Shown in pieces: positions 1 through 64,000 of a stretch of DNA of 64,000 nt. Every line of letters begins with the position of its first letter. The first letter of the stretch is position 1. The stretch spans positions 43,771,110 through 43,835,109 of the forward strand of contig CM077647.1 of the NCBI GenBank assembly GCA_039707465.1, in the 5' to 3' direction. Source of the DNA: Rhabdophis nuchalis. Taxonomy: Eukaryota > Chordata > Lepidosauria > Squamata > Natricidae. The notes beneath the pieces are model-generated. The model was not told the origin of the DNA, made no database searches, and saw only the letters and a program-made list of their open reading frames with translations. The position numbers and the translations under genes were made by a program.

Positions 1-260
1 AATTTTGCTCCATTCTAGTAGTAACCAGAAGGAGTACCTCTTGACAATTAAACATAAAATAATAGTGCATAAGGGAAGATAGTATTCACAAGAAAAAATA
101 ACTGTTACAGATGAGCACAAAATTATAAATGTAGATTTCCGTACAGTTATCATTTAATGGTACTGCAAGTCTAGTACTGAGAAGGAATACGTAGGTGAAA
201 GGGGAAAATTATTTGCTTTCTGCCTAGAGAGAGGGGGGGAGGGAGAGAGAAAGAGAGAGG
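1..260. other. Intronic sequence, no gene; purine-rich tract at its end
   Basis: AT-rich sequence without a coding signal. A GA-rich low-complexity tract occupies about 229-262, just before a SINE. It is read as DGKB intron because two DGKB exons lie on the minus strand further along. Confidence 0.6.
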
Positions 261-444
261 AGGGCTCTAGTGGTTAAGGCACTAGAGAGCTATAGACTTT
301 GAGTTCTAGTCCTGCCTTTGCCATGAAAGTCTGCTGGGTGAATTAAGGGCAATCACTTTCTTTCAGCCTAACTCACCTCAAAGGATTGTTGTGGGGAAAA
401 TAGAAAGAGGAATGTGTGTATATATTTGCCACTTTTGAGTTATT
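261..444 (+). mobile_element. tRNA-derived CORE/MIR-like SINE, split (continues at 5150-5180)
   Basis: The head has a Pol III A-box-like segment (CTAGTGGTTAAGGC) and a B-box-like segment (GAGTTCTAGTCC). The body reads like the CORE/MIR domain (CAATCACTTTCTTTCAGCC, then CTCACCTCAAAGGATTGTTG). The element stops at GAGTTATT, and its tail resumes after the L2 insertion at 5150 (TTATTTATAAAAACAATAAAGG). The same body is seen at 37485-37732, where it is uninterrupted and confirms the join. Confidence 0.8.
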
Positions 445-3167
445 AACGACCTTGTGCCGGAGGGGGAGCCGTACCTGGCAGGACTTACAGAGACCTGGCT
501 GGGCCACGAGGGAGGACTTCCCATCATGGAAATGTGCCCGCCAGGTTACGGTGTGTTCCATCAGTCGCGGGCCCTAGGCAGGGGTGGGGGGTGGCGGTCA
601 TAGTCAGGGAAGGTCTTGAGCCGAGAGAGACCACTGTGCCACAGATACCTGGTTGTGAGTCCCTCTGCGTGAAGTGGGGCCTAGGGAGGCAGTTGGGCTT
701 GCTGATTGTGTACCTGGCTCCCCGCTACGTATCAGCAGCCCTGCCCGAGCTCCTCGAGGTGATCGCCGAGATGGCAGTTGAGACCCCCAGACTGTTAGTC
801 ATGGGGGACTTTAACCTGCCATCGGTAGGCGAGACATCCAAGGCAGCTCAGGAGTTCATGGCCTCCATGACGGCCATGGAACTGACCCAAGTAATTCAGG
901 GCCCCACACACGAGGGAGGACACACACTGGATCTCATTTTTGTCTCTGGCCAGTAGATGATTGATCTTGGAGTAGGGGATTTAGCCATCGTAACCCTGTC
1001 ATGGTCAGATCACTCACTTCTCTGACTCGACTTTCCTACCGCTACACCCCACCGTGGGGGGGGGGGGCGGAACCAGAATTTCCTAGTTGGTTCCACCCCA
1101 GGCGCCTGATGGAACCTGAAAGGTTCCAGATGGAGCTTGGGCCATTACCTGAGACTCTGACCCGCACCCGGATGGAGGACCTGGTGGCTGCATGGAACAG
1201 TGCAGCCACTGGGGCCTTGGATCGGGTCGCGCCTTTGCGGCCTCTCTTGCGGCAGCGAACCACCCAGGTTCCTTGGTTTTCCGAGGAGTTGAGGGTGATG
1301 AAGTGCTGCATGAGACTCCTAGAGAGGAGATGGAGATCCACACGCTCTGAATCGGACCGGACACAGGTAAGAGCCCATTTGAGGACCTACCTTGTGGCGA
1401 TAAGAGTGGCCAAACGTCAGTATTGTGCCACTCCCTCCTTCAACAGAGGCTGTGGGAAGCCCCACTACAGGGCAGAGCAGAGGAATTTGGGGAGCATCTG
1501 CAGGACAAAATCGCTCAGATTCGGAGTGAGTTGGTCTCCACCAAAAGTGGTCTGGAGGGGATGTCAGGGGATGTCTTGAGATGCCACTCTGAGAGGAGTT
1601 TAACTCTGTTGCTTCTGAAGATATGGACAGGTTGTGTAGGCGACTGAGAGCTACCATATGTTTATTGGACCCGTGTCCCTCCTGGCTTGTACTGGCATCC
1701 TGGGAGGTTTCACGAGGCTGGCTCCAGGAAATAGTGAATGATTCTTTGAGTGAGGGGTTCTTGCCAACCGTCTTGAAAGAGGCGGTGGTGAGGCCTCTCC
1801 TCAAGAAGCCTTCCCTGGACCCAGCATTGTTAGTAAATTATCGTCCGGTCTCCAACCTTCACTTTTTGGCGAAGGTTGTAGAGAGTGTGGTGGCACAACA
1901 GTTCCCACGTCACCTGGAGGAAATTGATTATCTGGACCCGCGCCAGTCCGGCTTCCGGTCCAGTCACAGCACGGAGACGGCTTTCGTCGAGTTGGTGGAT
2001 GATCTCTGGAGGGCCAGAGATGGGGGTTGTTCCTCCATCCTGGTCCTATTAGACCTCTCGGTGGCTTTTGATACCATCGACCATGGTATCCTATTGCATT
2101 GACTGGAGGGGTTGGGGGTGAGGGGCACCATTTTACGGTGGTTCTCCTCCTACCTCTCTGGTCGATCACAATTTGTATTGGCAGGGGGGCAGAGGTCGTC
2201 CTCGAGGCCTCTCACTTGTGGGGTTCCTCAGGGGTCGGTCCTCTCGCCCCTCCTGTTCAATACATATATGAAGCCACTGGGCAAGATCATCCGTGGTTTT
2301 GGGGTAGATTACCATCTGTACACTGATGATACTCAGTTGTACATCTCTACCCCAAACCACCCCAATGATGCTGTCGAAGTGATGTCCCAGTGTCTGGAAG
2401 CTGTACGGGTCTGGATGGGAAGGAACAGATGCAAGCTCAACCTGTCCAAGACTGAGTGGCTGTGGTTACCGGTGCCCCGGTTCAACCAGTTGACTCCATC
2501 ACTGGCCATAGGGGGCGAACATCTGGCCCCCGTGGATTGGGCACGCAAATTGGGCATCCCCCTAGATGCCCGGCTGTCAGTGGAGGACCATGTGACATCC
2601 GTGGCCAGGGGCACATTCCACCAGGTTCACCTGGTGCGCCAGTTGCGTCCCTTATTGGACCAGGACGCCCTTCGAACAGTCACTCATGTGCTTGTGACAT
2701 CCCGTCTGGACTACTGTAATGCTCTCTACATGGGGTTCCCCTTGAAATGCAGCCGAAGGCTGCAGCTGGTCCAAAATGTGGTAGCGCGGGCAGATTTGGG
2801 AGTTACCAGATACTCCCATGTAACACCGCTCCTGCGCAGGCTGCACTGGCTGCCTGTGGCCATTCGGGTGCGTTTCAAGGTGTTGGTCATCATCTTTAAA
2901 GCGCTCCATGGCACAGGACCTAGCTATTTGCGGGATTGTATCCTGCCCCATACATCCCTTCGGCCGATTCGCTCCCACAGAGAGGGACTTCTCCGGGTGC
3001 CATCCACTAGGCAGTGCCAGCGGGCGACGCCCAGGGGAAGGGCCTTCTCTGTGATGGGCCCGACCCTTTGGAATGACCTACCCCCTGATATCAGAACTAC
3101 CACGGACCTCCGCTCCTTCCGCCAGAAACTTAAAACTCACCTGTTCCATCAAGCCGGCTTGGCCTAA
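445..3167 (+). pseudogene. Degraded L2-A ORF2 (APE-type endonuclease + reverse transcriptase)
   Basis: In L2-type LINEs this polyprotein nicks target DNA and reverse transcribes the element RNA. Visible in order: an endonuclease block with VMGDFNLPS near 800-830 and GGHTLDLIFVSGQ ending in a stop at 954-956; a WSDHSLL motif near 1003; the RT fingers with LLKKPSLDPALL and NYRPVSNL near 1800-1860; HSTETAF and LDLSVAFDTIDHGILL near 1965-2098; then a TGA at 2101 replacing the usual Arg. The frame resumes with GVPQGSVLSPLLFNTY near 2220. The catalytic box reads YTDD at 2319-2330 instead of the YADD seen in the other copies. The C-terminal block (LDYCNALYMG, LHWLPVAIRVRFKVL, LFHQAGLA) ends at 3167. 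Several frame changes occur between 956 and 1800. It is a dead copy. Confidence 0.85.
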
Positions 3168-3314
3168 CTTATGCTTCTCGCCCCAGTCTGTAATTTAAAT
3201 TATTTTATTTGGTTTTATGGGTTTAGTTTTAACTTTTATAAATTTGTACAGGGTTATTTAATTTGATTTTAACTTTGTATGTATTGTCATGTTTTTAATA
3301 GTTCTTAATTTTAC

Positions 3315-4887
3315 CTGGAGTTTGACTTTGTTACTACCGAGGATATGGACAGGTTGTCAAAGAGACTTAAGGCTACCACATGTTTATTGGACCCGTGTCC
3401 CTCCTGGCTTGTACTGGCATCCTGGGAGATGACACGAGGCTGGCTCCAGGAGATTGTGAACGCCTCTTTGAGTGAGGGGTCCTTGCCTGCCATCTTGAAA
3501 GAGGCGGTAGTGAGGCCCCTCCTCAAGAAGCCTTCCCTGGACCCAGCATTATTGGCGAATTACCGTCCGGTCTCCAACCTCCACTTTTTAGCGAAGGTTG
3601 TTGAGAGTGTGGTGGCCCAACAGTTTCCGCGACACCTGGAGGAAATTGATTATCTAGACCCGCGCCAGTCCGGCTTCCGACCTGGTCACAGCACCGAGAC
3701 GGCATTGGTCGCGTTGGTTGATGACCTCTGGAGGGCACGGATAGAGGATATTCCTCTATCCTAGTCATGTTAGACCTCTCAGCAGCTTTTGATACCATCG
3801 ACCATGGTATCCTATTGCACCGACTGGGGGGGTTGGGGCTGGGAGGCACCGTTTTACGGTGGTTCTTGTCCTACCTCTCTGGTCGGTCGCAATATGTGTT
3901 GACAGGAGGGCAGAGATCGACCTCGAGACCCCTCTTATGCGGGATTCCTAAGGGGTCGGTCCTCTCGCCCCTCCTGTTCAACACATATATGAAGCCGCTG
4001 GGTGAGATCGTCTGTGGTTTTGGGGTGGGATATCATCTGTACGCTGATGACACCCAGTTGTACATATTCACCCCAGACCACCCCAACGATGCCGCCAAGG
4101 TGCTGTCCCGGTGTTTGGAGGCCGTACGGATCTGGATGGGTAGTAACAAACTCAAGCTCAACCCATCCAAGACTGAGTAGCTGTGGTTTCCGGCACCCGG
4201 GTTCAGCCAGATTACTCCAACCCTGGCCATTGGGGGCGAAACACTGGCCCCCGTGGAGAGGGTGCGCAATTTGGGTGTCCTCCTGGACTCCCGACTGTCT
4301 ATGGAGGACCATGTTGCAGCCGTGGCCAGGGGGGCGTTTCATCAGGTGCGCCTGATGCGCCAATTGTGCCCCTTACTGGACTGGGCTGCCCTCCGCACAG
4401 TCACTCAAGCACTCGTGACATCCCGACTCGACTACTACAATGCTCTCTACATGCGGCTTCCCTTGAGGTGCACTCGAAAGCTACAGTTAGTCCAGAATGC
4501 AGCTGCGCGGGTGATTAGGGAGCCCCGAGACACTCCCATGTAGCACCGATCCTGCGCGAGCTGCACTGGCTTCCTGTGGTCTTTCGGGTGCGCTTCAAGG
4601 TTCTGACGACCATCTTTAAAGCGCTCCATGGCTCGGGGCCTAGTTATATGCAAGACCGTCTCCTGCCCTATACATCCCTCCGGCCGATCCGCTCCCACAG
4701 AGAGGGCCTTCTCAGGGTGCCGTCGGCCGGGCAATGCCGACTGGCGACACCTAGGGGAAGAGCCTTCTCTGTGGCGGGCCCTGCCCTTTGGAACAACCTA
4801 CCCCCTGAACTTCGTACCATCTCGGACCTCTGCCTCTTCCGCCAGTGTCTAAAGACACATCTCTTTCAGCAAGCCGGCCTAGCCTAA
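3315..4887 (+). pseudogene. L2-B ORF2 fragment (reverse transcriptase and C-terminal domain)
   Basis: The fragment starts just upstream of the RT domain. LLKKPSLDPALLANYRPVSNL lies near 3520-3580 and HSTETALVALVDDLWRA near 3690-3740. A small indel near 3745 shifts the frame. LDLSAAFDTIDHGILL, IPKGSVLSPLLFNTY (Lys where the consensus has Gln) and the YADD box at 4040-4051 follow. A TAG at about 4178 replaces the Trp codon of the KTEWLW motif. A further frameshift lies near 4520, and the conserved C-terminal HTSLRPIRSHREGLLRVPS follows. The coding part ends at 4887. It is inactive. Confidence 0.85.
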
Positions 4888-5080
4888 CCTCCCGTTGGGG
4901 CTATTTTAGATAAACTGGGGATTTTAATTTGGTTTTTAGCATAGGACTGTAATTTAATATGTTTTTAAATTCTGTATTTTATTGTTTTATATGTTTTTTA
5001 AATTCCTGTGCGCCGCCCTGGGTCCTTCATGGAGAAGGGCAGGATATAAATTTAATTAAAATAAAAAATAAAATAAAAAG
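3315..5080 (+). mobile_element. L2 LINE 'L2-B', 5'-truncated, nested in the 3' UTR of L2-A
   Basis: The sequence switches from the L2-A 3' UTR back to RT-coding sequence at about 3315 (GAGTTTGACTTTGTTACTACC). It runs to a different 3' end, with CGCCGCCCTGGGTCC near 5010 and GGATATAAAT, then an A-rich tail to about 5080. After it the L2-A 3' terminus resumes. Its closest relative in the window is the L2 at 32622-37192. Exact boundaries are uncertain by about 10 bp because no clear target-site duplication was found. Confidence 0.8.
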
Positions 5081-5175
5081 TACACTGCCCCGAGTCCCCT
5101 CAGGGAGAGGGGGCGGTCTAGAAATCCAATAAAATAAATAAAAATAAAATTATTTATAAAAACAATAAAGGTGGG

Positions 5176-5202
5176 AAATGAATGAATGAATGAATGAATT
5201 TT
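5176..5202 (+). repeat. (AATG)n microsatellite
   Basis: Six or so tandem AATG units continue directly from the SINE tail. This is typical of tail-derived microsatellites. Confidence 0.8.
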
Positions 5203-7261
5203 TTATTTTTTATTTTTCATACTTATATCCCGCACCCATCTCCCACAGAGGGACCCGGAATGAATATACCACTTATATTGATTTTCAATGGTGACACTGA
5301 TTGTTACATTTTGTATAGTATGGAAATAATATATAAGTTGCCTTTTTTATCTATTAAATTAAAACTGAACTATTGTCTCTGAACTGCTGCTATTACTGAG
5401 TTCTTGGTTAAGTTTCTGCTATGGTTTAACCATTAGATTAAAACATCAAAACGTTTTCAGTACAATATATATATACTCATTTAAAAGTTGCTGTTGTTCG
5501 GTAACATGATATTAAACTTGATGGAAGCAGTGTTTCACATTTCACCTTAACAGGTACATTTTTATTGTAGGTCTTGCAAAATCTCTCCCATGGCTCATTT
5601 AAAATAGCTTTAGTTTTACTTTCTATGTGTTAATTCATGAAGTGTACACTTGACCCTAATAAAGTTCTGTGCTGTAGAAAATCTCATGTCTTTTCAAAAT
5701 CTATCATTTTTTCCCTTTTTTTTTTTTTAGAGCAACAATGTTAGCTCTAGTGTTAAGTTCATAGCAGAGCAAGTAAAAAGCTTTCACTTAGCATACTGGC
5801 ACACGGGAAAAGCAGGAAATAAATGGAAACCACTAAAACAAAAGATAATAGGAGTTTTTAAAAGAAGCAACTCAAAAGAAATGGTGACATGGTGACCATA
5901 GAATTTAAAAGTGCTGAATTCAGTAACTAGGTATTTTTAATAGCACATGTATCACATCTGTCTTGCTCTGGGACCAGGTGTTTGATTTCTGTAGAGACAT
6001 GAATGTCTTTTAAGTATATATTCCATCATTATATGAAACTGACAGAACCATCCAGTTAATGGCAGGTTTTGATCATGTGAGCTGCTGGATAATTGACAAA
6101 AAATATTTCTAGATAATTGAAAAAGAAAGATACTATTTAGTTAGCATGAACAGTATGGAAAATGGCATTGTTATAGAGTTGTCAAGTAGAGTAAAGATAC
6201 AAAATTCTAGAACTTATATTTGCTTGAATACTAAGAATTCACCAAGTTTATGTATCCATTGTTTATTAAATAGTATTTCTTGAAGTGTTAAAAGACTGGG
6301 TAATTTCTTCTGTTTGTTGTTAACATTGTTACATCTTTTGTTGTTAAAATTATTCTTTGTTTATTTGTAAAATTTATTGGCTGCCCATCTTACCACAATT
6401 GTTAAAACTCTTATAGATAATAATCTGTAAATATCAAATCCTACAAAGCAGAAAAGTAATGTATAAATAAATTAATATATGCAGTAAGATATTTCTTACT
6501 GTACCTTTATAATTAAGTTTTAGCAGGTGGAATGTTAAGTTTTAATTGGCTTAATTGGTAGATCAATCAAACAGAACTTCTGAGCTTCAGAACTCGGGTT
6601 TAATCAGTATCTTTATTTAAAGTAATTTTGGATCTCTAATGGGAACAACATTTATTACTGAAGATAGCTCTTTTTCCTTGCAGAGTATGACTACTTAAGA
6701 ATAACATACTGAGGTTTTATTTTTTTCAAAGTGACCATATTTTTAAACCGCTGATTACAATTATTTACAATTATTGTTAGCTCCAGCTATAATATCTAAT
6801 GGAATTTCTTAATATCTTATTTAGCTTCTTATTTCCTTGAACACATAGTCACAGACTTTTTATTCTTTTTGATACTTCTTGAATTCACAAAAACATCAAA
6901 GACTTAGTGATAATTTCTAATAATTTCCAGCCATATGTAATAATACAATATTATTAAAATGTATGTGTATGAATATGTATGAATCTGTTTCAAAAGGGAT
7001 GGCAAATATTCAAAAATATAAAGCAAATATTCTAGAATAGACAAATTTTTAGAGAACAGATGTAAGGAAATCTGGCTGACATACAAACATCCTTATTGGC
7101 TTAATATTAAATGTATATGCAGGACTTCAAGAGTCAGCAACAAGAATCACTCTCAGATCAGTACAGACAGTATCTATGCTGTTGGTTCACAGTATCCTTG
7201 TTTTATAAGGCTGGGCACCTCTGAGTTATATGCCCTCTCATATACTCCCTGAACTGTAGGG
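5203..7261. other. Intronic AT-rich sequence, no gene recognised
   Basis: No coding pattern, RNA gene or recognisable repeat was seen over about 2 kb. Only short T-rich runs occur, for example near 5710-5730. Confidence 0.5.
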
Positions 7262-7766
7262 ATGGTGCTGATGACCATCTTTAAATCGCTCCATGGCTCG
7301 GGGCCTAGCTATATACGAGACTGCCTCCTGCCCCATACATCCCTTCGTCCGATCCGCTCCCACAGAGAGGGTCTTCTTCGGGTGCCGTCGACGGGGCAAT
7401 GCCGGTTGGCAACACCCAGGGGAAGGGCCTTCTCTGTGGCGGGCCCGGCCCTCTGGAACGACCTACCCCCCGACCTCCGTACTATCTCGGACCTCCGCCT
7501 CTTCTGCCAACGTCTTAAGACGTATTTATTCCAACAAGCCGGCCTAGGATAGCCCCCATTTCTGACTTTTTAAGAAAATAATTTATAATTGGCAAGGGTT
7601 TTAACATTGGGTTTTAGCACGGGTTTATTAATTTAATACATTTTAATAGATATTTATTGTATTTTGTGTTTTTAAATAATGCCTGTGCGCCGCCCTGAGT
7701 CCTAACAAGGAGAAGGGCGGGGTATAAATTTAATAAAATAAAATAAATAAATAAATAAATTAGAGT
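7262..7766 (+). mobile_element. L2 LINE 3' end 'L2-C'
   Basis: Severely 5'-truncated. It starts in the last RT-distal domain (TIFKSLHGSGPSYIRDCLLPH, HTSLRPIRSHREGLLRVPS), keeps an open C-terminus to 7552 (FQQAGLG) and then the 3' UTR with CGCCGCCCTGAGTCC near 7690. It finishes in (AAAT)n. The frame is open over the whole retained coding part, suggesting a relatively recent insertion. Confidence 0.85.
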
Positions 7767-8744
7767 ATTTCAGTATGTTTTGTATTAAGGGATCTCAAGT
7801 TCACTTACTTCCTCTTCTTAACTAACATGCAATATATGGCTCTTAATCAAAAAAAGATTTCTATTAATTAACGTTTAAATGATTTTAATATAAGTGAAAT
7901 TCATCTATCATCCAAGTCAGTGTGGTCAACTTTAGCCAATTCTTCATTAAAGCTCTTTGATTTATGCATATCCATATAAATTAACTGAAGATGAAATTAA
8001 GAGGGACATTCACTCCTTAATAGCAAAATCATTATAATTCATTAAAATATTTTCCATAGTCAATTTAAAAAGTTGTGTTTGCCTATAAGTAATACTTATT
8101 ACTTTCTATTAATTCCGGTAGAAGTAGTCATCTTTTCTTTATTTCCCCAGTAGGTCTGCACCCAGTCCCATGTGGCAGGAGGAGATTTATTTGCCTATTT
8201 TCATTCTTGTTACACATCCTAATATTACATACATAATATTTCTCACATGACTGGGGGGGGGGGCACAAAGCTAACATTATAGTATCTATGACAGTCCATT
8301 CAAAAAGCATTTAAATAGCTGTGTGCTACTATCACTGCCCCATTCCCAAATTCAGGAGCAGCTAAAAGCAAATAAAAATAATTTTATCTATACAAATAAT
8401 ATTGCCGATATAATGTAACAGTGCTTAACATTCTATCACATTTCAGCTTGTCCAATATACATAGCCCCGGAAGAAAATAAAAGCCTTTGATTATTTTATT
8501 TTAGCTTCTTTTTTATGAGAAGCCCAGTTGCTCAGCTGCTTGAAAGAAAGTTACAAGTTCAATCATTATTTTTTCCAAGTAAGCTGGAAAACCCAGGCTG
8601 GCACCCTGTTAAAACACTGTATGTCATGGCTGATAAACAATTTAAAACAACCAAAATTAAAAGTTTTGCCCTATGGACATAAGACTCAGGACAAAAGATA
8701 CAGTGCAGAAGCTAACAATCTTGCTGCTCCAGTAAAGTAGGTGA
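7767..8744. other. Intronic sequence, no gene recognised
   Basis: AT-rich. Apart from a nine-G run near 8253 nothing distinctive was seen. Confidence 0.5.
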
Positions 8745-11484
8745 CCTTACTTAATAATAATAATAATAATTATTATTATTATTTTAATTTTATATCCCGC
8801 TCTCTCTCCCCAAAGGGACTCGAGGCGGGGCACAGGCAATTAAAAATACAGATAAAACCACAGACAGAATACAAAATTAAAAATGAATTAAATTAGTCCT
8901 GCGCTAAAAACCCATAAACTAAACTAAAACTACCCCTAAAACCCCTAACCTTAGAAGAGACTACCCAAGGCCGGCCAGGCGAAAAAGATGTGTCTTTAAT
9001 TTTAAACGGAAGGAGCGGAGGTCCATAGTTGTCCTAATATCGGGGGAAAGGTCGTTCCAGAGGGCTGGGCCCACCACAGAGAAGGCCCTTCCCCTGGGCG
9101 TCGCCCGCTGACAAAGTCTAGTGGACGGCACCCGGAGAAGTCCCTCTCTGTGGGAGCGAATCAGCCGTGAGGATGTATGGGGCAGGATCCGATCCCGCAG
9201 ATAGCTAGGTCCCGAGCCATGGAGCGCTTTGAAGATGATGACTAACACCTTGAAGCGCACCCGAAAGACGACAGGTAGCCAGTGCAGCTCGCGCAAGAAC
9301 GGTGTTACGTGGGTAAACCTAGAGGTTCCCATTATTGCTCGCGCGGCTGCGTTCTGGACCAACTGAAGCCTCCGGGTGCAACTCAAGGGGAGCCCCATGT
9401 AGAGAGAGTTACAATAGTCCAGTCGGGATGTCACGAGAGCATGAGTGACTGTGCAAAGGGCGTCCCGATCCAATAGGGGGCGCAACTGGCGTACCAGGCG
9501 AACCTGGTAAAACGCCCTCCTGGCCACGGCTGTCACTTGATCTTCCATGGACAGCCGGGTATCCAGGAGGACACCCAAGTTGCACGCCCCATCCACAGGG
9601 GCAAGATGTTCACCCCCTATGGCCAGAAATGGCATCAACTGGTTGAATCGGGCAGCCGGAAACCACAGCCACTCGGTCTTGGTCGGGTTGAGCCTGAGTC
9701 CGTTACTTCCCATCCAGTCCGCACGGCTTCCAGGCACTGGCACATCACCGCTACGGCATCGTTGGGGTGGTTTGGGGTAGATATATACAGCTGAGTATCA
9801 TCAGCGTAGAGATGATACTCTACCCCAAAACCACGGATGATCTCGCCCAGCGGCTTCTTATATGTGTTGAACAGGAGAGGCGAGAGGACCGACCCCTGAG
9901 GCACCCCACATGTGAGGGGTCTCGAGGTGGACCTCTGCTCTCCCGTCAACACAAATTGCGATCGCCCAGAGAGGTAGGAGGAGAACCACCGTAAAACGGT
10001 GCCTCCCACCCCCAACCCCCCCAGCCGATGCAATAAGATACCATGGTCGATGGTATCGAAAGCCGCCGAGAGGTCTAATAGAACCAGGATGGAGGAACAG
10101 CCCCCATCTCTGGCCCTCCAGAGATCATCCACCAACGCGACCAATGCCGTCTCGGTGCTATGCCCAGGCCGAAAGCCGGACTGGCGCGGGTCTAGATAAT
10201 CAACTTCCTCCAGGTGACGGGGAAACTGTTGTGCCACCACACTCTCAACAACCTTTGCCAAAAAGGGAAGGTTGGAGACAGGACGATAGTTAGATAATAA
10301 AGCTGGATCCAAAGAGGGCTTCTTGAGGAGGGGTCTCACCATGGCCTCTTTTAGGGAAGCAGGCAAGGAACCCTCACTCAAGGATGCGTTGACAACCTCT
10401 TGGAGCCAGCCTCGTGTCACCTCCCAGGATGCCAGTACAAGCCAGGAGGGACACGGGTTCAGTAAACATGTGGTGGCTCGCAGTCGCCCACGAAGCCTGT
10501 CCATATCATCGGAAGTAACGGAGTCAAACTCCTCCCAAACAAGATCCGCCTCGTGGCATTCCACTGGGCCATTAATGGGGGCTAGCTCGTTCTGTATCTG
10601 AGCGATTTTCTCCTGCAGATAAGACACAAATTCCTCTGCTCTGCCCTGTAAAGGGGCTTCCCGCACCCTCTGTTGAAGGAGGGAGCGGGTCACCCTAAAC
10701 AGGGCGGCAGGGCGGTTATCTGCGGATGCTATGAGAGTGGCACAATGGTGGCATTTGGCCACTCTCAGCGCCACAATGTAAGTCCGTAAATGGGCTCTTA
10801 CCTGTGTCCGGTCAGATTCATATCGGCTAGACCTCCATCTTCTCTCTAGGCGTCTCTTGTGGTGTTTCATCACCCTCAGCTCCTCGGTAAACCAAGGAGC
10901 CAGGGTGGCTCGCCGCCGCAAGAGAGGCCGCAAGGGCGCGACCCGATCCAAGGCTCCCGTGGTCGCAGTATTCCATGCGGCCACGAGGTCCTCCATCGGG
11001 GCGCGGGTCAGGGGCACAGGAAGTGGCCCAAGCACCGCCTGGAACCCATCAGGGTCTATCAAGCGCCTCGGGCGGAACCAGATTGGTGATTCAGGTTCCG
11101 CCTCCCCGCGGAGGGGAGTAGCGGTCGGAAAGTCAAGCCGGAGAAGTGAGTGGTCTGACCATGACAAGGGCGTGATGGCTATATCCCCTATACCCAGATC
11201 ACTCTTCCATTGGCCAGAGACAAAGATGAGATCCGGTGTATGTCCACCCTCGTGGGTGGGGCCTTGAATTAATTGGGTCAGGTCCATGGCCGTCATGGAA
11301 GCCATGAACTCCCGAGCTACCACGGATGATTCGCCCACCGATGGCAGATTAAAGTCCCCCATGACTAAAAGTCTGGGGGTCTCAACTGCCACCTCTCTGG
11401 CCAATCACCTCCAGGAGCTCGGGCAGGGCTGCTGCTACATAGCGGGGAGCCAGGTATACAACCAGCAAGCCCAACTGCCCCAAT
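8745..11484 (-). mobile_element. L2 LINE 'L2-D', antisense, 5'-truncated in the endonuclease domain
   Basis: On the minus strand the element begins at about 11484 in endonuclease-coding sequence and runs to a 3' end marked by CCTCGAGTCCC and GGGATATAAAAT (8790-8830). A mixed (AAT)n/(ATT)n tail follows at 8750-8785. It lies in the same transcriptional direction as DGKB, so its poly(A)-type signals are sense in the intron. Confidence 0.85.
8961..11484 (-). pseudogene. L2-D ORF2, nearly intact (endonuclease C-part, full RT, C-terminal domain)
   Basis: One uninterrupted frame of 589 codons (11404 down to 9635) holds VMGDFNLPSVGESS, the LSWSDHSLLRLDF motif, LLKKPSLDPALLSNYRPVSNL, HSTETALVALVDDLWRARD, LDLSAAFDTIDHGILLHRL, GVPQGSVLSPLLFNTY and the catalytic YADD at about 9797-9808. 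One frameshift near 9700-9740 moves the rest into another open frame of about 260 codons. That frame has LGVLLDTRLSMEDQV, VTSRLDYCNSLYMGLP, LVQNAAARAIMG and a C-terminus at 8961. Only the N-terminal part of the endonuclease is missing. This is the best preserved RT in the window, but the frameshift and truncation make it inactive. Confidence 0.9.
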
Positions 11485-14400
11485 AATTAAGATTATTCCA
11501 ATGAAGAATGGAAATGTTACTCATTTTGCAAAAAACACATACTATACATGTGAACACACACACACACAGAGACAGACACACATTGCATTTCATCAGTCTT
11601 ACAATCTACCTCAATACTGAAAAATAACACAAAACCTATCTATATTTTTTCAATATCAATTAAGCAAATCTGTAGCACTTGCATTTGGAATTATGGTAAC
11701 GAAAAGGTTTCCTGATGTCTTATAAACATTTTGAACACTTTTTAATTCAGTTCGATCTTTTACATGCAGTATTTTTCAATGAAAGTGAGACTAGCTGTTA
11801 GCAATCTTTTTAAAAAGTGCATCATAAAAATCTTACGTTGCTAACTGAATTTGTTTTGGCATGCAGTGAATCCAATGCACCTGCAGAGAGAATGTTCTCA
11901 ATAATGGATGACATCTGGTTGAAGACAAAAGTAGAATGTCAGTAGTTCTACTAAAAGGCTATGGCAGTGGTTAGAGCCAATCTAACTGGCAACTGCTCTG
12001 AGGTCTCTGAATAAGTGTTTGGCAGCATGCTGCTTCTTTAGAAAACATTCTTACCAACTCTAAGCTCACAAAGATAACACTGCTTTAGGCCCTTATTCTA
12101 GAAATTTAGGTTCAAGCATTGAGACACAAGCATTGAGACAGTAAAACTGCTCTTAGAGATAATTTAATTTGCAGGGTATATATGCCAAGAACATAATGGT
12201 ATGTTCACATTACTAGCTTTAGACCTTACTATGCATAATATGAAAATGAGAGGACATCTTCTGAGTGCAGCTAACATTTTAAAAACAGAGAGAAAAACTG
12301 ATACAGAAGACATGAAAATGGTGCTCCTTTTAAAAGCTGCTACTTACCTACAACAACTGTTTCAGTTTGCAATATAATAAGGTCAGGCATGGAAAGACAG
12401 TGAATGTCAGATAATACCATTTCCTATAGCTTGCATTTAAAAGAAATGCAAAATAAATAAAAAGTGAAAGGGGGAAGTTACAGTTTTATTTGCTGAACTT
12501 ATTACTTTTCAACTGTTGTTCTATTTTATCCTAATGTTTCAAATAGATAAGAATTGTTTTTATATTCTTATATTTGAATGTGTTATACATTTTTTAGTAC
12601 AGAATACGAAGAAAAGAAATATAACAGAATTATTTATGTCCATCTGAGAATATGTATTTAATTAGTACTCAAACTGGAATAAATATAGACAATCATAGAA
12701 AAACAAATAGAATTAAGCATATTCTAACTCACTGCCATCCTATATGTTTTCTGGATAGATGGCAAAATATGGTGTACATATGATCAGATGAATGGCTGAA
12801 TATTTTCAAGATAATAATTGATTAAATAATAACCAATAGCATGTTTCCTCTATTGCCCTTCCTTAAATACAAGTACCTGACATTATGTGATAACCCTAAG
12901 AACGATTTTCTTCTATAACTTTCTTAATGTTGTAGAAACACCAGACTGAAATTCTATATTTTTAGATGATCAGGAGACTTTATTACCCAACACATCCATG
13001 AATAGAACAAAGACATTTTCATAGAAGAGTTTAGATTAGGCTTTTTTCTGCTTTTCTCCCCCTGCAGCAGTTTGTTTCTAGGGCTTGTCTTAAGAAAAGC
13101 AGTTAGGTAGTTTGTAGAACCAAAGAGTAGATATTGAGAAAAATTCCTTCTATGTTATCTCCTTCATTTTACTGATAGAAAACAATATCAATTACATTTT
13201 CTTTTCTATCCAAGACTGGGGAAATACTATAACTTCTGACCTGACCTTTTAATCACTCAATTTTCCTGTATATAGCCTTGAACAAAAAGTTTAGTTTTGC
13301 AATGTGTTCCTTTGCTTGCTTTGGTTTCATGCTTATGTTATATGTTACATTCATGGTCTCAACCCAAATCTTTCCCTCACCATCTTTGTCTGTTCTACTT
13401 ATCATAAATATGCTTTTATCTTTGGGGAACAAGAAGAGCAACATATTCAATGTCTTCAGCCAGAATTGACATAATTTCAATTGGACATGCTGGATTTCTG
13501 TCTCCTCTTATTATTTGCTAAGGTCTGTGCCTTTATCTATAAATGTCCACCAGGCTCCTACACTTAGTTAAATGCCTATTCTGTAATCTACTTCTTTATT
13601 CTATAGCATCATTTGTGTGGGATCTCCTGCAAATTGATTTTCCATGACTCAATCCTTCTATTTGCCTATACAGATCATCTTAATCCTTACCACATCTGCA
13701 GTGGTGCAAGGACAGACTGCCCATCCAACAATAAAATAAATTTTTGCATGACATGTTAATCTTAGTCAAAATGCTTTTGCACTTCCTTTACAGTAACAGA
13801 ACTGTTTGCTAGCATTGTACTGCTGACATTTCAATTCCTGTAACTGTTAGTTAGAATGCCTGGGAACTTTCTTTCATATTGCTACAACTCTGTTAATCAA
13901 TGCCAGACTTTTCGTTTTACAAAGTCCCCGGCATAGATAGGTCATGAAAAAGATTTAAATAGTTGTTTATAAAGCAAAACATCTATTTAGCTGGCAAAGC
14001 TACATTAGGATTAAAAGAAAAGCTGGATAACAAGGCTAAGCTTCTACTGACATCTTGGCATTGATGGAAATAACTTGTTTGCAAATTAATTCCAAGGCCT
14101 ATTAAGATAATTAAAATATTAAGAGGAATAGAAACTTGCATGCAAAAAACCCTTACACAAACCAGCAATTCTGGAGACTTTGTCCAAGCTGGTGAATATT
14201 GTCTCATCCAGGAAATAAAAGCAACTGATGAGATATTTATTAAATTATTCAGAGATTAACAAACATATGCATGCAAGCATATATGTATTGTATATACTGT
14301 GTGTGTGTGTATGTATGCATGCATGCATGTACGTATAATTCTCAAGTCAAGGTGTAGAATAAATCTTGCAAAATGCAGCGAATCCTGTCATGGTACAAAT

Positions 14401-14720
14401 TGTACACACATTTCTCGTAAATGTATTTTTTTATCAGCCAAGAAAGTATATTAAATTTGGAAATAAAAATCCTTTTTGGAAATGTCAAGAAGTCACAAAA
14501 TCTGAGCCCAGACAGGAAGCATACTGTTTAAAAAGCTGATAGACATAAACTTTTCACCTGCCCTAGTTAGAGCTTTTCTATAAATCCCCTCCATCAGAAA
14601 ATCCCTCATATGTTAAACAATCTTCTGTTATTTTTAATGCTTGATCTATTATTTTCGGTTATTTTAAAATCTGAAAGTTTGAAACCACAACCAACTATTC
14701 ATTTAAAATTGGAAACTCAC
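11485..14720. other. DGKB: DGKB intron downstream of the 196-bp exon
   Basis: About 3.2 kb without a recognised element. A short (CA)n lies near 11554-11568 and TATGCATGCATG repeats lie near 14290-14330. I looked for the next DGKB coding block (the usual continuation is DLSDQLLEVVGLEGAMEMG) and did not find it. It presumably lies beyond the left edge of the window. Confidence 0.55.
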
Positions 14721-14916
14721 CTTGGCATGCAAACTTCAATTCCTTAGCATCTGTAACAGTGATCCTTTTATCTGGCCTATTTTTTTCAAATCGACGGTGG
14801 CTTCGCCTTTTCTTGGTCTCACCCCAAAGATTTGATCCTCCATGCATGCTTGGAATGTTCAAAATAGCAATTCCTTCCAGAGAAATATTATTCAGATCTA
14901 TCTGAATTCCATCACA
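14721..14916 (-). CDS. DGKB: DGKB exon, 196 bp (diacylglycerol kinase beta, accessory domain)
   Basis: Diacylglycerol kinase beta phosphorylates diacylglycerol to phosphatidic acid at membranes. On the minus strand the exon is preceded by a pyrimidine tract and acceptor (TTTTTCTTTGGCAG) and followed by the donor GTGAGT. The frame starts at phase 0 with Cys (TGT) and ends with one extra base after Gln. It encodes 65 residues, including [51 protein letters not shown] and [11 protein letters not shown]. The [14 protein letters not shown] core is shared by the beta/gamma DGK group. The KKRRSHRR insert and DAKELKFA match my memory of DGKB rather than DGKG. There are no stops or frameshifts and the splice sites are canonical, so this is a live exon rather than a processed copy. 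Confidence 0.93.
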
Positions 14917-15084
14917 CTGCCAAAGAAAAAGAGACAGAGATGGAGAGGATCAAGATAAGATAAGATAAAATATAATATAATAAAGAGGAAGAAATCAATT
15001 AGGGATTAGAGGATATCAGCATCTTTGTTATTTAATTACTTTACTAAACACATATTTCTGTATTAATTTTCTGTATCAGATTAT

Positions 15085-15368
15085 TTAGCAAACTAGCCGA
15101 GCTTCTAGAATCCTGGAGTTAATACAGGATAGGGAAGCTCTCTGTTTGGTGACTTATGACCTGGTCATCTACTGTTTTGACTTTTGCAATTTTCTCTACA
15201 TGGGACTTCAGAAACTTCAGCTGGTACAAAATGCAGCTGCCTGGGCATCTTTGGCATATGATTCTTCTTTTGTGCCCATCCACTTCCAGTCCAATTTAAG
15301 TTTTTGGTTGTAACCTTTAGAGCTCTAAATGGCAGGAGGGCAGATAACATTCCTTTTAATGGACCCAT
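15085..15368 (+). mobile_element. Fossil L2 LINE fragment (RT C-terminal region)
   Basis: Translation with frame breaks gives VTYDLVIYCFDFCNFLYMGL then LQKLQLVQNAAAWASLA. This corresponds to VTSRLDYCNALYMGLP...LQLVQNAAARA of the younger L2 copies. Strong divergence and indels indicate an old insertion inside the 4.85-kb intron between the two DGKB exons. Confidence 0.65.
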
Positions 15369-15610
15369 CCCAGCAGCTCAGTAGCTAGGTGGTTAGGACA
15401 CTGGATTGGATCTTTAAAAAACCAAGTTTGAAATTTAAGTACTGCTGCATGGTGGAGTGAGTTCCTATCATTTGCTCCAGTTCCTTGACAGGGTCATGAA
15501 TGGAGCCACCATAGTATCCCTTGGGCAACAGATGTCACTGGCTAATCCTCTCAACCTGAAAGTACCTAAAACAGTACTTTTATGGTCACAGTCATTTTAA
15601 TCTCCTACAC
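15369..15610 (+). mobile_element. Old tRNA-derived SINE, probably Sauria-type
   Basis: An A-box-like stretch (TAGCTAGGTGGTTAGGACAC) is followed by a body reading TGCTGCATGGTGGAGTGAGTTCC and CATTTGCTCCAGTTCC. This resembles the Sauria SINE body (GGGGTGAGCTCCCGTTACTTGTCCCAG-like) known to me from squamates. The 3' part is too diverged for a firm family call. Confidence 0.5.
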
Positions 15611-15723
15611 TATCTTTCTGCAATTTCATATGTCAGACCTTAATTCCAACTAGCTATGGGAAGGCTGCTTTCCATTGTATTTATTTCTTTTCTACTTCTT
15701 TTGGGTAACATTGATCTAGGATA

Positions 15724-15769
15724 CCATTCATTCATTCATTCATTCATTCATTCATTCATTCATTCATCC
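15724..15769 (+). repeat. (ATTC)n microsatellite
   Basis: About eleven uninterrupted four-base units. Confidence 0.9.
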
Positions 15770-15877
15770 TGTTTATATAGCTACTTATCTCATGTATTGT
15801 ATGTGACTTTGGGTGATGTAAAATAAGAACAGATAATAAAAATATACATTAATTTATGATTTTTATCGAGGTACATA

Positions 15878-15879
<2 letters not shown>

Positions 15880-15928
<49 letters not shown>

Positions 15929-16010
15929 CTTTATTGTCATTGTAAAAATTACAATGAAATTGGTTAAATAAATATCCATATAATATTATGATGTGCAGAA
16001 ACAAAATATA
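15880..16010 (-). mobile_element. Possible LINE 3' terminus with (ATT)n tail
   Basis: A (ATA)n run at 15880-15928 is followed by CTTTATTGTCATTGTAAAAA. Read on the minus strand this is TTTTTACAATGACAATAAAG followed by an (ATT)n tail, the form of a LINE 3' end. The upstream body could not be assigned. Confidence 0.35.
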
Positions 16011-19895
<3,885 letters not shown>

Positions 19896-20090
19896 TCAAT
19901 AGCTGATCATTAAACGAATTAGCATCCTGACTTCTATCATAAATAATCATAACATCTGATACTCATTCTGAAATGGATGAGCTCATAGTTTTGAAAAATG
20001 TGACTATCAGGAGATATATCCTCCTTCCCATGTATAAAAAAGTGTTTTGGAGCAAAGATAGATTAAATTAAAAATTTAAATTATGTAATT

Positions 20091-21041
20091 GTATTTTTCG
20101 GAGTATAAGACGCACCTTTTTTCCTCTAAAAAGAGGCTGAAAATCTGGGAGCTCTTATACATCGAATACAGCATTTTTTGCCTCCTGAAACCCCACCCCC
20201 TTCACCAAAATGGCCCTGCATAGCATTATAAAGGCTTCCAGACAGCTCCTGGGGGCTGGGGAGGGCAGAAATGAGCCTAAAACGGGTCATTTTTTTTGCC
20301 CTCCCCAGCACTCAGCAGCACTCTATAAGCCTCCATAAGGCTATGCATTCAATTTTTTTGACATAAAATGGCCTGCTTATGCAAAAAATGGACCATTTTT
20401 TTGTTCATTTTTGTCCCCCCATCTCTGGAGCACTCTGCAAGCGCCCCCCCCCCCCGAGGCTATTCATGCCTTTTATTTGGAAAAAATACAGGCCCATTTT
20501 CGCAAAAAATGGTCCGTTTTGGGGAGGTTTGCAGAGTGCAAAAAAACTCCCCCCCTTTTGGAAGGCTGTTTAGTTACTTGGCAACTTTAAGACTTGTGGA
20601 CTTCAACTCCCAGAATTCTCCAGTCAACATAGCTTGTGGACATAGAGGGATTGATGACAATTACATTGATCAAGTGCCTTGCCAGCAGAAACAAAATTTT
20701 AGGTGCCACAGCAATTTCCTTCTCCAGCACATGGGTAAATACACCTGGAAACATCTACCTACCTACCTACCTACTGTATTTCGCCCCCATCTACCTACAT
20801 ATCTACCTACCTAACTTCTCTCTCTCTTCCCCTACTTATCTACTGTATTTCTCTCTCTATTTTTCTCTCTCTATCTCTCTACCTACCTATCTACACACAC
20901 ACTCTCCCTACCTACTGTATTTCTCTCTCTTTCTCTCCCTCTCTATCCCTCTATCTACCTACCTACTTTTTTAAAAAAAATGCTTCTTCAAAACCTGGGT
21001 GCGTCTTATACTCCAATGAGTCTTATACTCTGAAAAATATG
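20091..21041. mobile_element. Non-autonomous DNA transposon (MITE) with GTATTTTTCGGAGTATAAG termini
   Basis: The left end GTATTTTTCGGAGTATAAG, then ACGCACC, is mirrored at the right end. There the reverse complement reads CATATTTTTCAGAGTATAAG and, one unit further in, GGAGTATAAGACGCACC. A 6-bp direct repeat GTAATT flanks it (20085-20090 and 21042-21047). The interior has no reading frame of note and holds CTAC/CTCT low-complexity DNA at 20750-20965. I cannot assign the superfamily from the sequence. Confidence 0.75.
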
Positions 21042-21085
21042 GTAATTCAATCAGAGATTGAAATGTTTTAAAAGTTATAAATAAT

Positions 21086-22075
21086 GTTAGCTTAAAATTG
21101 GAACTTTTGGAGACACAGAAAGCACTAATGGAAAATAAACAAAGAATTGATGGATTGGAGGGGAGGATGGCTGAGATGAAGGGAGAGATAAAAAATTCTC
21201 AAAGGGAAATTGTGGATTTAGCTGGTCATATGTCTAGGATGGATTTTGAAAGGATATCTTACTTTTTAAGGTTTCAAAATGTTCCTGAAGTTGCCTCTGA
21301 AGATTTAAAAGAATTAATGTGTACGATGTTAGCAGATTACACTAAAAAGAGCAAAGAAGATATTTGGGGGGAGATAGAATTAACTCAGCATATGCCAGAA
21401 TAAATGAGGTACCCAGAGAGATACATATTAAATTTGTAAGAAGGTCAACGAGGGATGGGATCCTGAGAGCACAAAGAGACGGTCCCTTAATATACCAACA
21501 GACTGAGATTGCCATTTTGAAACAGATCCCGAAAAAGATTAGAGAAATAAGGAGGAAATAGTCCTTCTTATCAAAAAGATTATATAAAAAGGAGGTGTGG
21601 TTCAAGTGGTTGATGCCCAAGGGAATGTTAGTGTTCTGGGAAGGGGGGAGAGTAAGAATTAAAACAATTGCAGAGGCAGAAGCCGTTCTTAAAAAACATT
21701 CCCCAATCCTGGAGGATGAAAATGGGGGAGCGGAGGGGGCCACGGCTCCGCCCACTGGAGGTCAGGGAGAGGAAGATACAATTGCTAAAAGACTTAGATC
21801 TCACAAATGACTTTTTTCTATATAGTGTAACTTCTATCTGGATGTTTATGGAAATAATGATTGATTGCATGAATATAAAATGATATATTTGTATCTCTTT
21901 CCACTTTGTAGGGAAATGAAAAATGATTTGTATTATCTTATTTTTTTTGTAAGAAGCCTCAGAGGGGGCTGACACCTCCGACATAGATGTCCTCAAAATA
22001 TCTTTGTAATACCTTATACCCTTTTAATATTTTTAAAATTTTGTAAAAACCAATAAAACTTTTTTATCATTAAAA
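21086..22075 (+). mobile_element. HAL1-like (ORF1-only L1-type) retroelement, copy 1
   Basis: A 5'-truncated insertion ends in an A-run and is flanked by a perfect 16-bp target-site duplication, AAAAGTTATAAATAAT (21070-21085 and 22076-22091). The cut site TTTT/AAAA is the L1 endonuclease type. It contains an L1 ORF1-type coding region that passes directly into a 3' UTR (CTCAGAGGGGGCTGACACC near 21957, AATAAAAC near 22052), with no ORF2 sequence between. Copy 2 at 50286-54236 shows the same ORF1-to-3'UTR junction. Confidence 0.8.
21096..21810 (+). pseudogene. L1-type ORF1 protein (coiled coil, RRM, C-terminal domain), frameshifted
   Basis: L1 ORF1p is a trimeric RNA-binding chaperone that coats the element RNA. 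Seen in order: a coiled-coil end (LELLETQKALMENKQRIDGL, EGRMAEMKGEIKNSQREI), a linker DFERISYFLRFQNVPE, then after a frameshift near 21370 the RRM/CTD region with INSAYARINEVPREIHIKF, VRRSTRDGILRAQRDGPLIY and QIPKKIREIRRK. A stop at 21559-21561 and a frame change precede WLMPKGMLVFWEGGRVRIKT, EAEAVLKKHSPILEDE and a charged tail ending RLRSHK at 21810. The N-terminus is lost by truncation. Confidence 0.8.
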
Positions 22076-22091
22076 AAAAGTTATAAATAAT

Positions 22092-23598
<1,507 letters not shown>

Positions 23599-23691
23599 AT
23601 CTGTCTGTATATATATATTTCGTAGATTTTCACGGGTGTAGGTATGCTGGTATTGCTGGCTTCGGGGATTTTCCCGTGTATAAGGCATAGA

Positions 23692-23735
23692 AATGTTATT
23701 GCAACGTTTCGACAAGATCTCACTTGTCATCATCA
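23692..23735 (-). ncRNA. Degenerate hammerhead-ribozyme-like motif in the PLE
   Basis: The minus strand has CTGATGA, then GACAAG...CTTGTC able to form stem II, then GAAAC and a short imperfect helix (ACGTT/AACAT). Known PLEs carry minimal hammerheads in their terminal repeats. Here stem I is not convincing and one extra base separates CTGATGA from stem II, so activity is doubtful. Confidence 0.4.
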
Positions 23736-23949
23736 GGCAGGCTTCTGTCTGTGACTGTGACTGCGGAGGCATCGCCCCTCTTTAAATCTTGGTGGGGGGG
23801 GTGGAGTGCTGACTATTGTTGTGAGTGGGTTGATTGGCTGTGCAGCTGCATCATGACTGGTGGATTGATGCTGATTGGTCTCATTTGTATGTTTCTCCTT
23901 GTTTTGAATTTCAACGGCTTGGGTGGAGGGTGGGGCTCATCTGCTCGTC

Positions 23950-24835
23950 AATGCTGGCTTCCAGATGTCTGGTAGGCGGGAGGTATCATCACGTTTGTTC
24001 ATGCTGTTAGATTGTTTCTCTATTTCAATGGCTTCTCTGATTATTCTCCTGTTGAGTTGTTCCGCCTTGGAGATCATTTTAGTTCCTTGAAAGTCAATGT
24101 CATGTCCTGTAGTTTTGAAATGTTGATAGAGAGATGAGGTATTAAGATGATTTTTAATGCATTTTTATGTTCAGCAATACGTGCACTAATCCTTCTGTTG
24201 GTTTGTCCTATGTAAGTGGCAGGGCAGCTTTTACATGGAATTTTGTAGACTCCTTGGTTTTCTAGCTGGCTCTTGTCTTTCGGGTTCCTTAGGATATTGG
24301 TTATTTTTTGGTCGGTGTTGAAGGCTGTCTTGATGTTGTGCTTGTGGAGAATTTTGCTGATTTTGTCTGTGGTACCTTTAATGTATGGGATGAGGGCAAT
24401 GCCATTTTCCTGTTCTTTGTCTTGGTTCTTGGGGGGTGGCTCTTGTTGGATTAGTTTGGTGATTGTTTTTCTTCGGAATCCGTTGGATATTAATGTATTT
24501 GTGAGGAAGTGGTATTTCGGTTTTCAGATGGTCTTTGTCAGCTAGGCGTTTGGTTCTGTGTATGAGGGTTTTGGCTACAGAGTTTATCTGTGCAGGGTGG
24601 TGATGGGATTGTGCATTTAGGTAGCAGTTGGTGTGTGTTTTTTTCCGGTAAATGGTGTGTCCCAGGGAGCCATTAGGTTTTTTGTAGATTAGGACGTCTA
24701 GAAAAGGGAGTTGGTTGTTGGCTTCTATTTCCATGGTGAATTGTATTTTCGGGTGTAGGGAGTTGAGGTGTGTGAGGAAGTTTTCCAGTTTTTCTTTCCC
24801 ATGTGGCCAAATTACAAAAGTGTCATCTTTTAGAT
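23950..24835 (-). pseudogene. PLE polyprotein C-terminal part: end of RT plus GIY-YIG endonuclease
   Basis: PLE proteins combine a telomerase-related RT with a GIY-YIG nuclease. The minus strand reads KDDTFVIWPHGKEKLENFL (the region of the RT YVDD box, with an irregular YLKDD), then MEIEANNQLPFLDVLIYKK and TIYRKKTHTNCYLNAQSHHH. After frame changes come GIALIPYIKGTTDKISKIL and the nuclease signature GVYKIPCKSCPATYIGQTNR, RRISARIAEHKNA. A frameshift follows the RIAEHKNA block near 24155, and IWKPALTSR-like sequence ends near 23950. Several indels make it inactive. This identification rests on motif order, not on a search. Confidence 0.85.
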
Positions 24836-24925
24836 ATGTAGGTTGAGTCGAAGGGCAGAGAAGGATGACAGTTTGTCTCCTCCCTTAAACGGGCCTAAAA
24901 ACAGGAGCTGTGAAAATATTCTCTC

Positions 24926-27035
24926 ATATATATATACATTTAGAATTGCCCTATATACAATGTTTGTGCATTTGATAAAGATTATTTATACTGAACTTTA
25001 TACAAATTATATACATCATAATTTATTGTGTGTTTATGTGTATTTATTTTCAATTTACCCTCAAATATACCAACATTTGTCAAATTCTGCCTGTTAACAC
25101 ATGATGACTAGGTATGCACAGTTTACAGTCGATTGGACTATAGAGCCTAGTAATAACATATTATAGAAAGGGTTTTGCTGCAATTGCATGATTTTTTTTA
25201 TCTTTAAAAGATCCCAATTCAACTATTGGCAATGAAATTTAAGTTAGAAAAAGCTCAAATAGATTTTTGGACAACTGCTACAAATCAGTTTTGAATTAGA
25301 TGAATCAATTGTCTGACATTTTTAAAAAATGCTTATTCTCTTATGTAAAGTATACAATAAATCCTCAACCTTGTTAGTATCACCTCAGTTTTGAAATGCA
25401 ATATATTATAATTTACTGTAGCTAAACAATACTTTAAAAAATTAGAATATGCAAATTAAAGAAATATTTAATTCAGTTAACCTGACATCCAAAAGACACA
25501 AGTTTCTTGTAGATTTAGGTGATGTGATTGACATTAGGTAAAATTAAGCCCATTTGGTTTTCACTAATAAAATAGGCTGTGGTGCAGCTTTGCATTATGA
25601 TGTTAATTAGAAAAAACCCCACTGTTAAAACTATTCTATATAACCTTTCTGATTAAGCAATTAGATAGCATATCATCAGAAAAAAATTGCCCTGATTCTA
25701 AATATGGAAATAATAATTTTTTTATTATACATCTGATGAACACATAAGTACTGTATCATAATATGCAAAAGAGAATTTAAATTATGTACATAATGATTAG
25801 TTTAGTTATGCATTTTATCCAAAATCAATTGACCAATGAAGTCATATGACAAAATGGTTTTTAAAAACATCTTCTCAAGTGCTGTTTGCGCAGATTGCAC
25901 AGATACCTAATTTATAGAAACTTGAATTTGGCAGCATTTAAAGGACTACACAATGTAGTTATAATTCTTCATTCTTTTAAACCCAAGCCTTGACCCCGAA
26001 ATATTTGCAAAAAAACAAAAAAATCCTTAAATCACAAAACTTTACAATTAACAATTTCCCTTGAGAAATAGATTTTCCTCAGAACATGTCAGAATAATAA
26101 AGCAAATATCTAGTGCAGCTGTTTCTTCTTAGAACATCCCATAAAATAGCTCTTCCTCAAGTTGATAGGTAATGGATTCTAGTCCAACACATCTGGAAAG
26201 TACTAGATGGGAAGCAGCTTTCACAACATTATTTTCCATTCAGAATAAGAGACTATTCATAATAAGGGATAATTGAGTGATGGAAATTGGTAGGCATGTA
26301 TTAGTACAGACTAATCTCCATTCTGAGTTTTCATCTCAAGCCATACCTTTGCAACCTTTGAAGCAGAAAAACAATTGGCTGAGAGTTTATTTGTCTTTTT
26401 ATTCATCATATTGCCAAAAAATATATACATATGAAGTGATTTGACAGTGATTCTGCTTTCATTATTTGGCAAGCAATCCAATTCCAGTTGCACTACTTCA
26501 GAAGCTTCCTAATTTGATTTACATTCTGAAAAAGGGAAGCTATAACCATGACTGTTAATATCTATTGGCTCAAATACCACTTACCTCCATAAGTCCTAAC
26601 AATTCAATTTCAATTTTAAATCTAAGCAACAAGTAATTCTGGGGAAATTTACCTTTTATGGTTTCCTATCTAAGCAACTCATTCTTTTCAAGTACACTCA
26701 GGCTAAAAGAATCATTAGAGAAAATTTCCTAAATTTAGAGTACCAGATTGAAGTCTATCATATTCCAGCTTTACAGCTTGCAAGCACATTTTATTTAACT
26801 TGATGTGCTACTTATCTTGTCCAGAGACAACTTGTTTTAGATGGGAAATGGGCAGACACTTAATTAGTTTAGCCTTTCTGCACAGCATTAACTTTTTTTA
26901 GAACCTAAAAAAGGCTTACCCTCCCTATTTCTTAACATGAGATTTAGCAAAGTCCACATATATGGAATACCTTATCTATGAAGTACAAATATTACTGAAG
27001 CCACAACATATATGCTGTTATAATGCCCTATCATG
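24926..27035. other. Intronic sequence, no gene
   Basis: AT-rich. A short block near 26165-26215 (TCTAGTCCAACACATCTGGA) resembles a widespread vertebrate interspersed repeat. Nothing else was recognised. Confidence 0.5.
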
Positions 27036-27043
27036 TCCTAGAG

Positions 27044-27385
27044 CAGTGCTTCTCAAATAGTGGGGCGGGCCCCCCAGGGGGGGCGCGAGGCTCCGTAAAG
27101 GGGGGCGCGTTTGACCTCGGCAGTTTAGTTTAATTAAGGATTTAATTTTTTTAAAATTTCTAATGCACTTTAAATCTTTTCTGCTACAGTTAATAATTGT
27201 TGTAAATTGATCCACATTTCTTTCTTTTTTTATTCTCTTATACGTTAATAAGGATACAGTGTTATGCAGAGGTGTACTTATAACAATTTTATAGACAAAT
27301 GATACTATTTACAGTCGCGCGGGGGGGCGCGAAATGTTTTCTTCTTCCTAGGGGGGGCATGACAGAAAATAATTGAGAAGCACTG
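27044..27385. mobile_element. hAT-type MITE, 342 bp, with perfect 8-bp TSD
   Basis: The terminal inverted repeats are CAGTGCTTCTCAA and TTGAGAAGCACTG. The exact 8-bp duplication TCCTAGAG lies at 27036-27043 and 27386-27393. GC-rich subterminal blocks (GGGCCCCCCAGGGGGGGCGC and GGGGGGGCGCGAAATG) flank an AT-rich centre. It is non-coding. Confidence 0.93.
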
Positions 27386-27393
27386 TCCTAGAG

Positions 27394-29361
27394 TCAGACA
27401 CAACTGGGCAGGAAACATTTACCTTTTTATTATCACTGCAGCCAAAAAGCTTTAATTTGTCATTTATTGACACATATTATACTCATTGGTTACATGTCAG
27501 AGGTGGAGTTGTATAGCGTATTTTTAAAAAATGCTATACTGAATTAAAACAAGATGTAGAAGATTATTTCCTTGTTCTTTGATAATCCAAGACTATGGAT
27601 TTTTAAAAAATGCTCCATAACTAATGGAACATTTGAACAATACTATATTGAGGAAACTGAAAGCTGAAGTTTTACATAAACAAATTCCTATCTCAACGTT
27701 GCTGAATAAATAATGTATGAATGGTAAAATACTTCACAGCTAAGTTAATTAATTTTTATTACCATGTATAGAAAATAAAATGTCCAGAAAATGTTAGAGA
27801 AAAAAATTAAATGTGCTTCTTTCAATGTCTTATACTCTTTATTTTAAATGATAACTCAATCCAACCAAGTTATTCAAGAACTCTTCCTCCTCCCTCCCTT
27901 CTCCTCCTCCAGAATTGTCTATATGTCGACTACAATTTAAATTTTTCAGGCAGTAAATGTTAAACATATCAATTCTACAGATTCATGATGCAATGTAAAT
28001 TGCCTTGGCTAAAACACTCCTGTAAGAAATTTCTTTCTTTCTTAGAAATGTATATTTTAGAATCCGCTAACATATAATGTAATATAACACAATGTAAGGT
28101 TAGAATAATATCATATTATGATGAGATAAGATATATGATACAATATAAGGTAACAGTGTCTTAGCATATAAGAAACCAAACTTGATGACTTTGCAACTGC
28201 AAGTCAATTTTTTCTGAAAACTAATTATTTCCAACATTAGCAGTAGTCATAATTGGAAATACAATAAATATTTAGATAATATTGAATGTTAATTTTCTAA
28301 TGAAAAATAGTTATTTTATTTTAAAAAATATAGTACTTCTCTTTGGGGAAAAACATCCTTTTCTCATTGCTCATAAATCTATTAACCAGGTAATTTTGTA
28401 CTTAGCTAGAATGACTTCATTGTGGCATATAATATATATTAATAAGATTGTATTACTTCTTTTAATGTTCTTCTTTTCTCCTCAATCCTGTCTTCACTAT
28501 CATATAATCTCCATTCTGTGTTCTAATGAATTATATGAAAATATAAGGAAATGGTCAATGGCAATGGGATTTTAGGGGGAAAATTATGATAGTGAAAAGA
28601 TTAATAATAGGCTCATCATTGACATTTTTTATTTCTAATATCTAAACTGAGAAAAGAGAAGTCAAAAGTAACCTTTTTTGATGTTCGTGTTAAGTTTTTT
28701 AAATTCCTCCAAGAGTGTGGAAAAGGGACAGGAGCTTTCCTGGCACACACATTTTCCCCCCATTATACTCCAAACTGCAGTATTTATTATTGTAATGCTT
28801 TTAGGTAGTAAACTCAAGCGTGGCTTAGCAAACTAAATTTGGCTTAACAAATTATATTCTGAAAATCTCAAACACAGCTTTTTAGTGTCTCTTATCTGTT
28901 GCTTTCTTCCTCCCCAACTCCTCCCCAACTCATGCAGTTTCTCTCAATATGTTCACTTCAGAGAAAAGAAGAAAGAGGAAAATATTTCCCTGAGCTCTAT
29001 AGATTCTAGCACCATTATCAAACTCTCTTAGTTCACATCTGCTTGGTAGTCCAAAATCTACAGCTAAAAATGATTTACTAAAGGTAAAAAGCATGGCTGC
29101 ATTTCATCTTCAGTAAATTCAAAGAAACATCACATTGTCTTTATTTATGACACATTAGTTACTTCTACTGATAAGATATAATTATGCTTCTTATGTCTTA
29201 AGACATTTATAATCTAGACTCAGTTTCTTGCTAGTAACTTAATTACTTTAAACTAGATTTCAGTTTAAAACTAGAATGTGTTTTATAAATCAAAGAGCCT
29301 CTAAAGGCATACATTGTAGGATATGTCTATACTGTGCTATCATGCAATAGGAAACAAAGAC
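27394..29361. other. Intronic sequence, no gene
   Basis: AT-rich with no recognised element. Confidence 0.5.
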
Positions 29362-29427
29362 TGATTTGTCATATACATACATACATACATACATACATAC
29401 ATACATACATACATACATACATACATA
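29362..29427. repeat. (ATAC)n microsatellite
   Basis: About sixteen ATAC units. Confidence 0.93.
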
Positions 29428-29911
29428 ATCACTATTATATTAAAGTGATATTAAAGTGATATTCTGAAGTGACAATTAACAAGAGGTTAAACTCAAGCAC
29501 CTGGTATAAAACTAGTACCTGGTATAAAACCAGCAATTACACAGCAGTGTAGCATCTGAATGATAATAATTTACAAGAGACTTCCCGCCTAACTGAACAG
29601 ACTTTCTGATCCATGATACTTTATCTTCAAAAAGAAACGCCACTATTCATAATCACAGTAAGATACTTATTAGTATCTTGGGAAAAATGTTATCCATGTG
29701 GCAGGAAAATGCTAGGTCAAGGAATTGGGGAAAAGAACAGTGATGGGAGAAAAGTATGCTGCATTTGATTATGCAGAATCTTACACTAAATATTTATGTT
29801 TTTCTTTCTTGCTCAATATGAGCTACATATCACTAGCAATTTCATATAAAGGCATAGAGAGTGCAAAGAAATTTGTATTCAACATTTCCACGGAACATAA
29901 TATTGATGTTA

Positions 29912-30012
<101 letters not shown>

Positions 30013-30179
30013 ATATGCCTATACATACACCAAACTAATAATACTACCTTTTATAATAAGGGATTTTATGCAAAGTGTAGAAAACAAATATGAAATAGTA
30101 AACCACACTGCCTTTTCTTTAAATTTCTCAACTTTTCTTTTTGTCGATTTCATCATTTCATGCATTTTTAATTCGTATA

Positions 30180-30690
30180 AATAGTGTGAATAATTATGAC
30201 CACAATTTAGCCCAAAATTTCCATCACTAAGCAAGACAGCTCATGTCAAGTGAGTTTTGCTCCATTTTACAACTGTTCTTATTGTTATGTGAATTATTTT
30301 GTTAAAATTGTTTAACCATGTTATTAACTTAACAACAAGCTATTGGACTTTCTTGGATTTTTTCCCCTTGAAAATGTTTTGCTTTGCAACTGAAGAAGTT
30401 TCTTGGATGAAAATTGAAACACTATGTTTTGAAAAGCACTTTTGGAATAGTAACATGGTTGTGAACTGAATCTGGCTTGCCCGTTGATTGATTAATTAGA
30501 AGATCTCCAGAAGTGATCACATGACTCTACGACATTGCAACCATCATAAATATGAGACAGTGGTCCAGTGTCCAAATTTTGATCATGTGACTATGGGGGT
30601 GATGCAACAGTCGTAAATGTAACTTTGTTCAGTGCCATTGTAATTTTGAATGATCACTAAACAAATGATTATAATACAAGGGCTACCTTT
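30180..30690 (+). repeat. Interspersed repeat of the 'TTACGACC...ACTACCTG' family, diverged
   Basis: It contains GACCACAATTTAGCCCAAAA, AAGTGAGTTTTGCTCCATTT, GTGATCACATGACTC, CAACCATCATAAATATGAG and TTTTGATCATGTGACTATGG. The same order of blocks is shared in part with 42934-43309, which has clear inverted ends. I recognise it as a repeat common in squamate genomes but cannot give it a family name. Confidence 0.6.
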
Positions 30691-32399
30691 GCATTATAAT
30701 CTGATTCTCATTCATTCTCTCTTTGTGATCAACTACTTCAACTTGCTTTCCTATCACTATCCTTATTTCAATTCACATTAATTCAGTATCCATTAATTCT
30801 TGATCTGTTTTACTATTTTAGCAATATTTCTGTCTTAAGTTCAATTTTCAACTTATATTTTCTACAATATGTACAGTAACCCTTACTTTAATATAACAAA
30901 ATCTGCAAAAGTGTAAACTATATTTCCTTCTTTTGGTAAACATTTAGAAATATTAGATGGGCTGCCTCAAAATCATCAGTTAGTTTCCACTAATTAATTA
31001 ATAACCTGAACCTGTATCTGCCTAATGTACTCCAGCAGCCTAATAACAGTATAGTCACCTGTGCAGTTTTTTTATCCCAAGTTACGCATAGTGACCTTGA
31101 AAATGTGCAGTAAAATGTATACATAATACAATAAGGTCCATGTTTTCATGCAAATGTGCATCATTACTTAGAGATATTCTCTGTTAACTTATATTCACTC
31201 CCACATATATATTGATATCCAATGTTCTGCCGTTTCTATGGAGTAAAGCCATTCAAGTGCAAAGAAATTCTGTAAACAATTTTAGCTTTGCTACTTTTGA
31301 TGTGTTTCATGGGATCAATGAAACACAGTATGAAAATCTCTGTAATTGTGTGACTTACAACTGAGAGCCTTATTAATTTTATAGCAAGGTCACAGAACTT
31401 CACACTTCATTTTTAAATTATGTCAGAGGAATAAAACAATTTTCTTTGTCTTTACCTCTAATATCCTGCTAAGCTAACGCAGACCTGACATAGACTTTTA
31501 CTTAAATTAATGAAGCTATTATTATAATTCTCCATAGTACTATGATCACTTTTCAGTCAGGAAAAAATAGGGGCTGATAGATCCAACTAAATAATTCTTA
31601 TTATATTTTAGAATCAAAAATGAACAAGGCTTCTTTTATGAATTGCCAGCTCTAAGTAAACCCCACATGGAATTAATTAATCTACCTGTTATGTTTCCTA
31701 GACAATTAAATAAGTAAGTTACATTTTACAGTTACATTTTAATCAGAAAAACTGTGACATATTTTTAATAATGATTTTACTAATTAGAAAAGAAGGCAAA
31801 TATGTGATATTAAATTTATTTATTAAGATAAAATATTTATTTGCCTTTGACTAAAAATATAGGGATAGCATTGCATTTGTAATACAAAATAGCCAGCCTT
31901 ATTTAAGGATCATAAAAGACTTATTTGGATGAGAAGTATTGGTAATTTAAGAATATGCATGTGTTTGGCTGACTTGTGGGAGATGGCAAGTCACAAAATA
32001 GCTATTTATCATGCAGTAAATTAAATCCAGAAGATATTTTCAATAATTCTAATAGCAGCATTGTGGGGCCAAATGCAAACTCTTGAATTAATATGAAGCT
32101 AGAAGTCAATGCTTTCCGTTTCTGCTGTGTATTCAGTGGAAGCTGTTTGTATGATTGCTTTAATATTGAAAACTTGATTAAAACATTTATAAATAAACAC
32201 AATTAAAATATTTCATAATAAGTAGATATAATCTAATACAATACCCTGCCTACCATAGGAGTTATTTTAATTAAAACAATATTTTAAAGACTGGACACCA
32301 GAAATGATTGAGAGTTTATTGCAAGAGCATGAAATAGTTCCATCTATCAATCATACATTTGATGACAAAATATCTGCAGGGCTATGTCTGAATGCTCAG
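30691..32399. other. Intronic sequence, no gene
   Basis: AT-rich with no recognised element. Confidence 0.5.
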
Positions 32400-32621
32400 T
32401 GCTTGCGATAATTGATGATCATGACAGCACTTAAGGAGGTGGTAGTTAGCTGCTTCCTGAAGAAGCCATCACTGGATCCATTTTGGACAATATTACTTCC
32501 ATCTCCAAAATTCCTTTTTAGACAAGTTTGTTTGAAAGATATCATGCTGCAGTTTCCACAAGCCCAGGAGGGTACCAATTATCTGGACCCCTTTCAGTTG
32601 AGTATTGGGTTCAGATATAGA
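32400..32621 (+). mobile_element. Fossil L2 fragment, left half (resumes at 37193-37484)
   Basis: ALKEVVVSCFLKKPSLDP is followed, across frame breaks, by remnants of the fingers domain and SIGFRYRG. This matches ALKEAVVRPLLKKPSLDP...QSGFRPG of the young copies. The right half starts at 37193 with remnants of TETAL..VDD and reads SGFECINHGILLQQF (compare AAFDTIDHGILLHRL) and a diverged FNTYMKP near 37470. The two halves join across the young L2. Confidence 0.75.
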
Positions 32622-33725
32622 GGACAGACTGCGCATGCGCGGAGAGATGGCAGTCTGCCGTTGAGCTCCGCGTGGGCCGCGGGGCTCTTTGGCAAAAAGG
32701 GGACGTTTCCCGACCCTCTCTACCATCTTTGAGGGTCGGGGCCAGCAAGTACTCACCCTGGGGCTCCATCGAGGCCGGAACGGCCTCCCAGGGTGGGCGG
32801 ACAGCCCAGAACGGGGGCTTTGCTTGCCGGAAGGAGCCGGCCAGCTGGAGGTGCTGAGTGCCGGGTGTTGGCCTGAGGAGGAGGGAGGACCGCGGGGAGC
32901 AGGCGGAGCTTCAGGGCTTTGGAGGCCTGGCAGGCAAGGGGAGCTTCGGAGGCCTGGCAGGCAAGCAGAATGCTGGAGGCCAGACAGGAGGCCGCTGGAG
33001 ACCGGGCAGGAGGTCAGTCAGGAGGCTGGCCTGGAGGTTCGCCAGGCACGAAAGACCAGGGGAGGCCGGGGCTCTGGAGGCCATGGCACTGGAGGTCGGG
33101 ACGCCAGGCCGGGAGGGCCAAGAAGAACTGGCCCAGGGCTAGGATGATCCAGGGCCGATAAGAGCAGGGCCGCGGCCGGAGAGGACCCAGACTGGACCCC
33201 TCAGTTGGAAGATTCCTTCAGAGATCGCCCGGGTGAGTGGAACCATCGGAGGCCTGGGCAGCCGGGAGGCCTTATAACAGCAAGGCCTAGGCCTAAGGAG
33301 ATCCAGGCCGAGGCCTGCTCCCTACCGCACTGATCCAACTAACCCAAGCCAAGACCCATGAGGGGGTTGGGAGATTCAGGAATGGGCCCAACCATTTACC
33401 ATCTTTGGCCGAGGCCTGAGGCTTTTGAAGAGCGGGACTGGACTTTAAGGCCACGCCTGAGACATTGCACCTATTGCACATTGCACATTTCACCTATTAA
33501 GTATTTATGAACTATTTATTGACTATCGACTATTTTATGACCCCACTTTTAACCTTTTTGTACTGGTCTTATACTTGCTGGAATTAATTAATTAATTTTT
33601 AACATCTATTTAATATTTATTGAATATCTATTTTAACATCTTTAATATTTAATATTTATTGAATATCTTTTTAACATCTGTTCATCCCTAAACCAATTAA
33701 TGCCCTGCTATAAATGTGACCCATT
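32622..33725 (+). promoter_or_regulatory. GC- and CpG-rich 5' region of L2-E
   Basis: It starts with ACTGCGCATGCGCGGAGAG, which contains NRF1-like TGCGCATGCGC. A tandem pair of GGAGGCCTGGCAGGCAAG units lies at about 32920-32967. Several overlapping frames are open because of base composition, and I do not see a convincing ORF1 protein. It probably contains the internal promoter of the element; that is inference. Confidence 0.5.
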
Positions 33726-36700
33726 ATGTACTCAAGGGCAGACCTAATCCTACTGCGGGAGTCCCCCCTCTCGCACGTTTGGCCCTCCGCTCTTACGAGG
33801 GCCCACTTTGATGAGGGATATATTAATCCAGAGAGGTGGGCGAGGCGTAGTCTTAGGGGGTTTTTAACCAAATTTTTAATTCGGCTTTTAGGGGGTTCCA
33901 GGGAGGAGGGGAGGGATAGTCCAGCTAGGGGGCGGAATACAACCAGGCTGGCCGGCGGAAGAGAGGAAACGGAGGAAGGGGAGGGGGGGTCGTTTCCACT
34001 GAGGTTTTAACCATTAGTTCGGTTCTGGGGAGGGGCAGGGGCGGTGGGAGACGGATGCGGTCGGAGGACCGTGGCTGCTGGTTACAGGCGGTCACGCGCT
34101 CTGACTCCCCATGCTCCCATCGCAGACTAGGTGGGCAAGGACCACAGAGCCGGGGCCCTAGGCTGATGTTATGCAACGCCAGGTCCGTGGTGAACAAAGC
34201 TCCCCTCATTCGTGACCTCGTGTCAGAGGGGGACCCGGACCTGGTGGGTATAACGGAAACCTTGTTGGGCCTCGAGGGGGGTCTACCCCTCGTAGAAATG
34301 TGCCCACCAGGCTACCGAGCCTTCCATCAGCCTAGGGCCCTGGGGAGGGGTGGGGGTGGCAATTATGATTAGGGAAGGTCTTCAGCCAAAGGAGACCACT
34401 GTCCCCCAGACGACCGGGTGTGAGTCCCTCCTTGTGAAGTGGGGCCTAGGGAGGCAGATGGGTGTGTTAGTTGTATACCTGGCTCCTCGCTATTCAACAA
34501 CAGCCCTGCCCGAGCTCCTAGAGGTGATAGCCGAGGCGGCAGTTGAGACCCCCAGACTTTTGGTCATGGGGGACTTCAACCTGCCGTCGGTAGGTGAGAC
34601 CTCTGGTGCAGCTTGGGAGTTCATGGCTTCCATGACAGCCATAGACCTGACCCAGGTAGTTTTAGGCCCTACTCATGAGGGTGGACACACCTTGGATTTA
34701 ATCTTCATCTCAGGACAGTGGAGCCGTGATCTGGGAATAGGGGATTTAGCCATTACACCCCTGTCATGGACAGATCACGTTCTCCTTCGGCTGGACTTTC
34801 CAATCGCCGCACCTCACCGTGGGGAGGCGGAGCCGACTACTCCTATATGGTTCCGCCCCAGGCTCCTGATGGACCCGGTAAGGTTCCAGAGGGAGCTTGG
34901 GCCAATACCTGTGGACTTGCCCCGTGACTCGACTGAGGACCTGGTGGCTGCATGGTTAAGTGCGGCCACGGGGGCCTTGGACCGAGTCGCGCCCTTGTGG
35001 CCTCTCTTGCGGCGACGAGTCACCCAGGCTCCTTGGTTTACTGAGGAGCTGAGGGAGATGAAACGCCACAAGAGACGCCTAGAGAGCAGATGGAGATCCT
35101 CTCGCTCCGAAGCCGACCGAACACTAGTGAGAATCCATATTAGGACTTACTTAGTGGCGATAAGAGTGGCCAAACGTGAGTATTGTGCCACCCTTATTGC
35201 ATCCGCAGATAACCGCCCTGCCGCCCTGTTTGGGGTGAACTGCTCCCTCCTTCACCAGAGGCCGCGGGAAGCCCCTCTGCAGGGACGAGCAGAGGAATTT
35301 GGGATTTATCTGCAGGACAAAATCACTCGGATTCGGAATGAGTTACCCTCCATCGAGAGTGGTCCAGCGAGATTGTCCGAGGTTGGTCTTGAGGCTCCAT
35401 TCTGGGAGGAGTTTGACTTTGTCACTACCGAGGATATGGACAGGTTGTCAAAGAGACTTAGGGCGACCACATGTTTATTGGACCCGTGTCCCTCCTGGCT
35501 TGTACTGGCATCCTGGGAGATGACACGAGGCTGGCTCCAGGGCATTGTCAACGCATCTTTGAGTGAGGGGTCCCTGCCTGCCGTCTTGAAAGAGGCGGTG
35601 GTAAGGCCCCTCCTCAAGAAGCCGTCCCTGGACCCAGCATTATTAGAGAACTTTCGTCCCATCTCCAACCTTCACTTTCTAGCGAAGGTTGTTGAGAGTG
35701 TGGTGGCCCAACAGTTTCCGCGACACCTGATGGAAGTTGATTATCTAGACCCACGCCAGTCCGGCTTCCGACCCGGTCACAGCACCGAGACGGCATTGGT
35801 CGCTTTGGTGGCTGATCTCTGGAGGGCGCGGGATAGAGGACATTCCTCTATCCTAGTCCTGTTAGACCTCTCATCAGCTTTTGATACCATCGACCATGGT
35901 ATCCTATTGCACCGACTGGGGGGGTTGGGGCTGGGAGGCACCGTTTTGTGGTGGTTCTCGTCCTACCTCTCTGGTCGGTCGCAATATGTGTTGGCAGGGG
36001 GGCAGAGGTCAGCCTCGAGGCCCCTCGTATGTGCGGTCCCTCAGGGGTCGGTCCTCTCGCCCCTCCTATTCAACACATATATGAAGCCGCTGGGTGAGAT
36101 CATCCGTGGTTTTGGGGTGGGATATCATCTGTACGCTGATGATACTCAGCTGTACATCTCCATACCAGACCACCCCAACGATGCCGTTGAGGTGATGTCC
36201 CGGTGTTTGGAAACCGTACGGATCCGGATGGGTAGTAACAAACTCAAGCTCAACCCATCCAAGACTGAGTGGCTGTGGTTTCCGGCACCCCGGTTAAGCC
36301 AGATTACTCCAACTCTGGCCATTGGGGGCGAAACACTGGCCCCCGTGGAGAGGGCGCACAATTTGGGTGTCCTCCTGGATTCCCGGCTGTCCATGGAGGA
36401 CCATGTGGCGGCCGTGGCCAGGGGGGGTTTTATCAGGTACGCCAGATGCACCAATTGCGCCCCTTACTGGACCGGGCTGCCCTTCGCACAGTCACTCAGG
36501 CCCTCGTGACATCTCGACTGGACTACTGCAATGCTCTCTACATGGGGCTTCCCTTGAGGTGTACTCGAAAGCTACAGCTAGTCCAGAATGCAGCCGCGCG
36601 GGTGATTACGGGAGCCCCTACATGCTCCCATATAACATCGATCCTGCGCGAGCTGCACTGGCTTCCTGTGGTCTTTCGGGTGTGCTTCAAGGTCTTGACG

Positions 36701-36963
36701 ACCATCTTCAAAGCGCTCCATGGCTCGGGACCTAGTTATATGCGAGATCGTCTTCTGCCCCATACATCCCTTAGACCGATACGCTCCCACAGAGAGGGCC
36801 TTCTCCGGGTGCCATCGGCCAGACAATCTGGCTGGCGACACCCAGGGGAAGGGCCTTCTCTGTGGCGGGCCCTACCCTGTGGAACGACCTACCCCATGAA
36901 CTCCGCACCATCACCGACCTCCGCCTCTTCCGCCAATGTTTAAAAACACACTTATTTCATCAA
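33726..36963 (+). pseudogene. L2-E ORF2 (endonuclease, reverse transcriptase, C-terminal domain) with few frameshifts
   Basis: The N-terminal block YSRADLILLRESPLSHVW opens the frame. A frameshift between 34010 and 34055 leads to the endonuclease start (LMLCNARSVVNKAPLIRDL, VGITETLLG). A second shift near 34345 enters a 719-codon open frame: VMGDFNLPSVGETS near 34570, LSWTDHVLLRLDF near 34780, LLKKPSLDPALLENFRPISNL, HSTETALVALVADLWRARD, LDLSSAFDTIDHGILLHRL, VPQGSVLSPLLFNTYMKPLG and the catalytic YADD at about 36132-36143. A deletion near 36437 and an indel near 36825 shift the C-terminal part (LDYCNALYMGLP, LHWLPVVFRVCFKVLTTI, HTSLRPIRSHREGLLRVPS). About four frameshifts separate it from a complete ORF2. 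The RT core itself is open. Confidence 0.88.
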
Positions 36964-37484
36964 ACCGGCCTAACATAGCCTCCGCTGTGACTAATCTTAG
37001 ATAGTTTTTAAATGGGGGATTTTAATTGGTTTTAGCACAGGTTTCGCTATTTAATAGATTTTTAAATTTATATGTTTTGTATCATTTTTGTATGTTGTTT
37101 TAAATTCCTGTACACCGCCCTGGGTCCTTTTGGAGAAGAGCGGGATATAAATTGAATAAAATAAATAATAAATAAATAAATAAATAAAATAAATAGAAAC
37201 TAGATTGCACTGATCATGCTTGTGGATGACGTCTGAAAGAAGCAGGATAGGGATTGTGTATTTACTCTTATTTCCTCAATCTCTCAGTGGTTTTGAATGT
37301 ATCAATCATGGTATCCTTCTGCAACAGTTCATGCATTGGGGGAGAGTAGTACTGCCAGCTTTCCCCTCGGTCTATGGACACTTCCAGTCAGTTTGATATG
37401 TGAGGAGGAATTTGGCACATGGCCCTTTCTTTGTGGGGCCCTTTGGGGCTTACATTCATTCCCACTCATATTTATATGAACCAG

Positions 37485-37732
37485 AGCCAATTGGGTCTAG
37501 CAGTTAAGATACTGAGCTAGGAAGCAAAAGACCATGAGTTCAAGCCCTACCTTGGCCATGAAAGCCAGCTGCATGGCTTTAGGCCAGTCACTCACTCTTA
37601 GCTCAACTCACCTCACCGAGTTGCTGTTGTGGGAAAAATAGGAAGGTGTTTGGATATTTTTTCTGACTTATTTGTAAAAATAATAAAGGTAAGATATAAA
37701 TAAACAAATAAATAAACACATAAATAAATACA
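37485..37732 (+). mobile_element. tRNA-derived CORE/MIR-like SINE, intact layout
   Basis: A-box region GGTCTAGCAGTTAAGATAC; B-box-like GAGTTCAAGCCC; body GGCCATGAAAGCCAGCTGC, then CCAGTCACTCACTCTTAGC and CTCACCTCACCGAGTTGCTG; tail AATAATAAAGGTAAGATAT and (AAAT)n. It is the same family as the split copy at 261-444/5150. Confidence 0.8.
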
Positions 37733-38203
37733 TTGTTGTTGTTAGTCACAAAGTCATGTCCGACCCATCGTGACCCCATGAACAACGTTCCTCCAGGCCT
37801 TCCTGTCCTCTAACATCCTCAAGTCCATTTAAGCTCATGTCTACTGCTTCAGTGACTCCATGCAACCACCTCATCCTCTATTGTCCCCTTCTTTTGCCCT
37901 CAATCTTTCCCAGCATTAGGCTCTTCTCCAGTGAGTCTTTCCTTTTCATTTAGTGGCCAAAGTATTTGAGTTTCATCTTCAGGCTCTGGCCTTCTAAAGA
38001 GCAGTCAGGGTTCATGTCCTCTATGACCGACCGGTTTGATCACCTTACAGTCCAAGGGAGTCACAGAAGTCTTCTCCATCACCATAGTTCAAGGGCCTCG
38101 ATTCTTTGGCGCTCAGCCTTTCTTATGGTCCAACTTTCACAGCCATACATTGCAACTGAGAAAACCATAGCCTTGACTATAGGCAAGGTTATGTTGGCAG
38201 GGT
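37733..38203 (-). mobile_element. BovB/RTE LINE 3' fragment
   Basis: The plus strand carries AAGTCATGTCCGACCCATCG, CACCTTACAGTCCAAGGGAG and GTCTTCTCCATCACC. The minus strand encodes KAMVFSVAMYGCESWTIRKA then ERQRIEALELW, the conserved end of the BovB ORF2. BovB is abundant in squamates and ruminants through horizontal transfer, which supports the squamate reading. The fragment is 5'-truncated. Confidence 0.88.
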
Positions 38204-38214
38204 GAACCTGCCAA

Positions 38215-38307
38215 CACACACACATACATATATATATATACATATATATATATATGCATACATACATATACATGCATACGTACATACATACATACATACA
38301 TACATAC
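38215..38307. repeat. (AC)/(AT)/(ATAC) compound microsatellite
   Basis: CA, TA and CATA units lie between the BovB end and the first hAT MITE. It served as the target site of two MITE insertions. Confidence 0.9.
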
Positions 38308-38599
38308 CAGTGGTGGGTTCTGGATCCCATTCCAGCCAGTACAGTTGGAATGGGCCCGGAGGTGTCCACATACACACGTGCAGCACATGCAAACACATCA
38401 TACCACCTCTGCAAGCCTCCGCAAGCCTCCAGCTGCTCAGCAGACCATTGCACAGGTGCTGTATGCGCCATGCACATGCATGGAAACACGGAAGCTTTAA
38501 AAGATAGGTAAGGAGCTCAGGTGGGCGGAACAGTATCTGGTGCTCCGGGCAGGCTCTAGTACACCTGTACTGGGGTATATCGCCTGCAACCTACCACTG
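38308..38599. mobile_element. hAT-type MITE, 292 bp, first of a side-by-side pair
   Basis: The ends CAGTGGTGGGTTC and CAACCTACCACTG are inverted repeats with few mismatches. The exact 8-bp repeat ATACATAC flanks it at 38300-38307 and 38600-38607, although the target is itself an ATAC repeat. Confidence 0.85.
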
Positions 38600-38611
38600 A
38601 TACATACATAC

Positions 38612-38873
38612 CAGTGGTGGGTTCCTACTGGGTCAGACCAGTTCGGCCAAATCAGTAGTAGCTTGGCGGCCTGGGTTGCTGGGACCGGCAGCAACCCAGG
38701 CCTGCCACATGCCAGAACCAATTATCTCAGTGGTGCCATAGGCTCTGCCATCTTATTTTTTGCTTCTGTGCATGTGCAGAGCAATTTTAATTATACTGTC
38801 CAAAGTGCAAAGCGCACATGCATGCATATGGCACATCCCTGAATGAACCAGCAGTAGTCAGAACCCACCCCTG
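38612..38873. mobile_element. hAT-type MITE, 262 bp, second of the pair
   Basis: It starts CAGTGGTGGGTTCCTACTGG and ends CAGAACCCACCCCTG. It is flanked by ATACATAC (38604-38611) and ATATATAC (38874-38881), an 8-bp duplication with one change. It has the same terminus as its neighbour but an unrelated interior. Confidence 0.85.
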
Positions 38874-38899
38874 ATATATACATACATATGATTTAATTT

Positions 38900-39027
38900 G
38901 TTTTTATATTATGTATTTATATTTGTATATTTATTGTTTTTACTTTCCCTGTGCACCGCCCCGAGTCCCCGTGGGGAGAGGGAGCGGTTCTACAAATTAA
39001 ATTTGAAATTTGAAATTTGATATAGTC
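38900..39027 (+). mobile_element. L2 LINE 3' terminus (short fragment)
   Basis: CACCGCCCCGAGTCCCCGTG and GGAGAGGGAGCGGTTCTAC match the L2-A type 3' end. A (AAATTTG)n-like tail follows to about 39025. Only about 100 bp of the element remains. Confidence 0.75.
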
Positions 39028-39047
39028 AATTGGTGAGATCATCTAGG

Positions 39048-39304
39048 ACTGTGTTTTCCCCAAAATAAGACTGTGTATTATTTTCCTTTGACCCCCAAAA
39101 TGAACATTTGCCCTTATTTTCAGGGAGGTCTTATTATTTTTGAGGTGCAGGAGGCGACGAGCATGGTCACTTCATGGCTACTGCTATGCTGCAATATTTT
39201 CAGGGGAGGGCTTATTTTCAGGGGAGGGCTTATTTTAGTACATGCGATCAAAAGCCGGATTGGACTTATTATCGGGGGATGTCTTATTTTCAGGGAAACA
39301 GGGT
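39048..39304. mobile_element. Short MITE with ACTGTGTTTTCCCCAAAATA termini
   Basis: The left end ACTGTGTTTTCCCCAAAATA(AGAC) is mirrored by the right end, whose reverse complement is ACCCTGTTTCCCTGAAAATA(AGAC). Internal copies of CTTATTTTCAGGGGAGGGCT repeat the subterminal motif. No clear target duplication was found. Confidence 0.75.
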
Positions 39305-41186
39305 AGCATAGGTTAATTATGAAAAATGCAATGCAGATTCCTTCATAGTAGCTGGATGTTTTGGGGATCTGGGTCAAGAAAAAGGAGATTTTAGCTCAAA
39401 CATAGCAAAACTGAATAGATTAGGTTATAGGCCCTCTCAGATTTTCCATCCTTTTTCATGATCTATAGATGGCAAGGAAGATATTATTTGAAATTTGTAG
39501 GAACCAATATCTAGGCAAAAGGGATTAAAACATTGTGGAAGAAAAAACATTTGGAAGCAGCTCAGAAGATTATTCCCTAATTAATTTAAGTATAAAAATG
39601 AGGAGGGTAGGTAAAGCACAATCAGACTTACAAAATTCTGCTATAGCCAATCTCAATAAAAGTGGTTTATCTTTCTTATAAGTTCCTGATCTGGTATATC
39701 TAGTGGGACAGATAGCTTTTTCCTGGATTTATGGTTTCCATTTAAAGAACAGGTGACTGCTCCACCGAGGATTCCTTTTGCACATATCTCATGCACTAAT
39801 TGCAAGATTTCCTGTATTGAAAGGTACTAGTAATGGCATTGCCATTTTATTATAACTGCCCATCTTATACTTCTAGGCAGCAGCTATAGAGTAAAATGAC
39901 TTTCGACAATAATTAACCAACAATTATGAAAAGGTTCACCCAACCTCAAATCATCATATATGAGGGAGCATCCAGATATTCCAAGGTTTATAAAATACCA
40001 ACAAGTCAGGGTCAAGTGAATCTTATGGGGAGGAACTATGATGTTCCAAGGATCCATCACTGCAATAGAAGAGCCATGCTTCCTGGGTTTACAGATATCA
40101 TTGCTTGATAAGTAATGATATCTGTAATGACCTTCAATCCAATACAGTGGGGCAGATAATCTATCTATTAGCCTGAGATCTTAGATTATTTATGCTACCA
40201 AAACATTTCAGAGAAAATTTAAAATTCACAAAATGTTTCAACAACCTTCAATAAGCAATCAGATTCTCAGAAAGGCATTTACCCCACTAAGCAAGCTAGG
40301 TGTATATTAACTGATCTCCATCAATTTGCAAGAACAGAATTCCTCAATAAGTACTTGTCTTTAACATTTACTCATGGGGAACCTGTGCAGCTAGAGATAT
40401 TTATGAGTTGCTTTCAGCTTAAAAATAAATCACCTCTAATTCCTCTAAGCGAAATCAATCAAAAGTCTTGTTTTTAAAAAAGGTTGTTTGTTTGGTCGAT
40501 TCTGGCAGAAAGTAAACAGCACTTCAGCTTTTCTCTACCATTAAGGTCTAAATGACTTAGAAAGTAAATCAATATCTCTAGGCAGCCTTCTGGCTATTGT
40601 TTAGCCAGTAGATATAGATTTTCATTGGCTTACTACATCTTCTGGGAGTAACCTCTAATCTTCAGAGAGTAATAATAAGTTCGTTATCTAGTTCAGCTCT
40701 TTGTTGTACATTAAAATGGGAGGCATCCATCAGACATGCTTGGTGTAGTTAAAAGATGATGACATCCCATTCTACCTATTCCATAATAAAACAGTTTTGT
40801 TATATTATAGGACAAAATGTTAGGTCAAATCTTATTGTTGATAGATTATTATTATTATTGGCCAAACATTGTGGGAGGGAGAATAATGGGGATATAATTC
40901 GATATAAAATTAGCATGAGCTAAATCCTGATGCTGTTTGTTTGTTATACATATATGACACAAATTGTTCATTATTCATATCTGTTTTTTTTTTTACATAT
41001 AAAATAACCTCTGGTTAAGTACTGATATGAAGTAGACAGCTGTCAGAAGCAATCATTGCTTGTTCAGCTTAGCAGCTAGATGTTAACTGGACCAAAGTGA
41101 TCTCTCTCCCACCCAAGATAGAGAAAAATAATATTTATATGATTAGATACCTTCCGTTCTTAACCAATGATAATATTCTGCTCCAT
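39305..41186. other. Intronic sequence, no gene
   Basis: AT-rich with no recognised element over about 1.9 kb. Confidence 0.5.
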
Positions 41187-41210
41187 TGTGTGTGTGTGTG
41201 TGTGTGTGTG
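41187..41210. repeat. (TG)n microsatellite
   Basis: Twelve TG units abut the left arm of the foldback. The mirrored right side of the cassette ends in (CA)n at about 41800-41820. Confidence 0.9.
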
Positions 41211-41247
41211 TTAGTTTTTATGAGCTGATCAATAAATAAATCAGAGA

Positions 41248-41294
41248 GACTAGGATAGATCTATTTCGAGCTTTTTAGCTCTCATCAGCTAGTC
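41248..41294 (-). ncRNA. Hammerhead ribozyme, minus-strand copy (sense to DGKB)
   Basis: Reading the minus strand: stem I 5' side GACTAG, core CTGATGA, stem II GAGC / loop TAAAAA / GCTC, core GAA, stem III ATAG / two-base loop AT / CTAT, cleavage-site C, stem I 3' side CTAGTC. All pairings are complete and every core base matches the hammerhead consensus, including the A15.1-U16.1 pair. The predicted cleavage is 3' of the C opposite position 41254. It lies in the transcribed strand sense of DGKB, so the pre-mRNA intron would contain it. The very short stem III is typical of Penelope-type hammerheads, which may act best as dimers. Confidence 0.88.
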
Positions 41295-41334
41295 ATACTC
41301 TTGCTGGGATTCGAACCGGTATATATAAGAATAT

Positions 41335-41381
41335 GACTAGCTGATGAGAGCTAAAAAGCTCGAAATAGATCTATCCTAGTC
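41335..41381 (+). ncRNA. Hammerhead ribozyme, plus-strand copy
   Basis: Identical over 47 nt to the minus-strand copy. Stem I lies at 41335-41340 with 41376-41381, CTGATGA at 41341-41347, stem II at 41348-41351 with 41358-41361, GAA at 41362-41364, stem III at 41365-41368 with 41371-41374, and the cleavage C at 41375. The conserved core is complete, so it is predicted to be catalytically competent. It points toward the PLE-type terminus at 41798. Confidence 0.88.
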
Positions 41382-41420
41382 TTCTGATTTATTTATTGAT
41401 CAGCTCATAAAAACTAACAC

Positions 41421-41800
41421 ACATATTTAAAAAATCACACAACGGAATTCTTGGCTTTCTGTCTAGATGGTCTCTGGTGATGAGCGAAAGGCAGAAAAGG
41501 AAACAGTATGTCTCCTCTAATTGGGGCCCTAACAGGGTGTTGTGGAATAATTAAATATAAATATAAATATAAATATAAATATAAATATAAATATAAATAT
41601 AAATATAAATATAAATATAAATATAAATATAAATATAAATATAAATATAAATATAAATATAAATATAAATATAAATATAAATATAAATATAAATATATGT
41701 ATGTATAATACATATTTGGGTCTTTTCCCGTGTTAACTTTTACACGGGAACAGACCCGAATAAACCAAAATCTACAGACCTATACCCATGAAAATCTACA
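41421..41800 (+). mobile_element. Penelope-derived non-coding segment with (AAATAT)n
   Basis: 41480-41545 (GAAAGGCAGAAAAGG, CAGTATGTCTCCTC, GGGGCCCTAACAGG) matches the PLE flank at 24845-24915. After the hexanucleotide repeat, a hairpin (GGGTCTTTTCCCGTGT / ACACGGGAACAGACCC, 41718-41757) and ACCTATACCCATGAAAATCT, ACAAA match the PLE 3' terminus at 23616-23690 (CCTACACCCGTGAAAATCTAC on its minus strand). No coding sequence remains. Together with the hammerheads it looks like a non-autonomous PLE or terminal-repeat derivative. Confidence 0.7.
41552..41697. repeat. (AAATAT)n minisatellite-like array
   Basis: About 24 hexamer units without interruption, in the middle of the PLE-derived segment. 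The open frames across it (KYKYKY.../LYLYLY...) are artefacts. Confidence 0.95.
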
Positions 41801-42110
41801 AACACACACACACACACACATATATATATAAATTCAGTGCACTTGACAAATGCAGAGTACTTCTGCTGTCAATAGTTTCCCTTTATAAAGGTTATGTAGT
41901 ATTTAAAAAGCTATTAATCACTTAGCTTTTGATCTCAAGAACAACAAAGAACTCTTAGGATACTTTAAATTATAGCATATGGATTCTGCTTCCCAAACCT
42001 TCCTATAAAATTTTCTGAATATAGAAGAATGGAACTTTAAAATTATTAATTCTCAAAAGCTCTTGTCTTCCACACTGTGTCTTTTTTCCTCATAGGGTAA
42101 AATGATAGTT

Positions 42111-42189
42111 TCCCCTTCTTTCCTTCCTTCCTTCCTTCCTTCTTCCCTCCCTCCCTCCCTCCCTCCCTCCCTCCCTCCCTCCCTCCCTC
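42111..42189. repeat. (CTTC)n(CCCT)n polypyrimidine tract
   Basis: About 80 bp in which CTTC units give way to CCTC/CCCT units. Purine-rich on the minus strand. Confidence 0.92.
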
Positions 42190-42933
42190 TTTATTTCTTT
42201 GTTTCTGAGGCAAGAAATGGTAATAAAACTTACTAAAAGTTGGGTCACAGGTGTACGGTAGTGGAGAATTCTGAAGGTGGAGAATGTAAATCTCATAAAG
42301 ACAAGGAAATTTTAGAGTGTGTATATATGTCTGTGAGCCCAGCTGCTGGAGATGCTGATGTTTAAAGTCTCCAGAGAACGTGCCCAATTAGTCTACAAAA
42401 AAATTTGAGCTTGGAGGATTGTGGCAGGCAGAAAGCAGTGAGTTATCTGTGGTGGACAAGTGATATTGCTGACTGGAAAGCTGGCAGCAGAGTGGCAACA
42501 GTGACTCAGTGCTAATCAGTACACCACTGATCAGCTATTGGAGACCGGTAATCAATTCAAATGCGTAAGAAACACAAACAATAAAAAGAAAAAGAGCCAA
42601 GTTTTAGCTCTCACTGTTAGAGCCACTGAAAAGACTAATAGAATCAAATCCAGGAAAGAAAGACAGCAGCTACACTATTTTCTTTTGAGAGAGAGTTTAA
42701 TGTATTTAATGTATTTAATGAATTCAAAGTACACTAGACTTACTGATATGAACTTGCCCAGGATCATAACCAAGTTACTCAACACACCAGCATCTTAACC
42801 TTCACATACTTCCAGTGGTAAGAAAGTAATGAATCTTAAGTTTAAGAATCCTGATCTTTTGTCTATTTTTGTAATATTCAGTAAGAAATGGTGCAAGGAA
42901 AAGTATAAAACTGCAGCAAAGTTAGAATACTGT
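42190..42933. other. Intronic sequence, no gene
   Basis: Nothing was recognised apart from short (AAG/AAAAG) and ATGTATTTA repeats near 42580 and 42700. Confidence 0.5.
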
Positions 42934-43309
42934 CAGGTAGTCCTTACTTACTGATAGTAATTGGGACTTGGAAGTCCATTGCTAAGCAATGTGTCATAAA
43001 GCATGATGTCACATGACTGTTTGTGACAGCAGTTGCTATTGTTAGGCACTTTCCAGATATGTGATTGTCATTTGGGACCTTCTTCCAGCTCTGCCATCGA
43101 CTTTGTTGTAAGCCAGTAGTGAAGATCATAAATGTCTATTATGTGACTGTAACATTCTCATTGTGAGCTAATCACTGAGTGTCTAAATCATGTGACCATG
43201 GAGATACTACAACAGTTGCAATTACACCAACTCATTACAAGTATTCCTCTTTTAATGTTGTAACTTTGAATGATTGATGAATTAGTGGGTTTTAAATAAG
43301 AACTACCTG
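42934..43309. mobile_element. MITE-like repeat with CAGGTAGTCCTTAC / AAGAACTACCTG ends
   Basis: The ends are inverted repeats (CAGGTAGTCCTTACTTACT against the reverse-complement right end CAGGTAGTTCTTATTTAAA). The interior shares ATCATGTGACCATGGAGATA, TTGTAACTTTGAATGAT and GATCATAAATGTC blocks with 30180-30690. No clear target duplication was found. Confidence 0.7.
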
Positions 43310-43974
43310 TATACAATCCAGTTACCTTGGATTCAGGACCAAGAGTAGCAATTTTGCAGATAAACTAATAATGAAATTATCTTTGCCAAATGGTTTCCAT
43401 AGCTGGCTTAGAAGTCTTTTTTTTTAAGGCCCATTATTTTACATGTTAAATCGATGCTATATTAAGTTAGGTGATACTCTTTCCAGGAGTTTTTAATTCA
43501 GATACTTCCCAGTTCACTTTCCTAAGCCAAAGCCACTTTGTGTGTTCAAGATTTGTGGAAATGGGTGTAGAACAGGGTTCAAAATGAAAAGTCCTATTTC
43601 AGTAAAATGGGAGCCAGTTTCAAATAAAATAAAATAAAATAACTTTACTTCAGAAAACTCAATACCTATTCAAAGAGACTGACCATATTAGAAAATAATT
43701 CATTTTAAAAAGCATTTTGGATACTTAGAAGTTCACAACAAAACAAAGTATTCACATATGTCAAGCTGAGCAAGATTGTTACCACTCCTCTTAGAATAAA
43801 TATATCTGGTAGAGTATAATTTTTAAAATTTAAAAAAAGAAATAATTCAAAGCTTTATAAGAACATATGCCGGTTAGTAAAAGAAAAAAAGCAATCCTTA
43901 AATCTAACACTGACAAATTGTTTAAAGAATTGTTCTCAGTCCATGCAGATGTGTCCATAAGACATATACTTCCA
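43310..43974. other. Intronic sequence, no gene
   Basis: Contains a short (AAAAT)n near 43624-43642. Otherwise featureless. Confidence 0.5.
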
Positions 43975-45545
43975 TCAGAAGTGGGTTTCAAAAAAATGCT
44001 ACTACCAGTTCAGTGAGCGTGGCTAGATAGGGGGGCATGTGACTGAGTGGGCATAGCCAATTGATGTCACTCATGCACTCTCAGTAACGTGACCCCCCCC
44101 CACCAAGCCACACCCACCAAAACAGTGAAAGGTTTTGAGGGGGAACACACCAGGCAATGGCTCTTCACTGTCTTTTTGGGAAGATCCCCAGAGCCCCTTT
44201 ATTTTGTTTTGTGGCTCCCTCACAGGCAGTTTCTCATTTTGGCCCACAAGCAGAGAACAAGGTTTCTACCTAGCCCCCTTCCCTCAATCTCTGCATTGTT
44301 GCCCGCCAACTCAACTCCACACAGCTACAGAGGAGCTGCGGCAGAGCAGGCTATGGAGGGTGTGATAAGCCAGGTTGATCAGGGCAGTGTGCTGCTCCAA
44401 GAAGCCATGCTCGGCAGGCTCCCACCTGTAGTTGGTGGCTGAAGCGCTCCAGGTACAGTGAGCTTTGCAGGGCCAGGAAGCACTGCCGGAGTTGGGACAC
44501 ACTGAGGGAGAAGTTGTGCGAGCATCCCAGCATCCTGAAGAGATCCGTGTGGGGTTCTGGCGGCTGCAAAGCATGGCACGAAGGGCAGAAGCCCCCAACT
44601 CCCGTGGGGCAATGTAGCTCCAGCAGCAGTGCCCAGCCACCTGGGATCGGGCCCGCCATAGGGCCCTCGTGCATAATTCCCACTGCCACATCTGCTCAGG
44701 CAGTTGGGCACCCGGTCCGACCCCTCTCTGCATAGCAGGGGCTCTTTGCTGTCCTGCTTGAGAGATGGAGCCTGGGGAGGAAGGAAATGGTGGTTCTGGC
44801 AGTCCCGCCCATATCCCTGCCAACTGGAGAGTGGTCCGGGAGCCCTTCTGAGACAAGTGCTCCTCTTGATGTGGTGGCTATGCTTGCCCACTCCTGGACT
44901 GAAGCATTACGACCCCAGCCCACCCAGCCAAGCGTGCCTCACTTGTGCCAGGCAGCACCTGGTGGCACCAGAGGACCTCCATGGCAACAGGTCGTCAGTT
45001 GTGGTGTCATGTGCCTTCGAGCCAAGGCCTATGGGCTTTTGGAGCATCCTATGTGCGGAGGGTGTTTGGCCTGGCTCTGGCTATATCTGGGCTGGAGGAG
45101 GTGCTGCCACAACCAACCGCCAGTCACTCCAAACTTGCAGATTTTTGGGGGTTTTTCTTTAAAAAACCACCTCTCCAGAGGAGCTTGAAAACTTCTGAGG
45201 TTGCTTCTGGAAAGGGCAGGCAGACAGGCAGAATTCCCCCGCCCCCTCTCCTTGGCACCTGCATCCTAGGAGCTTGCTGCAACTCCCAACTCTTGTACAG
45301 TAAAGGCAATTAACAACTTATCACACTCATGAGAAGTTTTTCTATACTGTGCAAGGGCAGGGAATTGCTCCAAGGCTGCAGGTGCCCAGGAGGGAAGGAA
45401 ATGTTGCCCATCTGCCCCCTCCCAGAGCAACCTTAGAGGTTTTTAAGTCATCTGCAGAGGCTTTTTTAAAAAAGAAAACCCTGAAAAAGCTACAAGATCT
45501 GGAACTGCTGGTCTCCAGTAAGATGCGCATCTCATGGTGCATCTG
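43975..45545. mobile_element. GC-rich composite beginning with a hAT-like terminus; origin uncertain
   Basis: The left edge CAGAAGTGGGTTTCAAAAAA, then CTACTACCAGTTC and GCGTGGCT motifs, resembles the CAGTGGTGGGTTTCAAA class of squamate hAT elements. The next 1.3 kb is much more GC-rich than its surroundings and has open frames on both strands. One minus-strand stretch reads LFRMLGCSHNFSLSVSQLRQ then CFLALQSSLYLERFSHQLQ (about 44400-44550). In the next frame it continues EQHTALINLAYHTLHSLLCR. It looks coding-derived, but I do not recognise the protein. No matching right terminus was found. Confidence 0.4.
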
Positions 45546-45956
45546 ACTCTGACTTTCATTATAAAGAAGAAAGTAACATATGTTAAAGAATGCCTCTATG
45601 TAATCTATCAGTTAATGCAAAAATAGTTTGTTTAGTAAGACAGAGAAAATAAAATCACTCACACTAAACTCCTGTGTCTGAAGTGGATGGCTAGAAGGTG
45701 AAATATTATCAAAGTGGCTTATTAGGTTTATAATAAAAGCTACAGGTAATTTATATATATATTACATAAATCCACTTTTCTTCCACTATTCTCTACATTT
45801 TTACTGTTAAGGTTTTACTCTTTCAGAATGGGAACAAAATATACTAATTTTTTTGTTTCATGTATAAGGACAGCTTTAGGAATCTGGACTTATAACTGAA
45901 CTTATCTTAATAATAATAAGTCACAATCAACAGTTGAGAATACTATTAGAATCTAC

Positions 45957-46348
45957 TGTCAGGCCTGGAAGCCATCTTAGACCTTGGATCTTCAGGCTGA
46001 CACATTTAGTGCTGTAGGAAACTGGGAGGAGGGGTTGCATGGAGTGGGGAGATATATAGTCAAAATAACATTCCTTTCTCTGAGAGTCAAAGCCATTCTT
46101 CCCTGCACCTGGAGGGGTATGACTAGGATGTATCTCCAGTTAGGACAGTGCATTGATTGGACCATGTGATGGATTTGTGGGTGCTGGGGCAGAGACATGA
46201 ACTTTATTTTGGTTGGGGAAAACCTGGAAGGTTTCAGATTTGGGTTTTCCCAGATATGCCAATATGACATCTCTAATAAAATGGATCTTTAAGGAATGCC
46301 AAGCCTCAGAGTCTTCTTTTGTTGGGGATGTTACTTGGAACCCTGACA
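45957..46348 (+). mobile_element. Solo LTR, 392 bp
   Basis: It starts TGTCAGGCCTGG and ends CCCTGACA, a TG...CA element with 7-bp inverted ends. TCTAC (45952-45956) and TGTAC (46349-46353) are a 5-bp target duplication with one change. A TATATA-type box lies at about 46052-46058 and AATAAA at 46275-46280, giving plus orientation. No internal retroviral genes are present. Confidence 0.75.
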
Positions 46349-46353
46349 TGTAC

Positions 46354-47711
46354 TATATGAAATATAGCTACTTATGTCTTTTGGTAACAATCCTGATGAA
46401 TATTCATACAGAATAACTGAGTCCAAAGAGAATAGATCAAAGATGCACTACAAAAATCCATACCTATAGTTGAGGAAATCAATCAGTGTTAAACAGAGCA
46501 GGATCAGCTATTTAAAGAAAGCAGAATAACCAGGAGGTGATAATGACCTTCAACCTCTACCAGGATTGCAAGAGGATAAAGTAACGACAGGGGAAACATC
46601 CAATATTATTACAAATGGACTGCTAATCAACACATTATTGATTCCTCCTTTTTGTCAAACTCATTTAATGTCTTAAAAAATGATCTTAGCTAAATCTTTA
46701 GAAAAAACAGAATCAAATGCTATTAATTATAGAAGATAATCAATAAAATGCTGATTCACTTAAACACAAAGGCAAATCTTGTATTATTTTTGATTTATAG
46801 TGATAATTATAATGAAAAATATGCAGTTTTCAACAACCCCTCCTGCTTTTAAATGAGGCTTAAAAAAAGTACAAAAAGTTATTTTTAAGAAAATGGGCTT
46901 AGAGGAGCAGAAGCAAGAGCAGAAGCCACAACTCCAATTATTAACTTGTGTTTTATGAATTTATGTGAACACACAATGTGAGAAACAGAGCACATCTTTT
47001 CAAGCACTGATTTCAACAAAAGTGCCACTGTAATTCTATACATGCTGATTTAGAAAATTTTTACTATGTTCTACTTACAACCACATACATTTGTAACTTG
47101 CATATATCTAATTACACAATGAATTGTAGCCTTTACCACTATTAAATCTCCATGAAACTCAACAGGTTAAGCAACTGGTAAATTTTAATGTAAAGCAATA
47201 CTTTCCCACTTGTTGTTTACTTGTTCCTTTTTTTCCCCTTCTCAGAAAATAAAATTCAAGTAAGATAAAGAAAAGTAGGAAGCATAGTCAATCCCTTTGA
47301 ACTATGGCATTTAGTTCCACTTGGCAATAAAACTGTCCCCTTGTTTATAGCAGTTAAAGCAGTTAGAGCTACTTCCAGTCCTGGATTAATGCAAAAAGGT
47401 TTCAGGACTTTTCCAGATTCAGCAATAATCATTGCTTATTTTGTCAGCAATAGAGACTTAGTATTTTATGCCAGACATACAGTCTTCACTTCAAATAGTG
47501 ATCAATCAAATATTTTCAATAATAAATTTTCTGTGTACATTTAGCTGCAAAGTATATAGTGAATGCAGATTTTCTAATTCTCTTTTTTATTTGCCCTCTG
47601 ACATGCCATCTTGTACTTTCATTTTACTTTATTTTAAATAGCTGGGGTGTCTACATTGCTCTATTTGAAAAATCTATTATACATTCAAACTTGGAGCCTT
47701 AGTTCTGTGCA
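46354..47711. other. Intronic sequence, no gene
   Basis: AT-rich with no recognised element. Confidence 0.5.
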
Positions 47712-47906
47712 TCTGTTTGTTGTTGTTCGATGCCTTTGACTCAGTCATAACTCCTGGTGATTGCCTGGATGATTCCCTGCAGTTTTCTTGGCAAGATTTT
47801 CAGAAATTGACTGATCCAAAGTCATCAAATTGGCTTCATACCTCTAAGGCAGAATTAGAACTCTCGGTTTCTACTTGGAGCCTTAACCAATACATCAAAC
47901 TGGCTC
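47712..47906 (-). mobile_element. tRNA-derived SINE, minus orientation
   Basis: The minus strand starts GAGAGCCAGTTTGATGTATT, then GGTTAAGGC (A box), and has TTCTAATTCTGCC in the B-box position. The body TTTGGATCAGTCA is CORE-like and the downstream part GCCAAGAAAACTGCAGGG leads to a (TTG)n/(CAA)n end. Diverged but recognisable. Confidence 0.65.
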
Positions 47907-48119
47907 TCAGTCTGCAGTAGCAATATATAGCAAACAATTACAATGGGAGTTAAGTCTTGTAAATATGCTTACATTATTGTTAAGCAGAAATCAAGGATTT
48001 GTTTTAGACTGTGAAACTCTTGATCCAATCATCTCAGAACTTTATATTTACTTGGAGGATTATTATTTTTTAAGGTTTGAGAAAAGAACATTTTCTGCCC
48101 TAATTTAGAGAAGTTGCCA

Positions 48120-48185
48120 AGGAATGAATCTTAGTTCTTTCATATACAAAGCATGTGTTCTACCATTCAGCTATGGCCCTTTAAA
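48120..48185 (-). mobile_element. tRNA-Ala-like SINE head fragment
   Basis: The minus strand reads GGGCCATAGCTGAATGGTAG, then AACACATGCTTTGTAT. This parallels the CCATAGCTCAGTGGTAGAGCA-type head of tRNA-derived SINEs. Only about 60 bp. Confidence 0.5.
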
Positions 48186-49923
48186 AAAAATCATCAATCA
48201 CAAGAACTTTTAACTGAAGACATTAGATATTAGGTATTGATATTGTTGTACACTAACTAAGCAATTTACTGCATCAAAGTGGATGATGCAGATACTTTGA
48301 TTATTAAAAAAGAGACATGATCATTTAATTAGTATGGGGGAGGAAGAGTATAAATTATAATGAACAAGATTGTAGCTCTTAAAAAATATAACTGGATTGA
48401 TACAACTTATTCATAAATTCCCACTCATATTGTTGGATAAGACAATTATATCATATTATTATGAGGTATATTTGTACAGTGAGTTTATTTATTTATTTGG
48501 TTCATAGGTAGTTATGGTAACAATATTTTGTTTTTCTAGGGAAATCCATATATTTAAAAGTATGTTGAAATTATAATACTGGCTTACTTTCAGTGCCTTT
48601 CATGAAGATTATAAACTGATTTTTTTCCATAGAATTTTTTTATGAATAGAGACAATTATTTGAACAGCACACAATTAACATACATTTGCACAATGCAGAC
48701 AACAGGTCCTGAACTAAAGACCTTGCTATCATCAAAAGCTTTCACAATGTTTGTATTTAAATGACATGGCACTTAATTCTGACAATCTGTCATATTCTTA
48801 GCAACTTCAAAAAAAGAGCAGTATTCATCTTTTCTATCAAAAGCTTTATGGTGCAGAACTGTTCATCTTAATGTCATGTCAATCTAACAGGCATTTTGCT
48901 TGCCTGTCATTGTTTTTAAGGCTATCAGCAAATATATAAATCTGTTAAGTTTTTATCAACAACTATGTGTGATCATTTAACATATATTGAGATCTCTGCT
49001 TTTAAGAAGGAGTTTAATAAAACTTTAAATAATGATACAGATCCTGGACACATTCCAGGGGCGTTTATATCTTGTGGTAAAATTTCAGTTGCAGAGATTT
49101 AAGGATGTTCTTAAAAACTTTCCTGATTTTGGTTAAAGGACAATCAAGTAGGTTTTTGTGATTCAGCCATCCTCCAAAATAATTATTATATGCCTGGTTT
49201 TCATGCATGTTGCATTTGGATGATAAATTTAAATTTAAACAATATTATTCATTGCCTATACTTGCAGCTTTTGTCTTCCCCTTGTTCGAACAATATTATG
49301 TGGTTGAACACCATTTAGCTATTAGGGAGACCATAGGCAAACAGCTGTCATACTGAATTTACTTTTATAGCAGAGGTAGCTTCTTAATGTGGCAACCATT
49401 CATCCGCATCTGAGGTATGGCAGTATAGTGTTCTCTCAGTGTTCTGAACTAAGGTCCCCACAATAACTTGGCATCTAAATGGAGGTTAAATGCAAAACAT
49501 CTGACAGGTATTACGCTGCTTCTCCGAAATGATAACTACATTGTGATACGTGAATTATATCTACATTAATCTAGATCATGATAAAATTTGATGCAACATA
49601 TTACAGCTGAGCAAATATGCCTCGTCAATCTTTTTTTTTTTTTTTTGCAGTGCTTTGAGCTGGTCCAACTACAGTTACCTCTCTGAGGAGGAGAGAATAG
49701 GCAAAATTGATAATGTAATTCCTAAATGAAGTGTAATATAATTTAAAATGGAACTTCCCACCAGCTAGTTATCCATTTTAACTGTATATTTCTAGTTGGC
49801 TGAAAAGCCTTGATATTTTAATTTAAAATCGATACAAGAATTGGATCAAGTAAAAATTACTTTACTTCCCCTCCTCTTCAAAGAATTTTATGGTTTGAAA
49901 GGAATGGAAAAATCTCCACCTTA
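48186..49923. other. Intronic sequence, no gene
   Basis: AT-rich; a T-run at 49630-49646. No recognised element. Confidence 0.5.
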
Positions 49924-50070
49924 TCTTCTTCTTCTTCTTCTTCTTCTTCTTCTTCTTCTTCTTCTTCTTCTTCTTCTTCTTCTTCTTCTTCTTCTTCTTC
50001 TTCTTCTTCTTCTTCTCCTCCTCCTCCTCCTCCTCCTCCTCCTCCTCCTCCTCCTCCTCCTCCTCCTCCT
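49924..50070. repeat. (CTT)n(CCT)n polypyrimidine tract, 147 bp
   Basis: 147 consecutive pyrimidines on the plus strand: about 30 CTT units, then about 19 CCT units. It abuts the right end of the DIRS element. Confidence 0.95.
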
Positions 50071-50084
50071 AGGTTGAGAAAGGG

Positions 50085-50268
50085 TGTTGGTCTTTATATG
50101 ATACGCCTATTCTCATAGTGGGGAAGTAGCATCCAGACTGGGTTGACCTCATCACCTCATTGATTGAACTGAGTCTGATAAGACTGTTAAGCCACACCCT
50201 TGTCACTAGGCAGATCCAGCTTTCAGCAAAGGACTTTAATCAGACTCGATGTGTCACCTTCTCCAGGT
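50085..50268. repeat. DIRS right terminal inverted repeat
   Basis: TAGCATCCAGACTGGGTTGA, CTGAGTCTGAT, TAGGCAGATCCAGCTTT and GATGTGTCAC appear in the same order in the reverse complement of 61115-61285. The outermost part (GATACGCCTATTCTCATA) is complementary to 54355-54390. Confidence 0.85.
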
Positions 50269-50429
50269 AAGTTGTCAAAGTCTTTTTTTTGTATAACAAT
50301 TTTTATTGATTTTACAATTTTATAATAGGAAAGGGGTATGTAGGGTATTTAACAAATATTTTAGAGCTTCCATGTCAGGGTTGGTAACCTCCTCTGAGAC
50401 TTCATACAAAATAATTTCAATAAAAGGTG

Positions 50430-50436
50430 GAAATAA

Positions 50437-50521
<85 letters not shown>

Positions 50522-51195
50522 TTAATTTGTAAACCACTCTCTCTCCCCGAAGGGACTTGAGGTGGTGCACAGGGAATTTAAAATACATATATAAAAACCA
50601 ACAGACATTGTAATACAAATTTAAAATAAATTAAACCTAGACCATGCGCTAAAATCCTAGACTGTCTAAAACTAATACCCCTAAAAATTCCTAATAAAAC
50701 AGTTTGAATATTCAGCTTGAGGTAGATGAGTCGATTAACCCAAGCTGGCCAGGCAGAAGAAATGAGTTTTTAGTTTTTGACGGAAGGAGCGGAGGTCCGT
50801 AGCTGTTCTAATTTCGGGGGGGAAGGTCGTTCCAGAGGGTCGGGCCCGCCACAGAGAAGGCCCTTCCCCTGGGCGTCGCCCGCTGGCATAGCCTAGTGGA
50901 CGGCACTCGGAGAAGTCCCTCTCTGTTGGAGCGAATCGGCCGAAGGGATGTATGGGGCAGGATGCGATCCCGGAGATAGCTAGGTCCCGAGCCATGGAGC
51001 GCTTTAAAGATGATAATCAACACCTTGAAGCACACCCGAAAGACAACAGGCAGCCAGTGCAGCTCGTGCAGGAGCGGTGTTACATGGGCAAACCGAGATG
51101 TTCCCATAACTGCCCGCACAGCCGCATTCTGGACAAGCTGTAATCTTCGGGTACACCTCAAGGGGAGCCCCATGTAGAGAGCATTGCAGTACATT
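50430..51195 (-). mobile_element. L2 LINE 3' fragment 'L2-F' with long (TTA)n tail, nested in HAL1 copy 2
   Basis: The minus strand starts in YCNALYMGLPLRCTRRLQLV near 51190 and reads LHWLPVVFRVCFKVLIIIFK, HTSLRPIRSNREGLLRVPST and FSVAGPTLWNDLPP. A frame change lies near 50810. The 3' UTR follows, then a tail of about 29 AAT units (plus strand, 50437-50523). Little divergence from L2-D. Confidence 0.88.
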
Positions 51196-51682
51196 TCATA
51201 TCATAAATTCCATGCATTCAATCATTTGTTCATGTTAACATCCATGTAGGAGTTACAATACAAATAAAAAAATCATTTTTGTGATCTTAGCCTCTTTGTT
51301 TCTTCTTCTTCCTTACCGCCGGTGGGCGGAGCCATGGCCCCTCCCGTTCCCACATCTTCATCCTCCAGGGTTGAGGCGTGTTTTTTAATAAAGGCCTACG
51401 CCTCTTCTACTGTTTTAATTCTAGCTCTGCCTCCCTCCCAGAACACCAACATTCCCTCTGGCATTAACCATTTGAACCACACCCCTTTTTTATGTAATTT
51501 TTTGATAAGGAGGAATATTTCCTTCTTATTTCTCGAATTTTTTTAGGGATCTGTTTCAATATGGCAATCTCTTTTTATTGATATATCAAAGGTCCTCCCC
51601 TCTGCGCTCTCAGAATCTCATCCCTTGTTGACCTTTTTATAAATTTAATATGAATCTCTCTGGGTACATTATTTTATAATAC

Positions 51683-52875
51683 AATACAATAGCAGAGTTG
51701 GAAGGGACCTTGTAGGTCTTCTAGTCCAACCCCCTGCGTGGGCAGGAACCTTATACCATTTCAGACAAATGGCTATCTAACATCTTTTTAAAGACTTCCA
51801 GGGTTGGGGCATTCACAACTTCTGGAGGCAAGCTGTTCCAGAGGTTAATTGTTCTAACTGTCAGGAAATTTCTCCTTAGTTCTAAGTTGCTTCTCTCCTT
51901 GATTAGTTTCCACCCATTGCTTCTTGTCCTGCCCCCAGGTACCTTGGAGAATAGTTTGACTCCCTCTTCTTTGTGGCACCCTCTGAGATATCGGAACACT
52001 GCTATCATGTCTCCCCTGGTCCTTCTCTTCATCAAACTAGACATACCCAGCTCCTGCAACCGTTTTTCATATGTTTTAGTCTCCAGTCCCCTAATCATCT
52101 TGGTTGCTCGTCTCTGCACTCTTTCCAGAGTCTCCACGTCTTTTCTACATCGTGGCAACCAAAACTGTATGCAGTATTCCAAGTGTGGCCTTACCAAGGC
52201 ACTATACAGTGGCATTAACACTTCACGTGATGTAGATTCTATCCCTCTGTTTATGCAGCCTAGAACTATGTTGGCTTTTTTGGCAGCTGCTGCACACTGC
52301 TGGTTCATATTTAAATGGTTGTCCACTAGGATTCCAAGATCCCTCTCACAGTTGCTACTATTGAGCAACGTACCACCTATACTGTACCTGTGCATTTTGT
52401 TTTTCTTGCCTAAATGTAGAACCTTACTTTTTTCACAATTGAATTTCATTTTATTAGATAGTGCCCAATGTTCAAGTTTGTCAAGATCCTTCTGTATCTT
52501 AAGCCTATCTTCTGGAGTGTTGGCTATTCTTGCCAGCTTGGTGTCATCTGAAAATTTGATGAGTTCCCCATTTATCCCCTCATCCAAATCATTGATGAAG
52601 ATGTTGAAGAGTACTGGGCCTAAAACAGAGCCTTGGGGGACTCCACTGCATACTTCCTTCCATGTAGATGCAGTTCCATTGAGGACTACACGTTGAGTGC
52701 GGTTGGTCAGCCAGTTGCGAATCCATTTGGTGGTGATGCTGTCTAACCCATATTTTTCTACTTTATCTAATAGTAGGTTATGGTCTACTTTATCAAATGC
52801 CTTACTGAAGTCCAAGTAAATTATACCGACAGCATTCCTCTGATCCACTAACTTTGTCAAAGAATGCATTTATTC
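51683..52875 (-). mobile_element. CR1 LINE, 5'-truncated, inserted into HAL1 ORF1
   Basis: The 3' end on the plus strand, TACAATACAATAGCAGAGTT then GGAAGGGACCTTGTAGG, is the snake-type CR1 terminus. The same 3' end occurs at 58856 and 59402-59570. Both junctions interrupt an ORF1 region known intact from HAL1 copy 1 (CATATGCCAGAATAAATG / GTACCCAGAGAG). Confidence 0.9.
51751..52869 (-). pseudogene. CR1 ORF2 C-terminal half (reverse transcriptase and C-terminal domain), open frame
   Basis: 372 codons without a stop: LDFSKAFDKVDHNLLLDKV, SGVPQGSVLGPVLFNIFIND, the catalytic box as FSDD at about 52543-52554 (most CR1 copies have FADD), LGILVDNHLNMNQQCAAAAK, LYSALVRPHLEYCIQFWLPR, LERVQRRATKMIRGLE and FKKMLDSHLSEMV at the end. 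The N-terminal endonuclease and RT fingers are missing through truncation. The long open frame suggests a young copy. Confidence 0.9.
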
Positions 52876-54334
52876 TGGCATATGCTGAATTGATTCTATA
52901 AATCAGATCTATATCTCCCCAAATATGTTCTTTATTCTTTTTAGTCTATTCTGCTAAAATCATGCTCATTAAATCTTTTAAATTCTCAGAGTCTGACTCT
53001 GGGACGTTTTGAAACCTTAAAAAAAAAAGACATTTTTTCAAAATCGATTCTTGACATATGACCAGTAATATCTGTAATATCTTTCTGGAATTGCTTCATC
53101 TCTTCCTTCATCTCAACTGCCGTTCCCTCCAATCCATCAATTTTTTGTTTATTTTCTGTTATAGCTCTTTGTGCCTCCAGTAATTCCAATTTTGTGCTTA
53201 TATTGTCTTTCCGGATCTCTCTTATTTCCTTCATTATGCTTTGTAGCATCTCCTCTATTGTTGGTGGAGTGTCCTCTCCTGATGTTTCTTTCTGGAGCAT
53301 TGTAGAAATTTTTGCCTGCTGTAGGGATGGACTGGGCTTTGTAGAAGGTGGCGCGGAGAGTGATTTCCCCATCGGAGGCTTTTTCGCTGCCATTGTTAAA
53401 GTTTTAAGTTCTTATGACAAAAGATGGCATCGAAGGGCAGACAGTCAGTGAAGTCCGAGAGAAGGAAAAGTCTATATCAAAGTTCAAAATTTTGTACTGT
53501 TTAAAATCCAGAGAAACAATTGTATCATCCAATCCACCTAAAAAAAAAGCAAAAAGGCTTGCAATGGGAAAAATACTGAGAGCTGCTTGGGTGGCTTTGA
53601 TCTTGTAAAGGTGAAGAAATGTTCTCAAGTCAAAGAATGTTTACTGCTGGGAACAAAGAAGCGCCATTTTTCCGCCCCGTTAGCGGTAGTGAAGAATCAG
53701 CGAAAGTTTCATTTTAACTGTAGCGAGGCTCGGATACAAAGTTTCTTTAGCAACTCCATATATGGTAATACATTTCCCTTTCTTTATGTTAATTCGGATG
53801 TTTCACTTTCTCCTTCTCCCCGATCCCGGGGAGCATTTTAAAATGCCGCTTAATTCCGAGGGGGGGTTTCTGGCAACTTCCCCCTCTATTCTTCTTTTCA
53901 AAGAGTTGAGTGCATTAAAGTCAATAACTCACAGTTCGCGCAGCTGTCCAGAGTCTCGGTGCGGTCCTCCAACTCCTGCGTTTCAGCCCGTTCTCCAAAC
54001 TTTCGTTGTTCCAGCACTCCTTCAGACTCTTCCCCTCGCATTCTGTCTTTCAGCTCCTGGAGCGAGATGGGCACAGCTCCCCCAACCACCGTCTGGGTGG
54101 GGGCCTCCCACAGCCCCCTGTACAGTGGGGGCTCTCTACAGGAGCCCCCTGCCCCCGAAGGCGCTCACCAAAAGAACCAAGTGGCGGATGTGTCAGAAAA
54201 CACGTTCATTTTGTCCAGAAGCCGGAAGCGATCTCAAAGTTGTCAAAGTCTTTGATGACCAGTTGTTTCTGTGATGACATCTGGTAATAAATAGGTTAAT
54301 ACCCTAATAACATTCAGCAAAGACCAGCACTCTG

Positions 54335-54450
54335 TGGGAGGGGCTGAAAGCTACTTCCCCATTATGAGAATAGGCGTATCAGGTAAGGACCAATGCCCTT
54401 TCACCATAGTGGGAAAGCAGCATCCAGACTGGGATGTATCAAAGCTGGAG
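54335..54450. repeat. DIRS internal complementary region
   Basis: TTATGAGAATAGGCGTATCA followed by GGTAAGGACC is the reverse complement of the right end near 50085-50115. Directly beside it, ATAGTGGGAAAGCAGCATCC then AGACTGGG repeats the terminal sequence in the direct sense. Such juxtaposed end copies are the hallmark used to complete circular DIRS intermediates. Confidence 0.75.
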
Positions 54451-54479
54451 ATGTCCCCTGGGGGGGTCTATGCCTGGTC

Positions 54480-56164
54480 TGCAGTAGCCCCTGCCTTATG
54501 AACTGACTGACGAACCCTGCATCCAAAAGCAGCATCCACTGATGCAAAGGTGTCGAAATTGTAATTCTTTATGAATGGGAAAGGAGAAGCCCAAGTGGTT
54601 GCCCTACAGATCATGGACAAAGAGGCTTGACTTACCCAAACAGTCAAAGTAGCCACACTCCTGGTGGAATGGTCAGTGATCCCTCCTGGAACCTGTGCAT
54701 CCTATGACTTATACGCTAAAGAAATGCAGGCTCACAAACAATCTGCCTATGGTGGTGGATGTAACCATCTTGCCTAGCGAAACTGGCTGGAAAGAGATGA
54801 ATAATGTCTCAGATTTTCTACTTGATAATATCCTCTTAAGGTAGATTCTTTTGATCCTCCTTCCATCCAAGGTGTGCCATTTTCTTTCTAAAGGGTGTGA
54901 TTTGTCTGGACAGAAATTAGAAATTGTTGAGATCCTCCAGGGGAGCCAGCTCCTCGATGAGGCAAGCCTGGGGCGAAGGGGGGTGCGCTGGCCAACCGCG
55001 GAACATCTCAGCTGTGGAAAGTTCTGAGAGCTCAGACGCTTGGGCCTCTTCTACGGCTTGTTCCAGCATGACCTCAGGCTTCAGTGTTGAGGTCCTCGAC
55101 TTGCGATCGATCCTCGACTTACGACCAGCCACAAGTCTTCGACCTCCACCTTGCAGGCTAGGCAACAGCCAGTCGCGTCTGATTGGCTAAGACGCGACTG
55201 GCTGAGCTTAGGTTACTGGGCTGCCTGATTGGTTCCCCGCTTGACAGCTCTTGTATAAATAGCTGTCAAGCGGGGAGGTCCCTGTCTACCGCATCTTTTG
55301 AATTCTATTGCTGTTTGATCTGTTCTGTTGAGATTTGCCAATAAATGGCTTTTGTTGAACCTACCTGAGTCGGACTCCCTCTCTCCTTCAATCTACAACA
55401 TAGACAGAACCAGTTATTGGGTTCGGTGAAAACAGGAGCACATCCTGGGCATAAAGAAGGGGTCCAGCTGTAACACCACTCTGTTCCAATGGAATATGCA
55501 CAGATCATCCCTGGTTGAGAGAGGCTGAAGTTCAGATACCCTCCTAGGAGGTGATTGCCAACAAGAAGGCCACTTTGAGGGTAAGAGACTTGAGAGACAC
55601 CTCCCATAATGGCTCAAAAGGGGCCCCTGAGAGAGGGTCCAACACCTTGTGTAAATCCCAAGAAGGGTACCTATGTACTGTGGGCAGTTTAAAATTAGAA
55701 GCCCCTTTAAGAAAGCGTTTAACAGTGGAATGCTGAGTTAATGACTGTGACTTCTCACAAACTGGAACTGAAGATATCGCCGACACTTGTCTCCTAATGG
55801 TATTAGGAGCCAGCCCTTTGTCCAGTCCAGTTTGGAGAAAGTCCAAGACCTGTAGAATTGTAGCCCATATAGGATCAAAGTTCTTACCAGCACACCAGGA
55901 GCAGAACGACTGCAAGGTGGAATTACAAATCCGCTCCATGGACGGTCTGCGGGCTGCTTGGATCATCTGTATGACCCTGGAGGAATATTTGTCCTCCTTA
56001 AGAATGCTCTGCTCAAGAGCTAGGCAGTCAACTGGAGCCACTGAGAGTCTGGATGCTCCAGAGACCCCTGGCTGAGGGAGATCATGTCCTGAGGGATCTT
56101 CCAGGGTTTGTCCACCGAGAGCAATCAGAGATGAACCAAGGCTGCTGGGGCCAATGTGGAGCAA
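54480..56164 (-). pseudogene. DIRS tyrosine recombinase (YR), split by an LTR insertion
   Basis: The enzyme integrates circular DIRS DNA by tyrosine-recombinase chemistry. The minus strand reads TLQSFCSWCAGKNFDPIWAT, LDFLQTGLDKGLAPNTIRRQ, then after a shift LLAITSSRRVSELQPLS with a candidate first catalytic Arg, and DPFFMPRMCSCFHRTQ. After the LTR insertion NFCPDKSHPL-like sequence resumes. GKMVTSTTIGRLFVSL, DHSTRSVATLTVWVSQASLS (His and Arg of the catalytic set) and ICRATTWASPFPFIKNYNFD with a candidate Tyr nucleophile follow. Frameshifts and stops show it is dead. Confidence 0.82.
54922..55400 (+). mobile_element. Solo LTR-like insertion in the DIRS recombinase gene
   Basis: Bounded by the 4-bp direct repeat TAGA (54918-54921 and 55401-55404). 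Removing it restores the minus-strand YR frame (LVLS-NFCPDKS). The ends are TTGTTGAG and CTACAACA. Promoter-like features on the plus strand: GATTGG near 55226, TATAAAT at about 55254, and AATAAA at 55340-55345, followed by a U5-like stretch. Its interior repeats TGTTGAGGTCCTCGACTTGC. Probably Ty3/gypsy-type; family not certain. Confidence 0.7.
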
Positions 56165-56249
56165 TCGTCATAACCTCCGCCCCCTCCCCTATGATCTTCT
56201 GTATGACCCTCGGAATCAGGGGTAAAGTGGGGAAGGCATACAGGAGTCC

Positions 56250-57400
56250 ATGAGGTCAACTGCAGTGGAAGGCATCTATTCCCTCTGCGTTCTGTGAAGG
56301 AAACCGGGAGTAAAACCACAGAAGCTGAGCATTGAGTGGGATGGCAAATAGGTCGACCAAAAGGCTGCCAAAAAGATTGACAATTGCCCAAAAGATCGAT
56401 GGATGAAGCTGCAATTCCACATTGTCCACCATGATCCAGCTGAGCCAATCGGCCTGTATATTTGCCACCCCCACTATATACTCCACTGTAATAGACAGTA
56501 AATTTCTCTTGGCCCAAAGCCCCAGTGTCTTGGCCTCCAGCATGAGGACTTTGACCTGGTCCCTCCCTGTCTGTTTATATAAGCCTTGATGGCTATGTTA
56601 TCTGTGAGAATAAATACATGTCTGCCACTAACAGAGTGCTGAAACTGTTGAAGACTGCTCTGAGTTCCAACCAGTTGATTTTTTGAGCTTGTTCCACCTG
56701 GCTTCATTGTCCCTGTGCCATCTGTGCCTGGAGATGAGCACCCCAGCCAAACAGACTGGCATCCACCATAATTGTTACCCAGTCTGGAGTCCTGAAGTAT
56801 TTCCCTTTGATGATAGCTGAGGACCTCCACCATATTAGGGAATGGGATACCTCTGCTAATAAGGTGACCCTGGACAGGGAGCAGCTCAAGAGCCTTCACT
56901 GAAATGGTAAAATAAACCATTGAAGATCTCTGGTATGCAGGTATGCCCAGGGGACAATAACTATGGTGGATACCATAGTACCTAGCAGCTTGGATAACAT
57001 AGCTAGCGACACCTGTCTCTCCCTGATGACCTTGGAAGCCAACTCCCTGAGGATTTGTTGTCTCTCAGGTGATAGGAAAACTGTACCTGACACAGTATCT
57101 ATCAAGGTACCTAGGTGAATTAACCTTGTTGTAGGTTGCAGATGACTCTTGACCAGATGGATAGAAAAACCATGGGCCTTCAGGATCAACATGGTAATGT
57201 CCAGATCTCTGAGTGCCCAGCTAGTAGATGATGACTGGAAAAATATGTCATCTAAATAGCATTGGAGCCCTATTGGTACCTGTCTGAGGTACACTACCAA
57301 TGCTGTCAATACCTTTGTAAAAACCCAATGGTCTGATGATAACCCAAAGGGTAAGGCCCTATATTAAAAGCGATGCCCCAGATAGCAGAATCTGAGGTTC
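56250..57400 (-). pseudogene. DIRS reverse transcriptase-RNase H
   Basis: The RT has the catalytic YLDDIFF on the minus strand (codons at about 57241-57258) within VPIGLQCYLDDIFFQSSS, and then SIHLVKSHLQPTTRLIHLGT. The RNase H part reads VTIMVDASLFGWGAHLQAQM near 56740 and LTDNIAIKAYINRQGGTRSK near 56590. VEYIVGVANIQADWLSWIM then DLFAIPLNAQLLWFYSRFP, characteristic of DIRS-group polyproteins, follow near 56300-56480. Internal frameshifts are present, and the upstream RT fingers (57.4-57.8 kb) are only dimly visible. Confidence 0.82.
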
Positions 57401-58633
57401 TGCCTGTGCACAGGGGAGATGGGTATATGCAGGTGTGCTTCAGTTAGAACTATTGAAGTGAGGAAATCTCCCTGCCTTATACCCCCCAAAATAGACTGCA
57501 ATGAATGCATTTTAAATCTCCTATCGCTCACAAAGCAATTTAGGCACTTTAAGTCAAAAATAGCTCTCCAATCGCCTGAGGTTTTGGAATCATGAAAAGA
57601 ATGAAGTAATAACCCAGACCTTGTTGATCTGGAGGCACAGGCTGGATGCCCATGATATCTAATAGGTGTTGAATGGCCTCCTGCATAAGCTGCCTGCGGA
57701 TCAGATTATGTGACACTGGACATGTATGGAAAAACCTCAGGGGCTGGAGAGGAATTTGAGGGAGAGTCCTTTTCTAATAGTGGATTAGACCCTCGCATCG
57801 AAGTTGGAGAGATCCCAACAGTCAGAAAAAAATGCTGAACAGCCTATGATGGGTGGGGGACCTGGTCAGATCCTGGTTCTGATGGTAGAAGCGGTTACCA
57901 CTGCCTCTGCCTTCTCTAAATGGGCACTTAGATTGCTTGCTCCTCTGCTGGCAATTGTACTGAAATCTCTGTCTTGGTGTGTAGCCACCCTGATGTTGCC
58001 TGAACCCTAAGGCCCCAAAATCAGTCCCATGAAAGGAAATCCATAATTCTGACCCTGAAAGGAAGTTCCATAGTCCTGGTTATGGAAGGCGGATCGTCTT
58101 GGGTAAGAGCTGCTCTGAACATGCCTTTCTGTGGAGCAGTGGGGAGAACTTTCCATTTATCTTTGTTCTCCACCAGAAAGGGGTCTAGAACAGACTTGAA
58201 GAGAGGACCACTGGTAAAAGGTGCTGAAGATAGGTGCCATTTATGGCATACATCAGCCTGCCATTGACATAGCCATAACAACCTGCCTGAGGCTACAGAT
58301 GAGGCAATAGCCCTAGAGGCAAACCTGGCAGCCAACAAGGTAGGATCAGAGGAAAAAAGACACAACAGCCACCAATTTGTTAATGTCCTGGTGGGCTCTG
58401 ACGTCTGCAATAGGTACCCACTGTTGCAAATCCTGTACCCAAAGCAGACAAGAACAGGTAAAAAAGGAAGCAGTAGTAGCCACTCTTACTGCCTAGGCCA
58501 CTGCCTGATGACCTCATTGTAAACTGAAGTCCGCCTTCTTGTCCTCCAGCTTTAAGATGTCTTCTGGAGCCCCGGGCATATTGGTGGAGGTATGCAAAGC
58601 AGTTACTGGGACATCTATGGTAGATGGTAGAAG

Positions 58634-59790
58634 CACCTGGGCCAAGTTCGGTGATAAGCCAGCAGACAAATCTATTCAACCCCAAGGTATATCAGCTGAA
58701 ACTATTTTTGCTGAACAAGCCATCAAAGAAGACACAATACCTACTCCTAAAATATTTGTGGACTTGGGTACAGTGGGTAGACAATGGGTATCCCCACTCC
58801 AGGTCTGATGCCTACCTCAATGGATAAGACCTTCTTTAATGTAGATAAAGATATACAATACAATACAATAGCAGAGTTGGAAGAGACCTTGGAGGTCATC
58901 TAGTCCAACTCCCTGCTTAGGCAGGAAACCCTATACCCGTGATGGCGAACCTATGGCACGCGTGTCACAGATGGCACATAGAGCCATTTCTGAGGGCATG
59001 CGAGGTGTTGCCCTGTCAGCTCTCACACGCATGCACACACTGACCAGCTGATTATCAGCCTTGATTTTCAGCAGTTTTTTGTCCTCTGGAGGCTTCAGGA
59101 AATCCTCCTGAAGCCTCCAGAGAGCAAAAAATGGACTTACCAGGCCCACCAGAAGTTGGAAAATGGGCTGGTTTCCGGCCTCTGGAGGGCCTCTGTGAGG
59201 TGGGTATTTTCGCCCTCCCCAGGTTCCAAGAAAGTTGTGTATGCGTGCATGGGGCAGCATGGAGGGGTGTCACACACACACAGGGGGCATAGAATGGGGG
59301 GGATTAAATTATGGGGGTGGGTACCCGAGTGCGTGCAATGGTGCACAAGCACATGCTTTTGGCACCCGAGGCAAAAAAGGTTCGCCATCACTGCCCTACA
59401 CCATTTCAGACAAATGTCTATCCAACATCTTCCTGCAAGTCTTCAAGAAGATGTTGGATAGTTATTTGTCTGAAATGGTATAGGGTTTCCTGCCTAGGCA
59501 GGGAGTTGGACTAGATGACCTCCAAGGTCCCTTCCAACTCTGCTATTGTATTGTATTGTATATCTTTATCTACATTAAAGAAGGTCTTATCCATTGAGGT
59601 AGGCATCAGACCTGGAGTGGGGATACCGATTGTCTACCCACTGTACCCAAGTCCACAAATATCTTAGGAGTAGGTATTGTGTCTGCTTTGATGGCTTGTT
59701 CAGCAAAAATAGTTTCAACTGATATACCTTGGGACTGAATAGTTTTGTCTGATGGCTTATCCCCGAACTTGGCCAAGGCTTTTGCCTTGA
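58634..59790. repeat. Inverted duplication of DIRS gag plus CR1 3' end
   Basis: The left arm (58634-58936 plus 59394 to about 59435) and right arm (about 59440-59790) are reverse complements with few differences. Both contain DIRS gag coding for KIFVDLGTVGRQ and the CR1 terminus (TACAATACAATAGCAGAGTT). The centre near 59437 is a tight palindrome of the CR1 3' region (CAACATCTTC / GAAGATGTTG). A MITE sits in the left arm only. Confidence 0.9.
58937..59393. mobile_element. hAT-type MITE, 457 bp
   Basis: The ends CCGTGATGGCGAACC and GGTTCGCCATCACTG are inverted. CCCTATAC (58929-58936) and CCCTACAC (59394-59401) form an 8-bp target duplication with one change. It is inserted in the CR1-derived part of the left arm, so it post-dates the inverted duplication. 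Confidence 0.9.
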
Positions 59791-61114
59791 ACAAGAGAGA
59801 CTTAAATAGAGAAGGCTGGATCAAGTCAGAAAAGGCAGGTTTGGCAGAGGGCATGCCCTCATCCTCAGACAGATTCTCGTCTCTACTCTCCCTTTCCTAA
59901 GACTCTGACTCCTGATCTTCTTGTGATGGAGCAGGAAAAGGAGGGGGATCTCCTGCAGCAATGTCTGCATCTACTGGTGCATCTACTGATTTCGGGGGGG
60001 GGAGGTCTGGTGTGGTTGATCATGATTTGCTGCAGACCCGTTACAATGCCCTGCTGAATAGCATTGGCAATGATGTCCTGAAAATTGGGCATGTACATAG
60101 GATACATCTGCTCAGGGCGAAATCAAGCTGATGTAGAGGGTAGCATTGGCTCATTCAATGTTAAGGTAGGAGGTTGGCCAGCTGAGCTGATGCATGGAGG
60201 GGACTGCCATCCCTGGGCTGAGCCCAAAAGCCCTGAAGTGTCAATTGGAATTCTAAGATTAAGGGAAGGTTCCCTATCTTTTCTGTCCCTAGGAGACAAA
60301 TGCTGGGATTGGTTTTCCTGTGAATTTACCCTTGCAGTGGAAGGGGCAGAAGAGGCCTTCTGGCCACTAGCCTTTCTATATAAACATTCCAGCACCCTAT
60401 CCTTTCTGTGCTCAAATTTAGAGCTAGTTTTAGGGGTCTTGGCATCTTTGGAAGACCTTGTTACATGCTTAGTTTTGCTGAGGGCCTTCTTTGCCCCTGC
60501 TGGAAGAAATGGCTTGCAATGGTCCAGGCTCTAATATTGGAGCCTCCACAGCCACCTGGGGGCTAACTGTCACACTCAATTCAGAGCCAGCTAAGTCGTT
60601 GGCAGTGGCCATTTTTAAATCCAAAGATGTCAAACTGTCAAAATGGCGTTTTGCGTTAAATTGCCTCAGCACAGCTGTCAAACTGCTGACAGCTGATAGC
60701 TGTCAAAATAGCACTTTGTGCCTAAATTTCCTCTGCGTAGCAAGGGAAAGAAGCTATGGTGATTCTGGGAGCCATCTTCACTGCCCAAGCCTCTCTCTGC
60801 CTTCAAATGCACTAGCACATTTCTTTAGCTTTCCAAGCCACCTATGCCATCGTGTTTTTTAATAGTAGCGACGCTGTCAAACCGCTTCACAATGCAATCA
60901 GAGTCAACAGGCACAGAACTGAGTTGTGGCAGTTAAGCGGACAGCCAACTGCAGCCCTGTCAGAATTGACAGTTAGGCTGTTAGCCCCAACAGAGCTATT
61001 GCCACCCTGTAACAGGTGAGGCTGCTACGTCCCAACAGTGGGATCTCACAAGACAGCCCAAGTTTACTCGCAAATCATCAATTCCAGTAGAATAAGCAAA
61101 GTTGGTCAATTTTT

Positions 61115-61285
61115 CAAATATTCCTGGAGCATCACTGTGACACATCCATCCTCATTGAGGGACTGAGTCAAAAGCTGGATCTGCCTAGCAACAAGGCATG
61201 GCTTAATAGTTTAATCAGACTCAGTCCAACCAATGAGTGGATGAGGTCAACCCAGTCTGGATGCTACTTCCCTCATTATAGAAAA
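61115..61285. repeat. DIRS left terminal inverted repeat
   Basis: Reverse complement of the right terminal repeat over about 150 bp: CCCAGTCTGGATGCTACTTC on the plus strand near 61250, GACTCAGTCCAACCAATGAG near 61220, and AGCTGGATCTGCCTAG near 61173. Confidence 0.85.
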
Positions 61286-63565
61286 ACACTGGGTTAGTCT
61301 GTAATCCTAGTCTAAAAGCAATCTTCCAAGCATTAATTAAACCTGAATCCAGATGATGCCATCCTTTAATTATTCTCTATTCTCTATTATTGCATAATTA
61401 CCTATTAGCTGTAAAAGTCATCAAAGAAGTAGATTCAAAGAAAATAATTCTGATATTAGCAAAAAAAGTCTGAAATAATAGAAGAAGCCTGCATTCTAAC
61501 AAACATGTTTTTTTAGGATATCAGAAAAACTTTGCATGAAAATTTATAAGTCTTGTTTTCTCATGTTAAAACTCTGTTAACAGCACTTGATACTTAGGTG
61601 ATACTTTAAGATGATTTAAATCATAGTAAACATCTGTCATTAAATCATTATGAAATAGGGCATGATGGTAGGTAACATTTGCTGATGGAAATTCATCACT
61701 ACACCAAATGAATTAAATGGCACATCAGCTGTATTTATCTCATTAACTCTAAAAGTTCTAAAACATAATGAGAAAAAACTCTATATAATTTTCCTGTGTT
61801 CTTGAATTATTCCATATAGAGGACCTGGTCGATAGTAAAATTAAAGAGCAACTTCCAGACTCCAATATGCTGATGGGCCAAGAAGGATCCATAATATCTA
61901 ACATTAAAACTCTATATCAGAGAAAAAAATAGATGACATATGATCTAAAACTTAATAATGTGCCTCCCGCCCCCGATAAAGTTGCTAAAACATAGCAAAT
62001 TCTGCATAGTTCTGGCTATTGAAGAAAACCTTGCAATGATACAAAGCACATAGTTTAAAGGAATTCTATTCCTCTTCGCTACCATAGTCATGTGAAATTT
62101 CTCAAAATCCAGGATTCCAAAATTGACATTTTAGGAGGATTGCAATGTCAGCTATGATGAACAGAAGGCTTGGTTTTTCTGTCTACACTACTCTACCTGG
62201 TTTAGATATAAATTAGTTTACCCTTTTCCATTGAAAGAGAACCTCCAAATATTAATATTTGCAGTTTGCATATATTGGGAATGTTTGTTGTGGTATAGTC
62301 TTTCTTTACTGATGGACAAGACAAAGTTAGATACTAGGAATACAAAAACTCCTATTCCCTTGAAATACTTCTGAAAGAAAGCTGTGTGATTTTATTTAGC
62401 ACTAAATGCTTCCTTGCTTCAGTGTGATTGCCACTTACTTTCCGTTAAATGAAAAATGTGTTTTGGATCAGTAGCACATGACTGAAATATTTTATTCCCC
62501 TCCATGGATGAACAAATACTGGTTGTATTTTACAACACATACTGCTATGGCTGTTTTGTCACATTGTTTCTTTAGTAGAAAAAAAGACTTAATTTTAAAT
62601 TTATTTTAAGCAGCAGAATAAACATTTTAATAAATAAAATAAAATGCCAACTATAGTTACATACATTTTCATATTTGCAATTGCACAGAGATATTTACAT
62701 AGAGACAAAGAGGACATTTAACCCAATGCCATGAAACTAGGCGTATTTTGTTTAATACAACTACAGAACATATAATGGAGTATTTATAGTCATAATAAAG
62801 AATGAATGAGTCCCTATAAATGCACACTATGACTGGATGTATTATTTACAAATGTTACATTTTGCATCATCTTGACATTTGACAGATTCTAAGGGTTATG
62901 TCAGCTATGCTTCAGTGGGTAATAAAATACACTTAGTCCTGAACCATTGAAAGAAATTCAACATCTTAGAAATATATATATATTTCTATTCCATTCTTTT
63001 GTGCCATGCCTATGGAATATTCATCATCAATCTCTTTGGGGACAATGATGAATGAATTTAGTTCAGAGAATCATTTTATAAACTTTATCTATAAAAATGT
63101 TTCCAATTAGTTTACCCAATTTATTTTTAAAGTGTTTGTTTGACAACAAAAATAATTTGCCTCTGCATTTCATTTCTGCATTACACAAAGAGTAGAAAAT
63201 AGATCTATTTCTATTTGTTCATATATAGGGTTGTATTTAATCACTGACTACTTAAAGTAAAATAAGAATTTAAAATAAGATATTAAAAATGAATATGAAC
63301 TAATACAATGAAACAATGATTATGAACAAAAGACATTTGTTGTAATGACTTAAGCACAACAATAGAGAAAAGTAAAAATTGGGCAGTTTGCAGTTTCCAA
63401 AATAATGCAATACTAAACAATGGTGAAGGACATGTAATTTTATAGTGTTTTTTCAATAAATCTATGACTGAATGTATGTATAACAATGTTATATTCATAC
63501 AGAATGGTACCAAATAGCTTTGTGTTATTTTTTACCAGATTAGTGATGTTTGTGCTACCTGTTTT
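61286..63565. other. Intronic sequence, no gene
   Basis: AT-rich with no recognised element over about 2.3 kb. Confidence 0.5.
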
Positions 63566-63990
63566 AACATGTGCCAATGAAACAGAGATGCTAAGCTCAC
63601 AATTGATATAAAAGCTGTAAGTGGCACAAAGAGCCATGGAAAGATACATGCTCAGCATCACAAGACAAGAAAGACTTGCAAATGGATTAGAGAACAAACA
63701 AAAGTACACAATATCATCAAGAGAGGAAAAGAATTGAAATGGAAAGGGGCTAATCACATAACCAGAAGAAATGATGGCAGATGGGCCAAGGTAGTCATAG
63801 AATGGATCCCACTTTATAAAAATTATTCATGAAAGAAACCTGAAACAAGATGGATCAATGACATCAGCAAGTATGACAGGCCTAGTTTGAAAAAGAAAGG
63901 TCAGGAGCATATTGGTTGGAAAGATGAGGAAAAGGCCTTCATCCTGCAGTGGATAGACAATGGTTAAAATGCTGGTGATGGTTATGTTGA
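63566..63990 (+). mobile_element. RTE-like LINE ORF2 3' fragment, diverged
   Basis: The plus strand, across frame breaks, reads AQRAMERYMLSITRQERLAN then NHITRRNDGRWAKVVIEW. This parallels the RAMERxMLGISxxDRIRN ... WAGHIARxxDxRWTxxVxEW end of RTE-group ORF2 proteins as I know it. Stops and indels make it old. Family placement is tentative. Confidence 0.5.
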
Positions 63991-64000
63991 GAGACACTGA

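Follow-up and report, generated by a model that had tools for sequence, protein, structure and literature searches.

The 64-kb stretch of Rhabdophis nuchalis DNA analysed here (the window) contains two hammerhead ribozyme motifs of opposite polarity within a single foldback, which raises the question of how mirror-image copies of such a motif came to lie side by side in a squamate genome. Most probably the foldback is what a jumping element has left behind, and not a two-way RNA switch. With a probability of about 0.66 it represents one insertion of a short, non-coding hammerhead retroelement by a reverse transcriptase and endonuclease machinery of the Penelope type. The features discussed below are the following (positions are those of the window).

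41175–41179, plus strand: ATTCT, candidate target-site duplication on the left, separated from the arm by 2 nt; weak
41182–41207, minus strand: possible 3′ tail of the left copy; at present a CA/TG microsatellite whose minus strand ends in AATGGA
41208–41302, minus strand: left arm, putative element copy of 95 nt with its 5′ end at 41302 and its 3′ end pointing left
41248–41294, minus strand: hammerhead motif, minus copy; descriptor match, and HH9 match of 33.2 bits (41234–41302), below the gathering threshold
41303–41326, no strand assigned: spacer of 24 nt, consisting of a 5′ extension of the left copy and most of the TATATATA palindrome
41307–41317, minus strand: GGTTCGAATCC, an exact match to what we take to be a tRNA-type box B, directly upstream of the left copy
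41327–41420, plus strand: right arm, putative element copy of 94 nt with its 3′ end pointing right
41335–41381, plus strand: hammerhead motif, plus copy; descriptor match, and HH9 match of 32.8 bits (41325–41398), below the gathering threshold
41365–41374, plus strand: stem III region ATAGATCTAT, an exact palindrome; mirror copy at 41255–41264
41375–41376, plus strand: predicted cleavage after C41375, in the same register as the descriptor match; the predicted minus-strand site follows the base opposite 41254
41421–41446, plus strand: possible 3′ tail of the right copy, ACATATTTAAAAAATCACACAACGGA; alignment weaker than in the arms
41447–41451, plus strand: ATTCT, candidate target-site duplication abutting the right end; weak

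The hammerhead motifs

Each arm of the foldback contains the core of a type I hammerhead (CTGANGA...GAA...UH) together with three stems, of which stem I is open, and the two 47-nt copies are letter-identical. In the plus copy, stem I is formed by GACTAG (41335–41340) and CTAGTC (41376–41381), the core comprises CTGATGA (41341–41347), GAA (41362–41364) and the cleavage C at 41375, and the stem II region covers 41348–41361. The minus copy mirrors this arrangement from 41294 to 41248, with its cleavage C opposite 41254. The sequence and a descriptor search confirm the two identical motifs of opposite polarity that the first-pass annotation had described, and the cleavage positions proposed there, after 41375 on the plus strand and opposite 41254 on the minus strand, are correct in the sequence register. 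The stem III of 4 bp with a 2-nt loop drawn in that annotation has to be replaced, as the energy model does not allow it; a stem of 3 bp with a GAUC loop fits, giving −8.0 kcal/mol for the whole structure. As a monomer ATAGATCTAT thus forms 3 bp and a GATC loop, and as a dimer it could form 10 bp.

Alignment of the plus-strand arm (41327–41420) with the minus-strand arm (41302–41208) bears out their supposed near-identity. Over 94 and 95 nt the arms differ at two places only, by one A/G substitution at the fifth base and one 1-nt indel, so that they are about 98% alike, and the repeat finder returns matching pairs. These sole two differences are located on either side of the outer stem I helix of 4 bp (minus copy, AGAG/CUCU; plus copy, AGAA/UUCU) and leave its pairing intact. 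Random draws of two sites hit exact partner positions in 0.4% of cases and positions within 1 nt of partners in 2.4%, in a test that was formulated post hoc. The paired arm differences hint, at this one locus, at two different source RNAs.

A type I descriptor (CTGANGA, stem II of at least 3 bp, GAA, stem III of at least 2 bp, UH and stem I of at least 3 bp, with G–U pairs allowed) matches at 41341 (+) and 41288 (−) alone on both strands of the 64 kb, and yields no match in 60 simulated Markov-1 windows of 64 kb. The covariance-model search suggested in the first-pass annotation gives a divided answer: at the Rfam gathering score no ribozyme is matched in the whole window, whereas at the E-value threshold the best ribozyme model, HH9 (RF02275), matches both arms at about 33 bits (33.2 and 32.8 bits, with whole-window E-values of 1.7e-4 and 2.2e-4). 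These scores are 19 bits short of the HH9 gathering threshold of 52 bits, and HH9 is best in an output that left out two lower-scoring overlaps of the same clan, and thus without scores for Hammerhead_1 or Hammerhead_3. Loop II has six bases, as in HH9 (CAAAAA in HH9, UAAAAA here), but the UUAC/UAC internal loop that HH9 has in its stem I is not conserved in the alignment, a difference that bears on the contact between loops I and II. The microRNA models mir-2329 (E-value 2.5e-6, whole window), MIR2646 (on a short stretch), MIR7533 and MIR396 also match the foldback, all far below their own thresholds; although some of their E-values are lower than those of HH9, they were set aside because any long hairpin yields such matches. 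Of 200 shuffles of the 48-nt core stretch, 197 fold less well than the original. Stem III is missing from this monomer energy fold, but since the energy model contains no hammerhead core, its absence is not counted against the hammerhead, nor does it lend support. In all, the hammerhead motif is well supported, though under the curated threshold.

Outside the window, five specific patterns for the element have no match in a collection of viral contigs, which is not one of vertebrate genomes and from which records of the window's source genome may be excluded. A looser pattern of box B plus hammerhead has one match there, at 5948–6100 of IMGVR_UViG_3300028590_000016 (L001), which was rejected as a relative, being a tRNA gene followed by a hammerhead-like motif unrelated to the window's element. 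At L001 the tRNA gene (5948–6021) is followed within 20 nt by the hammerhead-like CTGATGAG...CGAAA, then by a Y RNA-like gene and two more tRNA genes, and Rfam at the gathering score finds no ribozyme. The loose core pattern retrieves 37 stretches (L002–L038) from 36 viral contigs, and in addition one bacterial contig. Ten of these stretches hold two type I hammerhead-like motifs, 0.3–2.3 kb apart, and some contigs look redundant. At the gathering score no ribozyme is found in the four of the 38 loci that were searched with Rfam (L002, L008 and L015 among them). The loose-pattern loci were likewise discarded as relatives, their stems and flanks being unlike those of the window in all that were compared (L021 excepted), and these viral and bacterial loci say nothing on the window's element.

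Folding and predicted activity

In folding predictions, the stretch 41200–41430 forms a hairpin of 104 pairs with an energy of −169 kcal/mol and a z-score of −32, the CA-rich ends and pairs within the spacer being included; the length of about 90 bp originally suggested for the arms themselves is a fair estimate. The long hairpin was also expected to compete with the ribozymes, and the predicted energies agree with this, at −169 kcal/mol for the foldback against −13 kcal/mol for a single core. The accompanying claim that either strand carries an active ribozyme stands in so far as each strand contains one motif. In read-through RNA, however, the ribozyme arm is predicted to be outcompeted by the hairpin. 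On either strand it is the ribozyme arm that is made second, onto an already existing complement, and in growing-chain folds of both strands the second arm pairs stepwise onto the first while it is being made, so that silence of a two-way ribozyme would be expected in read-through RNA. According to these folding models, action of the ribozyme would require a transcript initiated between the arms.

A single-arm transcript (41320–41420) is not predicted to adopt the hammerhead as its minimum-energy fold, since its tail pairs with the core. Self-cleavage by the predicted ribozyme is doubtful in view of its stem III, which has only 3 bp and a palindromic tetraloop. Dimerisation of the 47-mer brings an ordinary gain in energy (54 of 200 shuffles are as good), so dimer stability was dropped as an argument and only the exact palindrome is retained as evidence. 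For two retrozyme families of axolotl with a weak stem III, the available part of PMC7229834 reports that single copies cleave poorly (6% and 22% in one hour) and that both families cleave far better as dimers; in one of the two, stem III is very weak and has a palindromic tetraloop.

Element boundaries and genomic setting

The two copies are arranged head-to-head, with their 5′ ends meeting at TATATATA, a palindrome at the inversion junction (41320–41327), and their AC-rich 3′ ends pointing outwards. From 5′ to 3′ the order within the putative element is a box B-containing stretch, the hammerhead, an AT-rich part and the AC-rich 3′ end. Beyond the arms, a weaker alignment extends via CA-rich sequence as far as 41446 and 41182 and then stops. 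Both outer ends therefore lie at nearly equal element positions, the strong part of the arm ending about 72 nt, and the weak part about 98 nt, past the start of stem II. The weak part terminates in AACGGA in one copy and in AATGGA in the left copy; agreement of five out of six letters has a chance of 0.6% for random pairs of places, and CpG decay would give just this difference. The TG/CA microsatellite at the left end (41187–41211) may have grown out of the element's own CACACA-rich 3′ end, and the right copy retains CACACA-TATTTAAAAAAT-CACACAA. The arms are AC-rich and ATTCT is present at both flanks. A repeat of at least 5 nt lying at most 3 nt from both ends has a chance of 1.9% for random pairs of places, ATTCT being only 5 bp long. 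A second, unrelated hairpin is located 300 bp to the right (41713–41762), with 24-nt arms that are 88% complementary and 2 nt apart; it adjoins a TAAATA array of 146 bp (41552–41697).

At the other end of the putative element, GGTTCGAATCC represents the only exact box B match in the window. With two mismatches allowed, 5 matches are found where 11 are expected, the remaining four all carrying 2 mismatches, and the box B match could have arisen by chance. ARAGORN and Rfam find no tRNA gene in the window, and the sequence where box A would lie is absent.

The hammerhead core includes an ATG, but the plus-arm frames are soon closed and none is open. Among the 20 ORFs scanned with Pfam, out of 62 listed ORFs of at least 100 aa in the window, five contain an RVT_1 reverse transcriptase domain and none a GIY-YIG or Penelope protein. 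With closed plus-arm frames, and with no ORF combining a reverse transcriptase and GIY-YIG among those scanned, the element can at most be a non-autonomous relative of the endonuclease-bearing (EN+) Penelope-like elements. LINE-type RVT_1 fragments occur at 34350–36509 (a 719-aa open frame), 9635–11401, 1623–3164 and 51751–52866. The ORF at 34350–36509, presumably CR1-like, contains RVT_1 and a sub-threshold Pfam endonuclease match. Its top protein matches are from squamates, with Ahaetulla, Crotalus, Varanus, Anolis and Podarcis among the top rows, and its highest identities are to snakes (Ahaetulla, 68% over 70% of the query; Pituophis, 80% over 28%), in line with a snake host. A BLAST search of the window returns no further copy of the arm, other matches being short with E-values of 0.13 or worse, which counts against a mobile element, and no tandem hammerhead unit, as would be looked for in a retrozyme, is present in the window.

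Origin of the foldback

A Penelope-type insertion would proceed as follows. The element RNA would be bound near its AC-rich 3′ end, the enzyme would cut both strands of an AT-rich target, and reverse transcription would begin at one same RNA position on both cut ends; alternatively, it would start on one cut end, with self-priming taking over at the palindromic 5′ end. Both cDNAs would then meet 5′ end to 5′ end and leave mirror-image copies. Priming of both cut ends at a fixed RNA site would in itself yield a head-to-head pair, and the nearly equal outer ends argue against a local duplication, which would not stop there, as well as against ordinary LINE twin priming. By analogy with retrozymes, the ribozyme would serve the element and not the host locus, trimming multimeric transcripts, probably in dimeric form by way of the palindromic stem III.

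Close parallels are found in Adineta vaga, where, according to the available part of PMC3846280, the pLTRs of endonuclease-bearing Penelope elements occur inverted, for the most part head-to-head, and palindromes mark the inverted junction; the Pen2a pLTR contains a TATATATA, as does the junction described here. There, one inverted pLTR may reportedly carry a 31-bp tail at its 3′ end, and duplications of the target measure 8, 9 and 10 bp in three insertions and are lacking in some copies. Unlike these duplications, the ATTCT candidate has 5 bp and is displaced by 2 nt on the left.

The Penelope element Poseidon (PAc) of Anolis carries a hammerhead, cuts 5′-ATT-3′ in AT-rich DNA and extends both strands, starting reverse transcription in an AC-rich stem-loop 111–118 bp into an ORF whose start coincides with the start of hammerhead stem II (PMC11167929). 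The foldback shares with Poseidon the hammerhead, an AC-rich region, which in Poseidon is where reverse transcription starts, and an AT-rich target, but unlike Poseidon it has no open frame in the arm. The Poseidon hammerhead cleaves in vitro only when protein is added, its ribozyme mutants still insert in vitro, and no database reads begin or end at its cleavage site (PMC11167929). On account of the latter two observations, it is not settled even for Poseidon that the ribozyme takes part in movement. Compared by description rather than by sequence, the foldback departs from Penelope-like elements in its short stem III, in arms of 95–120 nt and in the upstream box B. The short stem III counts against the Penelope reading, as hammerheads of Penelope-like elements are usually without stem III (available parts of PMC7761336 and PMC6155905).

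In being short and non-coding and in carrying a type I hammerhead, the element is similar to the metazoan non-LTR retrozymes, its weak stem III with a palindromic tetraloop resembling that of one axolotl family. Those of axolotl, mussel and coral consist of tandem repeats giving RNAs of about 170–400 nt, as far as described in the available part of PMC7229834; by comparison, the foldback, found in a squamate, consists of one inverted pair and lacks a full unit. A SINE-like element with a type I hammerhead is also known from Schistosoma as SMalpha. The likeness to SMalpha is again one of description and not of sequence, the host is unrelated, and a head-to-head layout is not mentioned for SMalpha in the available part of PMC8490949.

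Within the element reading, the mirror image may also have been completed by self-priming, in which a single strand, or an antisense RNA, folds back at its TATATATA-containing 5′ end and primes its own copy. This route, which overlaps with the insertion proposed above and is judged here only as a route given a mobile element, is a real possibility though not the favoured one. It accounts for the palindrome at the junction, the A/G difference at the fifth arm base lies beside the junction, where a priming error could sit, and the authors of PMC3846280, in the part available, favour it for such junctions on an antisense template. Both arm differences, on the other hand, keep the outer stem I paired, as expected of two source RNAs, an argument tempered by its dependence on a post hoc test of partner positions at a single locus. 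More distant from the Penelope scheme is a tRNA-headed hammerhead SINE that was moved by a LINE and inverted by ordinary twin priming on a tandem transcript. Twin priming leaves an inverted part with an internal outer end, whereas here both outer ends lie at nearly equal element positions. The exact match to box B immediately upstream of the ribozyme, the LINE reverse transcriptases in the window and the precedent of SMalpha in Schistosoma (available part of PMC8490949) all fit a SINE, but with no tRNA gene found and the place of box A missing a tRNA origin is no more than putative, and an origin of the foldback from such a SINE is unlikely.

An inverted duplication or gene conversion of host sequence, in which the hammerhead would be an old domesticated ribozyme of the HH9 type, agrees with amniote HH9 being the best ribozyme model in Rfam and with arms that are about 98% alike. 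The HH9 scores, however, fall 19 bits below threshold and the inversion is limited to the arms and their CA-rich ends, with the alignment stopping at 41446 and 41182, which makes this origin improbable. The recent duplication or gene conversion envisaged in the first-pass annotation is accordingly less likely than a head-to-head product of the kind that is frequent, though not found in every copy, in endonuclease-bearing Penelope-like elements (available part of PMC3846280). Least probable of all, and hardly to be expected, is a regulatory device in which the transcript of each strand chooses between ribozyme and long hairpin. One complete motif per strand and the large difference in predicted energy between hairpin and single core (−169 against −13 kcal/mol) would suit such a switch, but on both strands the ribozyme arm comes second and pairs stepwise with the first arm in the growing-chain folds.

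A Penelope-type insertion is thus the preferred reading, and a more specific form of it can be put forward tentatively, although as a whole it is rather unlikely. The foldback would belong to an undescribed squamate family of small hammerhead elements, transcribed from a tRNA-type (Pol III) promoter and dependent on a borrowed Penelope-type enzyme. The locus would have arisen by two-sided target-primed reverse transcription, in which two source RNAs whose ribozymes had co-varied were both copied from the same internal position, one at either end of a single cut.

Penelope elements and retrozymes with hammerheads are known, as are head-to-head Penelope copies. The combination of a type I hammerhead whose stem III is short, the lack of an ORF, a box B and a Penelope-style head-to-head insertion in a squamate was not met among the open-access papers listed. 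No hammerhead element in snakes appears among the titles and abstract openings listed from the open-access literature, which is not to claim absence in print, and the words Penelope and ribozyme do not occur in the text of a review of snake repeats (PMC8303610). As movers of the non-autonomous hammerhead retrozymes of animals, Penelope-like elements are only likely candidates; PLEs/Terminons are named as likely movers of non-LTR retrozymes in the available part of PMC7761336. A retrozyme-like ribozyme in a Penelope-style insertion would make this testable by genome-wide counts of layouts. It would also provide an amniote example of a mobile type I hammerhead that possesses a stem III, and conserved intronic ribozymes of amniotes are thought, in the available part of PMC6155905, to have been taken from mobile hammerheads of such a kind. 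If the reading as a tRNA-promoted family is true, the foldback would be a direct genomic trace of retrozyme movement and an amniote relative of the mobile ribozymes thought to be ancestral to the intronic amniote hammerheads.
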